From contig CATKHK010000087.1 in NCBI GenBank assembly GCA_949751835.1, positions 62,001-126,000 of the forward strand: 64,000 bases of DNA, read 5' to 3'. This document shows, piece by piece, positions 1 to 64,000 of the stretch. Within the stretch, counting starts at the first letter, position 1. Each line of letters opens with the position of its first letter. Both the position numbers and the translations under genes were made by a program. This DNA comes from Blepharisma japonicum (taxonomy: Eukaryota; Ciliophora; Heterotrichea; Heterotrichida; Blepharismidae). Below the pieces are notes generated by a model, which did not search any database, was not told where the DNA came from, and saw nothing but the letters and a program-made list of their open reading frames with translations.

Positions 1-3000
1 TTCTGCATTTACGACGAAAAAGATGGTAAATATACAGGATCTACCCAGTGAGCCATTATGAGAAGAGGACAAACCAAAATTATTTAGGAGTTTACTATCA
101 TGTCCTATTATAAATAAAAATGACTATGTTTTAGGCGTCATTGAATTTTTCAGGCAAGATAAATTTACTAATCTTGATGAAAAAATTGCTAGGTTTTTAA
201 TTAGCGCATTAGGAAAAATCTCACACGGAAAATGGGCCTTAATATGAGAAAAAGAAAAAAATAACTCCCAATTAGCCCAAGAAATGGAACTGAATAAGCT
301 GGTTATGTCTCTTTATTCGTTTTATACTAATTTTGATATATTTTATGATTATGCAAATTTATTTGAACAGACACAAAAAAGCTTAAAAAGAATTATTTCT
401 TATGACGCTATAGTTATATATATAGTAGATACATCGAGGGAACTATTTTGGACCCAAAAAAGTGACAAAGATGAAGGATTTACATTACCTATAAATAAAG
501 AAAATTTAGCTGGGCTTGTATATGAATCAAAAAAAATAATAACTCTTCCAGATGATGATATTTTGATTTCTGACCATCACCATTATTCAGGAAAATTTGT
601 ATTAGGAATCCCACTTATAAGCAAGATTTTATGCTCCAAAATAATTGGCGTGGCCATAATATCACGATCTTCACATATATTTGACTATGAAGAAACCGAC
701 CATATAAACTCCTTTCTTTCCAATATAACCCGAACATTAGAAGAAATCCACGTGCACACTTTAAAACTTGTCCATCAAAATATAGAAATTGAGCATGAAA
801 GTCCTACAGCCTATCTAAAACGAATGCATTCTGAAAAAGTACGAGGAGACGAAATCATCAGAAGGCGCAGTTCTTATGAATCTCAAGATATAGCGACTTT
901 ATGAAAAAATAATATTATCATTGATTTATTATTCCACATAGGCACACTTTCTCCTGAACAGCTTGAAAAAATCACTGATTTTCGGCAAATTATTGACAAT
1001 GACGAGAGGCCACTCCATACTTTTGCTAATAATCTAATGAAAGTTGTGGAGTGTAGGGCTGCGTCGTTATTGCTAAAAGATCTTACTGAAGAGCATTTGT
1101 TTAGCTTACCTTCAGAAACACTGGTTAAGCCTTCAGGATTAATAAATTATTGTATACAGAATGGGAAATTAATTTTGTATAGGAATGAAGCGTATAAAGC
1201 TTTGCAGTTTGATGGACATGTAGATAGTCTTGGGATTAATGAAAATGTAGAAAGCATATTATGTGTCCCTATTTATAATTTCTGTAACAATGTAGATGGT
1301 GTCTTATGTTTCGTAAATTCCCCTGACAATTTCCCTCCAGAAACAGTCACTTTAGCGAGGTTTTTATCATTAATTCCAAGAGAAATTTTGCAGACTAAGG
1401 ACATAAATATAGAAAGCTGACAAAATATATTAAAGGAAAGCAGAAAACATAAAATGCTGCTCCAATGATGCAAGCAAATCTTTACAGTAGGAAATCATGC
1501 TCAATATAAGCAAATTTTAGCTAAAAATATTATTGAAAAATTGACTGATGTGACTGAAGTCGGGATTTTGCTACAGTCTATATTAGAAATTATGTGCTCA
1601 TTGACAAATTCTGAAGACTCAAGAGGAATTTTTGTTTCTGGAGGAGAATTTACGGTTTATAATTCAAGAGGAATGATTTCTCATTATTTGCATGAATCTG
1701 ATAAAGAAAAATACTTAAAAATCATTAAAAAAGACAGACCATTATCTTTATCTAAATATGAAAATAGAGAAAATACTATTTATTTCCCCTACTCTAAGTC
1801 TGATAAATCTATCGTCCTCGAAATGTGGAACAAAAAACACGAAACTTTAGCTTACTATTCCACCTATACAAAAGAAGACGAAATCATCATAAAAGAAATC
1901 TCCAAAGTCATGCTTAGAGTTCTAATAGACGAAAACCCTGAAACAATGCTAAACTTAAGGCAACTTATTAACAGCCACATTTCTAACCTCAATAACCACT
2001 CCTTATTATCTACTATCCGCTGTGCTGCCCAAAAGCTCTTGGACTGTGACAGAGCTACTTTATTTTTAAAAGAAGGAAAAAATTTAATAGTAAAAGCCCA
2101 AGGAATTGAACAGGAAATTCCAGTGGATATTACATTTCCATTAGGAAAAGGGATTATAGGAAATGTAGCGCAGACAGGCCAAACAGAAAATATTAAAGAT
2201 GTATATGAGGATTCTAGGTTTAATAAAGAAATTGATGAACTTACTGGGTATAGGACAACTTCTATGCTATGCATGCCTATTTTTTCGCTGCAGGGAGATG
2301 TGATTGCTGCTTTGCAGATGATAAATAAAAATAAAGGAACTTTTGATAAAAATGATGAGGATACATTGGAATTATTCTGCAAAATAGTGTCAACGCAGCT
2401 GCAGAGCTGATCCGCTTTCCAAAAAGCGATTGAGGAAAGAACTGATTTATTGAATATTTTGAATAGTATCGGGAATTATATTCTAGTTTTGAACAGTCAA
2501 GGGTTTTTAAGCTATTATAATAAATCATTTGAAGATATCATAGGAGTAAGCGAAGTAACAGCTACCTCAATGCATTATTCGCAATGACTAAAATGTAATC
2601 GAGAACTTGTTATTGACATTACTACAATTTTTAATAATCCTTATAAAAGAATTAGGAGAAACTCAAAAAGAATTTCTGTGATGCCTAGAATTAGAAGCAG
2701 GACTATGCCTGCTGTTGGAGGGCTTAGCTTTGGAGAAAATAAGTCAAATATTTTTAATTATTCATTGGCTGCACTTAGAAATTTGTCTACAAAAGAAGCA
2801 GCTGGAGTAATCATTGTGCTGGAGGATGCATCAGCTATTGAAGAATTAAATGCAAAATTTAAGTCAATGCAAAGCCAGTTTTTAGCCCTCGCAAATCCAA
2901 TTATGACAGAAACCTCACTACAAAAATGTATTAATAAGCTGTCATGCATAGCTACAGAAATTGATTCTGCTACAGATATGCATATACAATTAAAAGACAT

Positions 3001-4135
3001 CATCCACACCTTAAAGCATGGAAATTTAAACCACGCTGAGCTAAAAATCCCAAGTGAGCTAAATCATATGGAAAATGAGCTCCATTCCAGGTTAAAAGAA
3101 TACATAGAATGCAATACTATAGAAGAAGCCAAAACTTACCAAACTCCAAAAATCCTTTCAGGCGAAAGAATTGACCAAAATGGAGGGATTGAACTAGAAA
3201 ATTTAAGAAACTGGAACTTAAATGCCTTTGAAATTGATGACCACTTTACTTATATAAAAAATATGCTTCAGGACTTTGATTTATTGCTGCAGTTTGGAAT
3301 TTCTTCAGCAAAGCTGCGTGATTTTAGTGAAAAAGTAAAAGAAGGGTACCAAACGTACAGGAACCCGTTTCATAATTTTTACCATGGGTTTTCAGTAATG
3401 CATTCTACTTATGTTCTCCTTGTGAGTACAAATGCTGGAGAAGTTTTTAATGCTCATGAAATTTTATCTCATTTAATTGCTTCTTTATGCCATGATATTG
3501 GGCATACTGGTCATAATAACTCATTCGAAATAAATCAATCAAGCTCCTTATCAATCCTTTATAACGATAAATCTGTCTTAGAAAACCACCACTCAGCAAG
3601 GACTTTCCAAATATTGCAAAACCCTTCGTCAAATATCCTTGAAAATGTCCCACAAGATTTACAAAAAATCGTAAGAAAACTTATAATTGAGTGTATTTTA
3701 GGCACTGATATGGCACGGCATTTTGGGATGATTTCTTATATGAATACCCGCATGAAAGATGCATATGAACACCCATTAGGGACTATAGAAGATGACTGTG
3801 AAAAACTAGCTGCTTTTCTTATACATTCCGCAGATTTAGCTCACCCAGCCAAGGAATTATCATTATTCTCAAAATGGTCACATTTGGTATGTGAAGAATT
3901 TTCTCGACAATATGAAGAAGAAATAAAGCTTGACCTACCAGCGACTGAGTTTATGAAAGGGCTAGATGAGCCGAAGCTTTATTATAAAAATGAGATAGGA
4001 TTTTTAACTATTATAGTAAAACCACTATGGGAATGCTTAAATTTGTGATTGAACCCTAGGATTGACCACTGTTTGAATAATCTTGCTGACAATATTAAAT
4101 TTTACCAAAAAAAATTTGAAGAACTCCAAGGATAA
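1..4135 (+). CDS. Multi-GAF/PAS cyclic-nucleotide phosphodiesterase, 5' partial
   Basis: Class I 3',5'-cyclic nucleotide phosphodiesterase with a long sensory N-terminus. One frame (codons from base 2) runs from the left edge to TAA at 4133-4135 once TGA is read as Trp, giving about 1,377 residues; the start lies outside. At least four GAF-like domains follow each other (about 2-230, 300-770, 1030-1400 and 1540-1900), and the clearest GAF is at about 1985-2400, with FPLGKGIIGNVAQTGQ and a typical end. A PAS-like segment covers about 2440-2870. The catalytic domain (about 3230-4050) has HNFYHGFSVMH, the metal-binding HDIGHTGHNN (about 3490-3520) and the second metal aspartate in HSADLAHPAKE. 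GAF domains in PDE2/5/6/10/11 bind cyclic nucleotides; here ligand binding is inferred only. No intron was needed. It ends directly against the convergent carboxypeptidase gene. Hydrolase class is sure; substrate (cAMP or cGMP) is unknown. Confidence 0.9.
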
Positions 4136-6930
4136 TTAATGAATTATATTATAAGCTAAATTTTTAGGGTCATAATGCCTATTTGAAACTTCAAAAACCA
4201 GGCTGCTTTGGTCTGTTGAGCTGGTCTGGCGGCGATTTCGTCTAGATTTATTAGATTTCATTAATAAGCTGGTCTGTTCTCTCGTTTTTTCAATAATACT
4301 TTTATATATAACTTTTCCATTGACTTCTTTATTTGGGCTTTCTCCTAATGCTGTAATAATAAATCCTCTATCTTTTGGGATCCTGGGGTCTCTGTCTTTG
4401 GTAATTGTCAATTTCCTGAAGCCTCCTGATGCTTGTGTCACCCTTGCTATTGGATTTGGCTTCATTTCAGTTTGCAGCTCACTATTGGAATCTTCGAGCT
4501 TATAAGGAGATATTATGCTTATTTGGTCTGGGGCTAAAGGTGCCCTTAAAAAGCTTGCTAAATGTAAAGAACCTTTACGGGTTAAGGTAGAATGGGATGA
4601 TTTGGTGCTGTAGCGTTGGTGCCGGTGCTCTTTTTTTAACTTGCCATTAGGTGATAAAGAGCACCTTTTTAGTTGTGCAGAAGGTGGACGGACTTTGATT
4701 TCTGAGCCTGCAATTTTGAAAGGGTTTTCAGGCTCTTTTGACTTATTTTCTTCAGTTTTAGGTTTTTTGACTTTTTTGCGCTTAATTAAATATTCGATTC
4801 TCTTATCGTCATTGTCAGAAGCACTGGAATCTGTTTCAGTGTCACTTAGATCAGTTTCGCATTGGATTGTTAAAGGTTCTAATAAATCTTCATCGACTTC
4901 TTTTATGACTTCCCCAATATCGAATTCTTCTATTTCGTCCTCTTCTTTAATTACATGTAAATGGTCGATTATTCCTTTTTCTATTAAATCCACAGTTGAT
5001 TGGGCAAATTCTTCACTCTCTTCAGGTAATTTAGCACTTTTTGATGGAGAAGAAATAAGAGGCCTTGATCTTCTGCTCATATAAGAGCATCCCATTGACC
5101 TCCCAACTTCATCTATTTTTTTTCTAAACGCGACTGGACTTAAAAAAATTGATAATTGTTTACACAGATCTCTTCCTAAGCTTTCTAAATGAAAAATCCC
5201 CATATGAGAATCACTAGGACTATCCAGAATATCTGGGCTAGACCTATCAAGAGCATTAGAACTGCTTGGTCCATAAAATGAAGCCTCCAATGTAAAACTG
5301 TTTAAAATCCCGCATTCTTTATAAATCACGATCCTTGCAGTGCTTTCTTTACATTTTTCTAGCCGAAAATGTGAATCTCTATAAGAAAAAATCGGATTTC
5401 GTTTAGATAAGAGATATGGAAACAGACGAATAAAAACATTGGTTTTGGCATCATCATAGCCTCCTCTGGACTTGCAAGCATACATAAATACATTTTTCTT
5501 CATAGAATGTCCATGCATATCACAATACATGATAACTTCATGCTCTTCGCTAAAAACTTGGGCTAGTTTCTTTGTATAAAAAACTGTTGGGTGCAAATAC
5601 TTGTTAGGTTTTTTTCACCTTCGGTTAAGGTCGACGCCTAAAAGCCCACAGCGATAGTTTCCGTATATTACACCATCAGGGTTTAGCATAGGGATTATTT
5701 TAAATATAAATTTGCTTCTTAGTGTTTTAGCTTCTTTGTTGTCACTTAGTAAAAAATCAATAGCTCCTTTCATCATGTAGGAGGAATTTGTTTCGCCTGG
5801 ATGAACTCTTGCAGTTAATATGACTCCTTTTTTCCTGCAATGTTCCTTCTCTATCTAAATTAAAACTAACCTTCAACAATTTTTATATGTTTTACTTGCT
5901 CAAGAATCCTCAATTTTGACTCAACTCTTAATTCCCGTTGTCTCATCATTTTTCTTCCTGCTGTGCTTTTCTGCAATTTTGATAATTCCTCGATCCAAGG
6001 GGTATAACTTCCTACATTTTCAGTAATCGTTAAAACAGGGCATGGGTTCCCTGCTAAAGTTTTACATAGAGTATCAACCCTTAAAATGTGCAAAAATCTT
6101 GCATCATCTGTATAGTCTTTTAAATATTTCATTAAATCTGTATAAGTATAAGGAAAACAATGAGCGAAGTATACTAAATCGTCTGAGTGCTTAAAAGTAT
6201 ATGTAAAAGTTAGCGTGTAATAGTAATTCGGGACTTTTGAGTCGGGCAAGTTGTGGGTCCTTGGAATATTATTTTGAAAATAGCTTATGCAAGTCCCATC
6301 TCTGTATCAATTTATCCCTGTAGAACTTTCTTCTTTTAAGGAGTATATAAGAGGTTTCATTCCATTGTTGTAGAGGGAGTCGTATTTCATGAGGTTTATG
6401 ATGTTAAACCTCACTTTATGGTTGGCTTTGTAGTTTTCTACAGAGAAATAAAACCATTGAGTATATCCTTGAGTTTCAACATCATAATCCAATAATAAAT
6501 TATATTCATCTTCACTTACTTTTATAGCTTTCCTTAAATTCCCAGATTCGAATTTCGAGTTAAATCTAAGTGTGCATTCTGTTGGAATCACCAAAGTGTA
6601 TTCAACAGGCCACTGCCTATAAGGGGTATAATTCTTCATATTCAGATACTGTAATCGGTCTGATTAGCAAATACCGTATTCTTTTGCTGTCTGTATTTCT
6701 TTTTGAATAAATGAAGAAATCATTCGGGGAGGTGACAAGTTATGATCATGAGTTTCGGCCTCTTGATCAGAAATACGGGCTCGAGAATCATAAACGATAA
6801 TTCCATCTCATTCAAATCGATAAAGCAGAGACCTCCCTTCTACCTTCGGTCGAAACATTGCTCAGAAATCATCACCTTCTTGTAATGTATTTTGAAAGCC
6901 GTCTTTATTTGTGTCAAAGTCTGTTTCCAT
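4136..6930 (-). CDS. Cytosolic carboxypeptidase (AGBL2/3-like, M14), tubulin deglutamylase type
   Basis: Predicted metallocarboxypeptidase of the CCP/AGBL family, which trims glutamates from tubulin tails in cilia and cortical microtubules. The ATG at 6930 follows an in-frame TAA; splicing a 15-nt intron (6660-6674) and a roughly 20-nt intron (5851-5870) gives 919 residues. The N-terminal CCP domain has [27 protein letters not shown] and WYRDGT. The catalytic part carries [13 protein letters not shown] (zinc His and Glu), [25 protein letters not shown] and [15 protein letters not shown] (third zinc ligand), then KESTAR and a FTLEASF segment holding the catalytic Glu. A charged tail of about 300 residues, rich in Ser, Asp and Lys, follows and looks lineage-specific. 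[19 protein letters not shown] resembles AGBL2/3 more than AGTPBP1. Substrate preference is inferred from the family. Confidence 0.9.
5851..5870 (-). other. Probable 20-nt intron in the carboxypeptidase gene
   Basis: The frames before (ending HIKIVE) and after ([15 protein letters not shown]) differ, so a removed stretch must be 2 mod 3 long. GTTAGTTTTAATTTAGATAG (20 nt) satisfies GT...AG, frame and an A six bases from its end. A 23-nt alternative starting at 5877 is not excluded. A 16-nt GT...AG at the same donor would break the frame. Confidence 0.6.
6660..6674 (-). other. 15-nt spliceosomal intron in the carboxypeptidase gene
   Basis: GTATTTGCTAATCAG on the coding strand. It contains an in-frame TAA if retained. 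Removing it joins GAATACG to ACCGATTAC and restores the conserved CCP motif EYDRLQYLN. The A at position 10 (sixth from the end) fits the pattern of the other introns here. Confidence 0.9.
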
Positions 6931-7408
6931 GGAAATTGTTTAGTACCATTTTGAAAAATTTGCTTCAAATAAGAGAAGAAGCATTTAATTTCACTGTTAG
7001 AGAAAAAATTTATATAAAGTGAAGATTTAGACTCTGAGGAAAAAGGCTAATTTAATTTTTAGTGTTTTTGAAGGAAAGTTGATTTCACAATGACATAAAT
7101 AGAAATATTTGATTTTTGGTGAAAAATAGTTGGAAATTTTGGTGAAAACTAATTCTTTCTCTTAAGATTTAATTAGTGATTTTTTTCAAAATAACTAATT
7201 AATATTTTATTATAAATACCAAAATTAGCTATTTATTATTTTATTTTCCAGTTTATCTTTCGAATCAAGCATTTTCGAAAGGAGGAACAAAATTTTGAAT
7301 AAAATGAAGAAAAATGGAGAAGTCTGAGATCATTTCCATAAGAATAAATAGAATTACTGATTTTGTTAAATTATAATTTGCCTAAATTTAAAAATTCTTT
7401 TTCCCATC
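6931..7408. other. Intergenic, AT-rich
   Basis: Lies between the starts of the minus-strand carboxypeptidase gene and the stop of the minus-strand GTPase gene. It is A/T-rich with long T and A runs; I see no open frame, RNA fold or repeat in it. It must hold the carboxypeptidase promoter. Confidence 0.6.
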
Positions 7409-7957
7409 TTAAAGTAAAAATTCATAAATTCCTTCATACAGCAATTGAGTAGCCAAATTTACATTATACCCAGTTTTAGCAGAAATCTCTATATAAAAAA
7501 TCCCACATTCATCAGCGAATTGTTTTCCGTCTTCATATGAAACTCGTCTTTCATTTTCTAAGTCACACTTGCTGCCTACCAAAATTGCAGCATGACTTTT
7601 TATTCCTGAATTTTCAATATAATTTCAATATGACTTAGCATTTTGAAAAGAAATTCTATCAGCCACACTAAAAACAATAAAAATTCCTAGTGGAAATTTA
7701 ATATAAGCCAAGCTATATCTTTTCCAGATAAAATCGCTTCCAGAATCTCATATATTTAATTCTAAGTTTGCGGTTTCAGATTTTACCACATTTTTCTTTG
7801 TCTATATAAAATATACACAATAAGCTCCTATTGTGGAACTATAAGATTCAGTAAATGAATTGTCTGAAAATCTCTTTAAAAATGAGGTTTTTCCAGATTG
7901 TGAACTTCCTATTATGATAAGCTTAATTTTTTGCCTGAATATGAATTACTGCTTCAT
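7409..7957 (-). CDS. Rab-like small GTPase, divergent
   Basis: Ras-superfamily GTPase of 172 residues, hidden by two 15-nt introns and two TGA-Trp codons. From the ATG at 7957 the spliced length (519 nt) is divisible by three and ends at TAA 7409-7411. The P-loop is GSSQSGKTSF, switch I region IGAYC, then LELNIWDSGSDF where Rabs have WDTAGQE, FSVADRISFQNAKSYW, GSKCDL where Rabs have GNKCDL, and EISAKTG (G5). The missing switch-II Gln and the changed N of NKxD suggest altered nucleotide handling. The protein ends YEGIYEFLL with no C-terminal Cys, so it cannot be prenylated like a normal Rab. It is nearest to Rab or atypical Rab-like GTPases of ciliates; membrane targeting and partner are unknown. 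Confidence 0.85.
7802..7816 (-). other. 15-nt intron 2 in the Rab-like gene
   Basis: GTATATTTTATATAG, phase 0, between GAYC and TKKNVV. It contains an in-frame TAG at its end if retained. The A at position 10 matches the other introns. Confidence 0.85.
7935..7949 (-). other. 15-nt intron 1 in the Rab-like gene
   Basis: GTAATTCATATTCAG. It follows the seventh or eighth base of the coding sequence and carries an in-frame TAA if retained. Splicing joins ATGAAGCA to GCAAAAAATTAAG and opens the P-loop frame. Confidence 0.85.
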
Positions 7958-8240
7958 AATTTTATTATAATAATTAATAGGTCTTTTTTTATTTAAAAAT
8001 TAATATTAATTTAAATGATGACTAAGAGAAGACTAGTGAGTAAATTGCAATTAAGAGAGTTTATTTAGCACATAATTAAAGATTATTCACATTATGCATA
8101 AGCATAATTCTCTTTGTTTGCTTAAATTTTCTTTTTATTTATTGGATTAATAATAAAATTCGATAGGACCAATGAACTAAATTTTGTGTATTTAATAAAT
8201 ATAAAATTGAAACATGATCATATTCTCATTAGATTTTAAA

Positions 8241-11200
8241 ATGAAAAGGTTAATCTGATTGATTTTTCTTTTTCTACTTTTATTTACAAATGCAGGCTTA
8301 ATCACTCCAAAAACGCCTAACCCTATTCAATTATCATATAATAATGCTTACTCCTATGCAGACTACACTTTTTCTTTTCAAATAGAAACTGCCTTACCCC
8401 CAAGTTCAACCTTAAAAATAACTTTTCCTATTTATGCTTACCCTTCTGGCCTTGGTATCACAAATTGTCAAGCCTCAGACAGTTCAAAAAATTCTTTATA
8501 CTGCACAATTTCTCAAACCACTGCAATAATTACAATTGGCGAGCTTTCTAATACCCCATCTGATAACACCAATACAATCACATTAAAATCAGTAAGAAAC
8601 CCTTCTAATCAAGGATCAACAGGGTATTTTAAGCTAGAAACTTATATAAACAACAACCTTTTAGACTATAATGACATTTTTGGATATATTGGAATTGATA
8701 GCCAGGCGCCTTATTTTTTGTCAAGTTCTGTATCTTGTACATCAGGCTGTGCAGCTGGAAGTTCGGGCACTTATGTAATTTATTTTTCAGCTGGCTTAAA
8801 AATCCCTTCATATAGCCGAATAAATATTTACTTTCCTAGCTCCTTAACTTTATTAAGCTACGTTCCTTGTACTTCCAGCTTAGAAAATGTTGAATGCTAT
8901 TTATCTGGAACTAGCCTAGTAACAATACAAAATTTAATCAGTGATATTAATGGGAGCGTCAGTATTTCATTTACTTCTGTACAAAATCCATCAGTATCAG
9001 GAGCTGTAGGGAGTTTTTTAATTGATATTTTAGACAGTGATGTGAATTCTTTAATTGCAACTTCTGGAGCTATTTCTGGGCCAGTTTTAACAGCAGGACT
9101 GATAACTTCTAAAATTTGTCCTGATAATGGGAATCCTCTATGTGCTAAACCTTATGAAAATATCGCTTATTCTACAGCTACATATGTTAATTCTTATATT
9201 TTTACTATTCAAGCTATAACTACTAATAACATCCCATCAGGTGGAGTCATTTCTATTTCTTTTCCTTCTGCTTTAGCTTTAGTTACTGATACTTGTCAAG
9301 TATTATCTGGACTAACTAATACAGGGGCATTAGAATCTCAACAAGTAACCTGTACAATATCCTCAAATTCTTTAAAAATTACCAATTTCAGCGCTTTTCC
9401 TCAAGGGACTTTTTCGTTACAAGCACGTGCACAGACCCCAGTTTCTTCAACTTCAATAGGAACTTTTACAATTTCTACGTACACTACAAGTGCTATGACT
9501 GTTTTAATTGACATAATAACTGCTTCAAGTATTTCTCTTGATGGGATTAGTCCTGCTACTTATTGGGAAATTATGTGGTTTACTGATGGAGCAGGGAAAA
9601 ATGGGTTTAGGATAACTTTTAAGCCGACCACTGCGATTTCGCCTACAAATAATCACTCTTTTAAAATTATTTTTCCAGATGATTATACAATAGGAGGGGC
9701 TGTGACTATAAATTTTACGCCTGGGGGTGGGTCTCTTCAGACATCTACTTTTACCCCAGCAAGTAACAGCTTGCTTATATCAATTCCAAATTCTTTGTCA
9801 ATTCCTACTGGATCAAATAGTAGGCTAGAAATCACTTCTTCATCAGGGATTTCTAAGCCTACAACTCCTGGGACTTATTACATAGAAACAATTTTAAAGA
9901 GCTCTTCATCAGATCTCTATGATTATTTATATCCAGATACAATTTCCTCACCTACAATGAGCTCGATTTCATTATCACTATTTTCTCTTGATATAAATAA
10001 GCAGACAGTTTATGATTTTTCTTTTGTTCCGTCTATAAAAATACCAAAAAGTGTAGTTCCTTCATCACTTATGACCACTTGGGGCGCTATTGAGCTGCAA
10101 TTTCCTATGCTAGATTCTGGTAATATCTTATGGTCAGCTGACTTAGGAACTGGATTATCTACAGGAAGCTTAATGCCGTGTAAAAGTTTATCAGGGATTT
10201 CTCCTGCTACAGGGACTGAAATTACTTGTACCCTTACTTTGGCTTCTGGTGCAGGCACTACAGATTACGCAAAGATAAGAATTACAAATTTTAACGAAAT
10301 TGCTGCAGGAACAAGCATAAGGATTCATATCGCAGGGATCACAAATATTGCGACTGATCAAATTACAGCAAAAATTACTATAAATTCTTATTCAATAACC
10401 CAAAAATTGCAAAAAATATTAAATTCAGATTTATTTGTGACGCCAACGTTTTACTATTCAAATGATCCAAATATACCCCCACTCAATGGGAAAGGGCCAA
10501 TTTCTGAAGGAGGGGATGGAACTAATATGGCGACTTTGAATCCTATTACAATAGGAGAGATGACACAGCTAAGCTTCCCTATGTGGCTTGAAAATTCTGT
10601 AGCAGTAGGAGATACTATGATAATAAAATTACCTTCTCAGCTTGTATTAACTGGCACAGGAATTTTATGCTATATCAATATTAATACAGCTCAGCCTTGC
10701 TACTCATATTCTGTCAACAACTGAATTGTTGTCCAAGGATTTACAATGGCGCTTTCTTCACAAACTGATTATACTTTTAGTATAAGTGGTCTGCAAAACC
10801 CTGGAAAAAAAATTCTTTTATCAGGAATTAAAACAGTGACGATCCATTCTAATAAAGAATTAGAATATATTAATTATTCAGATTTTTCTGAGCTTGACCC
10901 AGGAAAAATTTCAGTAGCTGTAACCCCAGATTCTTATTCAGCCAGCAATATTGATACTTCTTATACCTGGCTATTTACTCCAGAACATGATTTAGCAGCT
11001 GGCTCAACAGTAGTTTTGACTTTTCCAAGAAATCAGTATGTGCTGCTTACATCTCCATCATTAGAATTTAGTATTTATGGTAGTCTTTTGGCAGATACAG
11101 GCGGATTTAATTATGCAGTCAGCTCAACAACTGTAACAATTTCAAATTTTCAGGACTATGAAGGTGGGAATTCTATTTATGTAAAAATTAATCATATTTT

Positions 11201-14200
11201 GAATCCATTGACTTCTGGACTTACTGATTATTTTACTATATCTACATATTCAAGTGATGGATATTTAATAGACACTAACCAAGAAGTTACAGGTATTTTA
11301 ATTACCCAACAAAACCCTATCCAGACTATTCAGCATCTTGATTTTTATGGAGACCCATCTAATGGTAACACCATCAGCAGCTATTTAATATCAATAATTT
11401 TACCTCGATCTACCCCTGTTGGCAGCAAGCTTGATATAACTTTTCCATCATCAAATTTCCCATCCCTCCCTACAAACCCAATTTGCACACTTTTAGGCGC
11501 TTTAACCACATTTGCTTCTTGTGTCAAAACTTCGTCATCAATCATAACTATTACTACAGATGAAGCTCTATTGGCAGAAAATATCCCATTAAATATCACT
11601 ATATATAATATCAATAGCTTTGCAGCTGGGCTTACTTCTGATGCAATTTATGTATCAGTTTCCTATTCTGGTGTCATTTATATGGAAAGTCCTGATAGTG
11701 TTTCTAATAGACAAACTACCACAGACTCTGAAATGACTAGTCTTGCTATAAATTCTATTTATTTTTCTCCAAAAACAGCTGCTGAGCCTGCTCTTTATAG
11801 CTTTGGAATTACTACAAAAAATATTTGGTATAAAAATTGCACTTTAAATATAGAATTCCCTGATAGTTTTCCAAGAAATTTAGGAAATAATCTTAAATGC
11901 ACAAGTGATAAGCTAGGACTTATAAGCTGCTGAGTTAATAAAAAAACCTTGACTATCCAAGGAACTAAAGATAACTCACCAGTAGCATTTATTTTAAACG
12001 TAACATATATAACCAACCCAAATATTCAAAATATTATTGGTTTATTTAAAGCTTACACAAAATGCGGTCTAAAAATTCTAGACTTCGGCACTCTAAACCT
12101 AGGCGCTTATATATCAGATTCTCCTACAAATATGTATATTTCTTCTCTTTCTTCAGACTCTTTATATACTCGCTACTATTCCTCACTAAATTTTAACATA
12201 TCCACCACTATAAACCAAGTAGGCTCTCCATCAGATCTAATTTTTATTGATTTTCCTATAGATTACGACATAAATAACGCCACTTCTCAGCTTACTTGCA
12301 ATTCCTCTATGAATTCTCAAGCCTCCTGCACATACTTAAACAACCGTTTATCTGTAGCAGCCTATGACAATTCTATTGACAACTCCCAAAAAAAATCATT
12401 TACGATTGGTGCAAAAAATATAGAAAATCCTGAAAATATAGGAATTACCCCATATATTTCTTTAGCAATTTATAATAGTGGGATTGATAAAGTTATAGCC
12501 AGGACAATGCCAAATTTAAATAGGGTGCATTCTTTGTCGTATGAAGAAGGGAATTATGAAATAAAAATTAATTATGGGCTGGGATGGACTGTAGGGGCAG
12601 GCACTGCTACAGATATAATGTATGCAAGCATAGAAAATGGGGCGCCTGCAGAAGTGTTTATATCAGGGAACTTTACAAGTTTAATTAAATTAAGCCCAGA
12701 TCCTATACATTTTGTACTAGGAGAGGCTGAAAAACCGTTCAGAATTTCTTGCTCTCCGAACTTATCAGCTGGAGGTTATATAATTGGATGGACAATATCA
12801 GGAAATCTTGCAAAATCTACCTATTCTCCTATAAGAAAAAGCTATTTCACAGTAACCTCTACAAATTCTGAGACCATTCAAATAGATTCAATAGGAATAA
12901 TTCCACAAGGAGGTACTACTTTACCATTAAGCATCATTCTCAGCCAACCTCCTAGCTCCAGCCTTGAAATCCACTTAATCCAGCTTGGTACCTCCCCTAC
13001 AAACATCACAATTTTGCCTAAAATTCTCGATTTTTCAGTCAACGACACACAAAAAACCTTCCAAATCACTATTAACGAAAATTCTGAAGGAGACCAAGGG
13101 TCAATTTTTGTATATATTTCAGGGGCAAATAAAAATACTTATATACTATCAAATGATTTATTAAATTTTATAGTAGGGCCTGTTGACAATACTGCACCAG
13201 TGCTATATGATAGCTCGATTTATCATATTGATATGAATTCAGCGAATTTTACAGCAAGTTTTAGTGAGCCTGTTGTGATTTATTGGATGGTCGCACTACA
13301 AGGGACAGTTACGCCAAGCTTTAATCAGATTAAATATGGAAATGCTAGCTATTACTATGAACCACCTATATATGGAACTTATTATACGTATATAAATGAG
13401 ACAAATAAATATAGCTACAATTGAAATACGAATGGGCTTACTGCACAAACTCCATATAGCTTGTTTATTTATTATGAGGATCTTGGTGGGAATAATGCAG
13501 GTTCTATTAGAATGATAAATTTTACGAGCAGTCCAAGGTATAATATTGCACAGTTTTCGTTGAAGTTTGGGGTTGGGGCTCTTTCACAGTCAGAAAAGGA
13601 CACTTTGCTTCAAGAAATCAGCACAATTTTGAAAATCCCTCAAAAGCTATTAGATTATAGGACTGACTATACCCCAGCCTCATATTCCTACAACAATAAA
13701 GCTAGCTCTGAAGCTGATTTCCCTGTTTCCACCACAAGCTCAGGGGGCCGCTCATTGGATTCTTATATTGTAACTGATATTTTAATTTTCCCCTACCCAG
13801 AAGTTTACTATGAAAATTCCCCGTTAGTGTACGCTAATTCTTTTAAAGGTCAAGAAAACACTTTGTTAAGCTCTTTTCCTACTTTAGATACCAGCTATGG
13901 GTTTTATGCTATGGAATTGATTGGAAATCTTCCAGAATTCACAGGAAAACCAATCATAACACATATGAACAGTTCAAGCATTACTATAAGCCAGGTAAAA
14001 ACTAAAGAAATGTCTAATGCTTATTATTGTTTAGTCTCCAGTAGCACTACGAAACCATCATCTTGGCAAGTTTATAAAGGACTTAACGCAAAAAATGAGG
14101 CATGCTTAACAAATTCTTCATTTATCTGTTCATCATCTGGAGCAAGTATCACTCTTTCCAACCTTAGAAGTGGGGTTTACCAAATCTACTTTTCAGCTGC

Positions 14201-14339
14201 TAATACAATCCAAAGATATCCTGACCTCTCAGCAAATATGCTAAATGTCACATTTACTCTTATGAAATCTCTTGACGTCTCTGATTTCTCTTATCTCCTT
14301 ATTTTCTGCTCAATTTTGCTATTAAGCTTAACTTTTTAA
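8241..14339 (+). CDS. Giant secreted / GPI-anchored repetitive surface protein
   Basis: A 2,032-residue protein in one frame, with TGA-Trp codons at 8256, 10722, 11931 and 13422. The ATG at 8241 (rather than a later in-frame codon) gives a classic signal peptide, MKRLIWLIFLFLLLFTNAG. The body is Ser/Thr/Pro/Tyr/Asn-rich and built from diverged modules of roughly 100-130 residues that repeat the pattern 'Tyr-x-Phe-x-Phe ... ipxgsxlxIxFPxx ... C ... ixnF', for example SSTLKITFPIYAYP, SGGVISISFPSALAL and GSTVVLTFPRNQYV. Paired Cys recur. These look like beta-sandwich (Ig-like) domains. The C-terminus is DFSYLLIFCSILLLSLTF with no cytoplasmic tail, as expected for a GPI-anchor signal. No enzyme motif was seen. 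It is probably a cell-surface coat or adhesion protein; the family name is unknown to me. Confidence 0.85.
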
Positions 14340-14350
14340 TGCAATTTATT

Positions 14351-15553
14351 TTAACTATCATTATCATTACTCCACTTAGTCCTTTTCCCTTCTTTCCACT
14401 CCCCTTCTCTTCTATTTCCATTTGCCGCATAATAAAGACCTCTCCCATGCTGTTTCCCATTAAACCACTGTCCTTCATACTTCCTGCCATCAGGTCATAT
14501 AAATACTCCAAAGCCTTCTTTCTTATCATCTACATATTCCCCTTCATACTTCCTGCCGTCACTTCATGTAAAAATGCCTTTTCCATTCATTTTATTGTTT
14601 TTCCACTCCCCATGATACATTCTTTTATCATTCCACGTATGAGTGCCTATCCCTTCTATATTATTTTCATTAAAATCTCCTTCATACTTGCTTCCATCTG
14701 CCCATTCGAATTTCCCTTTTCCATGTTTTTTGCCATCTGAATAGTCTCCTATATAAACAGCGCCATCAGGCCATGTTTCTTTGCCTTGGCCACATTGTTT
14801 GTCTTCAGCCCACATTCCTTCATATCTGGCTCCATCAGAATGAATATATATCCCAAAGCCATGAGCTTTATCCTCTTTTCATTCTCCGTCATAAACGTCC
14901 CCATCAGCATGAATAAGCCGTCCTTTTCCATTGGCTTTATCATTTTTTCAGTATCCTTCATATTTACTGCCGTCACTCCAAATTTGAATTCCGTACCCAT
15001 GGCGCTGGTTATTAGTATTCCATTCGCCAGTATAGATTGAGGAATTTTCTATTTCACAAGGACCTCGCTTTATTTTTGTGGTAGAGTCAGAAGAAAGGTT
15101 TGTAGTGGTAAATGGGCCTAAAATGTTTTCCACTTGACGGGTCGCTATTGTAGAGTAATCTGGGACGAGGGATTCTGGGAGCTGCTTTAGTTCGGTTCTT
15201 ATGATAGGGGTATCAGGCTCAGAATTATTATAAGAAGTGAGACGATTAAAAGTCTTTTGCTGGGGCTGGGCTTCTTGTTGCTGAGGTTTGGTTTCTGGGC
15301 GCTTTATTTCAATTTGGAGGGTGGTGTAAACAGTTTTGTGGTTTTTTCTGTCAATGTAGCCTCGGAGGAAACTTTGAAGTTTGATGAGGTCGCCTATATC
15401 GATTTTTGAAGGAAATTTGGATTTAATTAGAGAAATGTCTTGGGATTTATTGGAGGAGTTAAGCTTTTTGTCTCGCTCACGAGGTCCGCTTTCAAGAGTT
15501 ACCTGCTGAGCTTCATTAGACTCTTCTTTTAAGCATGAACATTTCGTACCCAT
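14351..15553 (-). CDS. IQ-motif and MORN-repeat protein, N-acylated
   Basis: A 400-residue protein. I chose the ATG at 15553 because it gives MGTKCSC, a good N-myristoylation site with adjacent Cys for palmitoylation; an upstream in-frame ATG at 15592 would hide it. An IQ-like calmodulin-binding segment ([18 protein letters not shown]) is at residues 57-74. From about residue 165 there are nine to ten MORN repeats of 23 residues with the form YEGxWxxxKxxGxGxxxxxDG, several of whose Trp codons are TGA. MORN arrays bind membranes or act as scaffolds, often at cilia, basal bodies or the cortex. It ends at TAA 14351-14353, 11 nt from the convergent surface-protein stop. Cortical or membrane-tethered scaffolding is inferred. 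Confidence 0.88.
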
Positions 15554-15861
15554 TTTATATAAATATAGTATCGAAGATTCAAATTTCCCCAAATATGGTG
15601 GAATCTTGCTTTTAAATTAGTTAATCTTTAGCATTATGAAAAATTTTTGATATTATGATAATATCATATTGGTAAAGAAATTTTTAAACCATTTTAAATC
15701 AAAAAATATTTTTTTATCAAGACTTTCTGAGTATTTTATTATTTTTAATGTTATATTGATATAGATATTTATAATGATATAATGCTTACTATAAGCCTAG
15801 TTAAATAATTATTAGTATTTATAATAGACTGATAAATAATATATGGAAATAAAATATTCTG
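15554..15861. other. Divergent intergenic region
   Basis: About 300 nt of very AT-rich DNA between the divergent MORN and oxygenase-like genes. It should contain both promoters. I see no conserved box, hairpin or open frame. Confidence 0.6.
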
Positions 15862-16908
15862 ATGAAAATATCCAAGACAATTATAAGATGGATGAGCACT
15901 TTTAAGCCTGTTTCTATCAGCTATCAGAATCTATTACAAAGCTCTAATTTAAACAATTTTATAGAAGAAGCATATGGTGAAGATGGGCTTGGGATATTGG
16001 AAATTGAAGAAATACCTGACTATCATTCAAAAAGGGTAAATTTATTGAAATTTTCTAGGGATATAGCTTTGCTTCCACAGGAAGAAAAACAAAAAATAAC
16101 TCTTCCTCATACACGAGCAGTAGGATGGAGCCACGGAATCGAGTCCTTTAAAGGAGAGCCAGAACTCAATAAGGCTTCTTTTTATGCAAATCCTTTACAA
16201 GACGAAGGATTTCAAGGCACAGATTTGTATAATGATAACGTCTGGCCTGATAGTTTGCCTCAATTTAAGCCTGTTTTTAAAGATTTTGGAACTTTAGTTG
16301 TAAAAGTCGCTACAGATTTAGTAAAACATATAGACCTTTATATATCAAAAAAATGCCCAGACTATGAAAAAGGAACACTTGAGGAGGTATTAAAAACTCA
16401 TAACAGTCATATAGGAAGACTACTCCATTATTTCCCACAAGAAAACAGCAATAAGCATTGGTGCGATTGACACAGTGACTTTAGTATTGTGACTGGACTC
16501 ACTTGTCCTTTATATCTAGATGAGCAATCAGGGCGAATTGTTGGCGATAACGAAATAAATGATGAAAGGACTGGGCTTTTTATTAAAAATAGAAAAGGAG
16601 AAGTAATGAAAGCAAATATGACTGGCAACAATTTATATTTCCAAGTCGGAGAAATTTCACAAATTCTCTCAGGCGGCTGACTTAAGCCTACCCCACATTG
16701 TGTAATGACAACCGGCCTTCACTATGGTATCTCCAGAAACACATTAGCAGTTTTCTGTGAGCCACGTCCAGAATTTTTAATGAAAGTCCCAAGCGAGCAT
16801 TCAAAACTCTTCGAAAAATACGAAGGAGTGCCTCCTTTATCTGAAAGATGAAAGCCTGGCATGACATATGGCGAATTCAAAGACTCTTCCTTTAAGCATT
16901 ATTCTTAA
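15862..16908 (+). CDS. 2-oxoglutarate/Fe(II) oxygenase-like protein (isopenicillin N synthase-like fold)
   Basis: 348 residues, one frame with TGA-Trp codons (for example at 16468 and 16678), ending TAA 16906-16908. The N-terminus MKISKTIIRWMSTFK is basic and could be a mitochondrial presequence. The middle has HWCDWHSDFSIVTGLTC, with the HxD iron ligands, and later LKPTPHCVMTTG, which offers the distal His, plus NTLAVFCEPRPEF. Family members couple 2-oxoglutarate decarboxylation to substrate oxidation, although some lack a co-substrate. The overall order (HxD, about 60 residues, His, then a positively charged strand) fits, including SRNTLAVF where the 2OG-binding Arg-x-Ser usually sits. Substrate is unknown. 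It faces the CDC50 gene convergently with 36 nt between stops. Confidence 0.7.
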
Positions 16909-16944
16909 CAATTGCTAATTATCTCTCATAATTATTTTATATGA

Positions 16945-17895
16945 TTATCTAGCGGAAGACAGTTTTGCTTTATAATGGTTCGTCACAAAAATAAGCCCTG
17001 CTCCTACAAATGAAAGACAGCCTACCACAATATAAAGGATCCCTAAAAAGTTCAATTTTCCTCCAAACGCTGAAGAGGTGGTGATTATAATACTTTTTTC
17101 TCCACTAAATGAGCTGACATCATAGTTATTAGTAATTTGCATGCGGTATTTTCCGCTGTCTAAGTCATGTTCTATCTTCCCCCAGAGTTTTCTAAAGGTG
17201 GGGAGTCCTGCAGTGCTCATCCATACGATGAAATGTTCTATTTAAAAATTACGGTCTTCTACATCAGTCCATTGTACATAGGTCCAATTTTTATGTCGTT
17301 TAAATTTATCATCTTTGTCGACGTCCCATGCAATTTCATTATGCTTAACTGTAATAGTATTTTTAGGACTATCAGCTGGCGGCATGAATAAAAAAGTGTC
17401 ATTAAAATATGACTTTGCAATTAGCCCACAAGGGTTGGCGACTATTTTTTCAGACAAATTCGTGATAAGCCCTAAATCTTTCATAGTCACAACAGGCTCA
17501 CAATAAGAAGAAACTTCACTTTTTGTTTGGCTGTCACCTAGCAGTTGATTAATATCACGAGATTTATTATATTTCCTATGATTTTGGTACATATTTCTAA
17601 TTTCGTAATAGATAAAGATAGGAGATTCCATGTGATCAGAAATATCCATTTCTATTATGCAGGTTGACGGGTGCTTCCAACTAGCTTTGCATTCATCGAG
17701 GTTGTCGTAGCGCTTGGCAACTTCTATTACTTCACTAGACTCATATAAAATTACAGCTCCAAAAGTAACAAAAAAGACACCCATGCTAAGATAAATAATC
17801 CCAAGCACAGATGAAGATGGGCTTAATTTCCAGGCTTTGAGCCGTTGTTGTTTAAAATCTGAATCTGAAGGCTTGTTTTTCTTTTCTTCCTCCAT
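16945..17895 (-). CDS. CDC50/LEM3 family P4-ATPase flippase subunit
   Basis: 311 residues after removing a 15-nt intron (17238-17252). CDC50 proteins chaperone P4-ATPase lipid flippases out of the ER and form the working complex. The protein has a cytosolic N-tail with FKQQRLKAWKL, a first membrane span (VLGIIYLSMGVFFVTFGAVI), a Cys-containing ectodomain with NPCGLIAKSYFNDTF and IVWMSTAGLPTFRKLWG, and a second span near the C-terminus (FLGILYIVVGCLSFVGAGLI), then a short basic tail. All are CDC50 hallmarks, and splicing restores the VEDQHFIVWM junction. The flippase partner is not in this window. Confidence 0.93.
17238..17252 (-). other. 15-nt intron in the CDC50 gene
   Basis: GTAATTTTTAAATAG with an in-frame TAA if kept. 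Splicing joins GAAGACC to AACATTTC and rebuilds DQHFIVWM, a conserved CDC50 stretch. A is at position 10. Confidence 0.92.
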
Positions 17896-18271
17896 TTATA
17901 TGTCTACAGGGATATTAAAATTTTGCATATGAAAGATGAAGGGCTTTTATCATGCTCATAAATCTTATAGGAATTTTTCTATTATTTATATCCTATTAAA
18001 AATTTTGAAATTAACAGAATTTTAGGAAATTATTAATCTGAGTTCAGAAATAAGCATGCTTATTTAATATAAAGGAAGCCTTTATATAATATATGAGTAA
18101 AAATATTAAATATTTACTTAAATATATTGGTTTTCCTTTAGTTTATTCTTATTTGGCAAGAAAATAAATAAACCAACTCATTAATTAAAGAATTTACTGT
18201 TATTTATTAGCATATGCGGATACATTAATCCTTGGATGAATACTTTGACTATTAAATATCAATTGTAATAA
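17896..18271. other. Divergent intergenic region
   Basis: AT-rich spacer between the divergent CDC50 and eIF3c genes. It should hold both promoters; I see no other structure. Confidence 0.6.
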
Positions 18272-20698
18272 ATGTCTGCCAGAAAATTTGCTGATGAAGA
18301 ATCAGATCAAGAGTCTTCTAATGACGAAGAAGATCGCAAAAAAGCAGTTTTCCGTAGACAGTGGTTTGAGGACAGTTCAGACGAGGAAGAAGACAAAAGA
18401 GTAGTTCGATCTCAAAAGGACAAAAGATGGGAAGCATTAGCCACACATTGTAAAACCATCAAAAACAAGCTAAGGATCCAAGATTACGTATCGATTTTCT
18501 CTGAATGGGAAGAATTAGCTAAGCAGATACAAAAATCTCAAAATATTATTGAGTCTGCTGGTCTTCCAATCTTCTTTGTCCGCACTTTAGTGCGTCTTGA
18601 AGATGCCATCTCAAACGTCACAAAGGAAGCTCAAAAGAAAATGAGCACCACCAACTCCAAAGCTTACACCAAGCTTAAGCTAAACCTCAAAAAATACAAC
18701 AAAACCTATGAAGAAGACATCGCAAAATTCCGAGCCAACCCTGAAGAATCAGAAGAATCCGAAGAAAGCGAAGAATCTGAAGAAAGCGAAGAAGAAAAAG
18801 CCAAAGAAAGCGAAAGCGAAGAAAGCGAAGAATGGGGCTCTGGAAGTGACGAAGAAAGCGAAGAAGGAGAAAGAGACCTCTCAGACCCTACCAGCCGCAG
18901 AGCATTCTGGACTATCAAGCAGCCAAAAGAAGGTGCTGAAGAAAAAAAAGAAAAACCTGTAGAAAAACCTCAAGAAAGACCAAGGCCTAGAGTAGTCGAA
19001 GAAGTCAAAAAAGAAGAAGTAAAAATTGAATATACCCCTGATGTTATATCAGCAAAACTTAAAGAACTTATGGATATCAGAGGAAGAAAAGCTGTAAACC
19101 CTAAAGAACAAATTGAACATTTAAAGACCTTGCTGAGCCATTGTGAAAACACTGACTTAAGGATTCAAATTTTGCAGCTGATTGTGAGACATGAATTTGA
19201 TTTGACGAAAAATACAGTTTTGGTCATTATGCCGAGGGAATTGTGGCTTTCTACTATAAACCACCTTAATAGCTTGCTTAATATTTTTAGCCCTGTGAAA
19301 GAAGATTTGAAGGATGACCTTGATGATATCAAAAAGTCGATAATTCAGGGATTGGCACATAGTGCAGATAGGCTCCATGATGAGCTACAAAAAGCTTTGA
19401 AATTGGCTGATCCACAAACGACAGAATATATTGAAAGGCTTGGAGACCATCTGGCACTGGATAAGGTTGTAAGAAGAATTTACAAATTTTATGAAAAGTT
19501 AGAAGACTTTGAAAATGTCGCGAAAATGGCATTAATCCTTATGGAAGAATTTTACTATGTCCATAAAAACATTTTAGAACAAATGAAGAAAAAATACACA
19601 GGGACTGAAAAGGATCTATATTTCCAATGTGAGGATTCTGAAGCTGAATTTTCAAGACTGTCGGACTTAGTGATCACTCATGGAGACGCAAAGCAAAAAG
19701 TAGCAGCTGCTTTAATGCAGGCTTACAGGCTAGCTTTACATTCTAATTTCACTGATGCTAAAAATCTATTCTTAAAAACAGATTTCAATGAAAAAGTCTT
19801 ATCAGAGCCAAGCATCCAAGTCCTCTATAACAGAACACTAGTTCAAATCGGCCTTTCTGCATTCTACAGTGGGCTTATTGAAGCTTCATTTACAATCCTC
19901 AACGAAATTGTGTCAACCCACAGACTTAAAGACCTCCTCGCACAAACAATTTCAGCAGCCAAAGAAAAAACAGCACAACAAGAGCGTGATGAAAGAAAAA
20001 GACTTGTTCCATACCATATGCATATCAGGACAGATTTAGTCGAAACTGCTTATTTTATATGTGCAATGATCATTGATATTCCTAAAATTGCACAAAATCC
20101 ATATGATGCAGACCAGCTTACCATTAGTAAATATTTCAAAAGATTATTAGATTATCATGAAAGGCTAGCTTTATCTGGACCAGCTGAAGGGCTTAGAGAT
20201 TACATTTTAGAAGCTGCTTTAGAATTAAGAAAAGGCAAATGGAAAGAATCTATTCAGCAGCTTAATAAGCTTGATAGCTGGAAATGGATGCCAGAACATG
20301 AAAATGTAAAAAGCAGGATTTTTTCACGTGTAAAAGAAAGCGCATTGATTACTTATATTTTGACTTATGGAGATAATTATGAGTCTTTCAGCAAAACTCA
20401 GCTTTCAAAGAAGTTTGACTTATCTGAGGACGAGATCGTTAATATTATTACCAATGCAATTTCTAATAGTGGATTACAAGCAGGATGGGAAGGAGAGGTC
20501 TTAACTCTTCATTTTAATAAGCAGCAAGAAACAGAGTACTTAGCCGAGCAAATTAAGGAAAAAGCAAAAGAACTAAAAGATATCAATGAAAAATTGCAAG
20601 AGTTCCAAGGATTTATAACTCAAGCGACCCAAGAAATGACGGTGAGGAAGCAGCAACAGCCTACAATTAAGAAAAAGAAAGTTTTTAGTGGAAAATAA
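18272..20698 (+). CDS. EIF3C: Translation initiation factor eIF3 subunit C
   Basis: 808 residues in one uninterrupted frame. eIF3c is a core scaffold of the eIF3 complex that loads the 43S ribosome and contacts eIF1 and eIF5. The N-terminus has the typical acidic start, EDRKKAVFRRQWFEDSSDEE, followed by the helical N-terminal domain. A low-complexity Ser/Glu tract at about residues 154-205 is built from repeated SEE units. The C-terminal half has the family motifs RTDLVETAYFICAMIIDIP and LEAALELRKGKWKESI and a PCI/winged-helix region (TYILTYGDNYESFS ... LSKKFDLSEDEIVNIITNAI). A basic end (KKKKVFSGK) follows. There are no introns and no TGA codons, unlike its neighbours. Identity is firm. Confidence 0.95.
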   Translation: MSARKFADEESDQESSNDEEDRKKAVFRRQWFEDSSDEEEDKRVVRSQKDKRWEALATHCKTIKNKLRIQDYVSIFSEWEELAKQIQKSQNIIESAGLPIFFVRTLVRLEDAISNVTKEAQKKMSTTNSKAYTKLKLNLKKYNKTYEEDIAKFRANPEESEESEESEESEESEEEKAKESESEESEEWGSGSDEESEEGERDLSDPTSRRAFWTIKQPKEGAEEKKEKPVEKPQERPRPRVVEEVKKEEVKIEYTPDVISAKLKELMDIRGRKAVNPKEQIEHLKTLLSHCENTDLRIQILQLIVRHEFDLTKNTVLVIMPRELWLSTINHLNSLLNIFSPVKEDLKDDLDDIKKSIIQGLAHSADRLHDELQKALKLADPQTTEYIERLGDHLALDKVVRRIYKFYEKLEDFENVAKMALILMEEFYYVHKNILEQMKKKYTGTEKDLYFQCEDSEAEFSRLSDLVITHGDAKQKVAAALMQAYRLALHSNFTDAKNLFLKTDFNEKVLSEPSIQVLYNRTLVQIGLSAFYSGLIEASFTILNEIVSTHRLKDLLAQTISAAKEKTAQQERDERKRLVPYHMHIRTDLVETAYFICAMIIDIPKIAQNPYDADQLTISKYFKRLLDYHERLALSGPAEGLRDYILEAALELRKGKWKESIQQLNKLDSWKWMPEHENVKSRIFSRVKESALITYILTYGDNYESFSKTQLSKKFDLSEDEIVNIITNAISNSGLQAGWEGEVLTLHFNKQQETEYLAEQIKEKAKELKDINEKLQEFQGFITQATQEMTVRKQQQPTIKKKKVFSGK

Positions 20699-21328
20699 AT
20701 AAATAGGCAGTTAGTCATATATTTCTTAGCTATTGATCTATATAAATCACTTAAAATTATTATAAATTTATGTCATAAATGAATACTCCCCTTAACAATA
20801 AGAAGAGTCTATCGTTTTTCATTAGTCACCTTTAGTTATTAAACTATAAAAATATACTTTAACAACTTAAATTTTTTAAAGTCAAGAAAAATGTATTTCT
20901 ACTAATTAGAAATCCCTTTGTAACTTGCTCAGGCAAAAACATAAAAAAGTCCAACTTACACTACCTGTTAAAATCGCTTCTAGATATTTAAACAAAATAA
21001 TTAAATAATACATTTTAATTAGAAGATTTTTCAAGTAATTCAATTGCTTTAAGTTGCTTAGTTAAATTTATTATTTTTTTAGCTAAAACTGTACATATTT
21101 CTAAATTGTTCTTCGTTTTTCAAATCTTCAAAGAATTTTTATAAATCGATTATAAAGGATCGTGTATGCTTTCTAATCAGAGTATATTAATACACAAAAG
21201 TTTAATTTTTGATGCTTTGAGTAAAAATATAGCTTTATATTAGATTTATTTCTGTAAATTTCTTATATATAATAGGTTTCATGTTAAATTGCAAAATAAT
21301 TATCCTTATTTGCCCAATTCTTAGGTTT
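20699..21328. other. Convergent intergenic region
   Basis: About 630 nt between the eIF3c stop and the stop of Piwi copy 1. Very AT-rich with no convincing open frame. It is unusually long for two tail-to-tail genes here, where other such spacers are 0-70 nt. Confidence 0.6.
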
Positions 21329-23638
21329 TTAATAGAACCATGGGTTTAGTTTGATATCCTCTAAATAGTCTCCATGTATGCTTTTACCAACTACATAAGC
21401 CAGCTTGTGAGCCATCATAGTAGGTGCTGGCACTTTAACTCCTCCATTCCAGTTGTAGTACATGTAGCATAGCTTGAATGCAAGTTTTGCATAAGTCATC
21501 ACGTCTGTTTCCTTTACAGGGCAGGTGTTTTCAATAACTCTGTACAGAGTTGGAGATGCCATGCCTTGAGTGACTGAGTGGGAGATCAAATAGAAGGAAC
21601 TAGGATCTGGAACTACTACAGAGTTCACAACAGTCCCTGGCAATGGATTGCCTATCCCTCTATTAGATGGAGTAAAGAGCTTCGCATTAGTCTTTTTGTT
21701 CACTATAATATAAGTAAAATTTGGGTGATAATTTTCAAAGCTATCTATAACTTTTTTCATTCCTTCTACCTCATATTGTCTTACGGCATCTATTTGGGAA
21801 TCTGCAACGCCATCTCTATACACAATGATATGCTCAGGCATAAACCTTCTTTTAGTGTTTTCAAAGAAAGCTATAAGCGCTTCTCTTAGACAGACGCTTA
21901 CAGAGATTGCAATCTCCTGTCCTTTTTTATCTTGTATTTTTATAGTGTTATAATACTGAGTAAATTTTGGATGTATAGATGCTACAAAACCAACAACACT
22001 TTGCGATTTATCTACAGAATCATGGAAAACATCGACTCCAATTACCATTGTTTTATCTAAGAGTTTTTCTGTAGGTTCAAGTGCCCACAGATAAGATCCA
22101 GTCTTAGCAGCAATTTGGAGTGCCACTTTAGACATGATGGAGTCAAATCTTTTAGGGTTTCTTACGCTATTTCCCATTACGACCTGTATTGGAATACCTG
22201 ATCTCAAGCAAGAAGCTTCTTTTATTTCATGATATCTGTCTCTCATGTTACCTGGCAATAGAACGACACCAATTGTAGGAGCTGGGCGATTATCTGGGGG
22301 TCTATTGAGAGCGCTAACTAAGGTTGGTAGGGAATTAGGATTATAGATAAGCTGATAAGGAGCGCCCATATCAATGCCTATTTGTCGGGCCTTATTTTGA
22401 AGAGCTTTAACTAGCTTTTCTCTGTCTTCTCGATCATTTTCTATAGAAAGTACAGCCCAATGATCAATTTTTGAAGAGTAATAAAGATTTCCTCTGAGAT
22501 TAAACGCGCCTTTATCATCTAGGTCAATTAATTGGTTCCCACCAATTTTGATTTTTTCCATAGGCATTCTGATTGCATCAACTGTGATAGGCTCTGGATT
22601 AACCTCTAAGGAAAATTTGCTTAATTTATGCTCTTTTAGTCTGTTAGCTAATGCTATACTGGTATTTAAGCGGTCTTGAGGCTGCAATCTTGTATATGTA
22701 CCTATAGAACTCATAACTCTGTAATCGCTTCTCATTTCATCTGAAATCCCAGTCAGTCTGCAAAGCTCAGGAATTAGCTTTATTATGATTTTTTCATCTC
22801 TCCTTTTTATTGTTGTAAGAATAAGAGGCTGCCTCAGATCTTTTATTTCTATTTTATGTTTATTTCTGTAGTAATCTTGATAAGAGATTGGCCCTTCTGC
22901 TCCTTGAAAAACCGAAGTCGGATTTTCTTCTACGTCAATTCCATCAATTCTATAGCAGGCAAAGTTTCCATAGCTTGCCATTACTATAAGTCCTTTCATT
23001 TGGCTTTCCAATATCTGGACTAGATTTCTTGAGCGGCGAGCTTGGATTTCTTTTATCAAATTAAGAGCAGTCATATTGCGAATAATTTTGCTTGCAAAAT
23101 CTAGGTTTAGAATCATTTGGTCATAGTGATGGGCAAAAGCAGCAGTGTATCCCCTTCATACTTCAAGGTTGTGGTCTGGAACTTGGCAAGTTTGTGATCT
23201 ATCATAATATTTAGGTAGCCGAGTCACTTGCAATAGACCTAGCTTTTTCAGCATTAGTTTAAGGGCGACGTTAGAGTACATCTTATACTGCTCAGGCTTG
23301 AAGTTGTCTATTGTACCAACGAAACGGATGCTTAGAATGTACTCAATGTTTTCGAATCCTGTCGCAATAGCTATAAAAGGTTCTAGATTTTGCTTAAATG
23401 CTACAATGTTGGTCCCTAATTTTATAAATTTCCCTATATTCGCTTCGATGATATCTTTGGCCCCTCTGATTAGTTTATCTCTAAGACTTCTATTGCTATC
23501 CTCGACATCAGGGGTAAACTCTATGAAATAAAGTCCAACATTCCCAGCTAGATTGCGGTCGAGCCTAAAAAAATTGGTAGTTATTTGGATTGGTCTGCCT
23601 AGAGAAACGGCGCTGCTTTGCTTTAAAGCTGGCTCCAT
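21329..23638 (-). CDS. PIWI: PIWI-clade Argonaute, array copy 1
   Basis: 769 residues, with TGA-Trp at 23156-23158 (residue 161, LEV-W-RGYTAAF). The order is N domain, PAZ (about 180-300, with the Piwi signature KLIPELCRLTGISDEMR), MID (YHEIKEASCLRSGIPIQVV) and PIWI. The slicer tetrad is intact: Asp in VIGVDVFHD, Glu in KKGQEIA, Asp in VYRDGVADSQ and His in PAPTMMAHKLAY. It ends in WFY, as Argonautes usually end in aromatic residues. It lacks a few residues in the linker after PAZ (RLKEHKLSKFSL) that copies 2-4 have. It is the outermost copy, next to eIF3c, and the most divergent in the N-terminal half, yet nearly identical to copy 2 in part of the 3' coding end. A small-RNA guide role is known for the family; the pathway is inferred. 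Confidence 0.95.
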
Positions 23639-23680
23639 ATATTTATTATCTTATTTAATGCTGTCCTTTAAATAAGGGAT

Positions 23681-23712
23681 TTTTCGGGAATATGCCATTT
23701 ATAGATGTCTAC
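23681..23712 (-). promoter_or_regulatory. Piwi-array upstream motif, copy 1
   Basis: On the plus strand TTTTCGGGAATATGCCATTT followed by ATAGATGT, starting 43 nt upstream of the ATG. The same block precedes copies 2 and 3 at similar distance. It is more GC-containing than its surroundings. It could be a promoter or 5' UTR element. Confidence 0.55.
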
Positions 23713-24454
23713 AAAATTATAATATGAATTATGATTTTCAATCTTATTTAGTACTTGAATTTGACGTTGATAATATGGCAAATAGGAAATTTTTGCAATT
23801 AGGCCAATTATCAATTAAATTAGTCATATATGGTATAAGTTTTTTTTATTTTTAATGACTTCTCTAATCTCCAAAAGAGTAAAATAAAATAAGTAATGCT
23901 TTCAGTTTATTAGCTATTTAATGTGAGAAGTTGAAATCAATTATTTTAATAGTGCCCCAGATGCTTTAGAAAAATTTAACTTAAAGGTTAAGAGAGTGAT
24001 ATAATTCAAATTAATTTATAAATACTTCCCCTATTATTAATGATATAATTCATTCAAGTATATTTTAATAGGCATCACTTAAATTTATCAGTAATAAAAT
24101 AGCTTTAATTTAATTTTGGCATGTAATAATTACTTTTATACAAGTTTTTTAATTTAACTTAAAAATAGATCTTACTGCCCACACTCTTTTTAGCGAAAAG
24201 TATGGAAAATCCCAATTTTTAGAAGATTAAAACACGTTTTATATTTTTAAATATAATTATCGATTATAATAATATTAACTTACTATTTGAAAATTTTGCT
24301 AAAAGCTCCTCGAAAAGAAAGAACTTACTTATTACTTACGCTTAATATAGGCTAAATATTAATCGTTAGATGATTTGTGATCTCTATATCCTCAGGGTTT
24401 TCAAGTGATTTTTAGAAATCCTTTGATACCTTTTAATATTTGTCAAAATATAGA

Positions 24455-24694
24455 ATGAATGAAGAAGAATTCGAGAAGATAAAGCCATCTTGCGAGTAAA
24501 TAATTTCTGCGATGCTATCCATAGTTCTCCGACTTATTGGTTTCATGTTAGTTAGTCTGAATGATCTGATTGAACTGAACACAAATAACCCATTAATTTA
24601 TTTATTGGCAAAATATAGAAACTATCTTTTGTTCGAAATAGAAAGAATTTATCGAAAACGAATCCAAGAGCAGTTATTTAAACTAATTTTTTAA
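24455..24694 (+). other. Possible decayed or unspliced small open frame
   Basis: ATG at 24455 opens MNEEEFEKIKPSCE, then a TAA at 24497, then the same frame continues from an ATG at 24512 for 60 residues (NDLIELNTNNPLIYLL, then a basic helical end EIERIYRKRIQEQ). The stretch is less AT-biased than its surroundings. No GT...AG of 15 or 16 nt removes the TAA, so it is either a chance frame or a host-gene remnant. The product is not recognised. Confidence 0.25.
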
Positions 24695-25177
24695 CATTTT
24701 CTTATTAGAGATTCTGGATCTGGAGTAATAAAATTACAAAGACTATTTCATTACTAAGATTGTTTACTAAAATTAGAGATTCTCTAAAAATATTTTGCCC
24801 TTTACATATCCTTGAAACTATTATAATATTTAAGACATCTTGATTATTCGAAACAGAATTGAAAAAGTAGCATATATACGATAGTGATATTCAAAATTGA
24901 TGATATTAGCATTTTTAAATAGCAAGTCTTTGATTTATTTATAAAATAACAAAAAACTTCATTTTACAGATACTCATTTATATTTACTAAAATAATGCTA
25001 TAAAATTATTAAATATATTAATTTTAAGTCATTTTTTAATATTCTTTTCATAAAACAATCACATTCATACTAGAAAGCACACTAGATTTAATTTTATAAA
25101 AGAATTCTCTAATGCTCGGAATAGCATAGATTTCATTCTAACTAAATTAAGCTAAATAATCGTCATTATTTAGGTCC

Positions 25178-27496
25178 TTAATAAAACCATGGCTTTAACT
25201 TGATAGATTCTAAATAATCATCATGGACACTTTGACCGACGACATAAGCCAGCTTGTGAGCCATCATGGTAGGTGCTGGCACTTTAATTCCTCCGCTCCA
25301 GTTGTAGTACATGTAGCATAATTTGAAAGCAAGTTTTGCATAAGTCATCACATCTGTTTCCCTTACAGGGCAGGTGTTTTCAATAACTCTGTACAGAGTT
25401 GGAGATGCCATGCCTTGAGTGACTGAGTGAGCAATTAAATAGAAGGAATTAGGATCTGGAACTACTACAGAGTTCACAACAGTCCCTGGCAATGGATTGC
25501 CTATCCCTCTATTAGATGGAGCAAAGAGTTTCGCATTAGTTTTTTTGTTCACTATAATATAAGTGAAATTTGGATGATAATTTTCAAAGCTATCTATAAC
25601 TTTTTTCATTCCTTCCACCTCATATTGTCTGACGGTATCTATTTGGGAGTTTGCAACGCCATCTCTATACACAATAATGTGCTCAGGCATAAACCTTCTT
25701 TTAGTATTTTCAAAGAAGGCTATAAGTGCTTCTCTTAGACAGCCGCTTACTGAGGATGCAATCTCTTGTCCACTCTTTGGTTGCAGCTTTACACTGTTAT
25801 AGTACTGAGTAAAAGCTGGATGGATAGATGCTACAAACCCTACAACACTTGTCTTCTTTTTAACAGTGTCATGGAAAACATCTATTCCAATGACCATTGT
25901 TTTCAATAGCAGGTTTTCTGTAGGTGTAAGTGCCCATAGTTGTGATCCAGTTTTTGCAGCAATTTGAAGTATCAATTTGGACATGATTGAGTCAAATTTT
26001 TTCGGGTTTCTCACGCTATTTCCCATTACAACTTGGGTAGGGATGCCTGATCTCAAGCAAGATGCTTCTTTTATTTCATGATATCTATCTATCATATTTC
26101 CTGGCAATAGAATAACGCCTATTTGAGGAACTGGGCGACCACCTGGAGGTCTGTTCAAAGCACTGACTAAGTTTGCTAATGATTTAGGATTATAGTCAAT
26201 CTGATAAGGAGTTCCCATAGTGACACCTATTTTTTGAGCTTTATTTTGTAGAGTTTTTACTAGCTTATCTCTGTCCTCTTGATCTCTTTGTGTAGAAAGC
26301 ACAGCCCAAGTATCAATATTGACAGATGCAAAGATGCTTCCATTGAGGTTAAATCCACCTCTATTATCTAGATCAATTGATTGATCTCCACCAATTTTGA
26401 TTTTTTCCATGGGCAGTCTTATTGCATCAACTGTAATAGGCTGTGGGTTAATTCCTAAGGAGAATTTGTTTACAATTTGAGCTGCATTTGCTCCAAGATT
26501 ATTCGTTAATTCTAAGCTTTTATTAAGACGTTCTTGTGGTTGTAGTCTCGTATGTATAGCTATATCTCTCATGACATTAAAATCAGCTCTCATTTCGTCT
26601 GAAAGTCCAGTCAACCTACATAGCTCAGGAATTAGCTTTATTGTTATTTCTTCATCTCTTCGTTTTACTTTTGTAAGGATTAGAGGCTGTCTCAGATCCT
26701 TTATTTTTATTTTATGATTTTGTAAATAGTAATTTTGATAAGATATTGGCCCTTCTGCTCCATGGAAATCGGAAGTTGGGTTTTCTCTAGTGTCAATCCC
26801 ATCAATCTTATAGCATGTATAGTTTCCATAGCTCGCCATTACTATAAGCCCTTTCATTCTATCTTCAAATGCTTGGACTAGATCTCTTGGACGGCTGGCT
26901 TGAATTTCTCTTATCATGTCCAGAGCAGTTATATTTCGAATAATCTTACTTGCAAAGTCTACGTTTAGTAGCATTTGGTCGAAGTGATGACCAAAAACCG
27001 CTGTGTATCCTCTTCATACTTCAAGATTGTAATCTGGGACTTCGCAGACTTGAGATCTATCATAATATTTAGGCAGCCGGGTTATTTGCAATAGACCAAG
27101 GTTTTTCAGCATTTCCTTAAGAGCAACGTTAGCGTACATTTTATACGCCTCAGGCCTTGTGCTATCTATTGTTCCAACAATACGAATGTTTAGAGTATAC
27201 TCAATGTCTTCGAACCCTGTTGCAAATGCTGTAAAAGGTTCTTGCTTTTGCCTAAAAGCTACAATGTTAGTGCCTAGTTTCATAAATTTCCCTATCTGTG
27301 CTTCGATAGCATCTCTGGCTCCTCTGATTAGTTTGTCCGTTAGGCCACGATTGCTATCCTCAACTACAGGTGAAAACTCTATGAAATAGAGCCCTACATT
27401 CCCTGCAGGAGTGCGGTTTAGCCTGAAAAAATTGGTAATGATTTGGATTGGCCTCGTTTGAGAAGCAGTTGTACTTTTTCTCGGAGCTGGCTCCAT
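25178..27496 (-). CDS. PIWI: PIWI-clade Argonaute, array copy 2
   Basis: 772 residues with TGA-Trp at 27014-27016 (residue 161). N, PAZ, MID and PIWI domains are in the usual order, and the DEDH tetrad is intact (VIGIDVFHD, KSGQEIA, VYRDGVANSQ, PAPTMMAHKLAY). The ASQTRPIQI start and the linker NLGANAAQIVNKFSLG are shared with copy 3, its closest relative. One substitution next to the third catalytic Asp (DGVAN, versus DGVAD in the other three) sits just outside the tetrad. Start ATG 27496 aligns with the other copies (MEPA). Its 5' flank (27500-27900) is homologous to that of copy 3, showing that the duplication included flanking DNA. Confidence 0.95.
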
Positions 27497-28150
27497 TTAT
27501 TTATATTTTGCCATTTTTCTTAAATCATAGATGTTTCGGGAATATACCATTTTTACAGATATTTATATAATTTTATAGAATTTTGATAAGTCTTCCTTTA
27601 TTTGACTTGCCAATAATAACCAGGCTACTTTTAGGCTATTTATCAAAAGAAATAGTTACTATTCACAAATTTTTGATTTTATTAATTATTCTTTTAATCC
27701 AAAAATTATGCTTTCAATTAACAATTTTTAAGTATTCTTGCTCTCCAATAATCCATAATGCATTTTTGCTTGATTCAAATAGCGTAGGTAAAGGTTAAAA
27801 TAATTTAAATCTAAAAATTTATGAATTGCCATTAGAAAATAAATTTAATACAAAAAGTAATTATTGAACTAATATACTGAAAATTTTATCTAAAATCTAT
27901 TGCTCTTTTTATTCTGGATATTTTTATATCATTTATGTATTTGGTTGACAATTAGCATATATGTATGGTTTGATATTTAAAAAACTGATATCTGTTTACA
28001 ATTGTAGATAGTAGACTACTGAGTAATTACAAAGCTATAGGAATAGTTATCTTATGAAGTCTAATATATCTTTATTTAAAAATTGCAAAGATAAGCATAT
28101 AATTTAATAATTTAACATTTTTAAATAAATAATCGCCATTATTTAGGTTT
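27497..28150. other. Piwi array spacer 2
   Basis: 654 nt, AT-rich, between copies 2 and 3. Its copy-2-proximal part (about 27640-27900) resembles 30650-30900 in spacer 3, and its copy-3-proximal part (about 27905-28140) resembles 31590-31820. The spacer is therefore a duplicated non-coding unit. No gene was seen. Confidence 0.7.
27533..27570 (-). promoter_or_regulatory. Piwi-array upstream motif, copy 2
   Basis: On the plus strand GTTTCGGGAATATACCATTT followed by TTACAGATATTTATATAA, 37 nt upstream of the ATG. It matches copies 1 and 3 over about 35 positions although the surrounding spacer has diverged. Confidence 0.55.
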
Positions 28151-30469
28151 TTAATAAAACCATGGTTTTAACTTGATAGATTCTAAATAATCTTCATGGA
28201 CACTTTGACCGACGACATAAGCCAACTTGTGAGCCATCATAGTAGGTGCTGGGACTTTAATTCCTCCGCTCCAGTTGTAGTACATGTAGCACAGCTTGAA
28301 TGCAAGTTTTGCATAAGTCATCACATCTGTTTCCCTTACAGGGCAGGTGTTTTCAATAACTCTGTACAGAGTTGGAGATGCCATGCCTTGAGTGACTGAG
28401 TGGGCAATTAAATAGAAGGAATTAGGATCTGGAACTACTACAGAATTCACAACAGTCCCTGGCAATGGATTGACTATTCCTCTATTAGATGGAGCAAAGA
28501 GTTTTGCATTAGTTTTTTTGTTCACTATGATATAGGTGAAATTTGGGTTGTAATTTTCAAAACTACTGATGATATTTTTCATTCCTTGTACCTCATATTG
28601 TCTTACGGCATCTATTTGGGAGTCGGCAACGCCATCTCTATACACAATAATGTGCTCAGGCATAAACCTTCTTTTAGTATTTTCAAAAAAGGCTGTAAGC
28701 GCTTCTCCTAAACAGCTACTTACTGAGGTTGCAATCTCTTGCCCACTCTTTGGTTGCAGCTTTACACTGTTATAGTACTGAGTAAAAGCTGGATGGATAG
28801 ATGCTACAAACCCTACAACACTTGTCTTCATTTTAACAGTGTCATGAAAAACATCTATTCCAACGACCATTGTTTTCAATAGCAGGTTTTCAGTAGGTGC
28901 AAGCGCCCATAATTGTGATCCAGTTTTCGCAGCAATTTGAAGTATCAATTTGGACATGATTGAGTCAAATCTTTTCGGGTTTCTCACGCTATTTCCCATT
29001 ACAACTTGTATAGGGATGCCTGATGTCAAGCAAGAAGCTTCTTTTATTTCATGATACCTATCTATCATATTTCCTGGTAATAGAATAACGCCTATTTGAG
29101 GGGCTGGGTGACCCCCTGGAGGTCTGTTCAAAGTCCTAACTAAGTTTGCTAATGATTTAGGATTATAGTCAAGCTGGTAAGGAGCTCCCATAGTGACACC
29201 TATTTGTCGAGCTTTATTTTGTAGAGTTTTTACTAGCTTATCTCTGTCCTCTTGATCTCTTTGTGTAGAAAGCACAGCCCAAGTATCAATATCGACAGAT
29301 GCCAGGATGCTTCCCCTGAGGTTAAATCCTCCTCTATCATCTAGGTCAATTGATTGTTTACCACCAATTGTGATTTTTTCCATAGGCAGTCTTATTGCAT
29401 CAACTGTAATAGGCTGAGGGTTAATTCCTAAGGAGAATTTGTTTACAATTTGAGCTGCATTTGCTCCCAGATTATTCGTTAATTCTATGCTTTTATTAAG
29501 ACGTTCTTGTGGCTGTAGTCTCGTATGTATAGCTATATCGCTCATGACTCTAAAATCAGCTCTCATTTCGTCTGAAAGTCCAGTCAACCTACATAGCTCA
29601 GGAATTAGTTTTATTGTTATTTCTTCATCTCTCCATTTTACTTTTGTAAGGATTAGAGGTTGTCCCAGATTTTTTATTTTTATACTATGCTTTTGTAAAT
29701 AATAGTCTTTATAAGTAATTGGCCCTCCTTGCCCATTGAAATCTGAAGTGGGATTTTCTTCAATATCAATCCCATCAATTCTATAGCATTTATAGTTTGC
29801 ATAGCTCGCCATTACTATAAGCCCTTTCATTCGATTTTCCAATGCTTGGGCTAGATTTCTTGGATGGGTGACTTGAATTTCTTCTATCATGTCTAGAGCA
29901 GTCATATTGCGGATAATTTTACTCGCAAAATCTACATTTAGTAGCATTTGGTCATAGTGATGACCAAAAGCGGCTGTGTATCCACTTCATACTTCAAGAT
30001 TATGGTTTAAGACATGACCTATATTTGATCGATCATAATATTTAGGTAGTCGGGTTATTTGCAACAGACCAAGATTTTTCAGCATTTGCTTAAGGGCAAC
30101 ATTAGCGTACATTTTATACGCCTCAGGCTTTGTGTTATCTATTGTTCCAACAAGATGAACGTTAAGAGTATACTCAATGTCTTCGAACCCTGTTGCAAAT
30201 GCTGTAAAAGGTTCTAGCTTTTTCCTAAAAGCTACAATGTTAGTGCCTAGTTTCAGAAATTCCCCTATCTGTGCTTCGATAGCATCTTTGGCTCCTCTAA
30301 TTAGTTTGCCCCGAAGGCTACGATTGCTATCCTCAACTACAGGGTCAAATTCTATGAAATAGAGCCCAACATTTCCAGTAGGAGTGCGGTTTAGCCTAAA
30401 AAAATTGGTAGTGATTTGGATTGGCCTCATTTGAGAAACAGCAGTTCTTTGTCTTGAAGCTGGCTCCAT
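28151..30469 (-). CDS. PIWI: PIWI-clade Argonaute, array copy 3
   Basis: 772 residues with TGA-Trp at 29987-29989. Domain order and the DEDH tetrad are intact (VVGIDVFHD, KSGQEIA, VYRDGVADSQ, PAPTMMAHKLAY). It is the sister of copy 2, with the same length and the same NLGANAAQIVNK linker. Copy-specific changes cluster in the N domain and PAZ (for example IQVTHPRNLAQAL and the ending SNIGHVLNHNLEV before Trp161), where guide 3'-end contacts lie, and at NRGIVNP near the C-terminus where the others have NRGIGNP. That pattern would fit specialisation in guide binding with retained slicing, but this is inference from sequence alone. Confidence 0.95.
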
Positions 30470-31829
30470 ATAGTTATATATTTACTTAATTTTTAAATCG
30501 GAGATTTTTCGGGAATATATCATTTTTATAGATATTTATATGATTTTAAAATGAAATTAGAATTTTGGATAATAAAGTGTAAGCCTTTCTCTATTTGACT
30601 TGCCAATAATAATCAAGTTACTTTTTATTTTATTTATTAACCAAATAGCAATTATGACTTGCAAATTTTTGATTTTTAATAATTTTCTCTTTCTTTCAAT
30701 GCAAAAATTAAAATATGCTTTAAATTAACATTTTTTAAGTATTCTTGATCCCCAATAATGCATAATGCATTTGTGTTTATTCTATATGTGAAAGTTATGT
30801 TTGAATAATCTAAATGGAAAAATTAATGAACTGTATTTATAGAAAACAAATTTAAAACAAAAAGTATTTATTGAACTAATATACTGAAATATATTACTGT
30901 TGAAGAATAAATTTTTATATCTGCACTTATAATTAAAGAGTCTAAACAAATATATCGAAGAATGTTAATTTATCAAGAGGAGTTGAAATCATTCCTTGCT
31001 ATGATTTAAGGTTTAAGCAAAATTATAAAATTTTAGTAAGATTGAAAAGAATTAAGTATATTTTAATTACTCTATGTCCTTAAACAGGTGATATGGCAAT
31101 TCTGCTAAGCGCTTACATTATTATTTATTACTAATAGTTTAAATCCTATATCGGATATTTTTTATATACTGACATTCCTAATTGACATTTTAGCTCGAAA
31201 AATAGATTGGAAAGCTTTGAAAAGTTATAAGTATGGATCATTGACTGGTTTCTTAATCTGTGCTAAAGATCCTTTGAAATGAATTTAGAAATAATTTGGC
31301 TTTTACATGTCTTTTAAGATATTACTAAATTATTTCAATATAGTTTTATATATTCTAATTAGAGTTATTTGAAAATAAACTCCAGAGTAGGATAATAATT
31401 TGATAAATTTTGAAATTATGATATTTTTACTATTTATAAACTCTGTGATAATTAAGCAGAATAATAATTTCATTATTATGGATTGCCTTAAAAATAAATA
31501 ATAGCTTTATTTACAGCATTATTCAAAATTTTACTATATTTTTTATTGAACTTGCCTGATTCTTTATAAAAATTTATCAAAAACATTTTGTTCTTTTTAT
31601 TTCTTGATACTATTATATCATTTATGTATTTTAATTGACAACTAGCATATCTGCATGATTTTATGTCCAAAAAACTAATATTTGCTTAGTAGATTACTGA
31701 GTCATTTACAAAACTCTAGAAATAACTATCTTATGAAAGCTAATATATCTTTATACAAAAAGCGCAAAGATAAGTATATAATTTTATATTTTACGCTTTT
31801 TTAATAAATAATTATTCTTATTTAGGTTT
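30470..31829. other. Piwi array spacer 3
   Basis: 1.36 kb, AT-rich. The first 430 nt resemble spacer 2 next to copy 2, and the last 240 nt resemble spacer 2 next to copy 3. The middle (about 30900-31550) has no counterpart that I can see, so it is either an insertion here or a loss in spacer 2. No gene or element ends were recognised. Confidence 0.65.
30504..30540 (-). promoter_or_regulatory. Piwi-array upstream motif, copy 3
   Basis: On the plus strand ATTTTTCGGGAATATATCAT followed by TTTTATAGATATTTATA, 35 nt upstream of the ATG. It is the third instance of the shared block. Confidence 0.55.
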
Positions 31830-34145
31830 TTAATAAAACCATGGTTGTAACTTGATAGATTGTAAATAGTCTTCATGGACGCTTTGACCGACTATATAAG
31901 CCAGCTTGTGAGCCATCATGGTAGGTGCTGGGACTTTAATTCCGCCACTCCAGTTATAGTACATGTAGCACAGCTTGAATGCAAGTTTTGCATAAGTCAT
32001 CACATCTGTTTCCCTGACAGGACAGGTGCTTTCAATAACTCTATATAGAGTTGGAGATGCCATACCTTGAGTGACTGAGTGGGCAATTAAATAGAAGGAA
32101 TTAGGGTCTGGAACTACTACAGAATTTACAACAGTTCCTGGCAATGGATTTCCTATTCCTCTATTAGATGGAGCATAGAGCTTTGCATTAGTTTTTTTGT
32201 TCACTATGATATAAGTAAAGTTCGGGTGATAATTTTCAAAGCTAGCTATAACATGTTTCATTCCTTGTACCTCGAATAGTCTGACAGCATCTATTTGGGA
32301 GTCTGCGACGCCATCTCTGTATACAATGATGTGCTCAGGCATAAATCTTTTTTTCGTATTGTCAAAGAAGGCTATCAGCGCTTCTCTTAGACAGCCGCTC
32401 ACAGAGGATGCAATCTCTTGTCCACTTTTAGCCTGCAACTTTACACTGTTATAGTATTGAGTAAAAGCAGGATGGACAGATGCTACAAACCCTACAACAC
32501 TTTGTGCCTTTTTCACAGTATCATGGAAAACATCAATTCCAATGACCATTGTTTTCATTAAGAGGTTTTCTGTAGGTGCAAGTGCCCATAGATGAGATCC
32601 AGTCTTAGCAGCAATTTGAAGTACCAACTTAGACATGATTGAGTCAAATCTTTTCGGGTTTCTCACGCTATTTCCCATTACTACTTGTGTAGGGATGCCT
32701 GATGATAAGCAAGAAGCTTCTTTTATTTCATGATATCTGTCTCTCATGTTGCCTGGCAATAAAACAACACCGATTTGAGGAGCTGGACGGCCACCTGGAG
32801 GTCTGTTGAGAGCGCTAACTAAAGTTGGCAGTGATTTAGGATTATAGTCAAGCTGATAAGGAGCTCCCATAGTGACACCTATTTGCCTAGCTTTATTTTG
32901 AAGAGTTTTCACTAGTTTGTCTCTGTCTTCTTGGTCTCTTTGAGTTGAAAGCACAGCCCAAGTATCAATATTTACAGGCGTTAGGATACTTCCTTTGAGA
33001 TTAAATCCACCTTTATCATCTAAGTCAATTGACTGATTTCCACCAACTTTGATTCTTTCCATAGGAAGCCTTATAGCGTCAACTGTAATTGGCTCTGGGT
33101 TGATTCCTAAGGAGAATTTATTTGTGATTGCAGAAACTTCTCTACCTCCTAATCTGTTTGCTACGGTTTGACTTGTAGTCAGACGTTCTTGTGGTTGTAG
33201 CCTAGTATATACAGCTATATCGCTCATAACCCTAAAGTCGCTTCTCATTTCATCTGAAATCCCAGTTAGCCGACAAAGCTCAGGAATTAGCTTTATTTGC
33301 TTCAACCCTCTGTTAATCGTTGTTATAATTAAAGGCTGCCTCATATCCTTTATGTTGACATTCTGCTTGGTTTTGTAGTAATTTTTATACGAAATTGGTC
33401 CTTCTCTGCCTTGGAAAGTTGAATTGGGATTTTCTTGCGTGTCAATACCTTCAATTCTGTAGCACTGGTAGTTTCCATAGCTTGCCATTACAATGAGCCC
33501 ATTCATATTGTTCTCTAGAGCTTGGGTTAGGTTTCTTGGACCACTTGCTTCAATTTCTCTTATCATGTCTAAAGCAGTCATGTGACGAATAATCTTGCTT
33601 GCAAAGTCTAAGTTTAGAAGCATTTGATCATAGTGGTGGGCAAAAGCGGCAGTGTAACCTCTCCATACTTCAAGCTGGTGAGCTGGAACTTGGCATGTTT
33701 GAGTCCTATCGTAATATTTAGGGAGACGGGTTACTTGTAGCAGATGAAGCTCTTTCAGCATTTTCTTAAGGATTACGTTTGAATACATCTTATAAGCCTC
33801 AGGTTTTGAGTTATCAATTGTCCCAACGAGACGAACATTTAATGTATAATCTTCTTCTTCAAATCCTTTAGCAAATGCTGAAAAAGGTTCTGGCTTTATC
33901 CTCATGGCTGCGATGTTGGTTCCTAATTTCATAAATTCACCTATCTGTGCTTCGATGGCATCTTTGGCACCTCTGATTAACGTGTCACGAAGACTTCGAT
34001 TGTTATCCTCGACATCAGGTGTGAACTCTATGAAATAGAGCCCAACATTCCCAGCTGGAGTACGGTTCAGCCTGAAAAAGTTGGTCACGATCTGGATTGG
34101 CCTGCTTTGAGAAGCAGCACTTCTTTGTCTTGAAGCTGGCTCCAT
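31830..34145 (-). CDS. PIWI: PIWI-clade Argonaute, array copy 4
   Basis: 771 residues in a single uninterrupted frame because residue 161 is encoded TGG (33663-33665), where copies 1-3 use TGA. Domains: N (1-170), PAZ (about 180-300), MID (about 440-500) and PIWI (about 530-771). The tetrad residues are Asp538 (GIDVFHD), Glu577 (KSGQEIA), Asp611 (VYRDGVADSQ) and His746 (PTMMAHKLAY). MID has YHEIKEASCLSSGIPTQVV, which holds the guide 5'-phosphate pocket. The post-PAZ linker reads RLGGREVSAITNKFSLG. Its upstream region faces NMD3 divergently. It is the most complete reference for annotating the other copies. Confidence 0.96.
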   Translation of the reverse strand: MEPASRQRSAASQSRPIQIVTNFFRLNRTPAGNVGLYFIEFTPDVEDNNRSLRDTLIRGAKDAIEAQIGEFMKLGTNIAAMRIKPEPFSAFAKGFEEEDYTLNVRLVGTIDNSKPEAYKMYSNVILKKMLKELHLLQVTRLPKYYDRTQTCQVPAHQLEVWRGYTAAFAHHYDQMLLNLDFASKIIRHMTALDMIREIEASGPRNLTQALENNMNGLIVMASYGNYQCYRIEGIDTQENPNSTFQGREGPISYKNYYKTKQNVNIKDMRQPLIITTINRGLKQIKLIPELCRLTGISDEMRSDFRVMSDIAVYTRLQPQERLTTSQTVANRLGGREVSAITNKFSLGINPEPITVDAIRLPMERIKVGGNQSIDLDDKGGFNLKGSILTPVNIDTWAVLSTQRDQEDRDKLVKTLQNKARQIGVTMGAPYQLDYNPKSLPTLVSALNRPPGGRPAPQIGVVLLPGNMRDRYHEIKEASCLSSGIPTQVVMGNSVRNPKRFDSIMSKLVLQIAAKTGSHLWALAPTENLLMKTMVIGIDVFHDTVKKAQSVVGFVASVHPAFTQYYNSVKLQAKSGQEIASSVSGCLREALIAFFDNTKKRFMPEHIIVYRDGVADSQIDAVRLFEVQGMKHVIASFENYHPNFTYIIVNKKTNAKLYAPSNRGIGNPLPGTVVNSVVVPDPNSFYLIAHSVTQGMASPTLYRVIESTCPVRETDVMTYAKLAFKLCYMYYNWSGGIKVPAPTMMAHKLAYIVGQSVHEDYLQSIKLQPWFY

Positions 34146-34578
34146 AATATATATTTATTATCCATTGAAAATTTAATCCCAAAATCGGGGACATAAGGGA
34201 AAACTGTCCCTTTTATAGATATTTATGTAATTTTTATAGGAAATTAGGACACTTAACATTAGTCTGTAAGAATTTTTATTTTTATTAATTATTCCCTCTT
34301 TCTTTCAATAAGAAAAAAGAAAGGCGACCTTTTTAATTTAACAATTTTGGGTGTTTTCTCTATAAATATCAGTTTTTTCTTAGCAAAAATACTTTTACCA
34401 ATCTTATTCTCTATTTTAATCAATATCAAAATTTAAAAAATAAAAATTTTATTCTTCATGCTATAAGTCTCTATTAATCTAATTTATCCTCCAAAAAATT
34501 AAATAATCAAACCCCTCGAAAAAATCTCAAGAAATATCCTTCCAGCACACCAAACCCAAACCTCCATTTTCTTTATAA
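34146..34578. other. Divergent intergenic region between Piwi copy 4 and NMD3
   Basis: 433 nt of AT-rich DNA holding both promoters, including the diverged Piwi motif. A short stretch at about 34270-34360 weakly resembles the 5' flanks of copies 2 and 3. Confidence 0.6.
34191..34232 (-). promoter_or_regulatory. Diverged Piwi upstream motif, copy 4
   Basis: On the plus strand the block ending CCCTTTTATAGATATTTATG is recognisable, but the TTCGGGAATAT core is replaced by AAGGGAAAACTG. About 46-85 nt upstream of the ATG. This copy may be under different control. Confidence 0.35.
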
Positions 34579-35907
34579 ATGGAATCTGTTCAAGTCAAGT
34601 GCTGTCTTTGTGGACTTTCAATGACCTACAGTCAAGCCAAAATGTGTATGAACTGTTTATCTCATACGGCAACCATCACAGATGCAATAGACAAAGAACA
34701 AACCCTCGAAATTTGCCGATATTGTGACCGATATAATCGGCCTCCTTGATTACCAGCGAAGCTTGAAAGTCCTGAGCTTTTACAAATTTGCTTATCACGT
34801 ATAAAAGGGTTATCTAAAGTAAAGCTCATAGATGCTGCTTTTGTGTGAACTGAGGAGCATTCAAGAAGGATTAAAGTAAGGCTAACAATACAAAGAGAGG
34901 TAGAAAACACTATGCTAGAGCAGCAATGCTTGGTAAATTTTGTAGTTAATGATACGCAATGTGAAGACTGTCAGAGATCATTTACTCCGCACCAATGGAT
35001 GGCAAAGGTGCAGCTGAGGCAAAAAGTGAATCACAAAAGGACAATTTATTATCTTGAGCAAATTATATTAAAAAATCATTATCAAAAAGACTGCTTAGGT
35101 GTAAAACCTAAGAAAAATGGCATAGATTTTCATTTTGGAACTAAAGCACACGCACAAAAATTCATCGATTATATCCACTCAGCAGTCCCACTTCAAACAA
35201 AAATGTCCAAAGAATTGATTTCTTCTGACCCTAAATCAAACACATATAATTACAAATTTACTTTTTTGGCTGAAATTATTCCTATTTGCAGAGATGATTT
35301 ATTAGTCCTGCCTAAGTCCCAAAGAATTCCTGGTCTTGGCCGTGTAGTCATGTGCTATAAGCTTGCAAGCTTAATTCGTGTATTAGATATAAGGAATTTC
35401 AGGACTGGAGAAATAAAATCAGATAGGTACTGGAAGCAGCCTTTCCAAGTCTATGCAGGCAGAGAATGACTTGAAGAGTTCATTGTTTTAGACATTGATG
35501 AACGCTCAGAAATGCATCAAGACGAGCCAAATCGATTAAAAACGGTAGAGGTAGAAGTAGCAAGATCTAATGATGCCAGATTTGGAGAAACTACGTATAG
35601 GGTGAAAACACATCTGGGGAATATTTTGAGGTCTGGGGATACAGTGCTTGGGTATAATCTAGAAAACATGGTAGGCCATGGACTTGAGACTGAAAGCTTT
35701 GATGACTGTCCACAAGTAGTTTTAGTCAAAAAAATCATACCAAAAGAAGAAAAGCAGAAGCCAAAAATCAAAATCGAAAGGATAGCTGAAGTAGAAGAAG
35801 AGCCTGATTTTGGAGAATTTTTAGAAGAAGTAGAAAATGATCCTGAGCTCCAAAGTCAAATTTTAGGTGATCCTGCTACACAACCGACAGAAATTCAGTT
35901 AAAATAA
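34579..35907 (+). CDS. NMD3: 60S ribosomal export protein NMD3
   Basis: 442 residues with TGA-Trp codons at 34747, 34846 and 35467. NMD3 is the adapter that binds the 60S subunit at its joining face and recruits the exportin Crm1. The ATG at 34579 gives the family N-terminus with zinc-binding Cys pairs CCLCGLSMTYSQAKMCMNCL, CRYCDRYNRPPWLP and CEDCQRSFTPHQW. Next come the eIF5A-like and SH3-like parts (HFGTKAHAQKFIDYIHSAVP, SNTYNYKFTFLAEIIPICRDDL, RYWKQPFQVYAGREWLEEF). The tail is acidic and shorter than in animals; a Leu-rich export signal is not obvious (FGEFLEEVENDPELQSQIL is the best candidate). Identity is firm. Confidence 0.95.
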
Positions 35908-35928
35908 TATAATTTTATTAAAATTATT

Positions 35929-36726
35929 ATGATTGATAAAAATCTAAGCAAAACATATAGAACTACATTAGAAAATGATTTTCTTAAATCCAGCTCAAGA
36001 TCGTCCACACCTTCTATATACAGACACACAGATTTAGGCTATGAAATGCACACAGTCACTCGATCACGAAAAGAAACTGATAACAAAGTCCAGCTTCTAG
36101 ATAATCGAATAAAAATGCTGCTAAGAAAGGACAACAATGTTCAAAAAGCAGCTGAAAATGCTAACAAAAAAACTGATTATTTATTAAAAACCAGAGAAAG
36201 ATACATTAATGACGTAATGGCTGCTCACAAATTAAAGGTAAAGAAAGAAAAAGAAATTGAAAAAATGAAAGAATTAGCCCAAATAAGAAAAAAAATCCAA
36301 GAAAGCACCTTAAAAGAAATCAAAGAGGAGGTTGTCATTGATAAAAAACATTCTGCAAAAGAAATCAAAAAAATTTCTAGTTTAAATGAAGTAAAAGCAA
36401 AGGAAAACAAGCATTTAGATTTGAGAAAAAAAATAGGAAGCAAGTTTATAAAACAGATAGAAGACGATATGATAAAAAGAAAAAGAAGTATGAGCCAATT
36501 AAACTACAAAAACGCGATAAGAGAAAAATACGAAAATAAAATCCAGGTAGAAAAAGAGCTCAGAGAAGGCTCAGTCAAAAAGTTAACAGAACTGGAAGAA
36601 CTAGAAGCAGCGCTACTACTCAAACTTTCTGATACAATGACACTAAGGAATCAAGCTCTATCAAAACTGGAATCAATCTCAAAAATTCATTCGCCCCCAT
36701 ACACCCCTTCACCTGTGATGAATTAA
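35929..36726 (+). CDS. Coiled-coil protein, unknown
   Basis: 265 residues starting only 21 nt after the NMD3 stop. Apart from an N-terminal 60 residues rich in Ser, Arg and Thr, it is a highly charged Lys/Glu helix (about residues 65-250) that should form a long coiled coil. It ends KIHSPPYTPSPVMN, a Pro-directed phosphorylation-like tail. No domain recognised. It could be a basal-body or cortical structural protein, but nothing here proves it. Confidence 0.7.
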   Translation: MIDKNLSKTYRTTLENDFLKSSSRSSTPSIYRHTDLGYEMHTVTRSRKETDNKVQLLDNRIKMLLRKDNNVQKAAENANKKTDYLLKTRERYINDVMAAHKLKVKKEKEIEKMKELAQIRKKIQESTLKEIKEEVVIDKKHSAKEIKKISSLNEVKAKENKHLDLRKKIGSKFIKQIEDDMIKRKRSMSQLNYKNAIREKYENKIQVEKELREGSVKKLTELEELEAALLLKLSDTMTLRNQALSKLESISKIHSPPYTPSPVMN

Positions 36727-36780
36727 TTTTACTATAAATTATCAATAATTAATATCAGCTCTCAAAATTCTCATAATATA

Positions 36781-37917
36781 ATGGAAATAAGAAATTCTGA
36801 TTTTTCCACCCTTCCTCATGAATTTTCCCGAAGTAACCACAGATCTAACACCTCTTATCTTGTGGACGAGGGTGCTGATAAGGCAGCATATAAAAAAGAC
36901 AAAGCCTGTGCAGTTTGCAATACAAATTTCAGCATTCTGGGGCTGACTCAGAAGCATCATTGCAATTTTTGCTATCGTGGAGTCTGTTGGAAATGTTCCT
37001 TGCAGCAGGCTTATCATCCTGATATGCATGAAATGACGAGAATATGCGACCAGTGCTATAATAAGTCAATTCAATCAAAGATCAGCAAAGAATTTGAAAG
37101 TAGCCTATGGGATGTAAAAAACGAAATTAAAGAGATTAAAGAAAAACTGCAAAGCGAACAAAGAACGTCAAGGTCTGAAAAAATTGTAAAAACACAAATA
37201 AAAGGAGAATTTGCAAAAATTGTGGAAAAGAATAAAGAAACAGAAAATGAATTAATCAAAAAAATTGAAGAATCTGAAAAAGCTAATGAAGAAATAGAAA
37301 ATGAAAACCAGAAACTCAATGATGAAATTGATGAAATTTTAAAAAATGAAGAAAATATTGATAAAGAGTTAAAATCAGTTCAAAGTCAAATAGAAGAAGG
37401 TCTTCAGGATTTAAAAGATTACCAATTAAAAATTGATGAAATAAAAAATCTCTCCTCAAAAGAAATAAATAATAACCAAAAAAAGAATTCAGCGATAAAA
37501 AAGGCTGAAAAGATTCAAGAAAAGCTCGATGTAGAAAAGCTTCTAAAAGAAAAAGAAGAAGCTGATAAATCACAAAGGATAGAAAGATCCAAAAAAGAAA
37601 TAGACGAAGTAAAAAGGATGAATACAAGATTAATTCATAAAATCCAAGAATTGCAAGAAAATGAAGACACTGAAGAAGAAATCAGAAAATCATTGGAAAC
37701 GCCAAACAGGCTATCAGAAAGGCTATCAATTACACCAAGAATGGGTGATCCATATAAACTATTAAGGGACCAATTAAAGTCTCAAATTGAAGAAATAAGC
37801 AAGCTTCAGCTAGAAATAAAACGTTCCAAAAATGAAAGCACGTTCACGTTGAATAGAGAAAGTATGAGCATGAGAGATCCTTTTGAAAGAGATGAATGCA
37901 AATGTGTACTCCAATAA
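36781..37917 (+). CDS. FYVE-type zinc finger and coiled-coil protein
   Basis: 378 residues. A zinc finger of FYVE type lies at residues about 40-98: CAVCNTNFSILGLTQKHHCN, then FCYRGVCWKC and RICDQCY, giving eight zinc ligands. The basic RKHHCR motif that grips PI3P is here QKHHCN, so lipid binding may be weak or of the FYVE-related kind. The rest is a Lys/Glu-rich coiled coil (about 100-300) with Ser-rich ends, finishing in CKCVLQ, which resembles a CaaX prenylation box (C-V-L-Q). An endosomal tether role is typical for FYVE/coiled-coil proteins and is inferred. It starts 54 nt after the preceding gene's stop. Confidence 0.82.
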   Translation: MEIRNSDFSTLPHEFSRSNHRSNTSYLVDEGADKAAYKKDKACAVCNTNFSILGLTQKHHCNFCYRGVCWKCSLQQAYHPDMHEMTRICDQCYNKSIQSKISKEFESSLWDVKNEIKEIKEKLQSEQRTSRSEKIVKTQIKGEFAKIVEKNKETENELIKKIEESEKANEEIENENQKLNDEIDEILKNEENIDKELKSVQSQIEEGLQDLKDYQLKIDEIKNLSSKEINNNQKKNSAIKKAEKIQEKLDVEKLLKEKEEADKSQRIERSKKEIDEVKRMNTRLIHKIQELQENEDTEEEIRKSLETPNRLSERLSITPRMGDPYKLLRDQLKSQIEEISKLQLEIKRSKNESTFTLNRESMSMRDPFERDECKCVLQ

Positions 37918-38064
37918 GTTTGCTAATATTAAAAACGCAATTATCCTTTCTAATTAGAAGAAAGATAAGCTTTTTAATTATTAATCTAAATGCTTAAATT
38001 CTCTAATTTCTTATTTAAGCTATTATATAAAATTTTAATTAAAATTTTGATAAATATACCTTGC

Positions 38065-38406
38065 CTAGCTGAACTTATAATTAGAACTACCCGTTTCTTC
38101 AGAATTTTTCATTGTCGGCATAGTAGCAGTATCCATACTTGATAAAAAATCATAAACTTCACAGGCTTTTTTCGTTTGGGTTCTATTCGAATAGATTTGA
38201 ATTCGCTTTTGGGTTTTGGGCTTTTTTGGCTTTTCCTGAGTTAAAGATCGAAGGACCAAAGTTTGAGAAGTCCTCGAAATATTAATTTCAGGCTCCTGAC
38301 TTTGTGTGAGAATAGCATCTAGCTGTTCATGAATTACTATGCCAGTTAAGCCTTGGAATCTGAGAGGTTTCTTTGTTATTGCATCTGGGCACTGTTCAGA
38401 AAACAT
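38065..38406 (-). CDS. Small hypothetical protein
   Basis: 113 residues from ATG 38406, no intron or TGA. The middle is basic and Pro/Lys-rich (EKPKKPKTQKRIQIYSNRTQ). No domain recognised. It sits alone between the FYVE gene (convergent) and the GC-rich RNA island. Composition is coding-like, but the short length limits confidence. Confidence 0.5.
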   Translation of the reverse strand: MFSEQCPDAITKKPLRFQGLTGIVIHEQLDAILTQSQEPEINISRTSQTLVLRSLTQEKPKKPKTQKRIQIYSNRTQTKKACEVYDFLSSMDTATMPTMKNSEETGSSNYKFS

Positions 38407-38837
38407 CTAAAATTTATTTAAATAAGGGGATTGAAATTATAATTTATAATAGAAATTATAAAATATAGCTCTAAAATGTTTGGCGGTTTATAAATTCAAA
38501 AATAAATAATTATGAAAGTTTTAAATTGATTTATTTATTATAAAATTAATATTAGAAATTACTTAGATATCTTTATATATTTGACGAAATTAATTAAATT
38601 AAATAAACTTTTAAAAAATGCTGCAAAAATCATTTATATCATAAAAGCTAATAATAATAATGCAATGATGAAGATGTGAAAATAAGCATTCCTGAAGTAA
38701 TGATGTTGTTTTTGTTTTCTCAAATGGATTGTCTATTATTGGAGTTATATTCTTTTTAATGTGAGTTTACTGAAGAAGTTTTTAATTGTAAAGAACTGCA
38801 GCGATACTTCAGTAAAATTTTAGTTATAAGTTATACG
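38407..38837. other. Intergenic, AT-rich
   Basis: AT-rich DNA between the small minus-strand gene and the GC-rich RNA island. Nothing else recognised. Confidence 0.55.
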
Positions 38838-39065
38838 ATTTCCCGGATATCCTTATGCTGCTACATCACATAACAATGACAAGGGGTGCATAACCTTGAG
38901 ATCTGATCCTATAATGCCTTAAAGGCTTAAGATTTACTCCTTGGCCGCCACCTTCAGGTGGAGCATACAAGAGCAACTTATATGCGATGGCAATGCGAGG
39001 GTGAGATATATTGCCAACTAAGGAGATGCGATCATGAAATATCTGACTAGACGGCATGCCATTTA
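38838..39065. ncRNA. Unassigned structured RNA candidate
   Basis: A sharp GC-rich island in AT-rich intergenic DNA. It can form a nested multi-branch fold: CTCCTT (38937-38942) pairs with AAGGAG (39020-39025) and encloses three hairpins, namely CCACC/GGTGG (38948-38961, 4-nt loop), GCATA/TATGC (38963-38985) and TGGCAAT/ATTGCCA (38988-39016). To the left are GCCT/AGGC (38916-38926) and TTATGC/GCATAA (38853-38893). The strand cannot be told from pairing alone. I looked for SRP, RNase P, MRP, U1-U6 and telomerase signatures on both strands and did not find convincing ones. A 63-codon open frame on the minus strand across it is judged accidental. Confidence 0.55.
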
Positions 39066-39503
39066 AGTCACAGTATTGCTCATCATGTCACCAATTGATT
39101 TAATCCCAATTTTCTGAGTGGCCATTAGACACCTTATATACTCAATTAATCGTAATTGAATAGTAAAAGTTAATAAAAATAAGAAACTTTGATATTTAAA
39201 TTCTGTTGTATTTATTTTAATATTTACATTCTTTATAAAGCAATACGATTATTTCCAAGCTTAATTTCTATCTTTTGTATTAAATTTAGTTAGATAAAAA
39301 GGGTCTTAATTTACAAAAAAAAATCACAATATTTTCTTAGTATTTAATTTTCACATTTTTTTGAATTGAATTATATCAATTTGAGCGTTTTCTTTTGATG
39401 AATTATAATTCGTCGATGTTCAGTTTCTTGAATTTATGCACATGATTTTCACCATTTTCAAGTTTTATGCATTTCTTTTTTTGTTTTTTTATTTCTTATA
39501 AAA
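39066..39503. other. Intergenic, AT-rich
   Basis: AT-rich spacer between the RNA island and the C2H2 gene, with T-runs. It contains the C2H2 promoter; nothing else recognised. Confidence 0.55.
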
Positions 39504-39938
39504 ATGGATATGGAATCAATCATGCATTCTAGGCAGCAATTCACTATGAATTGGCTATCTAATTACATCAACTTAAGCCAAATTTTTGCTGCCTATTCTC
39601 TACAAAAATCAATTGAAGCCTCAGCAATTAATCAGAATTTAGAAAAAAACTTAGCAGAAAAAATAGAAAAAAAGAATTTTCATTGTACAGTTTGCGATAA
39701 AGATTTCAACTCCTATAAAGGTTTGAAGCAACATATAGGCAAAAGCCACGACAATACAGTTAAAAATTTTTGCTGTGAGACTTGCAACAGACTTTTCAAT
39801 AATAAATATGCCTTGAAGTTCCACATAAGGCAGGTACATGAAAAATCAACAGCTGTGAAGTGCGATGTATGCGAAAAAGTATTTTATAATAAATACAAAA
39901 TGAAGGAGCACTCAACCAAAGCTCACATTAATTTATAA
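39504..39938 (+). CDS. C2H2 zinc-finger protein
   Basis: 144 residues with three consecutive C2H2 fingers in the C-terminal 90: FHCTVCDKDFNSYKGLKQHI, then CETCNRLFNNKYALKFHIRQ with its His pair, and CDVCEKVFYNKYKMKEHSTK ending H. Linkers are not the TGEKP type, as is common outside animals. The N-terminus is Gln/Asn-rich and lacks a domain. It is probably a nucleic-acid binding regulator; target unknown. No intron. Confidence 0.85.
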   Translation: MDMESIMHSRQQFTMNWLSNYINLSQIFAAYSLQKSIEASAINQNLEKNLAEKIEKKNFHCTVCDKDFNSYKGLKQHIGKSHDNTVKNFCCETCNRLFNNKYALKFHIRQVHEKSTAVKCDVCEKVFYNKYKMKEHSTKAHINL

Positions 39939-40136
39939 TATCCTTAAATAATTGTTTATAAGTATAATTTTGGCTTTAAATAAAATAATTTAATATCTAA
40001 TTCAGTAGTGATATTAATAATTTTCCAACAATAATCATGAGTTTAATAGAAAAATGCGTAAAAATGCATTTAAACGATTCCCTTATTTTTGCAGGTATTA
40101 TACTTATATCCATTTTTAAACTGATAATCTTTATTC

Positions 40137-41114
40137 ATGGGATTTCATTACTCAGAGCTGATAATGTAAATTCAATATAGGCATCTGCTTTATGCATATT
40201 TAGGATATTCTACGTTTAAAGCAATAAGAGTTCCTCCGAATGAAGCTACTGAGAAATCAGAACACAAGAAAAAGAAGCTTTTAATGAAATGGGTCTCGTG
40301 CACTATTCTTTTATACTTCCAAGGAGCTTTAGATTATTTTGTGTCATGAGTCCCTACTTATTATTTCTGGAAAACTATTTTAATATCACTTATTTTGGTA
40401 GAAAACAGCTTGGCTGTCAAGCTGCTTCAAAATTTTGAAAATCATATACAGGAAGTTGAGAATTACATAGATAGTGCACAAAATGCAGTATTCAGGCGCT
40501 TATCTTTTCTTACTTTTCCTTTCTTTAAAGCTACACTAAAATTTTTAAAATTTGTCGTACAAGGATCATCTTCAGACCAGCTTAAAGAATTAGAAATGCT
40601 AATTACTTTATATAAAACACCTACCAAAAAGGCAGAAGATGACGACAAATTTGAAAAAACTGAGCTGAGAAAATACCAAACTTTCAGAAAAGCAGATGAA
40701 GATGAAAAATTTGACAAAAATGAGCTTAAAAAATTCCAAACTAATAGAAAAGTAGAAGAGGACGAAAAATTTGACAAAAGTGAGCTGAAAAAATACCAAA
40801 CTTTGCCTTCACCAGCCAAAAAAATTGTCCCGCCTGCCAAAACTCCTTGGAAAGCTAGTGTGCATTTTATGCTGAAAAAAGGAATTTCCTCATATTTTCC
40901 ACATACTATTTGGTTTGATGTAAAAAATAAACTTTTACATTGGAAAGCTGAAGGTGATGACCAGACTTTTAATGATACTTATATAGGGGTCAAGGTAAAA
41001 GATGAGAAAAAATTTTTATTAGAAATAAAATTAGCAACTTCAACGAAAATAGTTAAGTTTGCGGATCTGAAAAGTATGAATAATTGGGAAGGATTCTTGC
41101 AAGGGCAGGCCTAA
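40137..41114 (+). CDS. REEP/DP1/Yop1-like ER-shaping protein with 20-residue repeats and C-terminal extension
   Basis: 320 residues after removing a 15-nt intron (40166-40180); start ATG 40137 follows an in-frame TAA. The TB2/DP1/HVA22 domain (residues about 10-120) reads LLYAYLGYSTFKAIRV, MKWVSCTILLYFQGALDYFV and SWVPTYYFWKTILISLIL, matching the hairpin-membrane REEP/Yop1 family that bends ER tubules. Then come three 20-residue charged repeats (40632-40811), each ending KYQT or KFQT. The C-terminal about 90 residues (WKASVHFMLKKG to MNNWEGFLQG) look like a small PH-like beta domain ending in a helix. That combination of REEP hairpin and PH-like tail is unusual; the PH call is tentative. Confidence 0.75.
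40166..40180 (+). other. 15-nt intron in the REEP-like gene
   Basis: GTAAATTCAATATAG. Splicing joins CTGATAAT to GCATCTG and opens the frame from ATG 40137 into LLYAYLGYSTFKA. A at position 10. Confidence 0.85.
40632..40811 (+). repeat. Three 60-nt in-frame tandem repeats
   Basis: Three units of exactly 60 nt starting at 40632, 40692 and 40752, each encoding 20 residues of the form (A/V)-(D/E)-x-D-(D/E)-KF-(D/E)-K-x-EL-(R/K)-K-(Y/F)-QT. Unit length is constant and the frame is preserved. Confidence 0.9.
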
Positions 41115-41181
41115 CTAATAATTATAATATTATTTTCATTGATTAATTCACAATTTCTTTAAAATAATAATCTACATTACC

Positions 41182-42207
41182 TTAGTCTTTTGGCAAAAAA
41201 GAATGCGAAACCACTGGTTTTTCTTCAATTTTACTCACCACTTCCTCTTTCCCTTTTTTTAAAAATTTTTCAATTTTTTCGAATTTTTCTTTGTCAATAA
41301 TTTTTTTCTCCTCGTCAACCTTAATTTCAACGAAATCTGACTTAATGTCATTATCATTCTTGCCATACATCTTTATTGCTTCTACCTTTACTAAAACACT
41401 CTGCAGCAGGCGGTCTAAATTTTCTTTTTCTTGGATTTGCTTGTTAAATTCAGAGCTTATGCTGCTAACTTGGATTTCTGCGCTGTCTATTTGGTCTTTA
41501 AGTCTATTTATGCTTTCTAATAGCTCTTTTTCGCTCTCCACAAGCCTTAGAACTTCAGCTTCTAAATGGACTTTTTCTTGTTTTAGCATATCTAGCTGAG
41601 TATTTTGGAGTTCAATTGATGATCTTAAATGGTCTAACTGATTATCTACAGTCCCTTTATACTCAATAATCTCTTCAACAGACTCTGCTAAATCACTAAA
41701 AATCCCAATCCCTTCAGCTTGCTCATTCTGCATTTGGATTTTTTGTCTATTTAACGCTTTTATTTCTTCTTTAATATCAGACAAATCTTCGTTGTTTTTA
41801 TTTATTTCGTTTATTTGTGTTTCTAAAGAACCTTGCAAGTTTTTAATATTGTCTTGTAGCTGGTTTCTGGTATCTTGCATGGATTTTATTTCTTTCATAG
41901 TGAAAAGTTTTTCGTTTTCTAGGTCATCGATAAACCCTTTTTCTCTAGAAATTTTGGATTCTGAGTCTTCAATTTGTTGCTGGAGAGAAGTATTTAAGGT
42001 TTCAAGCTTGTTTTTGCGGTCTTCTAAGGATTTAACTTTGGTTTTGGTGGATTCGAGAGAGAAAAGAGCTGGGATTAGGTCAAGTTCATCTCCGTCTGTC
42101 TTGAGAGGATCACAGTCAAGGTTTAGTTGAGGATAAAGCTCTTTTAGCTCGTTACAAGGGACAGAGTATGTGAAACCTATAAGGAGGAGTAATAGAAATA
42201 CCTTCAT
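41182..42207 (-). CDS. Secreted coiled-coil protein
   Basis: 341 residues. The ATG at 42207 is preferred over the upstream 42282 codon because it gives a textbook signal peptide, MKVFLLLLLIGFTYSVPC. After a Cys-containing start (CNELKELYPQLNLDC) the chain from about residue 55 to 275 is a heptad-rich coiled coil (NLQGSLETQINEINKNNEDL, for example). The tail is Lys/Glu-rich. There are no TGA codons and no introns. A coiled coil in the secretory route suggests an extrusome (pigmentocyst or trichocyst) matrix or ER lumen protein; that is inference. Confidence 0.75.
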   Translation of the reverse strand: MKVFLLLLLIGFTYSVPCNELKELYPQLNLDCDPLKTDGDELDLIPALFSLESTKTKVKSLEDRKNKLETLNTSLQQQIEDSESKISREKGFIDDLENEKLFTMKEIKSMQDTRNQLQDNIKNLQGSLETQINEINKNNEDLSDIKEEIKALNRQKIQMQNEQAEGIGIFSDLAESVEEIIEYKGTVDNQLDHLRSSIELQNTQLDMLKQEKVHLEAEVLRLVESEKELLESINRLKDQIDSAEIQVSSISSEFNKQIQEKENLDRLLQSVLVKVEAIKMYGKNDNDIKSDFVEIKVDEEKKIIDKEKFEKIEKFLKKGKEEVVSKIEEKPVVSHSFLPKD

Positions 42208-42641
42208 TAAATTATTATTTAACGGATTTTTAGCGTATCCATTTTTGATTAGACATCCTAGGAATAGCAAATTTTGTTGCAAAATGCATTGATATGATGA
42301 ATTATATATTAACAGCCAAATAATAAATTATGCCTATCAAAAACTAGAATTGAGTCTTATTTTTAGCTCTGATAATATTTTTAATATTCTTGCATTTAGC
42401 CTATTAAAGATTGGATTAAAAAGCTATTTTCTTATGCACCTGAATAATTTTATATGTTTAATAAAACATTAGAAGCTGAATTTTATTCAATAATTTTCAA
42501 TATAGATTGAAGGAACATGTTTTTCTTACCAAAAAATATAGTTCTATATTTCTTTTGTTACAAAAATTGTTTAAAAAGTCAATATGCTCATAAATAATTC
42601 TAATTACCTTGTTAAATAAACTTTATTATAACAATTTTGGA
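42208..42641. other. Intergenic, AT-rich
   Basis: 434 nt of AT-rich DNA holding the promoter of the secreted coiled-coil gene. No open frame or fold recognised. Confidence 0.55.
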
Positions 42642-43145
42642 TTATTCTCTTTCGAGCTTTATTTTAATTCTGTTTTTCGACCTAATGAGTTCTCTATACT
42701 CACTTCTAGTTGTCAGCTTCATTTTTATAGGTTTTGGAGTAGCTGTTATTACATTTGTCAGCATTTGTCCTGAAAACTCATACGGTGCTGTTTTCAGCTG
42801 AAATGAAGAAGATTCTCGCTTTAATCTCGCTGGAGAATCAAAAGAAAATTTTCGGAAAAATCCTCTGAAGTTCATATGGTGTGGATTTGATGAAGGTGGA
42901 AACTTATAAGGCTCTTTAATCCCAGATGCTTTTCTTGAGATAAGTTGATTACTTTTGTACATTTCTTTTTTCTTTTTTGCTCTGCCTATTGAATGATAAA
43001 AAGATCTCCGATGATGGGATTCATCGAATGAGCTGTTAAGATCCCACAATTTATTATCTTCTGTAGGAAGTCTAATAATGAGCTTCAGCTGAGGTTTCGG
43101 TGATAAAGAGCGCTCTGGGTTAAACGAATGATGCTTTGAATTCAT
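42642..43145 (-). CDS. Basic hypothetical protein
   Basis: 167 residues, Lys/Arg/Ser-rich, with many S-P or S-x-x-R type sites (NPERSLSPKP, FSFDSPARLKRES). A basic IKIKLERE C-terminus. No domain recognised. No intron or TGA. Possibly a nuclear or microtubule-associated protein, but nothing specific supports either. Confidence 0.6.
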   Translation of the reverse strand: MNSKHHSFNPERSLSPKPQLKLIIRLPTEDNKLWDLNSSFDESHHRRSFYHSIGRAKKKKEMYKSNQLISRKASGIKEPYKFPPSSNPHHMNFRGFFRKFSFDSPARLKRESSSFQLKTAPYEFSGQMLTNVITATPKPIKMKLTTRSEYRELIRSKNRIKIKLERE

Positions 43146-43604
43146 AATTCATATGGATTTTTATAAGTGTTATTTCAATTTACCATTTCTCTATTGTCAT
43201 AATATTTATGAAAAAGCCTCATGTTCTGATATTTTTATACATAAAATGCTTAAAATTAAGCTAGATTTAGATGAAAAATGGAATATCTTCATACTAAAGT
43301 GGGGAGATGCAATTTTCTTTTAAAAAAAAACCAAGAAAAAAAGGGAAGAAAAATTTTGGATTTTAAATTCAAAGTTATGAGGTTTCTTGTATAGCTTTGC
43401 AGTAAAATAGGAAAATTCCCTTAAAAATTTTGATTTTATTTTTTAAAAAATATTAACCATCATTTTTGAATAAAATTTCGGTCAAAGTCATTGCAAATTG
43501 TGATCATTGATTTGGACCTACCTCCTCAAGACAGCTCAAGATTTCTGTGGAATCAACGTTAATTTGCCATCTTTAAGCTTTAGGTGAATAATAATAAATT
43601 AATT
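43146..43604. other. Intergenic with a less AT-rich segment
   Basis: Divergent spacer. The segment at about 43490-43570 is visibly less AT-rich than the rest (GATTTGGACCTACCTCCTCA). I could not find snoRNA boxes or a spliceable exon in it; it may be an upstream control region or 5' UTR of the CCCH gene. Confidence 0.4.
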
Positions 43605-43958
43605 ATGATAACTCCTGAGCCACTACCCAAGGAATTCGAAAATGCCTTCGAAAAAGAGAGTAAAATGACAAAGAAGTCAAAAGAACAAGATTTCCAAGTG
43701 AAATATAAAACTGAGATGTGTAAAAATTGGGTAAATGGTCACTGTCAATTCGGGGACAATTGTGCTTTCGCTCATGGAAAAGAAGAATTACGTGAGAAAA
43801 CTTTGTCTAAAAAAGAGTGTACACACTTTGCAGAAGGTTTTTGCGTTTACGGAGATAGGTGTCTTTTTAAGCATATTGTCAGCTCAAAACGAAGGCTGCC
43901 TGTTTTTCTAAAAATATCAATGAAAGGACAGATGGAGAGACTAGAGTATGTTATCTAG
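43605..43958 (+). CDS. Tandem CCCH zinc-finger protein (TIS11-like)
   Basis: 117 residues from ATG 43605. Two C-x8-C-x5-C-x3-H fingers: CKNWVNGHCQFGDNCAFAH and CTHFAEGFCVYGDRCLFKH, with the lead-in KYKTEMCKN typical of the tristetraprolin/TIS11 family, which binds AU-rich RNA and promotes decay. The spacing between fingers (about 18 residues) is the family value. It ends soon after finger 2 at TAG. Such short CCCH proteins are common in ciliates; RNA binding is expected, target unknown. Confidence 0.85.
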   Translation: MITPEPLPKEFENAFEKESKMTKKSKEQDFQVKYKTEMCKNWVNGHCQFGDNCAFAHGKEELREKTLSKKECTHFAEGFCVYGDRCLFKHIVSSKRRLPVFLKISMKGQMERLEYVI

Positions 43959-44075
43959 ATAATCTTTATCTTAACTTTAATTTTAATTTTATTCGAATTT
44001 AATTTACATGGTTAAAAAAAAGAATATATGTACATAAAAGTATTCAAAAAGTTGCATATTAAATGTTTTATAATT

Positions 44076-44720
44076 ATGGAAGAAATACCAGAAGAATTTT
44101 TCTTATGTGAAGAGTATACTTTATTTAATGAAACTTTAGGAGATTACACACAGGAATATTTCGCATTGAAATCAGCATGTACAGACTATGACTTAACTGG
44201 ACAGGTTATATGACCTGGAGCAAAAATTTTAAGTCAATATTTATTAGAAAATCCCCACAAATTGCAAAACAAAGACGTATTAGAAGTAGGCTCAGGGTCT
44301 GGATTTACAGGCCTCTTTTGTTCCTATTTTGCAAGAAAAGTAGTTTTAAGCGACGGAAATGACATTGTTTTAAGGCTTCTTGAGAAAAATAAAGTTTTTG
44401 GCCATTGCCCGATTTTTGTATGCAAAATCGAATGGAATGAAGATAGCTCAGTTGCTGAGCTAGAAACAAAAGAATTGCCAACAAAATATCCAGTAATTAT
44501 AGGATCAGATGTGATTTATAGTATAGATGCAGTTATACCTTTATTTAACACAATAAATAAACACTTGGAAAATGATGGAGAGTTCATTATGTGTTACACA
44601 AATAGAGCAATGAACAATTACAGAGTTTTGCTAGAAGAAAGTGAGAAACTTGGGTTTTCACATGAAGTCTTGTGGAACCAGCTGAATGTTTATTTATACT
44701 CTTTTAAAAAAATCAATTAA
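44076..44720 (+). CDS. METTL21-like protein methyltransferase
   Basis: 214 residues from the ATG at 44076 (an in-frame ATG at 44028 would add 16). One TGA-Trp at 44211 (TGQVIW-PGAKILSQYL), the family motif I region where a Trp-Pro is conserved. SAM-binding motif I is VLEVGSGSGFTGLF, followed by VVLSDGN and IIGSDVIY, the DxxY-type motif of lysine methyltransferase family 16. It ends in a strand (VLWNQLNVYLYSF). The usual targets are lysines on chaperones or elongation factors; here the substrate is unknown. Confidence 0.85.
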
Positions 44721-45060
44721 TAAACGATTACTTTCAAAAAATCAAGTTTTTAGTCTTAAAATGCAACATAGTCGCTGGTTTTATTCTCTAATTCTTCATT
44801 GAAATTATAACCTTATGCTATCTGAGTATCATAAAAATGGATTTTTAGGTCATTCTTGTCCTCTAGTAAAACTCAAAATTATAAAAGTATTGCCAGCCTA
44901 ATATTTTTCTTAAAAAATCATCCATATATCATTTCCTTTCATAAATAACTCGATTTTAGCTAATTAGAAACTAGCTGCATTTTGCCATATTCTTTACCAT
45001 AAAACAAGCTGATTTTTAGGAATTTCATGAGTTAATAATTTATGATCTGATCTGCCAAAG
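44721..45060. other. Intergenic, AT-rich
   Basis: 340 nt between the methyltransferase stop and eIF5B start. AT-rich; I see no RNA gene or open frame. It holds the eIF5B promoter. Confidence 0.55.
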
Positions 45061-47547
45061 ATGGAGAACAGTAAGAGCGCGAACAAAAACAAACCCCAAG
45101 CTAAAAAGCAAGGAAAACAACCAGCAGCTAAAGGAAAGAAGATGTCAGCCATCGCAAAAATGGCCCTGCAAGCTAGAATGGATGCTGAAGAAGAGGAAGC
45201 ACTAAGACTAAAGGAGGAAGAAGAACTTAAACAAAAAGAGATTGAAGAAGAAAAGAAGCGGCAAGAAGAAGAAAAAAAGAAAAAAGAAGAAGCCGAAAGA
45301 GTCAAAAAAGAACGACTGGAATGGAAAAAAGAACAAAAAAGACTAGGCCTCTGGAAAACCCCACAGCAGCTCGAAAAAGAAAGAAGGGACAGAGAAGCTT
45401 CAAAAGCTTTCATTGAGCAAGGACTCGTCAAGCCTACTGACGAATCCCAGCCTCGAGGCTTGCCAAGTGGCAAAAGAGCTAAAAAGGAAAACATTGAAGA
45501 GAAAAAAGAAATCGTAGAAGTCCAAGTAGAAGAACAAAAAGTGGTCGAGGAAGAAAAAGAAGACGATATAATGGATGACTGGGAAAATATGCTAGAAGAA
45601 AATGAAATAACACTAAAACAAGACACGACTAAGCTGAAGCCGAATCAACTTTTACATGAAGACGAGCTTGAAAAAGTTGAAGAAAAAGCTAAACCACCCC
45701 CACCACCTCCAAAGGTGAAAAAAGAAAAAAAGCCAGCTTTAGAAGAGCCTGCACAAGAATTCAAAGCTCCTGTTTTGTGCATTTTAGGACATGTGGATAC
45801 AGGCAAAACTAAGCTGCTTGATAAAATTCGCCACACAAATGTCCAAACTGGAGAAGCAGGAGGTATAACACAACAAATTGGAGCCACAAATTTCCCTGAT
45901 TATGCATTGCGAGAGCTTATAGCTAAGCTCCCAAATATGAAAATAGATATCCAAATCCCTGGACTGCTTATAATAGACACCCCTGGCCATGAGTCTTTTT
46001 CTAACCTTAGGTCAAGAGGTAGCAGCTTATGCAACATTGGAATTTTGGTGGTAGATATCATGCACGGCTTAGAACCACAAACTTTGGAGTCCTTAGAAAT
46101 GCTGAGGAAACGAAATATCCCTTTTATAGTCGCATTAAATAAAATTGATAGAATGTATGGGTGGAAACCAATGCAGGATGAAGCCTTTTTCACGACTTTT
46201 AACCAGCAGGAAGAGCATGCTAGGGATGAATTTATGAGGAGGGCCAGAGAAACGGTACTCGCCTTTGCAGAAAAAGGGCTGAATGCAGCTTTATATTATG
46301 AAAACCCAGACCCTGAAGAGTATATAAGCTTAGTGCCTACAAGTGCGATTACAGGAGAAGGGATTCCTGATCTTTTAGGATTGATTGTGGATATTACACA
46401 GACCAGGTTAAATAGATTTATCAAATATAGCCCACAATTAAGAGCTACAGTATTAGAAGTAAAAGTCATTGAAGGATTAGGCACCACTATTGATGTAATT
46501 TTAGCTAATGGAGAGATCAATGAAGATGATACTATTGTAGTCGCAGGGTTTGAAGGACCTATCTGCACAAATATTAGAGCGTTGTTAACACCTCAGCCTC
46601 TTAGAGAAATGAGAGTGAAAGGAGAATATCAGCATCATAAATCAATCAGAGCAACAGCTGGCGTCAAAATTTCTGCACAAGGCTTAGATCATGCTATGTC
46701 TGGATCACAGCTACTAGTTGCAGAAAGTGAAGACATGATTCCTTACCTAATGGAAGAAGTCCAAAAAGATGTGGCACAGATTTTCAGCTCAATCAACCAA
46801 AAAGGCAAAGGAGTCCATGTACAAGCTTCCACTGTTGGGTCCTTAGAAGCGCTCCTTGAATTCTTAAAAGAGTCCAAAATCCCTGTCAGCAGCATTAACA
46901 TTGGCCCAGTTTTCAAAAAAGACGTAATGAAAGCTCAAAGCCAAATCGAAAAAGGCAACAAAAAACAATACGCAACTGTCCTTGCATTTGACGTAAAAGT
47001 CCATCAAGAAGCTGTAGAATACGCTGAAGCAAATGGTGTCAAAATTTTCACAGCTGACATTATCTACCATTTGTTCGACCAGTTCACAAAATACGTTGAA
47101 GACGTCAAACGAGAAGAAAAACTTGCCAGTGGCAAAGGACAAGACGCAGTTTTCCCTTGTGTGCTGAAGATTGTGGAGGTATTTAGGACTTCAAGTCCTA
47201 TTGTGCTAGGTGTTGATGTATTAGGAGGAGTTTTGAAAAAAGGCACACCTTTGTGTGTCCCAGATAAAAATAATTTGATAATTGGGAAGGTGGATTCTAT
47301 TGAATTTGACCATAAACCTGTAGAGTCCAGACGACAAGGACAAGGAAGTGTTGCGATCAAGCTGAAAGGAATGAATTCAGATCAAGATTCACTGATGGTG
47401 GGTAGGCATTTTGAAGAAACCAATCAGTTAGCAAGCTGGATTACAAGGAATTCTATAGACTTACTTAAAGAATATTTTATGGATGAAATGACTATGGAAG
47501 ACTGGAAATTAGTAAAAGTACTGAAAGAAACCTTTGGAGTCATATAG
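45061..47547 (+). CDS. EIF5B: Translation initiation factor eIF5B
   Basis: 828 residues, uninterrupted, TAG stop. eIF5B is the IF2-type GTPase that joins ribosomal subunits. The N-terminus (about 1-220) is Lys/Glu-rich. The G domain begins at about residue 238: GHVDTGKT (G1), GGITQQIGAT (G2), DTPGHESF (G3), ALNKIDRMYGWK (G4) and VPTSAITGEG (G5). Next come domain II (TVLEVKVIEGLGTTIDVIL), domain III (QASTVGSLEALLEFLKESKI) and domain IV (PCVLKIVEVF to KGMNSDQDSLMVGRHF). The N-terminal region is shorter than in animals, near yeast size. No intron. Identity firm. Confidence 0.97.
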   Translation: MENSKSANKNKPQAKKQGKQPAAKGKKMSAIAKMALQARMDAEEEEALRLKEEEELKQKEIEEEKKRQEEEKKKKEEAERVKKERLEWKKEQKRLGLWKTPQQLEKERRDREASKAFIEQGLVKPTDESQPRGLPSGKRAKKENIEEKKEIVEVQVEEQKVVEEEKEDDIMDDWENMLEENEITLKQDTTKLKPNQLLHEDELEKVEEKAKPPPPPPKVKKEKKPALEEPAQEFKAPVLCILGHVDTGKTKLLDKIRHTNVQTGEAGGITQQIGATNFPDYALRELIAKLPNMKIDIQIPGLLIIDTPGHESFSNLRSRGSSLCNIGILVVDIMHGLEPQTLESLEMLRKRNIPFIVALNKIDRMYGWKPMQDEAFFTTFNQQEEHARDEFMRRARETVLAFAEKGLNAALYYENPDPEEYISLVPTSAITGEGIPDLLGLIVDITQTRLNRFIKYSPQLRATVLEVKVIEGLGTTIDVILANGEINEDDTIVVAGFEGPICTNIRALLTPQPLREMRVKGEYQHHKSIRATAGVKISAQGLDHAMSGSQLLVAESEDMIPYLMEEVQKDVAQIFSSINQKGKGVHVQASTVGSLEALLEFLKESKIPVSSINIGPVFKKDVMKAQSQIEKGNKKQYATVLAFDVKVHQEAVEYAEANGVKIFTADIIYHLFDQFTKYVEDVKREEKLASGKGQDAVFPCVLKIVEVFRTSSPIVLGVDVLGGVLKKGTPLCVPDKNNLIIGKVDSIEFDHKPVESRRQGQGSVAIKLKGMNSDQDSLMVGRHFEETNQLASWITRNSIDLLKEYFMDEMTMEDWKLVKVLKETFGVI

Positions 47548-47573
47548 ATAACTTAATCATTTAGCTTATAAGT

Positions 47574-48131
47574 TTAGCTTAATCCTTGAGGTGGCTGCAT
47601 CAGTGATCCAAGCCATCCTGTGTTCATTGTTTTTTGCATTTCTTTCATTTCTTTCATTTGTTCAGGGTCTAATTTCATCTTCGGCATACAAAATGTCAGC
47701 CCAATCATAACGACAGCTATCAAAACCATGGGATTTAAAAAGATACTGGCAATAGAAAACCCTTCTCTGGTCTCAAAATAATGGATTCTTCTTTCAGCAG
47801 TGAATCTCAGAGGGTATGGGACCCTTTCTTGTCGTAGTGCAGTTGGGACTCCGTCTTGTGCTGTTATGATAGAGCCAGATACTTCTACAAGTACTGGGTT
47901 AAAATGATACATAGCGTCGTAAACCTCAACTATATGTGTCCCATCCTCGACCCCAAAAAATTTAAAGTGCCCATTTGCATCTAGATAAGCGAACTTTTCT
48001 CCGTTATCTAATATAATTTTTGTTGTTTTGTGCTGTTCCCAATATCTTTTTTCATTAGGGTCTCTCGGAGAGACAATATCACCATGAAGTGTAGCTGCTG
48101 ATACTGCTGATATGAGAAACAAAAGAAACAT
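47574..48131 (-). CDS. EMC7: ER membrane protein complex subunit 7
   Basis: 185 residues. The ATG at 48131 gives the signal peptide MFLLFLISAVSAATLHG; the longer in-frame start at 48254 would bury it. A beta-sandwich domain follows (KIILDNGEKFAYLDANGHFK, DGTHIVEVY), then LRFTAERRIHYFETREGF and a membrane span (NPMVLIAVVMIGLTFCMP), ending in a Met/Lys/Glu-rich tail: the EMC7 (DUF2012) layout. EMC inserts and chaperones membrane proteins in the ER. It is convergent with eIF5B (26 nt between stops) and divergent from the next gene (91 nt between starts). Confidence 0.9.
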   Translation of the reverse strand: MFLLFLISAVSAATLHGDIVSPRDPNEKRYWEQHKTTKIILDNGEKFAYLDANGHFKFFGVEDGTHIVEVYDAMYHFNPVLVEVSGSIITAQDGVPTALRQERVPYPLRFTAERRIHYFETREGFSIASIFLNPMVLIAVVMIGLTFCMPKMKLDPEQMKEMKEMQKTMNTGWLGSLMQPPQGLS

Positions 48132-48222
48132 ATTTAATATGAAAAAGTGATTAGCCAGCTTTCCATCAAAAATTGGTAGCTTAAATATACACAAAGATTC
48201 TGCACTTTTTGAGGCCAGCAAG

Positions 48223-48999
48223 ATGAAAGTTAGGTATTTGATAAAAAGGTACACATATAAGACTAAGCCTGAAAATTGGAAGAAATTTATGATAAAACAT
48301 TATTTAAAGGTCCAAGATGATGAAGAAGTTGCTATATTTGAAGAGCCAGGATTCGATAGCGCTTATGAAAGTAATAGAAGTGTTTTGATTTTACCAACCC
48401 CAGTTACTAGGCTAAATGTAATGCAAATGGTATATGAATTAAGGTAAAATAAAGCTAGAAATATTGGAGTAAAAGGATGGGTGTTGGAGTCACATACAAT
48501 ATTTGAAAAAAGATCAAATATAGAGTTGGCCTTAGAATTTTTAGATAAAAAGGCTAATCTTTTAGCATGCTCAGCTAATTATAATACAATCCAAGGCAGT
48601 CCTTTATACACTCAAGCTGTTGTTGTAGACCCTATAATAAACCCAAACAATTGCTTTCAATCTCTTCCTTGCTCATTAGACCAAAAACTCCTCCTCACAT
48701 GTTTATCACACAGAACAAAGCCTCTAACAAAGTCTAAAGAAGAAGAGCTTGCTTTATTTATCAATGAATCCAGCTCAAATTCTATGTCAGAACTTATAGG
48801 AAATCACATGCCTCCTCAGCTAGACTCTTCAAAACCCTTCATCACTTATCTCACATCTTCTGCATTTGATTTTTCCATAAAATCCTCCAAAAATCCACTT
48901 TTCTACGAAAAATCCTTCTTCAAGCTCGACTTAATCCCACCCCGTGAAAAAATCATAGCAAATATTTTTAAATCAATAGAAAATATCATTAAATCTTAA
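48223..48999 (+). CDS. Hypothetical protein, one 15-nt intron
   Basis: 253 residues after splicing 48444-48458. Starts MKVRYLIKRYTYKTKP. It contains IFEEPGFDSAYESNRSVL, RLNVMQMVYELRNIGVKGWV and, near the C-terminus, PFITYLTSSAFDFSIKSS. No domain recognised; a mixed alpha/beta globular protein is likely. Its TAA stop (48997-48999) overlaps the stop of the convergent MAP kinase. The intron removal and coding-like composition make it a real gene. Confidence 0.75.
48444..48458 (+). other. 15-nt intron in the hypothetical gene
   Basis: GTAAAATAAAGCTAG, with an in-frame TAA if retained. Splicing joins GAATTAAG to AAATATTGGAGT and continues the frame for 180 residues. A at position 10. Confidence 0.88.
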
Positions 49000-50216
49000 T
49001 TTACCTCTTCCTCTTCGTCAACTTCTTCAAACCCACTAGATCTAGCTCTATTTTCTGCTGGAGAATTTCTTACATATTCCGATTTAGCTTTATTGTATCT
49101 TTCCTTAAAATCAGCATTATGATATAATAAAATTTCTTCATATATCAAGCTTTTTAGTTCCCTTATTGACAAATTTTGCTCCTCAAACTGGAAATCAAAA
49201 ATCGAGACTGGATCAGAAACTGGCTCATCTTCTTCACAGTGAAAAGTACTTAAATAAGGATGAGCAAGGGCGTCTTCTACTGAAATCCTTTTATCTGGGT
49301 TGAAAACCAGCATCCTTTTGAGAAGATCAACGGCATCTGGGTTTGAGTTGCGGAAAACCACTTGTAAAGATTTTCCTTCTCGTCTGGAAAATGTGGCAAG
49401 TTTTTCTTTGGATTTTTGGTTGGGGATTGCTTCTATATCTTCGTCATTGGGAGTTCCTAATAAATTAAAAATTAATTCTAATTGATGATTCGAGTCATTT
49501 CCGGGCAGTAAAGGTCTTCTTAGCAACAGCTCTCCAAAAATACACCCAACTGATCACATGTCCATCGCCGACGAATACTTTCTGCATGCCAGCAGTACTT
49601 CTGGAGCCCTATACCATCTTGTAGCAACATAATCCGTCATCTGTGCTGACGTGATTCTTAAATTATTAATATAAGGTCTAGCAAGTCCAAAGTCGCAAAT
49701 TTTTAAGTCACAGTTAGAATTGACTAATAAGTTTCTCGGCTTCAAATCTCTATGCAATATGCAAGCACTAGCCATATACTTTACACCTATCAAAATTTGA
49801 TACAAAAAGAACTGGCAGTGCTCATCCGTTATAGACTGAGGAGATTTAATAATCGATGATAAATCAGTCTCCAAAAGTTCGCAAATCACATAAATTTCTT
49901 CGAAATCATCCCTGTTACTTGGGAGAAGGATTGATCTGACTTTCATGATATTTTCATGGTCAAGCAGACGTAGGATTTTCAGCTCTCTTAGTGTTCTTTT
50001 GGTAAAAGTAGGGTGTTCGAATGCTTTTTCTATCTTTTTGATTGCAACTCGTTCCCCTGTGGTTGTATCTCTTGCAGATACTACGACGCCGTAAGCTCCA
50101 CTACCAATAATGTCAATTATTTCATATCTGCCGCCTGTTGCAAAGTTAGCACCTAGGAGGTTAACTTGTTGGGGTTTGTTTGTGGCACTGGAATTGTCTC
50201 GATTTCGTCTGTCCAT
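48996..50216 (-). CDS. MAP kinase with TDY activation motif
   Basis: 406 residues with one TGA-Trp at residue 221 (MDM-W-SVGCIFGELL). All kinase motifs are present: GSGAYGVV (Gly loop), VAIKKIE (Lys60), HRDLKPRNLL (Asp157), DFGLA (Asp175) and the activation loop MTDYVATRWYRAPEVLL with Thr194-Asp195-Tyr196. That TxY makes it a MAPK; TDY is also found in plant group D and some protist kinases, and KPRN instead of KPSN fits those. The C-terminus after the kinase fold is acidic (EEVDEEEEVN). It probably acts in a stress or growth cascade; no upstream kinase is in view. Confidence 0.94.
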
Positions 50217-50712
50217 TTCTAGTAATTTTATATGAGATTAATTAGCAGCTAGAAATGGATATATATTTTAGGAAATACAGTAAGTTGATAAGTGTTTTGG
50301 TGATTAAGGCTGTTTAAAATTGTGTGTTGCTTATACTGTAAAATTAAAGATGAAATAAAGTAATTTCTTTTATAAAAGGGAATATGCTGCGTAACGAAGA
50401 GTAATTTTTACGAAGAGCAACATCATAATAATATTAATATTAGTATTTCTGCAGATACACAATTTAGACTAATTTAATAGCAGTGTATTTATTAAGGACA
50501 AATGGTCGTTCTCTAAAACTGAATTTAATAAAAAATTTACCAACCTTAAAAAATAAGGCTTTTTATTTATTTTTGGGATTTTATAAGCTTTCTAGTAAGA
50601 TAATCTGCATAAAGCAAGACTAATTTTTTTATGAGCAAACCATGGTAAAAACTTAAAAATATCGTAGAAAAATGATAAGAAACAAGTCTAATATGAATAT
50701 AAATATATATAG
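50217..50712. other. Intergenic upstream of the MAP kinase and downstream of U3
   Basis: About 500 nt, AT-rich, containing the MAP kinase promoter and the 3' flank of the U3 gene. No open frame or repeat recognised. Confidence 0.55.
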
Positions 50713-50914
50713 AACTAGTCAGACCCACTTGCAAGCCATAAGCTTATAAGCCAGAGGTCATCGCCCAATGACAAGAAGGCAAGCCTTCTTGATTGAGATA
50801 TCCCATAGCGGCTGCAAGTGCACGTCTCATCATCCTAGAGCGGGTTATCGCCTTTTTTGATAAAGTAAAAGAGGAAAAATCACTATAGAAGTGATCCTGT
50901 ACGAGTACAGTCCT
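50713..50914 (-). ncRNA. U3: U3 small nucleolar RNA
   Basis: About 202 nt. U3 base-pairs with pre-rRNA to guide 18S processing. On the minus strand the 5' end AGGACTGTACTCGTACAGG resembles the GAC/A' region. Box A is GGATCACTTCTATAG (50883-50897; yeast and human have GGATCATTTCTATAG). Box C' is TGATGA (50827-50832), box C is CGATGA (50758-50763, one base off consensus) and box D is GTCTGA (50719-50724) near the 3' end. The C'/D stem is visible as GCACTTGCAGCC (50810-50821) against GGCTTGCAAGTG (50726-50737). A second hairpin, AAGAAGGCTTGCCTTCTT, lies between. Ends are set by analogy and may be off by a few nt. Confidence 0.85.
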
Positions 50915-51009
50915 AATTGATTTTCCCCACTTTCCTTTTTATCGCCCATTTTCTCATTTTTTGTTATGGGACATATATTTATGTGAATTTCTTAATATCT
51001 TAAAGAACA
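50915..51009 (-). promoter_or_regulatory. Probable U3 upstream control region
   Basis: Between the FHA gene stop and the U3 5' end. It has GGAAAGTGGGG and GGGCGATAAAAAGG on the minus strand, more G-rich than other spacers. Pol II or Pol III control elements of U3 are expected here; no specific box is identified. Confidence 0.35.
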
Positions 51010-51972
51010 TTAATTTTCGCAATCTTCAGCTTCAATGGTCAAATAAGGCCCACCTAAATAGATATAATCATTATCAAGGATCTCCACAAGTGGAGACATC
51101 TCTCCTTTTTCCAATGTGCTTTTATTATGGAAATACCTAAAAATCCCCATTTTTGACCCTGCATCCGAAATCACCCAAATTCCATATCTAATTTCTATTT
51201 CTGCGTGCTTTTTAGACACACTATAGTCATCTGATAAATTAATTGCATTTTCTGAAGATCTTCCAATTGAAAAAACTTTCCTTGTGACAGTTTGTAGCCT
51301 TTCTCTATTATCTTTAGAAAATATTTTAAATGTAATTGACTCATTTCTATCGATATTTTCTACTTGGATCCTTGTAACTCCAATTTTAAACGCTGAGCCA
51401 ATTGTTAAAGGTGACTCTGAGATTTTTTTGCAGGCGACATAGCGGTCAGTTGAGGACTCTTGGGCAAGAAGATGCCCACAATCCAATTGGAAAATCATTT
51501 GAGCGTCTGCATAATATTTTATCAGGTAATCTGGAGTCAGTTGATTTCGTGCAGCTCCAATGATAGTTTGTGGTTTTTGGATTGTGACTTGTTCTGTATG
51601 CTGCCCAGGGTTGTTGATCAGAATTGACATTTGAGGCTGTGAAGTTTCTAAGAAATTTTCATCTTTTTGTTCGAAAGAATTTTCATCTTTTAAGCCTGCT
51701 GGGGTTTTTTGTTTTTCTGTATCATAAGGAACAGGTGGGACAATGTTATAAGGAGCTTTCATTTGTGGAACCGGCTCATTATATTTAATTGGAAAATCAA
51801 AAGTTGATTTTATTAATGGATCCTCTAAAAATTTAGAAAGGCCTGTTTGGTTGTTTAATAAAGTATTAGTGACAACGTCAATACTTGGATTTCTGCGTTC
51901 TGGCTGTAAGAAGCCATTCCCTGGTATGTTATAAGGTCGTCTGGGGTCTTGATAATCGGAGTTTGCTCTCAT
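51010..51972 (-). CDS. FHA-domain protein
   Basis: 320 residues. A C-terminal FHA domain (about 215-315) has the phosphothreonine-binding pattern: SIGRSSENAINL (GR), then VSKKHAEIEI (SxxH) and a later DAGSKMGIFRY (normally NGS or NGT). The region before it (LLAQESSTDRYVACKKIS, LTIGSAFKIGVTRIQV) looks like a second, degenerate FHA-like half. The N-terminal 150 residues are Pro/Asn-rich and disordered. It could bind phospho-threonine partners in signalling or DNA repair; none is indicated. No intron or TGA codon noticed. Confidence 0.85.
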   Translation of the reverse strand: MRANSDYQDPRRPYNIPGNGFLQPERRNPSIDVVTNTLLNNQTGLSKFLEDPLIKSTFDFPIKYNEPVPQMKAPYNIVPPVPYDTEKQKTPAGLKDENSFEQKDENFLETSQPQMSILINNPGQHTEQVTIQKPQTIIGAARNQLTPDYLIKYYADAQMIFQLDCGHLLAQESSTDRYVACKKISESPLTIGSAFKIGVTRIQVENIDRNESITFKIFSKDNRERLQTVTRKVFSIGRSSENAINLSDDYSVSKKHAEIEIRYGIWVISDAGSKMGIFRYFHNKSTLEKGEMSPLVEILDNDYIYLGGPYLTIEAEDCEN

Positions 51973-52011
51973 AAATTTAATTATAATATAGAAATTAATA
52001 TTAAATCATTT

Positions 52012-55000
52012 TTACACAACCTGCTTTCTTACCCTTGAATTCAGAAAAATAATAAATGGTCCAAGCCTAAAAGTCCCGATATTAGGGATATCCAATTTGG
52101 CTTCACTGTTTGCTGATCTTTTTAAGTTCAAAAATTCTTCATTTGACAAGTTAAATTGCCCAATCATATCCGAGCTTTTTCCTTGGTTAAAAATTATCTC
52201 AAAATGCCAACCTTTTTTCTTATGGTGGCTGTAATGGAGGTTGAGCGAATTTTTTGTGTCTTTTCTGAAGCCATATTCAAGCCTTTCGATCACGCCATTA
52301 TTTTCTAGAGTTACAATGGAAACATTTCCTGCAACGTCATGCTGGATATCTGCAGGCAAATCGAGGATTTTTCTTTTCTTCATTACTAAGTTGTGGGTTT
52401 GAGATAGCTTGAAATAGGCCATATTTTTCATTTCTTTTTCATTTGGGTGTAAGGAGGTTCTGAAATTTGTAATGGTATCAAGAGCCGCCGTTAAATCCTT
52501 TTCTTTTTCTCGAAGATTATGAAAGTATTCTTCTTGAGCAGCAGTTATATGGTGTATCCCTTCTTGCAGCCTCCTTAAATACTGTTTATAGCTATGTCTA
52601 TCCTTCAGCCTTTTCGACAACTCAAACAGCAAATAATCCATCGAGAAATCTCTGCTCATCAAATCTTGCACTTTTTCATCTGCCGCTCTCAACTCAAATA
52701 ATATTTTATAATTAGGATTCGGCGTGCTCAATATTGACTCTATGGTCTTCCTAAATTTTGTAGACAATTCTTCTAGTGTAATAGCAGAAAATTTTGGGAT
52801 CTGTCTTGACGCATTTTCTATAGAAACTAAAAATTCGTCTTCTTCTCTTACATGTAAATGCTTTATAAGGGTGCTATGGGTTTGTGTGATTATAGCTAGA
52901 CTTTTTGGCATCGGCACCCCACATCCTGCACATACAGAAACTTCGTCATAATCATACAAAAAATGGTTATTCATTTGAAGATTTATTTTATAATTATCTG
53001 CTGATTTGGCGACCTCTGAGCCTATGTCGCTCATATGGTCTAAATGGTCATATAGTAAATCTCTGCCTGGAAATAGCTCTACTTGTTTTCTATATTTAAT
53101 AAGATAGATTGCTAAAGTAATGACATCATTGACAGGGTAATGGATAAAAGAGTCTATAACAGAAAAATGGGTGGTAAAACTTGATATAATAAGATCGACC
53201 TCTGAAGAGTCTTCAACTTCTATACAGGTTTCAAGTGTAGAGATAAGCTGCTCATGAGAAGTTAAAATAAAAGAATTTAAGGTCGAATAATGGTCACCTA
53301 TAAAGCAAGTCTTATCTACTATTTTTCTAATTATGTCTGTGATTGTTGACATTGTGTCTCTTTCGCTTTCTTCAATGGTTTGAGTTGTTAAACCTTCAGT
53401 TTCTGGGGTCATAATTACTGGCAGGAGCAATTGGGTTATCATAAGCCTCAATAACGCTTTTTGGAACTTTAAACGGGCATGCTCGTGGCCGACTTCACGA
53501 AGCCACGCTTTATTAGCCATTTTGGAAAAAGTGTGCTTCATAAGAATTTTTATAGGCGTAGGGAGGATGCTTGGAAACGCTTTTATCATGTCAATAAAAT
53601 ACCCAGCAGCTCGGATAGCATAGGTAATCCCATCATTAAAAGCAGACTGTGCTTTTTTTTCTTTTATTACAGAATTAGCTGTTTGGCCACTTCCTTGCCT
53701 TTGGGTAAGCCTTGTAACTTCTATAGGATCAATAACAATTCCATTATTCCCAATTGCTTTAACCATATCTAATAGCTCATTTGTCGGCCTATGCAGAATT
53801 TTATAAAACAAGTCGCTCCCATAATCTCTGCTAAAAAAACTCAATAAAAATTGAGCTGTCGGACATCCAGGGACCACAAATAAGTCATCAATCATATTAG
53901 CGTTTTCGATTTCTCCTGCAATGACTTCTTTGCACAGAGAAATATACAGTAAAGAGTCCCTAGAAATAAGTTTCCCCATCATAGCGTCTAGGTGGATATT
54001 GGAATATATAGGCCTGATACTTGTAATAAGGGTTGATATGTCACGGCTGCCACGCTGCCGCATAATATTGACAAGTCTTGAAATATAGCATGGCTGCTGC
54101 TGAAGAATCCATATCATATTTTCAATCCTTCCCAAATTACTCGCCAAATATTTCGGGACATGCACAATCAAATAATCCCTCTGTGGCAGCTTCAGCTCAT
54201 AAGTTCTCTGCAGGATTTTCCCTTCAATCTGGATTTTTAAGTCATGGATCCTCTCCTCAGCGTCCTTACTAGTTTTAAACGTTTTGACGATTTCTGCCAA
54301 GTTTCTATGGACATCAGCTTCTTCCCGCCTGAGCTCAGACTCTAAACAGTCTTCTTCTTCATTTTGCAGCACAAGCATCATTTCTTTGAAACTAGAAATC
54401 CTTACCCCAGTGTCTAGCTGTGATAAAACGAGGTCTAAAGCATTCAATTCGTCCTGCTCGTCGTCAAAATTTGCCGACTCCTGTATGGCGTTTCACCTTG
54501 TTTCTAAAATTTCAGGGGTTTTGATATTACTGGTGTTGCCAAAGCCGAGCCTGCCACCACTTCCACAGCCTCATGCGTAGATGTCGCCATTTGTGGTTAA
54601 TACTAAATTGTGGTTGATTTTTGCAGAAATGTCACATATGTTTGAAGGGAGAGGTAGCTTAAATGGGAGTAGTAAAGGCTCGTTTTCAGCTTTGTTGCCG
54701 AGTTTTCCGTATTTATTGAAGCCTCATATAAAGGTGTCACCTTGTTCAGTGACAGCTAATGAGTGCTCTTCTGCTGCACAAATAAGTCTAAAAGTTTTAT
54801 CATGCAAATTTCCTATCAGTTTTGGCTCAGTTAAATCTGCCCTAGAAAGAACCATTTCTTTCCTACCAGCGCCATAGAGGACTAATTTTTCATCTAAAAA
54901 TAATGTATGTGTGGCTCCACAGGATATCATCTTATAAATTCGCTCGCCTTTCCCATGAATTTGTTTCGGTGAAAAAATATTTTCGTTGCTACCATTGCCA

Positions 55001-56841
55001 AGTTTTCCATAAAATCCCGACCCTCAGGTATAAACTGCTCCATTATGCCCAATAGCTGCCATATGGCTTTGTCCTGCAGATATATAAGAAATGTTCAATA
55101 AGTCTCTAATAAGTTTTGGAAAAACTTGATGAGGAACTCTGCCAAGGCCAAGCTTCCCTGAATCAGAGTTCCCAAAGGTGTAGACTTCTCCTATTTCTGA
55201 AAGCACAGCACTATAATCTTCTCCACAAGCTCCTTGCATAATACCTTTTCCTTGCAGCATTTCTACTATTTTAGGTATAAAGCAGATCCCAGCAAACCCA
55301 TTACCAAGCTGTCCAAATCTTCCATTTCCTCATGTAAGGACCTCTCCTCTAGTAGATATTGCTAAGCTGTGCTGTGATCCACAAGCCACAGATTTTATAA
55401 TATAATTGTTTAAATTCTGACATATCACAGGCACCAGCTGGTCTTCTTCATTTTTACCCACCCCAAGTGCTCCATTCCTATTCTCCCCTCACGCTCAGAC
55501 AGTCCCACTTTTAGTAACGGCCAATGAGTGCTGCCCTCCACAAGCAATTTGTATCATTTTCCAGGCATCTCTTGCAGGTGTATTCCTTGTCATTAATTTT
55601 TTGGACCCAGTGATCTGGGCTATTCTTTCTATAATCCTAACACCCCCAGTAACCCCATATATAAACTGTGGAGGAATTGCTTTTGGAAAGGGTTGGTCAT
55701 CCCTTGCATCTGTGCCATGGCCAAGCCTTCCATGTCCATGATACCCTCATGTAAACACCTCTCCAGCTGATGAAATTCCCATAGAATGCCAAGGCCCTAC
55801 AGCAACCTGTGTGATTTTTTTGCCTTCTAAAAATCTAATCTGCAGCGGAATTAGCATAGTCCTGATTTCTTTTAAATCAAAAAGCCCAGTGACTCCGTAA
55901 TTTCCAGCACCTCATGCAAAGACTTCTCCTTGAACTGAAATAGAAAGGCTATGCCTGAACCCACAAGCGACCATATACATTCTTTTGCCTTGTAGTGCTG
56001 TTACAATACTTGGGATCTGAACATCAATTTCTGAACCATGGCCTAGTCTCCCATATGACCCAGCTCCTCAACTGTAAATTTCTCCTAGATTCGAAACTGC
56101 TGCTGAGTGGCTGTCGCCTGCTGACACATACATAATATTTTCTCTGAATAAAAATTCTATAGGTTTAGGAGTTGCCGTTCCTATAGTGTCTCCATGGCCT
56201 AAGCGGCCATGCCCTCCATTTCCTCAGCTATATACTTTAAAATCTTTTGTAGTAATTAGCACATGTTTAGCGCCACAGGAAACACCAATAATAATAGTAT
56301 CACTTAAGGCTTGGACAATTGTAGGTTTACTATAAGAATCTGTGCTGCCATGGCCTAAGTTTCCATATGTCCCGTTTCCTCATGTGTAAAGTCTTCCACT
56401 TTCTGTTATACAAGCTGCAAAATCACGGCCGCAACTGACTCTGCAAGCTTTTTCAGGGAGTCTTATAAGGGTAGGCTCTCTTACTTCGCTGGGGAGCTCA
56501 TCTATGTCGTCATTCCCAATGCCAACTTGGCCCATATTATTTACGCCTCATCCTATTAGCTTTCCAGCCTCATTTTTGTCTTCTGGAAGCAGAGAAATCA
56601 CCATTGTAAACTCAGCGCCACAGTCAATTTGGTTAGCAGAGCCTCCTATGCTTGCAATATCAATTTTCTTTGGTCTTCATACTGGCTCTGGGCCTGAATC
56701 TAATGCAAGTTTTCCGTTTTTATTGCAGCCCCACATAAAAATTTCTCCAGGATCATTAATAGCAGCTGAAAACTGATGCCCACAAGCAATCCTTTTTGGT
56801 GGTAAAAAATGTACATTTGAGCTGTCTGCAGTTGAAATCAT
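52012..56841 (-). CDS. RCC1-repeat / RasGAP-like fusion protein
   Basis: 1,609 residues in one frame from ATG 56841 (divergent, 26 nt from the next gene's ATG) to TAA at 52012. The first about 780 residues are many RCC1-type beta-propeller repeats of the form (V/I)xxWGxGxxGxLGxG ... CGxxHxxA, enough for two propellers; most of their Trp codons are TGA. After a charged linker (about residues 780-850) the C-terminal 750 residues resemble RasGAP: DDLFVVPGCPTAQFLLSFFS, DLFYKILHRPTNELLDMVKA, ADYAIRAAG-like and LMKHTFSKMANKAWL, followed by an IQGAP-type RasGAP_C-like end (LLFELSKRLKDRHSYKQYLR). The catalytic Arg finger is not evident to me. RCC1 repeats and GAP-like domains both act on small GTPases; joint action is inference. 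The fused pairing is unusual. Confidence 0.82.
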
Positions 56842-56867
56842 TCAAATATAAGTTATTGCATTATAAA
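56842..56867. promoter_or_regulatory. 26-nt bidirectional spacer between start codons
   Basis: The entire space between the ATG of the RCC1-RasGAP gene (minus, 56841) and the ATG of the coiled-coil gene (plus, 56868). It must be inside or between overlapping promoters or 5' UTRs, so transcription start sites may lie inside the neighbouring coding regions. Confidence 0.6.
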
Positions 56868-59093
56868 ATGAAATCAACTTCAAATCATTCATCGTTTTCT
56901 GGATTCCCAGACACCAATATTGAGCTTGACCAAGTTATAAGAGAACATGGGATTGAGCTTGATAAACAATTTGAGACTCTGACACAGAGGACAAAAGCGT
57001 ATACACAGGATGAAGTTCAGTCGTTGCATAAACATTACAATGCAATTGTTGCACAAAATAAAGAAAAAGAGAAAAAAGTAAATGAGCTAGAAAGGCTAAT
57101 CGAAAGGTTAAAACTGCCCAAAAAAGAGCCAAGCTTATTGATGCACTCACGACTAAGCTGATGCAACACTAACCCAGACTGAGCATTTTCAAATGTCGAC
57201 GGCAAAGCTGAAGAAATAAGTGAGGAAACAGAAGATTTTGAAGCAAAATACCAAGAAGAGCTTATCTATACCAAAAACTTAACCTCAATGTGTCAAGAAG
57301 AAAGAGAAGCACTAAGCGTCTATAAAGAAAGAGCAAAAGAAGTCGAAAAACTAATCAACCAAATAATGAGCCAATATGAAAATGTTATGAGAGCTAAGCA
57401 GGTTGCAATAAGCTTTGAAACTCGAACAAATGGAGAATTATCCAGATTTAATCAATTTTTGAAAGAAAAAAGAAATGAGTATTTGAGAAAAATGAAAAAT
57501 AAAAACTATGAACTAAGTGTAATCGAAACTGAAATTAATGATATTATTGAAAGAATGGGGAAAAGGTCACTCATCCAAAAGGTAAATTTTAATTAGCAAC
57601 AATTAAGCTTGACCCAACAAGTTTTTGCATTAGCAAAAGCAGAAAAAGAAGAAAATGAGAAATCAATGATAATGAAAGAGAAGTTAAAAGAAAAAATTGA
57701 AAACTATGAGCTATTATTTGGGCAGCTTTTAATTAAATTAGGAATAGAAGGGGACAATTCTATGCTGAAGACTGAAACTGTCAGCGAAATAATTAGCAGA
57801 TATAACCATTTGTTGTTTGTGGATGGGTCGTTATCTGAGAGATATTACCATTTGTCACAGTCTCACATTGTCAAGCTTGAGGAGTACCAAAACAATCTTA
57901 ATGAGCTAAATCACTTTTTAGAAAATCTTCCACCTGTAGAAAAAGAACAATTTTCAATTTTGGTGAAAAATTCAAGCAATAAAGGGATTAGTGATGACCT
58001 GATAATGGAAACTGAAAAAATGATTTTTAAGCTTTATATTCAGCTATTAAACACATCCACACAAGTATGCCAATTATTTAAACCAATAATACAAAATTCC
58101 GATGTCCCTCAGACTTTACAAAATATAGTTGAAATTTTTTCAGAAGCAGTGAATATATTTAATAAAGGATTTTTAGAAAAAAGAAAGCCAAGCCAAGAAG
58201 ACAAAAGGAAACTTTCAGCCTTTTTTAAAACTGAAGTAGAAATCGCTGACAAAACCATTGACCACTTTGTATCAAGCTTATCATTTGCTTCACTCTCCAA
58301 AGGAGAAATAAAAGAAACGTATATGAAATTAATAGGAAATAAGCATGAAGCTGAAGCTTTTGTAAAGCTATTCCATTCATCACTTATATTAACACACTTT
58401 ACTACAAAAGACTCATTACAAAGATTTTTAGAAACATCTAATAAGCCATTTGATAATTTGTCAGAGCTTCTATATTCATCTTTATCTATTTATCAATCAC
58501 AATTTAGAGTTTTAAATTCCACACTTATGAGAATAATTACAGATTCCAGCAAATGCGAAAAAGAGATAAATGAACAAGTAAATAACCTTCAAAATGAAAA
58601 TAAAATTTGTTTAAATACTACTAAAAAGCCAGCACTTTATCCTAAAAAAATGATCAGAAATAAAGAACAAAAATTTTCGAGACAAGAGGAATCTTTTAAG
58701 CTTTCTGATCTCCGGAATAACTCATTTTTAGACGTCAGCAAAGAAAACGAAGAAGAAAAACCTTTAACAAGGCTTGAAGTTAAGCGGCCAAGTACAGTAG
58801 CTGCTAATAAAACTGCAAGAGTCACTAATACAAGAGAAGAAAGGCTCCAGAACACCCTTAAAGAATTTTTAGAACTTGAGAGGAAAATAAAAAATCTAAG
58901 AATGAATGAAAACAAAGCCCAAAACTATAAAAGTGGAATCGCAGGGAAAATCCATGGGCCTTTAAGATCAGTTAGTTTACCTCATATTTCGTCAAGAGTT
59001 AAATCAGCGATTAATAGGGATAAAACTTCTTCAAGGCTCAAAAACCTGTTAGAAAGCACCCAGGGGTCATTTAAAACAGCTAATATATTGTAA
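56868..59093 (+). CDS. Large coiled-coil protein
   Basis: 736 residues after removing a 15-nt intron (57582-57596), with TGA-Trp codons at 57159 and 57189. The N-terminal 400 residues are coiled coil (DKQFETLTQRTKAYTQDEVQ to KNLTSMCQEEREALSVYKER). A less charged middle holds short helices (NLNELNHFLENLPPVEKEQ). The tail is Lys/Arg/Ser-rich with VNRDKTSSRLKNLLEST-like basic stretches. No domain was recognised. A cytoskeletal or basal-body role is plausible for a ciliate, but unproven. The first ATG after the divergent neighbour's start is used. Confidence 0.78.
57582..57596 (+). other. 15-nt intron in the coiled-coil gene
   Basis: GTAAATTTTAATTAG, in phase 0, with TAA and TAG in frame if retained. 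Splicing joins ATCCAAAAG to CAACAATTAAGC without a frame change. A at position 10. Confidence 0.9.
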
Positions 59094-59137
59094 TAAAACG
59101 GCATTTATGTGGATAATCTTATCTATTCTTAATAAAA

Positions 59138-60886
59138 ATGTTAGAACAATACGAAGAAGCAGGGTTTTCCCTATTGCAGAAAGCTGGATCTTTTAATATT
59201 TCCAAGCCGAATATTCATTATGATTTATATCTCAACCTTTATAATGAGTCTAAAGACCTAGTATCAACTTTTACGGGGATTGGCAATACAAATTCATATA
59301 ATTCTTTTCTCAGTTCTTTATCAGATTCAGAAAAACCTTCTCAACTACAAATTGATTTTTCGCCTCAGCCAAATACCTCTTGTCCTATTTTATCAATATT
59401 TTCAATAGATGAAAAATTACAAAAAGAATTAGATTGAACGGAAAAACCTAATTTTTGCTTGATTTTTTGGGGAAGTTGATCAAATACATGCAAAAAATCA
59501 CTAGAAGAAATAGAAGAGATTTTAGAAAAAAATAAAGAAGCCTGGGACGATATAGAAATTATAGGAATTTGTCTTGATGATAGCGTTGAAAGTGTTCCAA
59601 AATTGAAAAATGTGAAAAATTACTGAGCAAAAGGATTTCAAGCAATCAGCGATCAAGGCCTTGAAATCAGCGAAATTCCTGCATGCCTATATATTAGAAA
59701 TGGGGTTATTGTCGAAAAACGAGACCCTACACAAAGTAGCTTTGAAAATGATATAAATTTTTTGAGGGAAGAAAAACCTTTGCAGTTAATTCCACATGAA
59801 GGATTAGAAATTAACACCTTATCTATTGTAGAAGAAAACGGAGAAAAGTCTAGTTTAAGCTTAGATTGGCCTGGATGGTATTATTTGGTTTTATTTTATG
59901 GATGTTCAGAATCAGACTCCTTCATTAGACAATTAAGAGAAATTCGGGACGAGCATGCACGTTGGGAAGAAAAATTAAAACTTTTTGTTTTTTTTGAAGA
60001 GCCAATAGTATCTAATGAAAATTATTTTGACTCATATTGCTTTGATGGAAATTCATTAGAAATTGTTAGTAAGCCAGGATTAGTCCTTTTATTGAATGAA
60101 GGAAAAATACTGTGAAAGGGAAATACACATATAGAAAATATTGACTCTAAGCTTAAGTTTTGACTTGACCCAATACCACAGTTAACAAATTCAGCTTATG
60201 AACTATCAAAAACTCAAGTGAAAAATTATATGGCGTCATGAAAAGAAAAATACCCACATGCTCCATCCCCAAATGTACTGTTTACATTTTCTAAAGGGAT
60301 TTATTTGTCACATTCAACACCAGAAACCCATTCAGTGACTCTGACAGGAAAATATTTGCAAAAATACAAACGTCCAATAGAAGAATTTTTCAATCATTTA
60401 TCTAGCATCTTTCCAGGTGCTAAAAATTATGCCCGCTATGATCCTGCACACCCAGCAATTCAAAAAGGTATGTGCTGCTCATTTTGTAATGAAAATATGA
60501 TAAAAGACCAGTTTTTATGTTCGCTTTGTGAGCCTAAAATTTATTTATGTCCAAATTGTGAAGGCCAAGGATTGCATGTCCATCCTTTATATATTTTGAC
60601 TGAAAATTCATCAGAGCTTGACGAAATCAGATGAGGGTATTGCAATGTTCTCATCAATGAAGATCAAGAAGGAGATTTACATAAAGGTGTTTGCTGTGAT
60701 GGCAAATCTCCAGGCTGCTCTCAGGAAATAAGAGGGATAAGGTGAAAATGTGCTCACTGCCCTGATTATGACTTATGCAGTCCTTGCTACACATCCAATG
60801 ATCCTCTCCATTTAGAAAACTCCTTATCAAAAGGCCACTATGCCTGACATATTATGATGAAAATTCCTTTAAAAATTATTTTATAA
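59138..60886 (+). CDS. Tandem thioredoxin-like and ZZ zinc-finger protein
   Basis: 582 residues with many TGA-Trp codons (for example 59435, 59468, 60113, 60635). A thioredoxin-like domain at about residues 75-190 has FWGSWSNTCKKSLEEI, where nucleoredoxin and TlpA have WCxxC; the first Cys is lost here. A second Trx-like domain follows (GWYYLVLFYGCSESDSFIRQ, residues about 240-330) with no CxxC. The C-terminus has two ZZ-type zinc fingers: CCSFCNENMIKDQFLCSLCE with CPNCEGQGLHVHPLY, and CSQEIRGIRWKCAHCPDYDL with CSPCYTSN and a His pair. The order resembles a nucleoredoxin-like scaffold with ZZ adapters. Redox activity is doubtful; a binding role is inferred. Confidence 0.82.
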
Positions 60887-60921
60887 AATCATTCCTCTAA
60901 AATATAATAAATTCGTTTATA

Positions 60922-61698
60922 TTAACAAAGGATAGGAACATCGCTCTTACGCTCCATTCCATCTGAAATCGGTTGATACTCTCCACCAAGCATATCACTA
61001 ATTCTTTTACTTATAACAACTCTATTTGTCTGTGACCCATCTCTTCTCTGCATTTCATTTTTAAACTTAAAAGCGCTTTTGAATTTTCTTTTAGTTTTAG
61101 CAAAATGCTCAGGCGTTAATGGAGGGAGTTTTGGCATTTTTCTTAAAGATTTCACTATTTCTGGGGTGTCACTGCGGACGTAGTTTTGGGCTAACGGCTC
61201 TGGTGGGATTGATGGTGGGGACACTTCTCGGAGCTCAGGAGCTACAGCTTCTACAGCTGGGGTACGCACTCTTGAGCTTATTTGAAAATCAGTTCCAAAA
61301 CTCTCTTTATCTGTACAGGATTGAATAGAACTCGCGTCAAACGATATCATGCTGCCTTTTTCCTTGAAAAAATCAGCTGATAGCTCTGCATCACTTAATT
61401 CAAAAGAAGTTTTTATGAATAGCTCATGGCGGTGTCCACGGTCTGTTTCCTGGATTTTTTCACTGATATCTTCTATTGAAATTTGTGATAAATTTAAAGC
61501 ACTTTCTTTGTCTTTGTTTTCATTGTCATTTTCGTTGGAAAGAGGCTGGCTTGATAGGTTAAAACTGATTCCATTTAAAATCGACATAGACTGGACTTCT
61601 CTGACAGCTTGAGTGTCTGAGTTATCGCTTTTTGCACAAAAAAAAATTTTTGCTAAAAATCCCTTTAATTGTGTGCAACAGTTTAATTTGTCTTTCAT
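60922..61698 (-). CDS. Hypothetical protein
   Basis: 258 residues, starts MKDKLNCCTQLKGFLAKIFF, a Cys-containing hydrophobic start that could be acylated or membrane-anchored. The rest is Ser/Glu/Asp-rich and disordered, with a Pro-rich patch (RTPAVEAVAPELREVSPPSI) and a basic patch (FAKTKRKFKSAFKFKNEMQR). No domain recognised. Convergent with the ZZ gene, 35 nt between stops. Confidence 0.6.
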   Translation of the reverse strand: MKDKLNCCTQLKGFLAKIFFCAKSDNSDTQAVREVQSMSILNGISFNLSSQPLSNENDNENKDKESALNLSQISIEDISEKIQETDRGHRHELFIKTSFELSDAELSADFFKEKGSMISFDASSIQSCTDKESFGTDFQISSRVRTPAVEAVAPELREVSPPSIPPEPLAQNYVRSDTPEIVKSLRKMPKLPPLTPEHFAKTKRKFKSAFKFKNEMQRRDGSQTNRVVISKRISDMLGGEYQPISDGMERKSDVPILC

Positions 61699-61760
61699 AA
61701 TAATTTTAGAAGAAATTAACTATAAAGATTTATCAGAAAAATAGCTTTAGTTAGAGAGGA

Positions 61761-62648
61761 CTAAAGGAACTCAAAGAGAGGACGCCCTTCTTGGTGAAGA
61801 ATTTTGAAGTTTAAATACTTCATTGGATTTTGATATTCAGGAAATTTGGCTTCAAACTCGTCAATGCCTACAAAGAACTTGTTCATCAAATCTTCAATTT
61901 CTGGGAACATCAGCTCTGAATCAGTCAAAATATCTCTTACTATGTTCATTCTTCTGATAGAATAAGCTGCCATAATAAAAGCTGCAATAGCTTGCTGTCT
62001 TGGAGTGTACTCTTGGGCATCATAATAAAATTGTACAAGGTAAAGGATTAAAGTTGCGATGCCACTTATAAGGTTGTCTCTGTCATATCTATTTTTAAGA
62101 CAGCCTACAGTATCGAGACAAGTCTGAATATTTACTCTGAAAGACAAAACCTCCAAGATTTTGGCTTCCAAAGTTCTGATTTCTTCTTCGTTATAGTCTT
62201 TGAAGAGGATATTTTCATGAATGACCTTGAATTGGAGAGGAGAAACTTCATCGAACTTAGATGCTATAAACAGACAAGTGACGCCAACTAAGTGAGCGTT
62301 GTCTTCAGTGTAGCCGCTAGTGAGCTTGAGGAAGGTATCTAAGAGTCTCACAGTTAAAAAAAATACATTGTCACTACAATCGAACGACGAAGTGACTTCA
62401 ATAAGCCAATTGATAAGTCTGGTCCTTAGTCCAGTAGTTATCTCATGGTTCTTCAAAGACTCTTTCGTTGACAGTTCAGTTGAGTCTTTAAAATGTTTAA
62501 GCAGAATCTCTGGAAGTGTTGTATTATAAAAGTTAGGGTCTATTGATACCAAAACCAGTCTTCCATAGTTTCTCGGTTTCCTCACCTGAAGTAAAGGGAG
62601 GTTTTCCTTGTCTTGTTCATCGCTATTGTCAGAGTTAAATTCGCTCAT
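61761..62648 (-). CDS. Cyclin (A/B-like)
   Basis: 295 residues. The cyclin N-box (about residues 55-190) has LRTRLINWLIEVTSSFDCSD, matching the MRxxLxDWL region, then VFFLTVRLLDTFLKL, LVGVTCLFIASKFDEVSP and the LEAKILEVLSFRV stretch. A cyclin C-domain follows (LILYLVQFYYDAQEYTPRQQ, IAAFIMAAYSIRR). It has no D-box that I can see (RxxL near the N-terminus is not clear; RKPRNYGRLVL is the best candidate). Mitotic cyclin is inferred; partner CDK unknown. No introns. Confidence 0.92.
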   Translation of the reverse strand: MSEFNSDNSDEQDKENLPLLQVRKPRNYGRLVLVSIDPNFYNTTLPEILLKHFKDSTELSTKESLKNHEITTGLRTRLINWLIEVTSSFDCSDNVFFLTVRLLDTFLKLTSGYTEDNAHLVGVTCLFIASKFDEVSPLQFKVIHENILFKDYNEEEIRTLEAKILEVLSFRVNIQTCLDTVGCLKNRYDRDNLISGIATLILYLVQFYYDAQEYTPRQQAIAAFIMAAYSIRRMNIVRDILTDSELMFPEIEDLMNKFFVGIDEFEAKFPEYQNPMKYLNFKILHQEGRPLFEFL

Positions 62649-62886
62649 ATCTTTATAAAAACACTGAAAATTTTTCGCTATTTATAGGCTGCGATATCCT
62701 AGGAGTGACATTAGCAAAGATTTGGCTAAAATCCCTATTAGACATTGATAAATTATTTTCCAAAAGGTCTATAGAAAAATAATAAAATTGTTTTTAAATA
62801 ATTTTTAACTATGAGAAATTTATTGGAATAGAGCTGGGATTGAATTTTGTGAGAGAATTAGTTTATATTAGGCTTTGTTGATAAAA
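62649..62886. other. Divergent intergenic region
   Basis: AT-rich spacer between the divergent cyclin and acylated EF-hand-like genes. No structure recognised. Confidence 0.5.
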
Positions 62887-63603
62887 ATGGGATGCTGTGT
62901 TAATAAAGGCGCAGACCATGGCATGAGCTTTGATAGAGGGTCATACTTAGCTGAAGAGCTATGCAGAGAAGAAAAAATCATCATAGAAAATGAAAAGCAG
63001 CTACAGTTTACACAAATTCAAAGCAAAGAAATAATAAGGTCAATTAAGTCTGAAGGACTTGATAACACTTTAAGTTTAGCTCAACTAAAGAGAGCATTTA
63101 TAGATATTAATATCCCTGAGAGCGCATTTACAACTCCTGATACTCCTTTGAGGAATCTTTTAGCAAAAGTAACAAATGATAAAAAATTGTATGAGCAAAG
63201 AAAATTAGTTTTGGTAGGAATTTTGCTAGGAAAAGGCACTCCACAAGAAAAGTGCGAGTGGCTATTCAGACAATATGATGATGATGCTTCTAGCATGATG
63301 GATCAAAACGAAGTAAATCTGATGCTGAATGACTTGATTGATGTAGCTGTAAACGTTCTTCCAAACGTTTCTAAAGGAGATGGAATTGGATTTTTAACAA
63401 AAGATGAGCTGGATGCATATCGAGATACTCTCTTAAGTGGAAAAGAAAAATTTATAGAAGAAATGATTAAATTGATTATGACTGATAGAGAAATCATGCA
63501 TGTTGAATTGGCAGCAAAAATGGTTGATGCTTCAAATATACTAAATAAACTTTTATGGAGTTTTGGGATTAGGACATTATTGAAAAAGCATTCAATCCAT
63601 TAG
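62887..63603 (+). CDS. N-acylated EF-hand-like protein
   Basis: 238 residues. The ATG at 62887 (rather than the upstream in-frame TTG) gives MGCCVNKGADHG, a strong N-myristoylation plus Cys palmitoylation site. A helical protein with at least one degenerate EF-hand loop, FRQYDDDASSMMDQNEVNLM, followed by a second possible one, KGDGIGFLTKDELDAY. The layout (acylated start, helices, EF-like loop) suits a membrane-bound calcium sensor, but loop ligands are imperfect. Function inferred. Confidence 0.7.
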   Translation: MGCCVNKGADHGMSFDRGSYLAEELCREEKIIIENEKQLQFTQIQSKEIIRSIKSEGLDNTLSLAQLKRAFIDINIPESAFTTPDTPLRNLLAKVTNDKKLYEQRKLVLVGILLGKGTPQEKCEWLFRQYDDDASSMMDQNEVNLMLNDLIDVAVNVLPNVSKGDGIGFLTKDELDAYRDTLLSGKEKFIEEMIKLIMTDREIMHVELAAKMVDASNILNKLLWSFGIRTLLKKHSIH

Positions 63604-63805
63604 TTATTATGATGGGAAGTGCGAGATAAAGAATATAGTAAATATTATTAAGTTTAATATGTGACTAAGTCTTTAGATTTTTGAAGATAATGCATATTCT
63701 AAACTTTTATTTACTAGTAAATTTATAGAATCAGTTTTACCTAATTAATAAGTAGAACAATAAAATTACACCTTAATGTAAATTATTAATTAAAAAAACA
63801 AAAAT

Positions 63806-64000
63806 TAATGCCGACTTCTTCTCACCTTATTCGTGAATATATCCCTCGGAAATCGCAAAATTTTCATAGGAGAATAATTTTCATTTTTAGGAAAATTTGA
63901 TGTTTCTTTCATTAGATCTTCCACCTCATTCATTCTGAATGTGAAAAGTAAATCTTCTTTTTTTGATGAATTAAAGTCAAATACCCTTGCTTTTGCTGCA
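63806..64000 (-). CDS. 3' end of an unidentified gene
   Basis: A minus-strand frame runs into the window's right edge, giving the last 64 residues of a protein: EDLLFTFRMNEVEDLMKETS, then FPKNENYSPMKILRFPRDIF and RSRH before TAA at 63806-63808. No domain can be identified from this piece. Confidence 0.5.

Follow-up and report, generated by a model that had tools for sequence, protein, structure and literature searches.

A tandem array of four Piwi genes, W1 to W4, is present in a 64,000-nucleotide stretch of a Blepharisma japonicum contig (the window). By sequence, the four products are PIWI-clade Argonautes. We lean towards the view that the genes arose by tandem duplication in this heterotrich ciliate and would now form a dosage set of largely interchangeable slicers, which is maintained by purifying selection and divided by one regulatory split that sets W1–W3 apart from W4. 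The array offers four intact slicers, a possible, partial signature of gene conversion and an upstream element that also occurs before several helicase genes.

The preliminary description of the window had four head-to-tail, minus-strand PIWI-clade genes of about 770 residues. This is confirmed by the open reading frames (Table 1), with the outer bounds of the array falling exactly at 21329 and 34145, as described. The likeness among the four genes is not due to chance, because E-values were reported as 0 and the duplication extends into the flanks of some units. Here, in gene sense, the first 271 nt of the W3–W2 spacer match the start of the W4–W3 spacer at 77%, and the closing 385 nt match the W4–W3 end at 75%.

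Table 1. Features of the Piwi array and its flanks (positions in the window)
Feature	Position	Strand	Remarks
eIF3c	18272..20698	+	flanking gene, convergent with W1; array boundary
W1 Piwi gene	21329..23638	-	769 aa, read with TGA=W
W2 Piwi gene	25178..27496	-	772 aa, read with TGA=W
W3 Piwi gene	28151..30469	-	772 aa, read with TGA=W; sister of W2
W4 Piwi gene	31830..34145	-	771 aa, no TGA codon; branches first in array
NMD3	34579..35907	+	flanking gene, divergent from W4; three in-frame TGA; array boundary
W3–W2 spacer	27497..28150	-	between W3 and W2
W4–W3 spacer	30470..31829	-	two ends matching the W3–W2 spacer, with about 680 nt of additional sequence in between
Low-silent-divergence stretch, W1	21329..21922	-	last 197 codons plus stop (W4 residues 575–771)
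Same stretch, W2; W3; W4	25178–25771; 28151–28744; 31830–32423	-	counted back from stop
In-frame TGA (Trp161), W1; W2; W3	23156..23158; 27014–27016; 29987–29989	-	
TATTCCCGAAA upstream of W1	23682..23692	-	TTCCCGAAA starts 52 nt before ATG
TATTCCCGAAA upstream of W2	27534..27544	-	46 nt before ATG
TATTCCCGAAA upstream of W3	30507..30517	-	46 nt before ATG

W1, W2 and W3 are split in translation table 11 and whole when TGA is read as Trp, because each holds one in-frame TGA, which falls at the same codon (residue 161). W4 has TGG there, and the residue is Trp in 11 of the 12 Piwis found in the genome, with Tyr in the remaining one, C6. Reading TGA as a stop, which would make the copies truncated, was ruled out by the TGG of W4 and the Trp of most relatives at this codon, and also by in-frame TGA in the flanking NMD3 and in other genes. 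The use of TGA for Trp fits a Blepharisma-like macronuclear genome, as do the PiggyBac genes and the telomere repeats CCCTAACA that begin or end other contigs of the assembly. No such repeats were found in the first or last 1500 bases of the window's own contig, in the first 1500 bases of contig C1 or in the first 1000 of C2.

Each of the four proteins matches the Pfam PAZ (91–97 bits) and Piwi (221–227 bits) models above cut-off and in that order; matches to the linker and MID models were below cut-off only. When W4 was compared with protein chains of known structure, it scored 373 bits to PIWIL1 and 371 bits to sponge Piwi-A. Scores to the 11 long PIWI chains were 297–373 bits, followed by HrAgo1 at 164 and eukaryotic AGO chains at 129 or less; the same order was repeated for C17 and C18, the two other Piwis searched. 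PIWIL1 (9s0z), Piwi-A (7kx7) and Siwi (5guh), which we take to be animal proteins, match over nearly the full length of N–PAZ–MID–PIWI (329–373 bits). Unlike these chains, the array proteins of about 770 aa have no long N-terminal tail. An AlphaFold2 model made from the four array proteins only was unusable (mean pLDDT 34.7, pTM 0.28).

The Asp-Glu-Asp-His site said to be preserved in all four copies is borne out by alignment, with D538, E577, D611 and H746 (W4 numbering) invariant. As aligned, the tetrad is present in 10 of the 12 Piwis of the genome; at the Glu position, where the alignment is uncertain, C2 carries D and C18 carries Q. Residues Y471, K475, Q487, K506, Q510 and K514, which we take to form the 5'-phosphate pocket of MID, are identical in the four copies, and the same Y, K, Q, K, Q, K set is present in all 12 Piwis. 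The PAZ residues checked are identical across W1–W4.

The four copies form one clade (97/99) in a whole-protein tree of the 12 Piwi genes. This grouping was not recovered from the MID–PIWI half alone, so that the proposal that they group together stands for the whole protein and not for that half. Copies 2 and 3 had been called the closest, with 1 and 4 more divergent, and this is correct: W2 and W3 are of equal length, share 87.8% amino acid identity and have post-PAZ linkers that are 96% identical, as against 78–82% amino acid identity in the other five pairs. The locus had also been called recently expanding. That holds for W2/W3 (dS 0.21), but the other pairs are old (dS 0.60–0.77 overall and up to 1.5 in PAZ). 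Pairwise dN/dS is 0.14–0.29 in all six array pairs and below 1 in each domain of each pair. The four copies are thus held under purifying selection and, given these ratios, none looks like a pseudogene.

Residues differ between array copies at 17–28% of positions in 1–369 and at 8–18% in 370–771; variable columns number 248. The claim that differences concentrate in the N and PAZ parts therefore holds, although the contrast is in part a by-product of low silent divergence at the 3' end of PIWI. In 14 of 14 pairs the half that runs from N to linker 2 changes faster, with ratios of 1.5–2.7 in the six array pairs and 1.07–1.71 in eight outgroup pairs.

The low silent divergence was measured as third-position differences in codons for the same amino acid, comparing residues 575–771 with the remainder. 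The ratio is 0.45–0.74 in five of the six array pairs (p from 5e-6 to 0.059, the latter for W2/W4), with no drop in W2–W3 (1.18). The controls do not show a drop: the ratio is 1.03 for the dispersed pair C2–C37 and 1.06–1.14 for the four W–C26 pairs, which are near silent-site saturation so that rate differences are visible there only roughly. By columns, 59 of 157 are silently variable in residues 575–771 versus 180 of 342 elsewhere (permutation, 16 of 20000). As silent divergence falls in the last quarter of five array pairs and not in dispersed or outgroup pairs, the data suggest that the catalytic, C-terminal ends have been partly homogenised by gene conversion. This suggestion rests on the silent-site depletion with its controls, together with weak shifts in DNA trees, which unite W2 with W3 (100/99) in residues 1–369 and W1 with W2 (70/79) in residues 575–771. 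A scan for W1W2-type sites gave low values in windows of 10 and 15 (14 and 40 of 5000) and not in a window of 20 (303 of 5000). On polymorphic third positions, none of the six array pairs was significant in a Sawyer-type runs test (smallest, 362 of 5000), and an adjacency test for recombination was not significant (1949 of 5000).

Upstream, the 9-mer TTCCCGAAA is found 46–56 nt before the ATG of W1–W3 and of the distant Piwi C6; W4 lacks it. The same 9-mer stands before two UvrD-type genes and before four members of a five-gene tandem array of SEN1-like helicases; this sharing between Piwi and helicase genes is a new lead. TTCCCGAAA is often followed by ATTTA. A role as a general promoter word was ruled out, since genome-wide neither TATTCCCGAAA (29 sites, against 55 for the reversed control) nor the bipartite form (11 against 14) is enriched; a looser 15-mer with two mismatches was at background (156 against 164). 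For eight of the 29 TATTCCCGAAA sites, the first ATG of a long open reading frame follows within about 60 nt; these are the sites of W1–W3, three helicases on C3 and two genes on C13. A ninth site, L039, is followed after 19 nt by the first ATG of a 397-codon frame, which has no helicase likeness. Sites L032, L033 and L034, in frames that run far upstream, and most of the remaining sites are probably coding. The claim made for the element concerns its place only, with sites chosen post hoc, and a survey of site-to-ATG distance would miss genes with short first exons.

A proximal element that is common to W1–W3 and missing from W4 favours joint over split expression of these three copies. From the element we infer a regulatory split, in which W1–W3 would run from it and W4 from a different promoter. 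A wider proposal makes the array part of an RNA-silencing module under common regulation, where W1–W3, C6, the SEN1-like SF1 helicase array and the UvrD-type pair would all be driven by one element about 50 nt ahead of the start codon. We regard this as improbable. If true, the module might serve in inducible, RNA-based defence or as a unit of the conjugation stage, and gene conversion would keep the slicer end of its Piwis uniform as their N/PAZ half diverges.

In the dosage-set reading, the conserved residues predict that each copy binds a 5'-phosphorylated small RNA in the MID pocket, that PAZ holds the 3' end of the guide and that the DEDH site cuts complementary RNA. The catalytic ends would be partly homogenised, while N and PAZ would drift apart as the faster half, as elsewhere in the family.

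A further reading, which concerns the pathway and is compatible with the dosage set, is that the four genes serve as the set of scnRNA effectors in genome editing, being expressed at conjugation to bring 24-nt guides to germline-limited DNA. This is possible, and we hold it tentatively, at somewhat less than an even chance. Consistent with it, the Blepharisma stoltei Piwi BSTOLATCC_MAC5406 is reported to rank in the top 100 of the genes raised at 26 h, together with a Dicer-like gene (PMC9942806), and 24-nt, 5'-U small RNAs are described as development-specific in that species (PMC9942856). In the present genome, five genes encode paired RNase III domains, and PiggyBac transposase genes are also present. 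However, the counterpart of MAC5406 may be any of the 12 Piwis, and neither of the two element forms searched genome-wide has a site near the five paired RNase III genes, the genome's three RdRP genes or the three strongest PiggyBac matches.

It had further been proposed that the copies load different guides. In such a subfunctionalisation each copy would have its own small-RNA class or stage, and specificity would lie in N and PAZ. In Paramecium, guide class differs between close Piwi paralogs: within one subgroup, Ptiwi01/09 are reported with 25-nt scnRNAs and Ptiwi12/15 with 23-nt siRNAs (PMC8059543), and B. stoltei is reported to have both 22-nt and 24-nt small RNAs (PMC9942856). N and PAZ are the most different part of the array copies, and a specialising copy could show the relatively many replacements seen in the W2/W3 PAZ (26 replacement versus 11 silent codons, compared with 15 versus 25 in PIWI; p=0.006, uncorrected). 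Against this, dN/dS stays below 1 in every domain and the N-terminal half is also the faster one in outgroup pairs. As the guide-contact residues checked match in all four, different guides are possible but unsupported, and we consider this reading unlikely. Tandem duplicates arise easily and W2/W3 is fairly young, but it is very unlikely that unequal crossing-over left the additional copies as decaying by-products without a selected role, as none has a frameshift or nonsense codon (with TGA=W), the catalytic residues are intact and dN/dS is low. An assembly artefact, in which haplotypes or collapsed repeats were set in tandem, is barely credible, since the coding DNA differs by 9–20% between copies and the spacers are unlike in length and content.

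Tandem Piwi genes have a possible precedent in TWI2–TWI6 of Tetrahymena. The array bears on the division between vegetative RNAi and genome editing among the Piwis of heterotrichs, and it supplies sequence handles in the form of copy-specific N/PAZ sites for mapping and an upstream motif for mutation. It was not found in print in the main text of open-licence PMC papers on Blepharisma, heterotrich and ciliate Piwis and on gene conversion in tandem Piwi or Argonaute genes. The Ptiwi proteins of Paramecium and the Twi proteins of Tetrahymena are, like the array, multi-copy PIWI-clade Argonautes of ciliates, with known scnRNA and siRNA roles (PMC8059543, PMC11724296, PMC5666084). Tetrahymena Twi11p is reported to lack the slicer core (PMC5666084), whereas W1–W4 all retain it. 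In the heterotrich Stentor coeruleus, the Sciwi proteins are all reported to be in the PIWI subfamily with DDH; the excerpted account mentions no tandem array (PMC4019465), unlike the four tandem genes here. The same paper refers to RNAi by feeding in B. japonicum. B. stoltei, reported to come from the earliest-diverging of the sequenced ciliate lineages (PMC9942856), shares with this genome TGA as Trp, the same telomere repeat and PiggyBac genes; its published assembly is 41 Mb in 64 contigs, compared with 45.2 Mb in 224 here (PMC9942806). One Piwi, MAC5406, is named for B. stoltei, and the array may already stand in the supplement (PMC9942806). Conjugation RNA-seq has been published for that species (ERR6049461–ERR6049485; PMC9942806). 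Phytophthora, also a protist, is reported to have up to five tandem Argonaute genes, but these are AGO-clade, with weaker conservation of the key residues in PIWI than in MID (PMC6284064). In W1–W4, unlike these clusters, conservation is highest in PIWI, which also shows the least silent divergence.

The four Piwi genes W1–W4 (numbered by rising coordinate) are head-to-tail frames that all point in one direction between eIF3c and NMD3. The slicer tetrad (D538, E577, D611 and H746 in W4 numbering) is identical in all four, which bears out the preliminary description of four tandem Piwi genes with an intact tetrad. Under the bacterial code, the frames of W1–W3 are each broken by a single TGA at codon 161, where W4 has TGG; with TGA as tryptophan, this residue is W in 11 of the 12 Piwis of the genome and Y in C6 (dispersed Piwi genes are named after their contigs). 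In-frame TGA is also found in the PiggyBac transposase genes. The doubled telomere repeat CCCTAACA has 196 matches in the assembly versus 0 for a reversed control, and many of those listed sit at the very start or end of a contig; C87, the contig that contains the window, has none at either end. In B. stoltei, UGA is reported to encode tryptophan and the telomeres to be CCCTAACA (PMC9942806). Together, TGA as tryptophan, these telomeres and PiggyBac genes with in-frame TGA fit a Blepharisma-like macronuclear genome. The assembly analysed comprises 45.2 Mb in 224 contigs, and the published B. stoltei assembly 41 Mb in 64 contigs (PMC9942856, PMC9942806).

Coordinates of the features discussed (no prefix, window; L prefix, local to a locus of the same assembly)
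Feature	Coordinates	Strand	Length
eIF3c, flanking gene	18272-20698	plus	
W1 Piwi gene	21329-23638	minus	769 aa
W2 Piwi gene	25178-27496	minus	772 aa
W3 Piwi gene	28151-30469	minus	772 aa
W4 Piwi gene	31830-34145	minus	771 aa
NMD3, flanking gene	34579-35907	plus	
C2 dispersed Piwi gene	L010:2124-4463	plus	
C18 dispersed Piwi gene	L013:2127-4463	plus	
Contig C3 tandem helicase	L047:1642-4296	minus	
Contig C3 tandem helicase	L047:4529-7045	minus	
Contig C3 tandem helicase	L048:2704-5745	minus	
Contig C3 tandem helicase	L048:6706-9558	minus	
Contig C3 tandem helicase (cut by locus end)	L048:3-2507	minus	
Contig C13 UvrD-type helicase gene, long	L049:2-4363	minus	
Contig C13 UvrD-type helicase gene, long	L050:3-4478	minus	
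Second tandem AAA_12 helicase group	G000:C10:133357-145544		~12 kb

Searches with the Piwi domain, the PAZ domain and the W4 protein returned the same 12 Piwi genes, a count that is a lower bound; all are single open frames of 763–789 codons with TGA read through. Identity to W4 in the alignment of 12 is 82% for W3, 81% for W2, 79% for W1 and 68% for C26, followed by C7 (59%), C6 (54%), C13 (47%), C17 (32%), C18 (30%), C37 (29%) and C2 (29%). In a comparison with solved structures that took in W4, C17 and C18, the best PIWI chain scored ~2.5–3.4 times the best eukaryotic AGO chain. A phylogeny had been proposed as a check in the preliminary description; the maximum-likelihood tree built from the 12 Piwis groups the four copies in one clade (support 97/99) that branches as (W4,(W1,(W2,W3))). 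With eight proteins, this clade has support of 73/78 from residues 1–369 alone and is absent from the tree of residues 370–771. Multi-copy Piwi families are already known in ciliates, as are heterotrich Piwis with DDH (PMC4019465) and tandem Argonaute clusters in Phytophthora (PMC6284064). The array itself is of a known kind; the more surprising parts would be the silent-site pattern and the upstream element common to Piwis and helicases.

The locus had been called recently expanding, and this holds for one duplication. Nei-Gojobori counts give W2/W3 a dS of 0.21 and the other five pairs values of 0.60–0.77, so a single duplication is rather young and the remainder are old. By the same counts, dN/dS is 0.14–0.29 in all six pairs, which indicates purifying selection on every copy; the highest domain value is 0.55, for the W2/W3 PAZ. 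Replacement versus silent codons differ between PAZ and PIWI in W2/W3, W2/W4 and W3/W4 (p 0.003–0.006, uncorrected for six tests) and do not differ in the three W1 pairs (p 0.10–0.11, uncorrected). In three comparisons among C26, C7 and W4, replacements are likewise richest in PAZ. The W4–W3 and W3–W2 spacers have both ends in common, the start for ~270 nt after the stop codon (77% identity) and the end over the last 385–420 nt or so before the next gene (75% identity), with the W4–W3 spacer ~680 nt longer. Upstream of W1 and W4, shared pieces are short and proximal only.

The region from N to linker 2 is more divergent than MID-PIWI in 14 of 14 pairs compared, outgroups included. The difference ratio is 1.5–2.7 in the six array pairs and 1.07–1.71 in eight outgroup pairs, so that the concentration of differences in N and PAZ described previously is present but partly ordinary; the other part is a PIWI end that is unusually alike, at silent sites too. 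Here, third-position differences at same-amino-acid codons in residues 575–771 were taken relative to those elsewhere. The ratio is 0.45 for W1/W2 (p=5e-6), 0.60 for W1/W3 (p=0.001), 0.70 for W1/W4 (p=0.015), 0.74 for W2/W4 (p=0.059) and 0.64 for W3/W4 (p=0.004), and is not lowered in W2/W3 (1.18). None of the controls is significant: the dispersed pair C2/C37 (1.03), four W–C26 pairs (1.06–1.14), C26/C7 (0.92), C2/C18 (0.88), C37/C18 (0.89), W4/C7 (0.88) and W4/C6 (1.22). Across the four copies, 59/157 columns are silent-variable in 575–771 versus 180/342 elsewhere, a value as low being reached in 16 of 20,000 permutations. DNA trees join W2 and W3 over residues 1–369 (100/99) and shift to W1+W2 over 575–771, with weak support (70/79). 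Because of the silent-site drop and the tree shift, the pattern may be read as partial gene conversion; counted against this are the weak shifted branch and the runs and adjacency tests for recombination among array copies, neither of which was significant.

Each array protein would load a small RNA and then cut matching RNA. MID residues Y471, K475, Q487, K506, Q510 and K514, which from known structures we take to hold the guide 5' end, are identical in W1–W4, as is the PAZ pair Y256/Y257, presumably also a guide contact. Thus nothing at the catalytic, MID and PAZ positions checked predicts the different small RNAs per copy that had been suggested, and specialisation of the copies by guide class appears unlikely. 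We prefer to see the array as a set of nearly equivalent slicers that serves dosage and is split once in its regulation, which is somewhat probable. The pathway, siRNA or scnRNA, is a separate question. Ciliate Piwi proteins are described in siRNA silencing and scnRNA-guided DNA elimination (PMC8059543, PMC5666084, PMC11724296), and for B. stoltei 22- and 24-nt small RNAs (PMC9942856) and strong induction of at least one Piwi in conjugation (PMC9942806) are reported; that the array is an scnRNA effector is a tentative, rather doubtful reading. Among dispersed Piwis, C2 has D and C18 has Q where the glutamate finger aligns, and C37 has E; C2 and C18 may be altered slicers, or else the alignment may be off by one.

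Four of the 12 Piwi genes carry the upstream element TTCCCGAAA: its distance to the ATG is 52 nt in W1, 46 nt in both W2 and W3, and 56 nt in C6. C2 has CCCGAAA alone, 44 nt before the ATG, and W4, C26, C7, C13, C17, C18 and C37 are without the element within 200 nt upstream. Among the 32 window ORFs of at least 200 aa (both strands, spurious frames included), only W1–W3 have CCCGAAA within 200 nt upstream. On contig C3, TTCCCGAAA is found 48–57 nt before the ATG in four of five tandem genes, one with a second site at 82 nt. These four have AAA_11 and AAA_12 domains, a search of solved structures with one C3 helicase gave SEN1 as best relative, and the five are predicted to be SEN1-like SF1 helicases. 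On contig C13, two UvrD-type helicase genes, similar to each other by eye, have the element (TATTCCCGAAA) ahead of the first ATG, at 48 nt in one and 23 nt in the other; the L049 gene has weak TPR matches.

An element shared by Piwis and helicases is a lead chosen post hoc, and the independent loci behind it number four at most (the W array, C6, the C3 array and the C13 pair). At least one further site of this kind calls for caution: at locus L039 (G000:C90:35901-38311), a frame of 397 codons, a seemingly unrelated gene, has TATTCCCGAAA 19 nt ahead of its first ATG. The forms searched across the assembly are not enriched genome-wide and, by position, neither TATTCCCGAAA nor TTCCCGAAA-N4-9-ATTTA has a site near paired RNase III, RdRP or the strongest PiggyBac genes. 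By genome-wide site positions, only the C3 members of the 17 AAA_12 matches over cut-off have a site just upstream; for one match on contig C1, a site is present 1.9 kb ahead of the domain, but it falls within a long open frame. A second tandem AAA_12 group, on contig C10 (four over cut-off and one fragment), has no site of the two searched forms. Further small-RNA machinery of the genome includes five genes with paired RNase III domains (contigs C20, C110, C76, C25 and C73) and three RdRP genes (contigs C6, C125 and C106).
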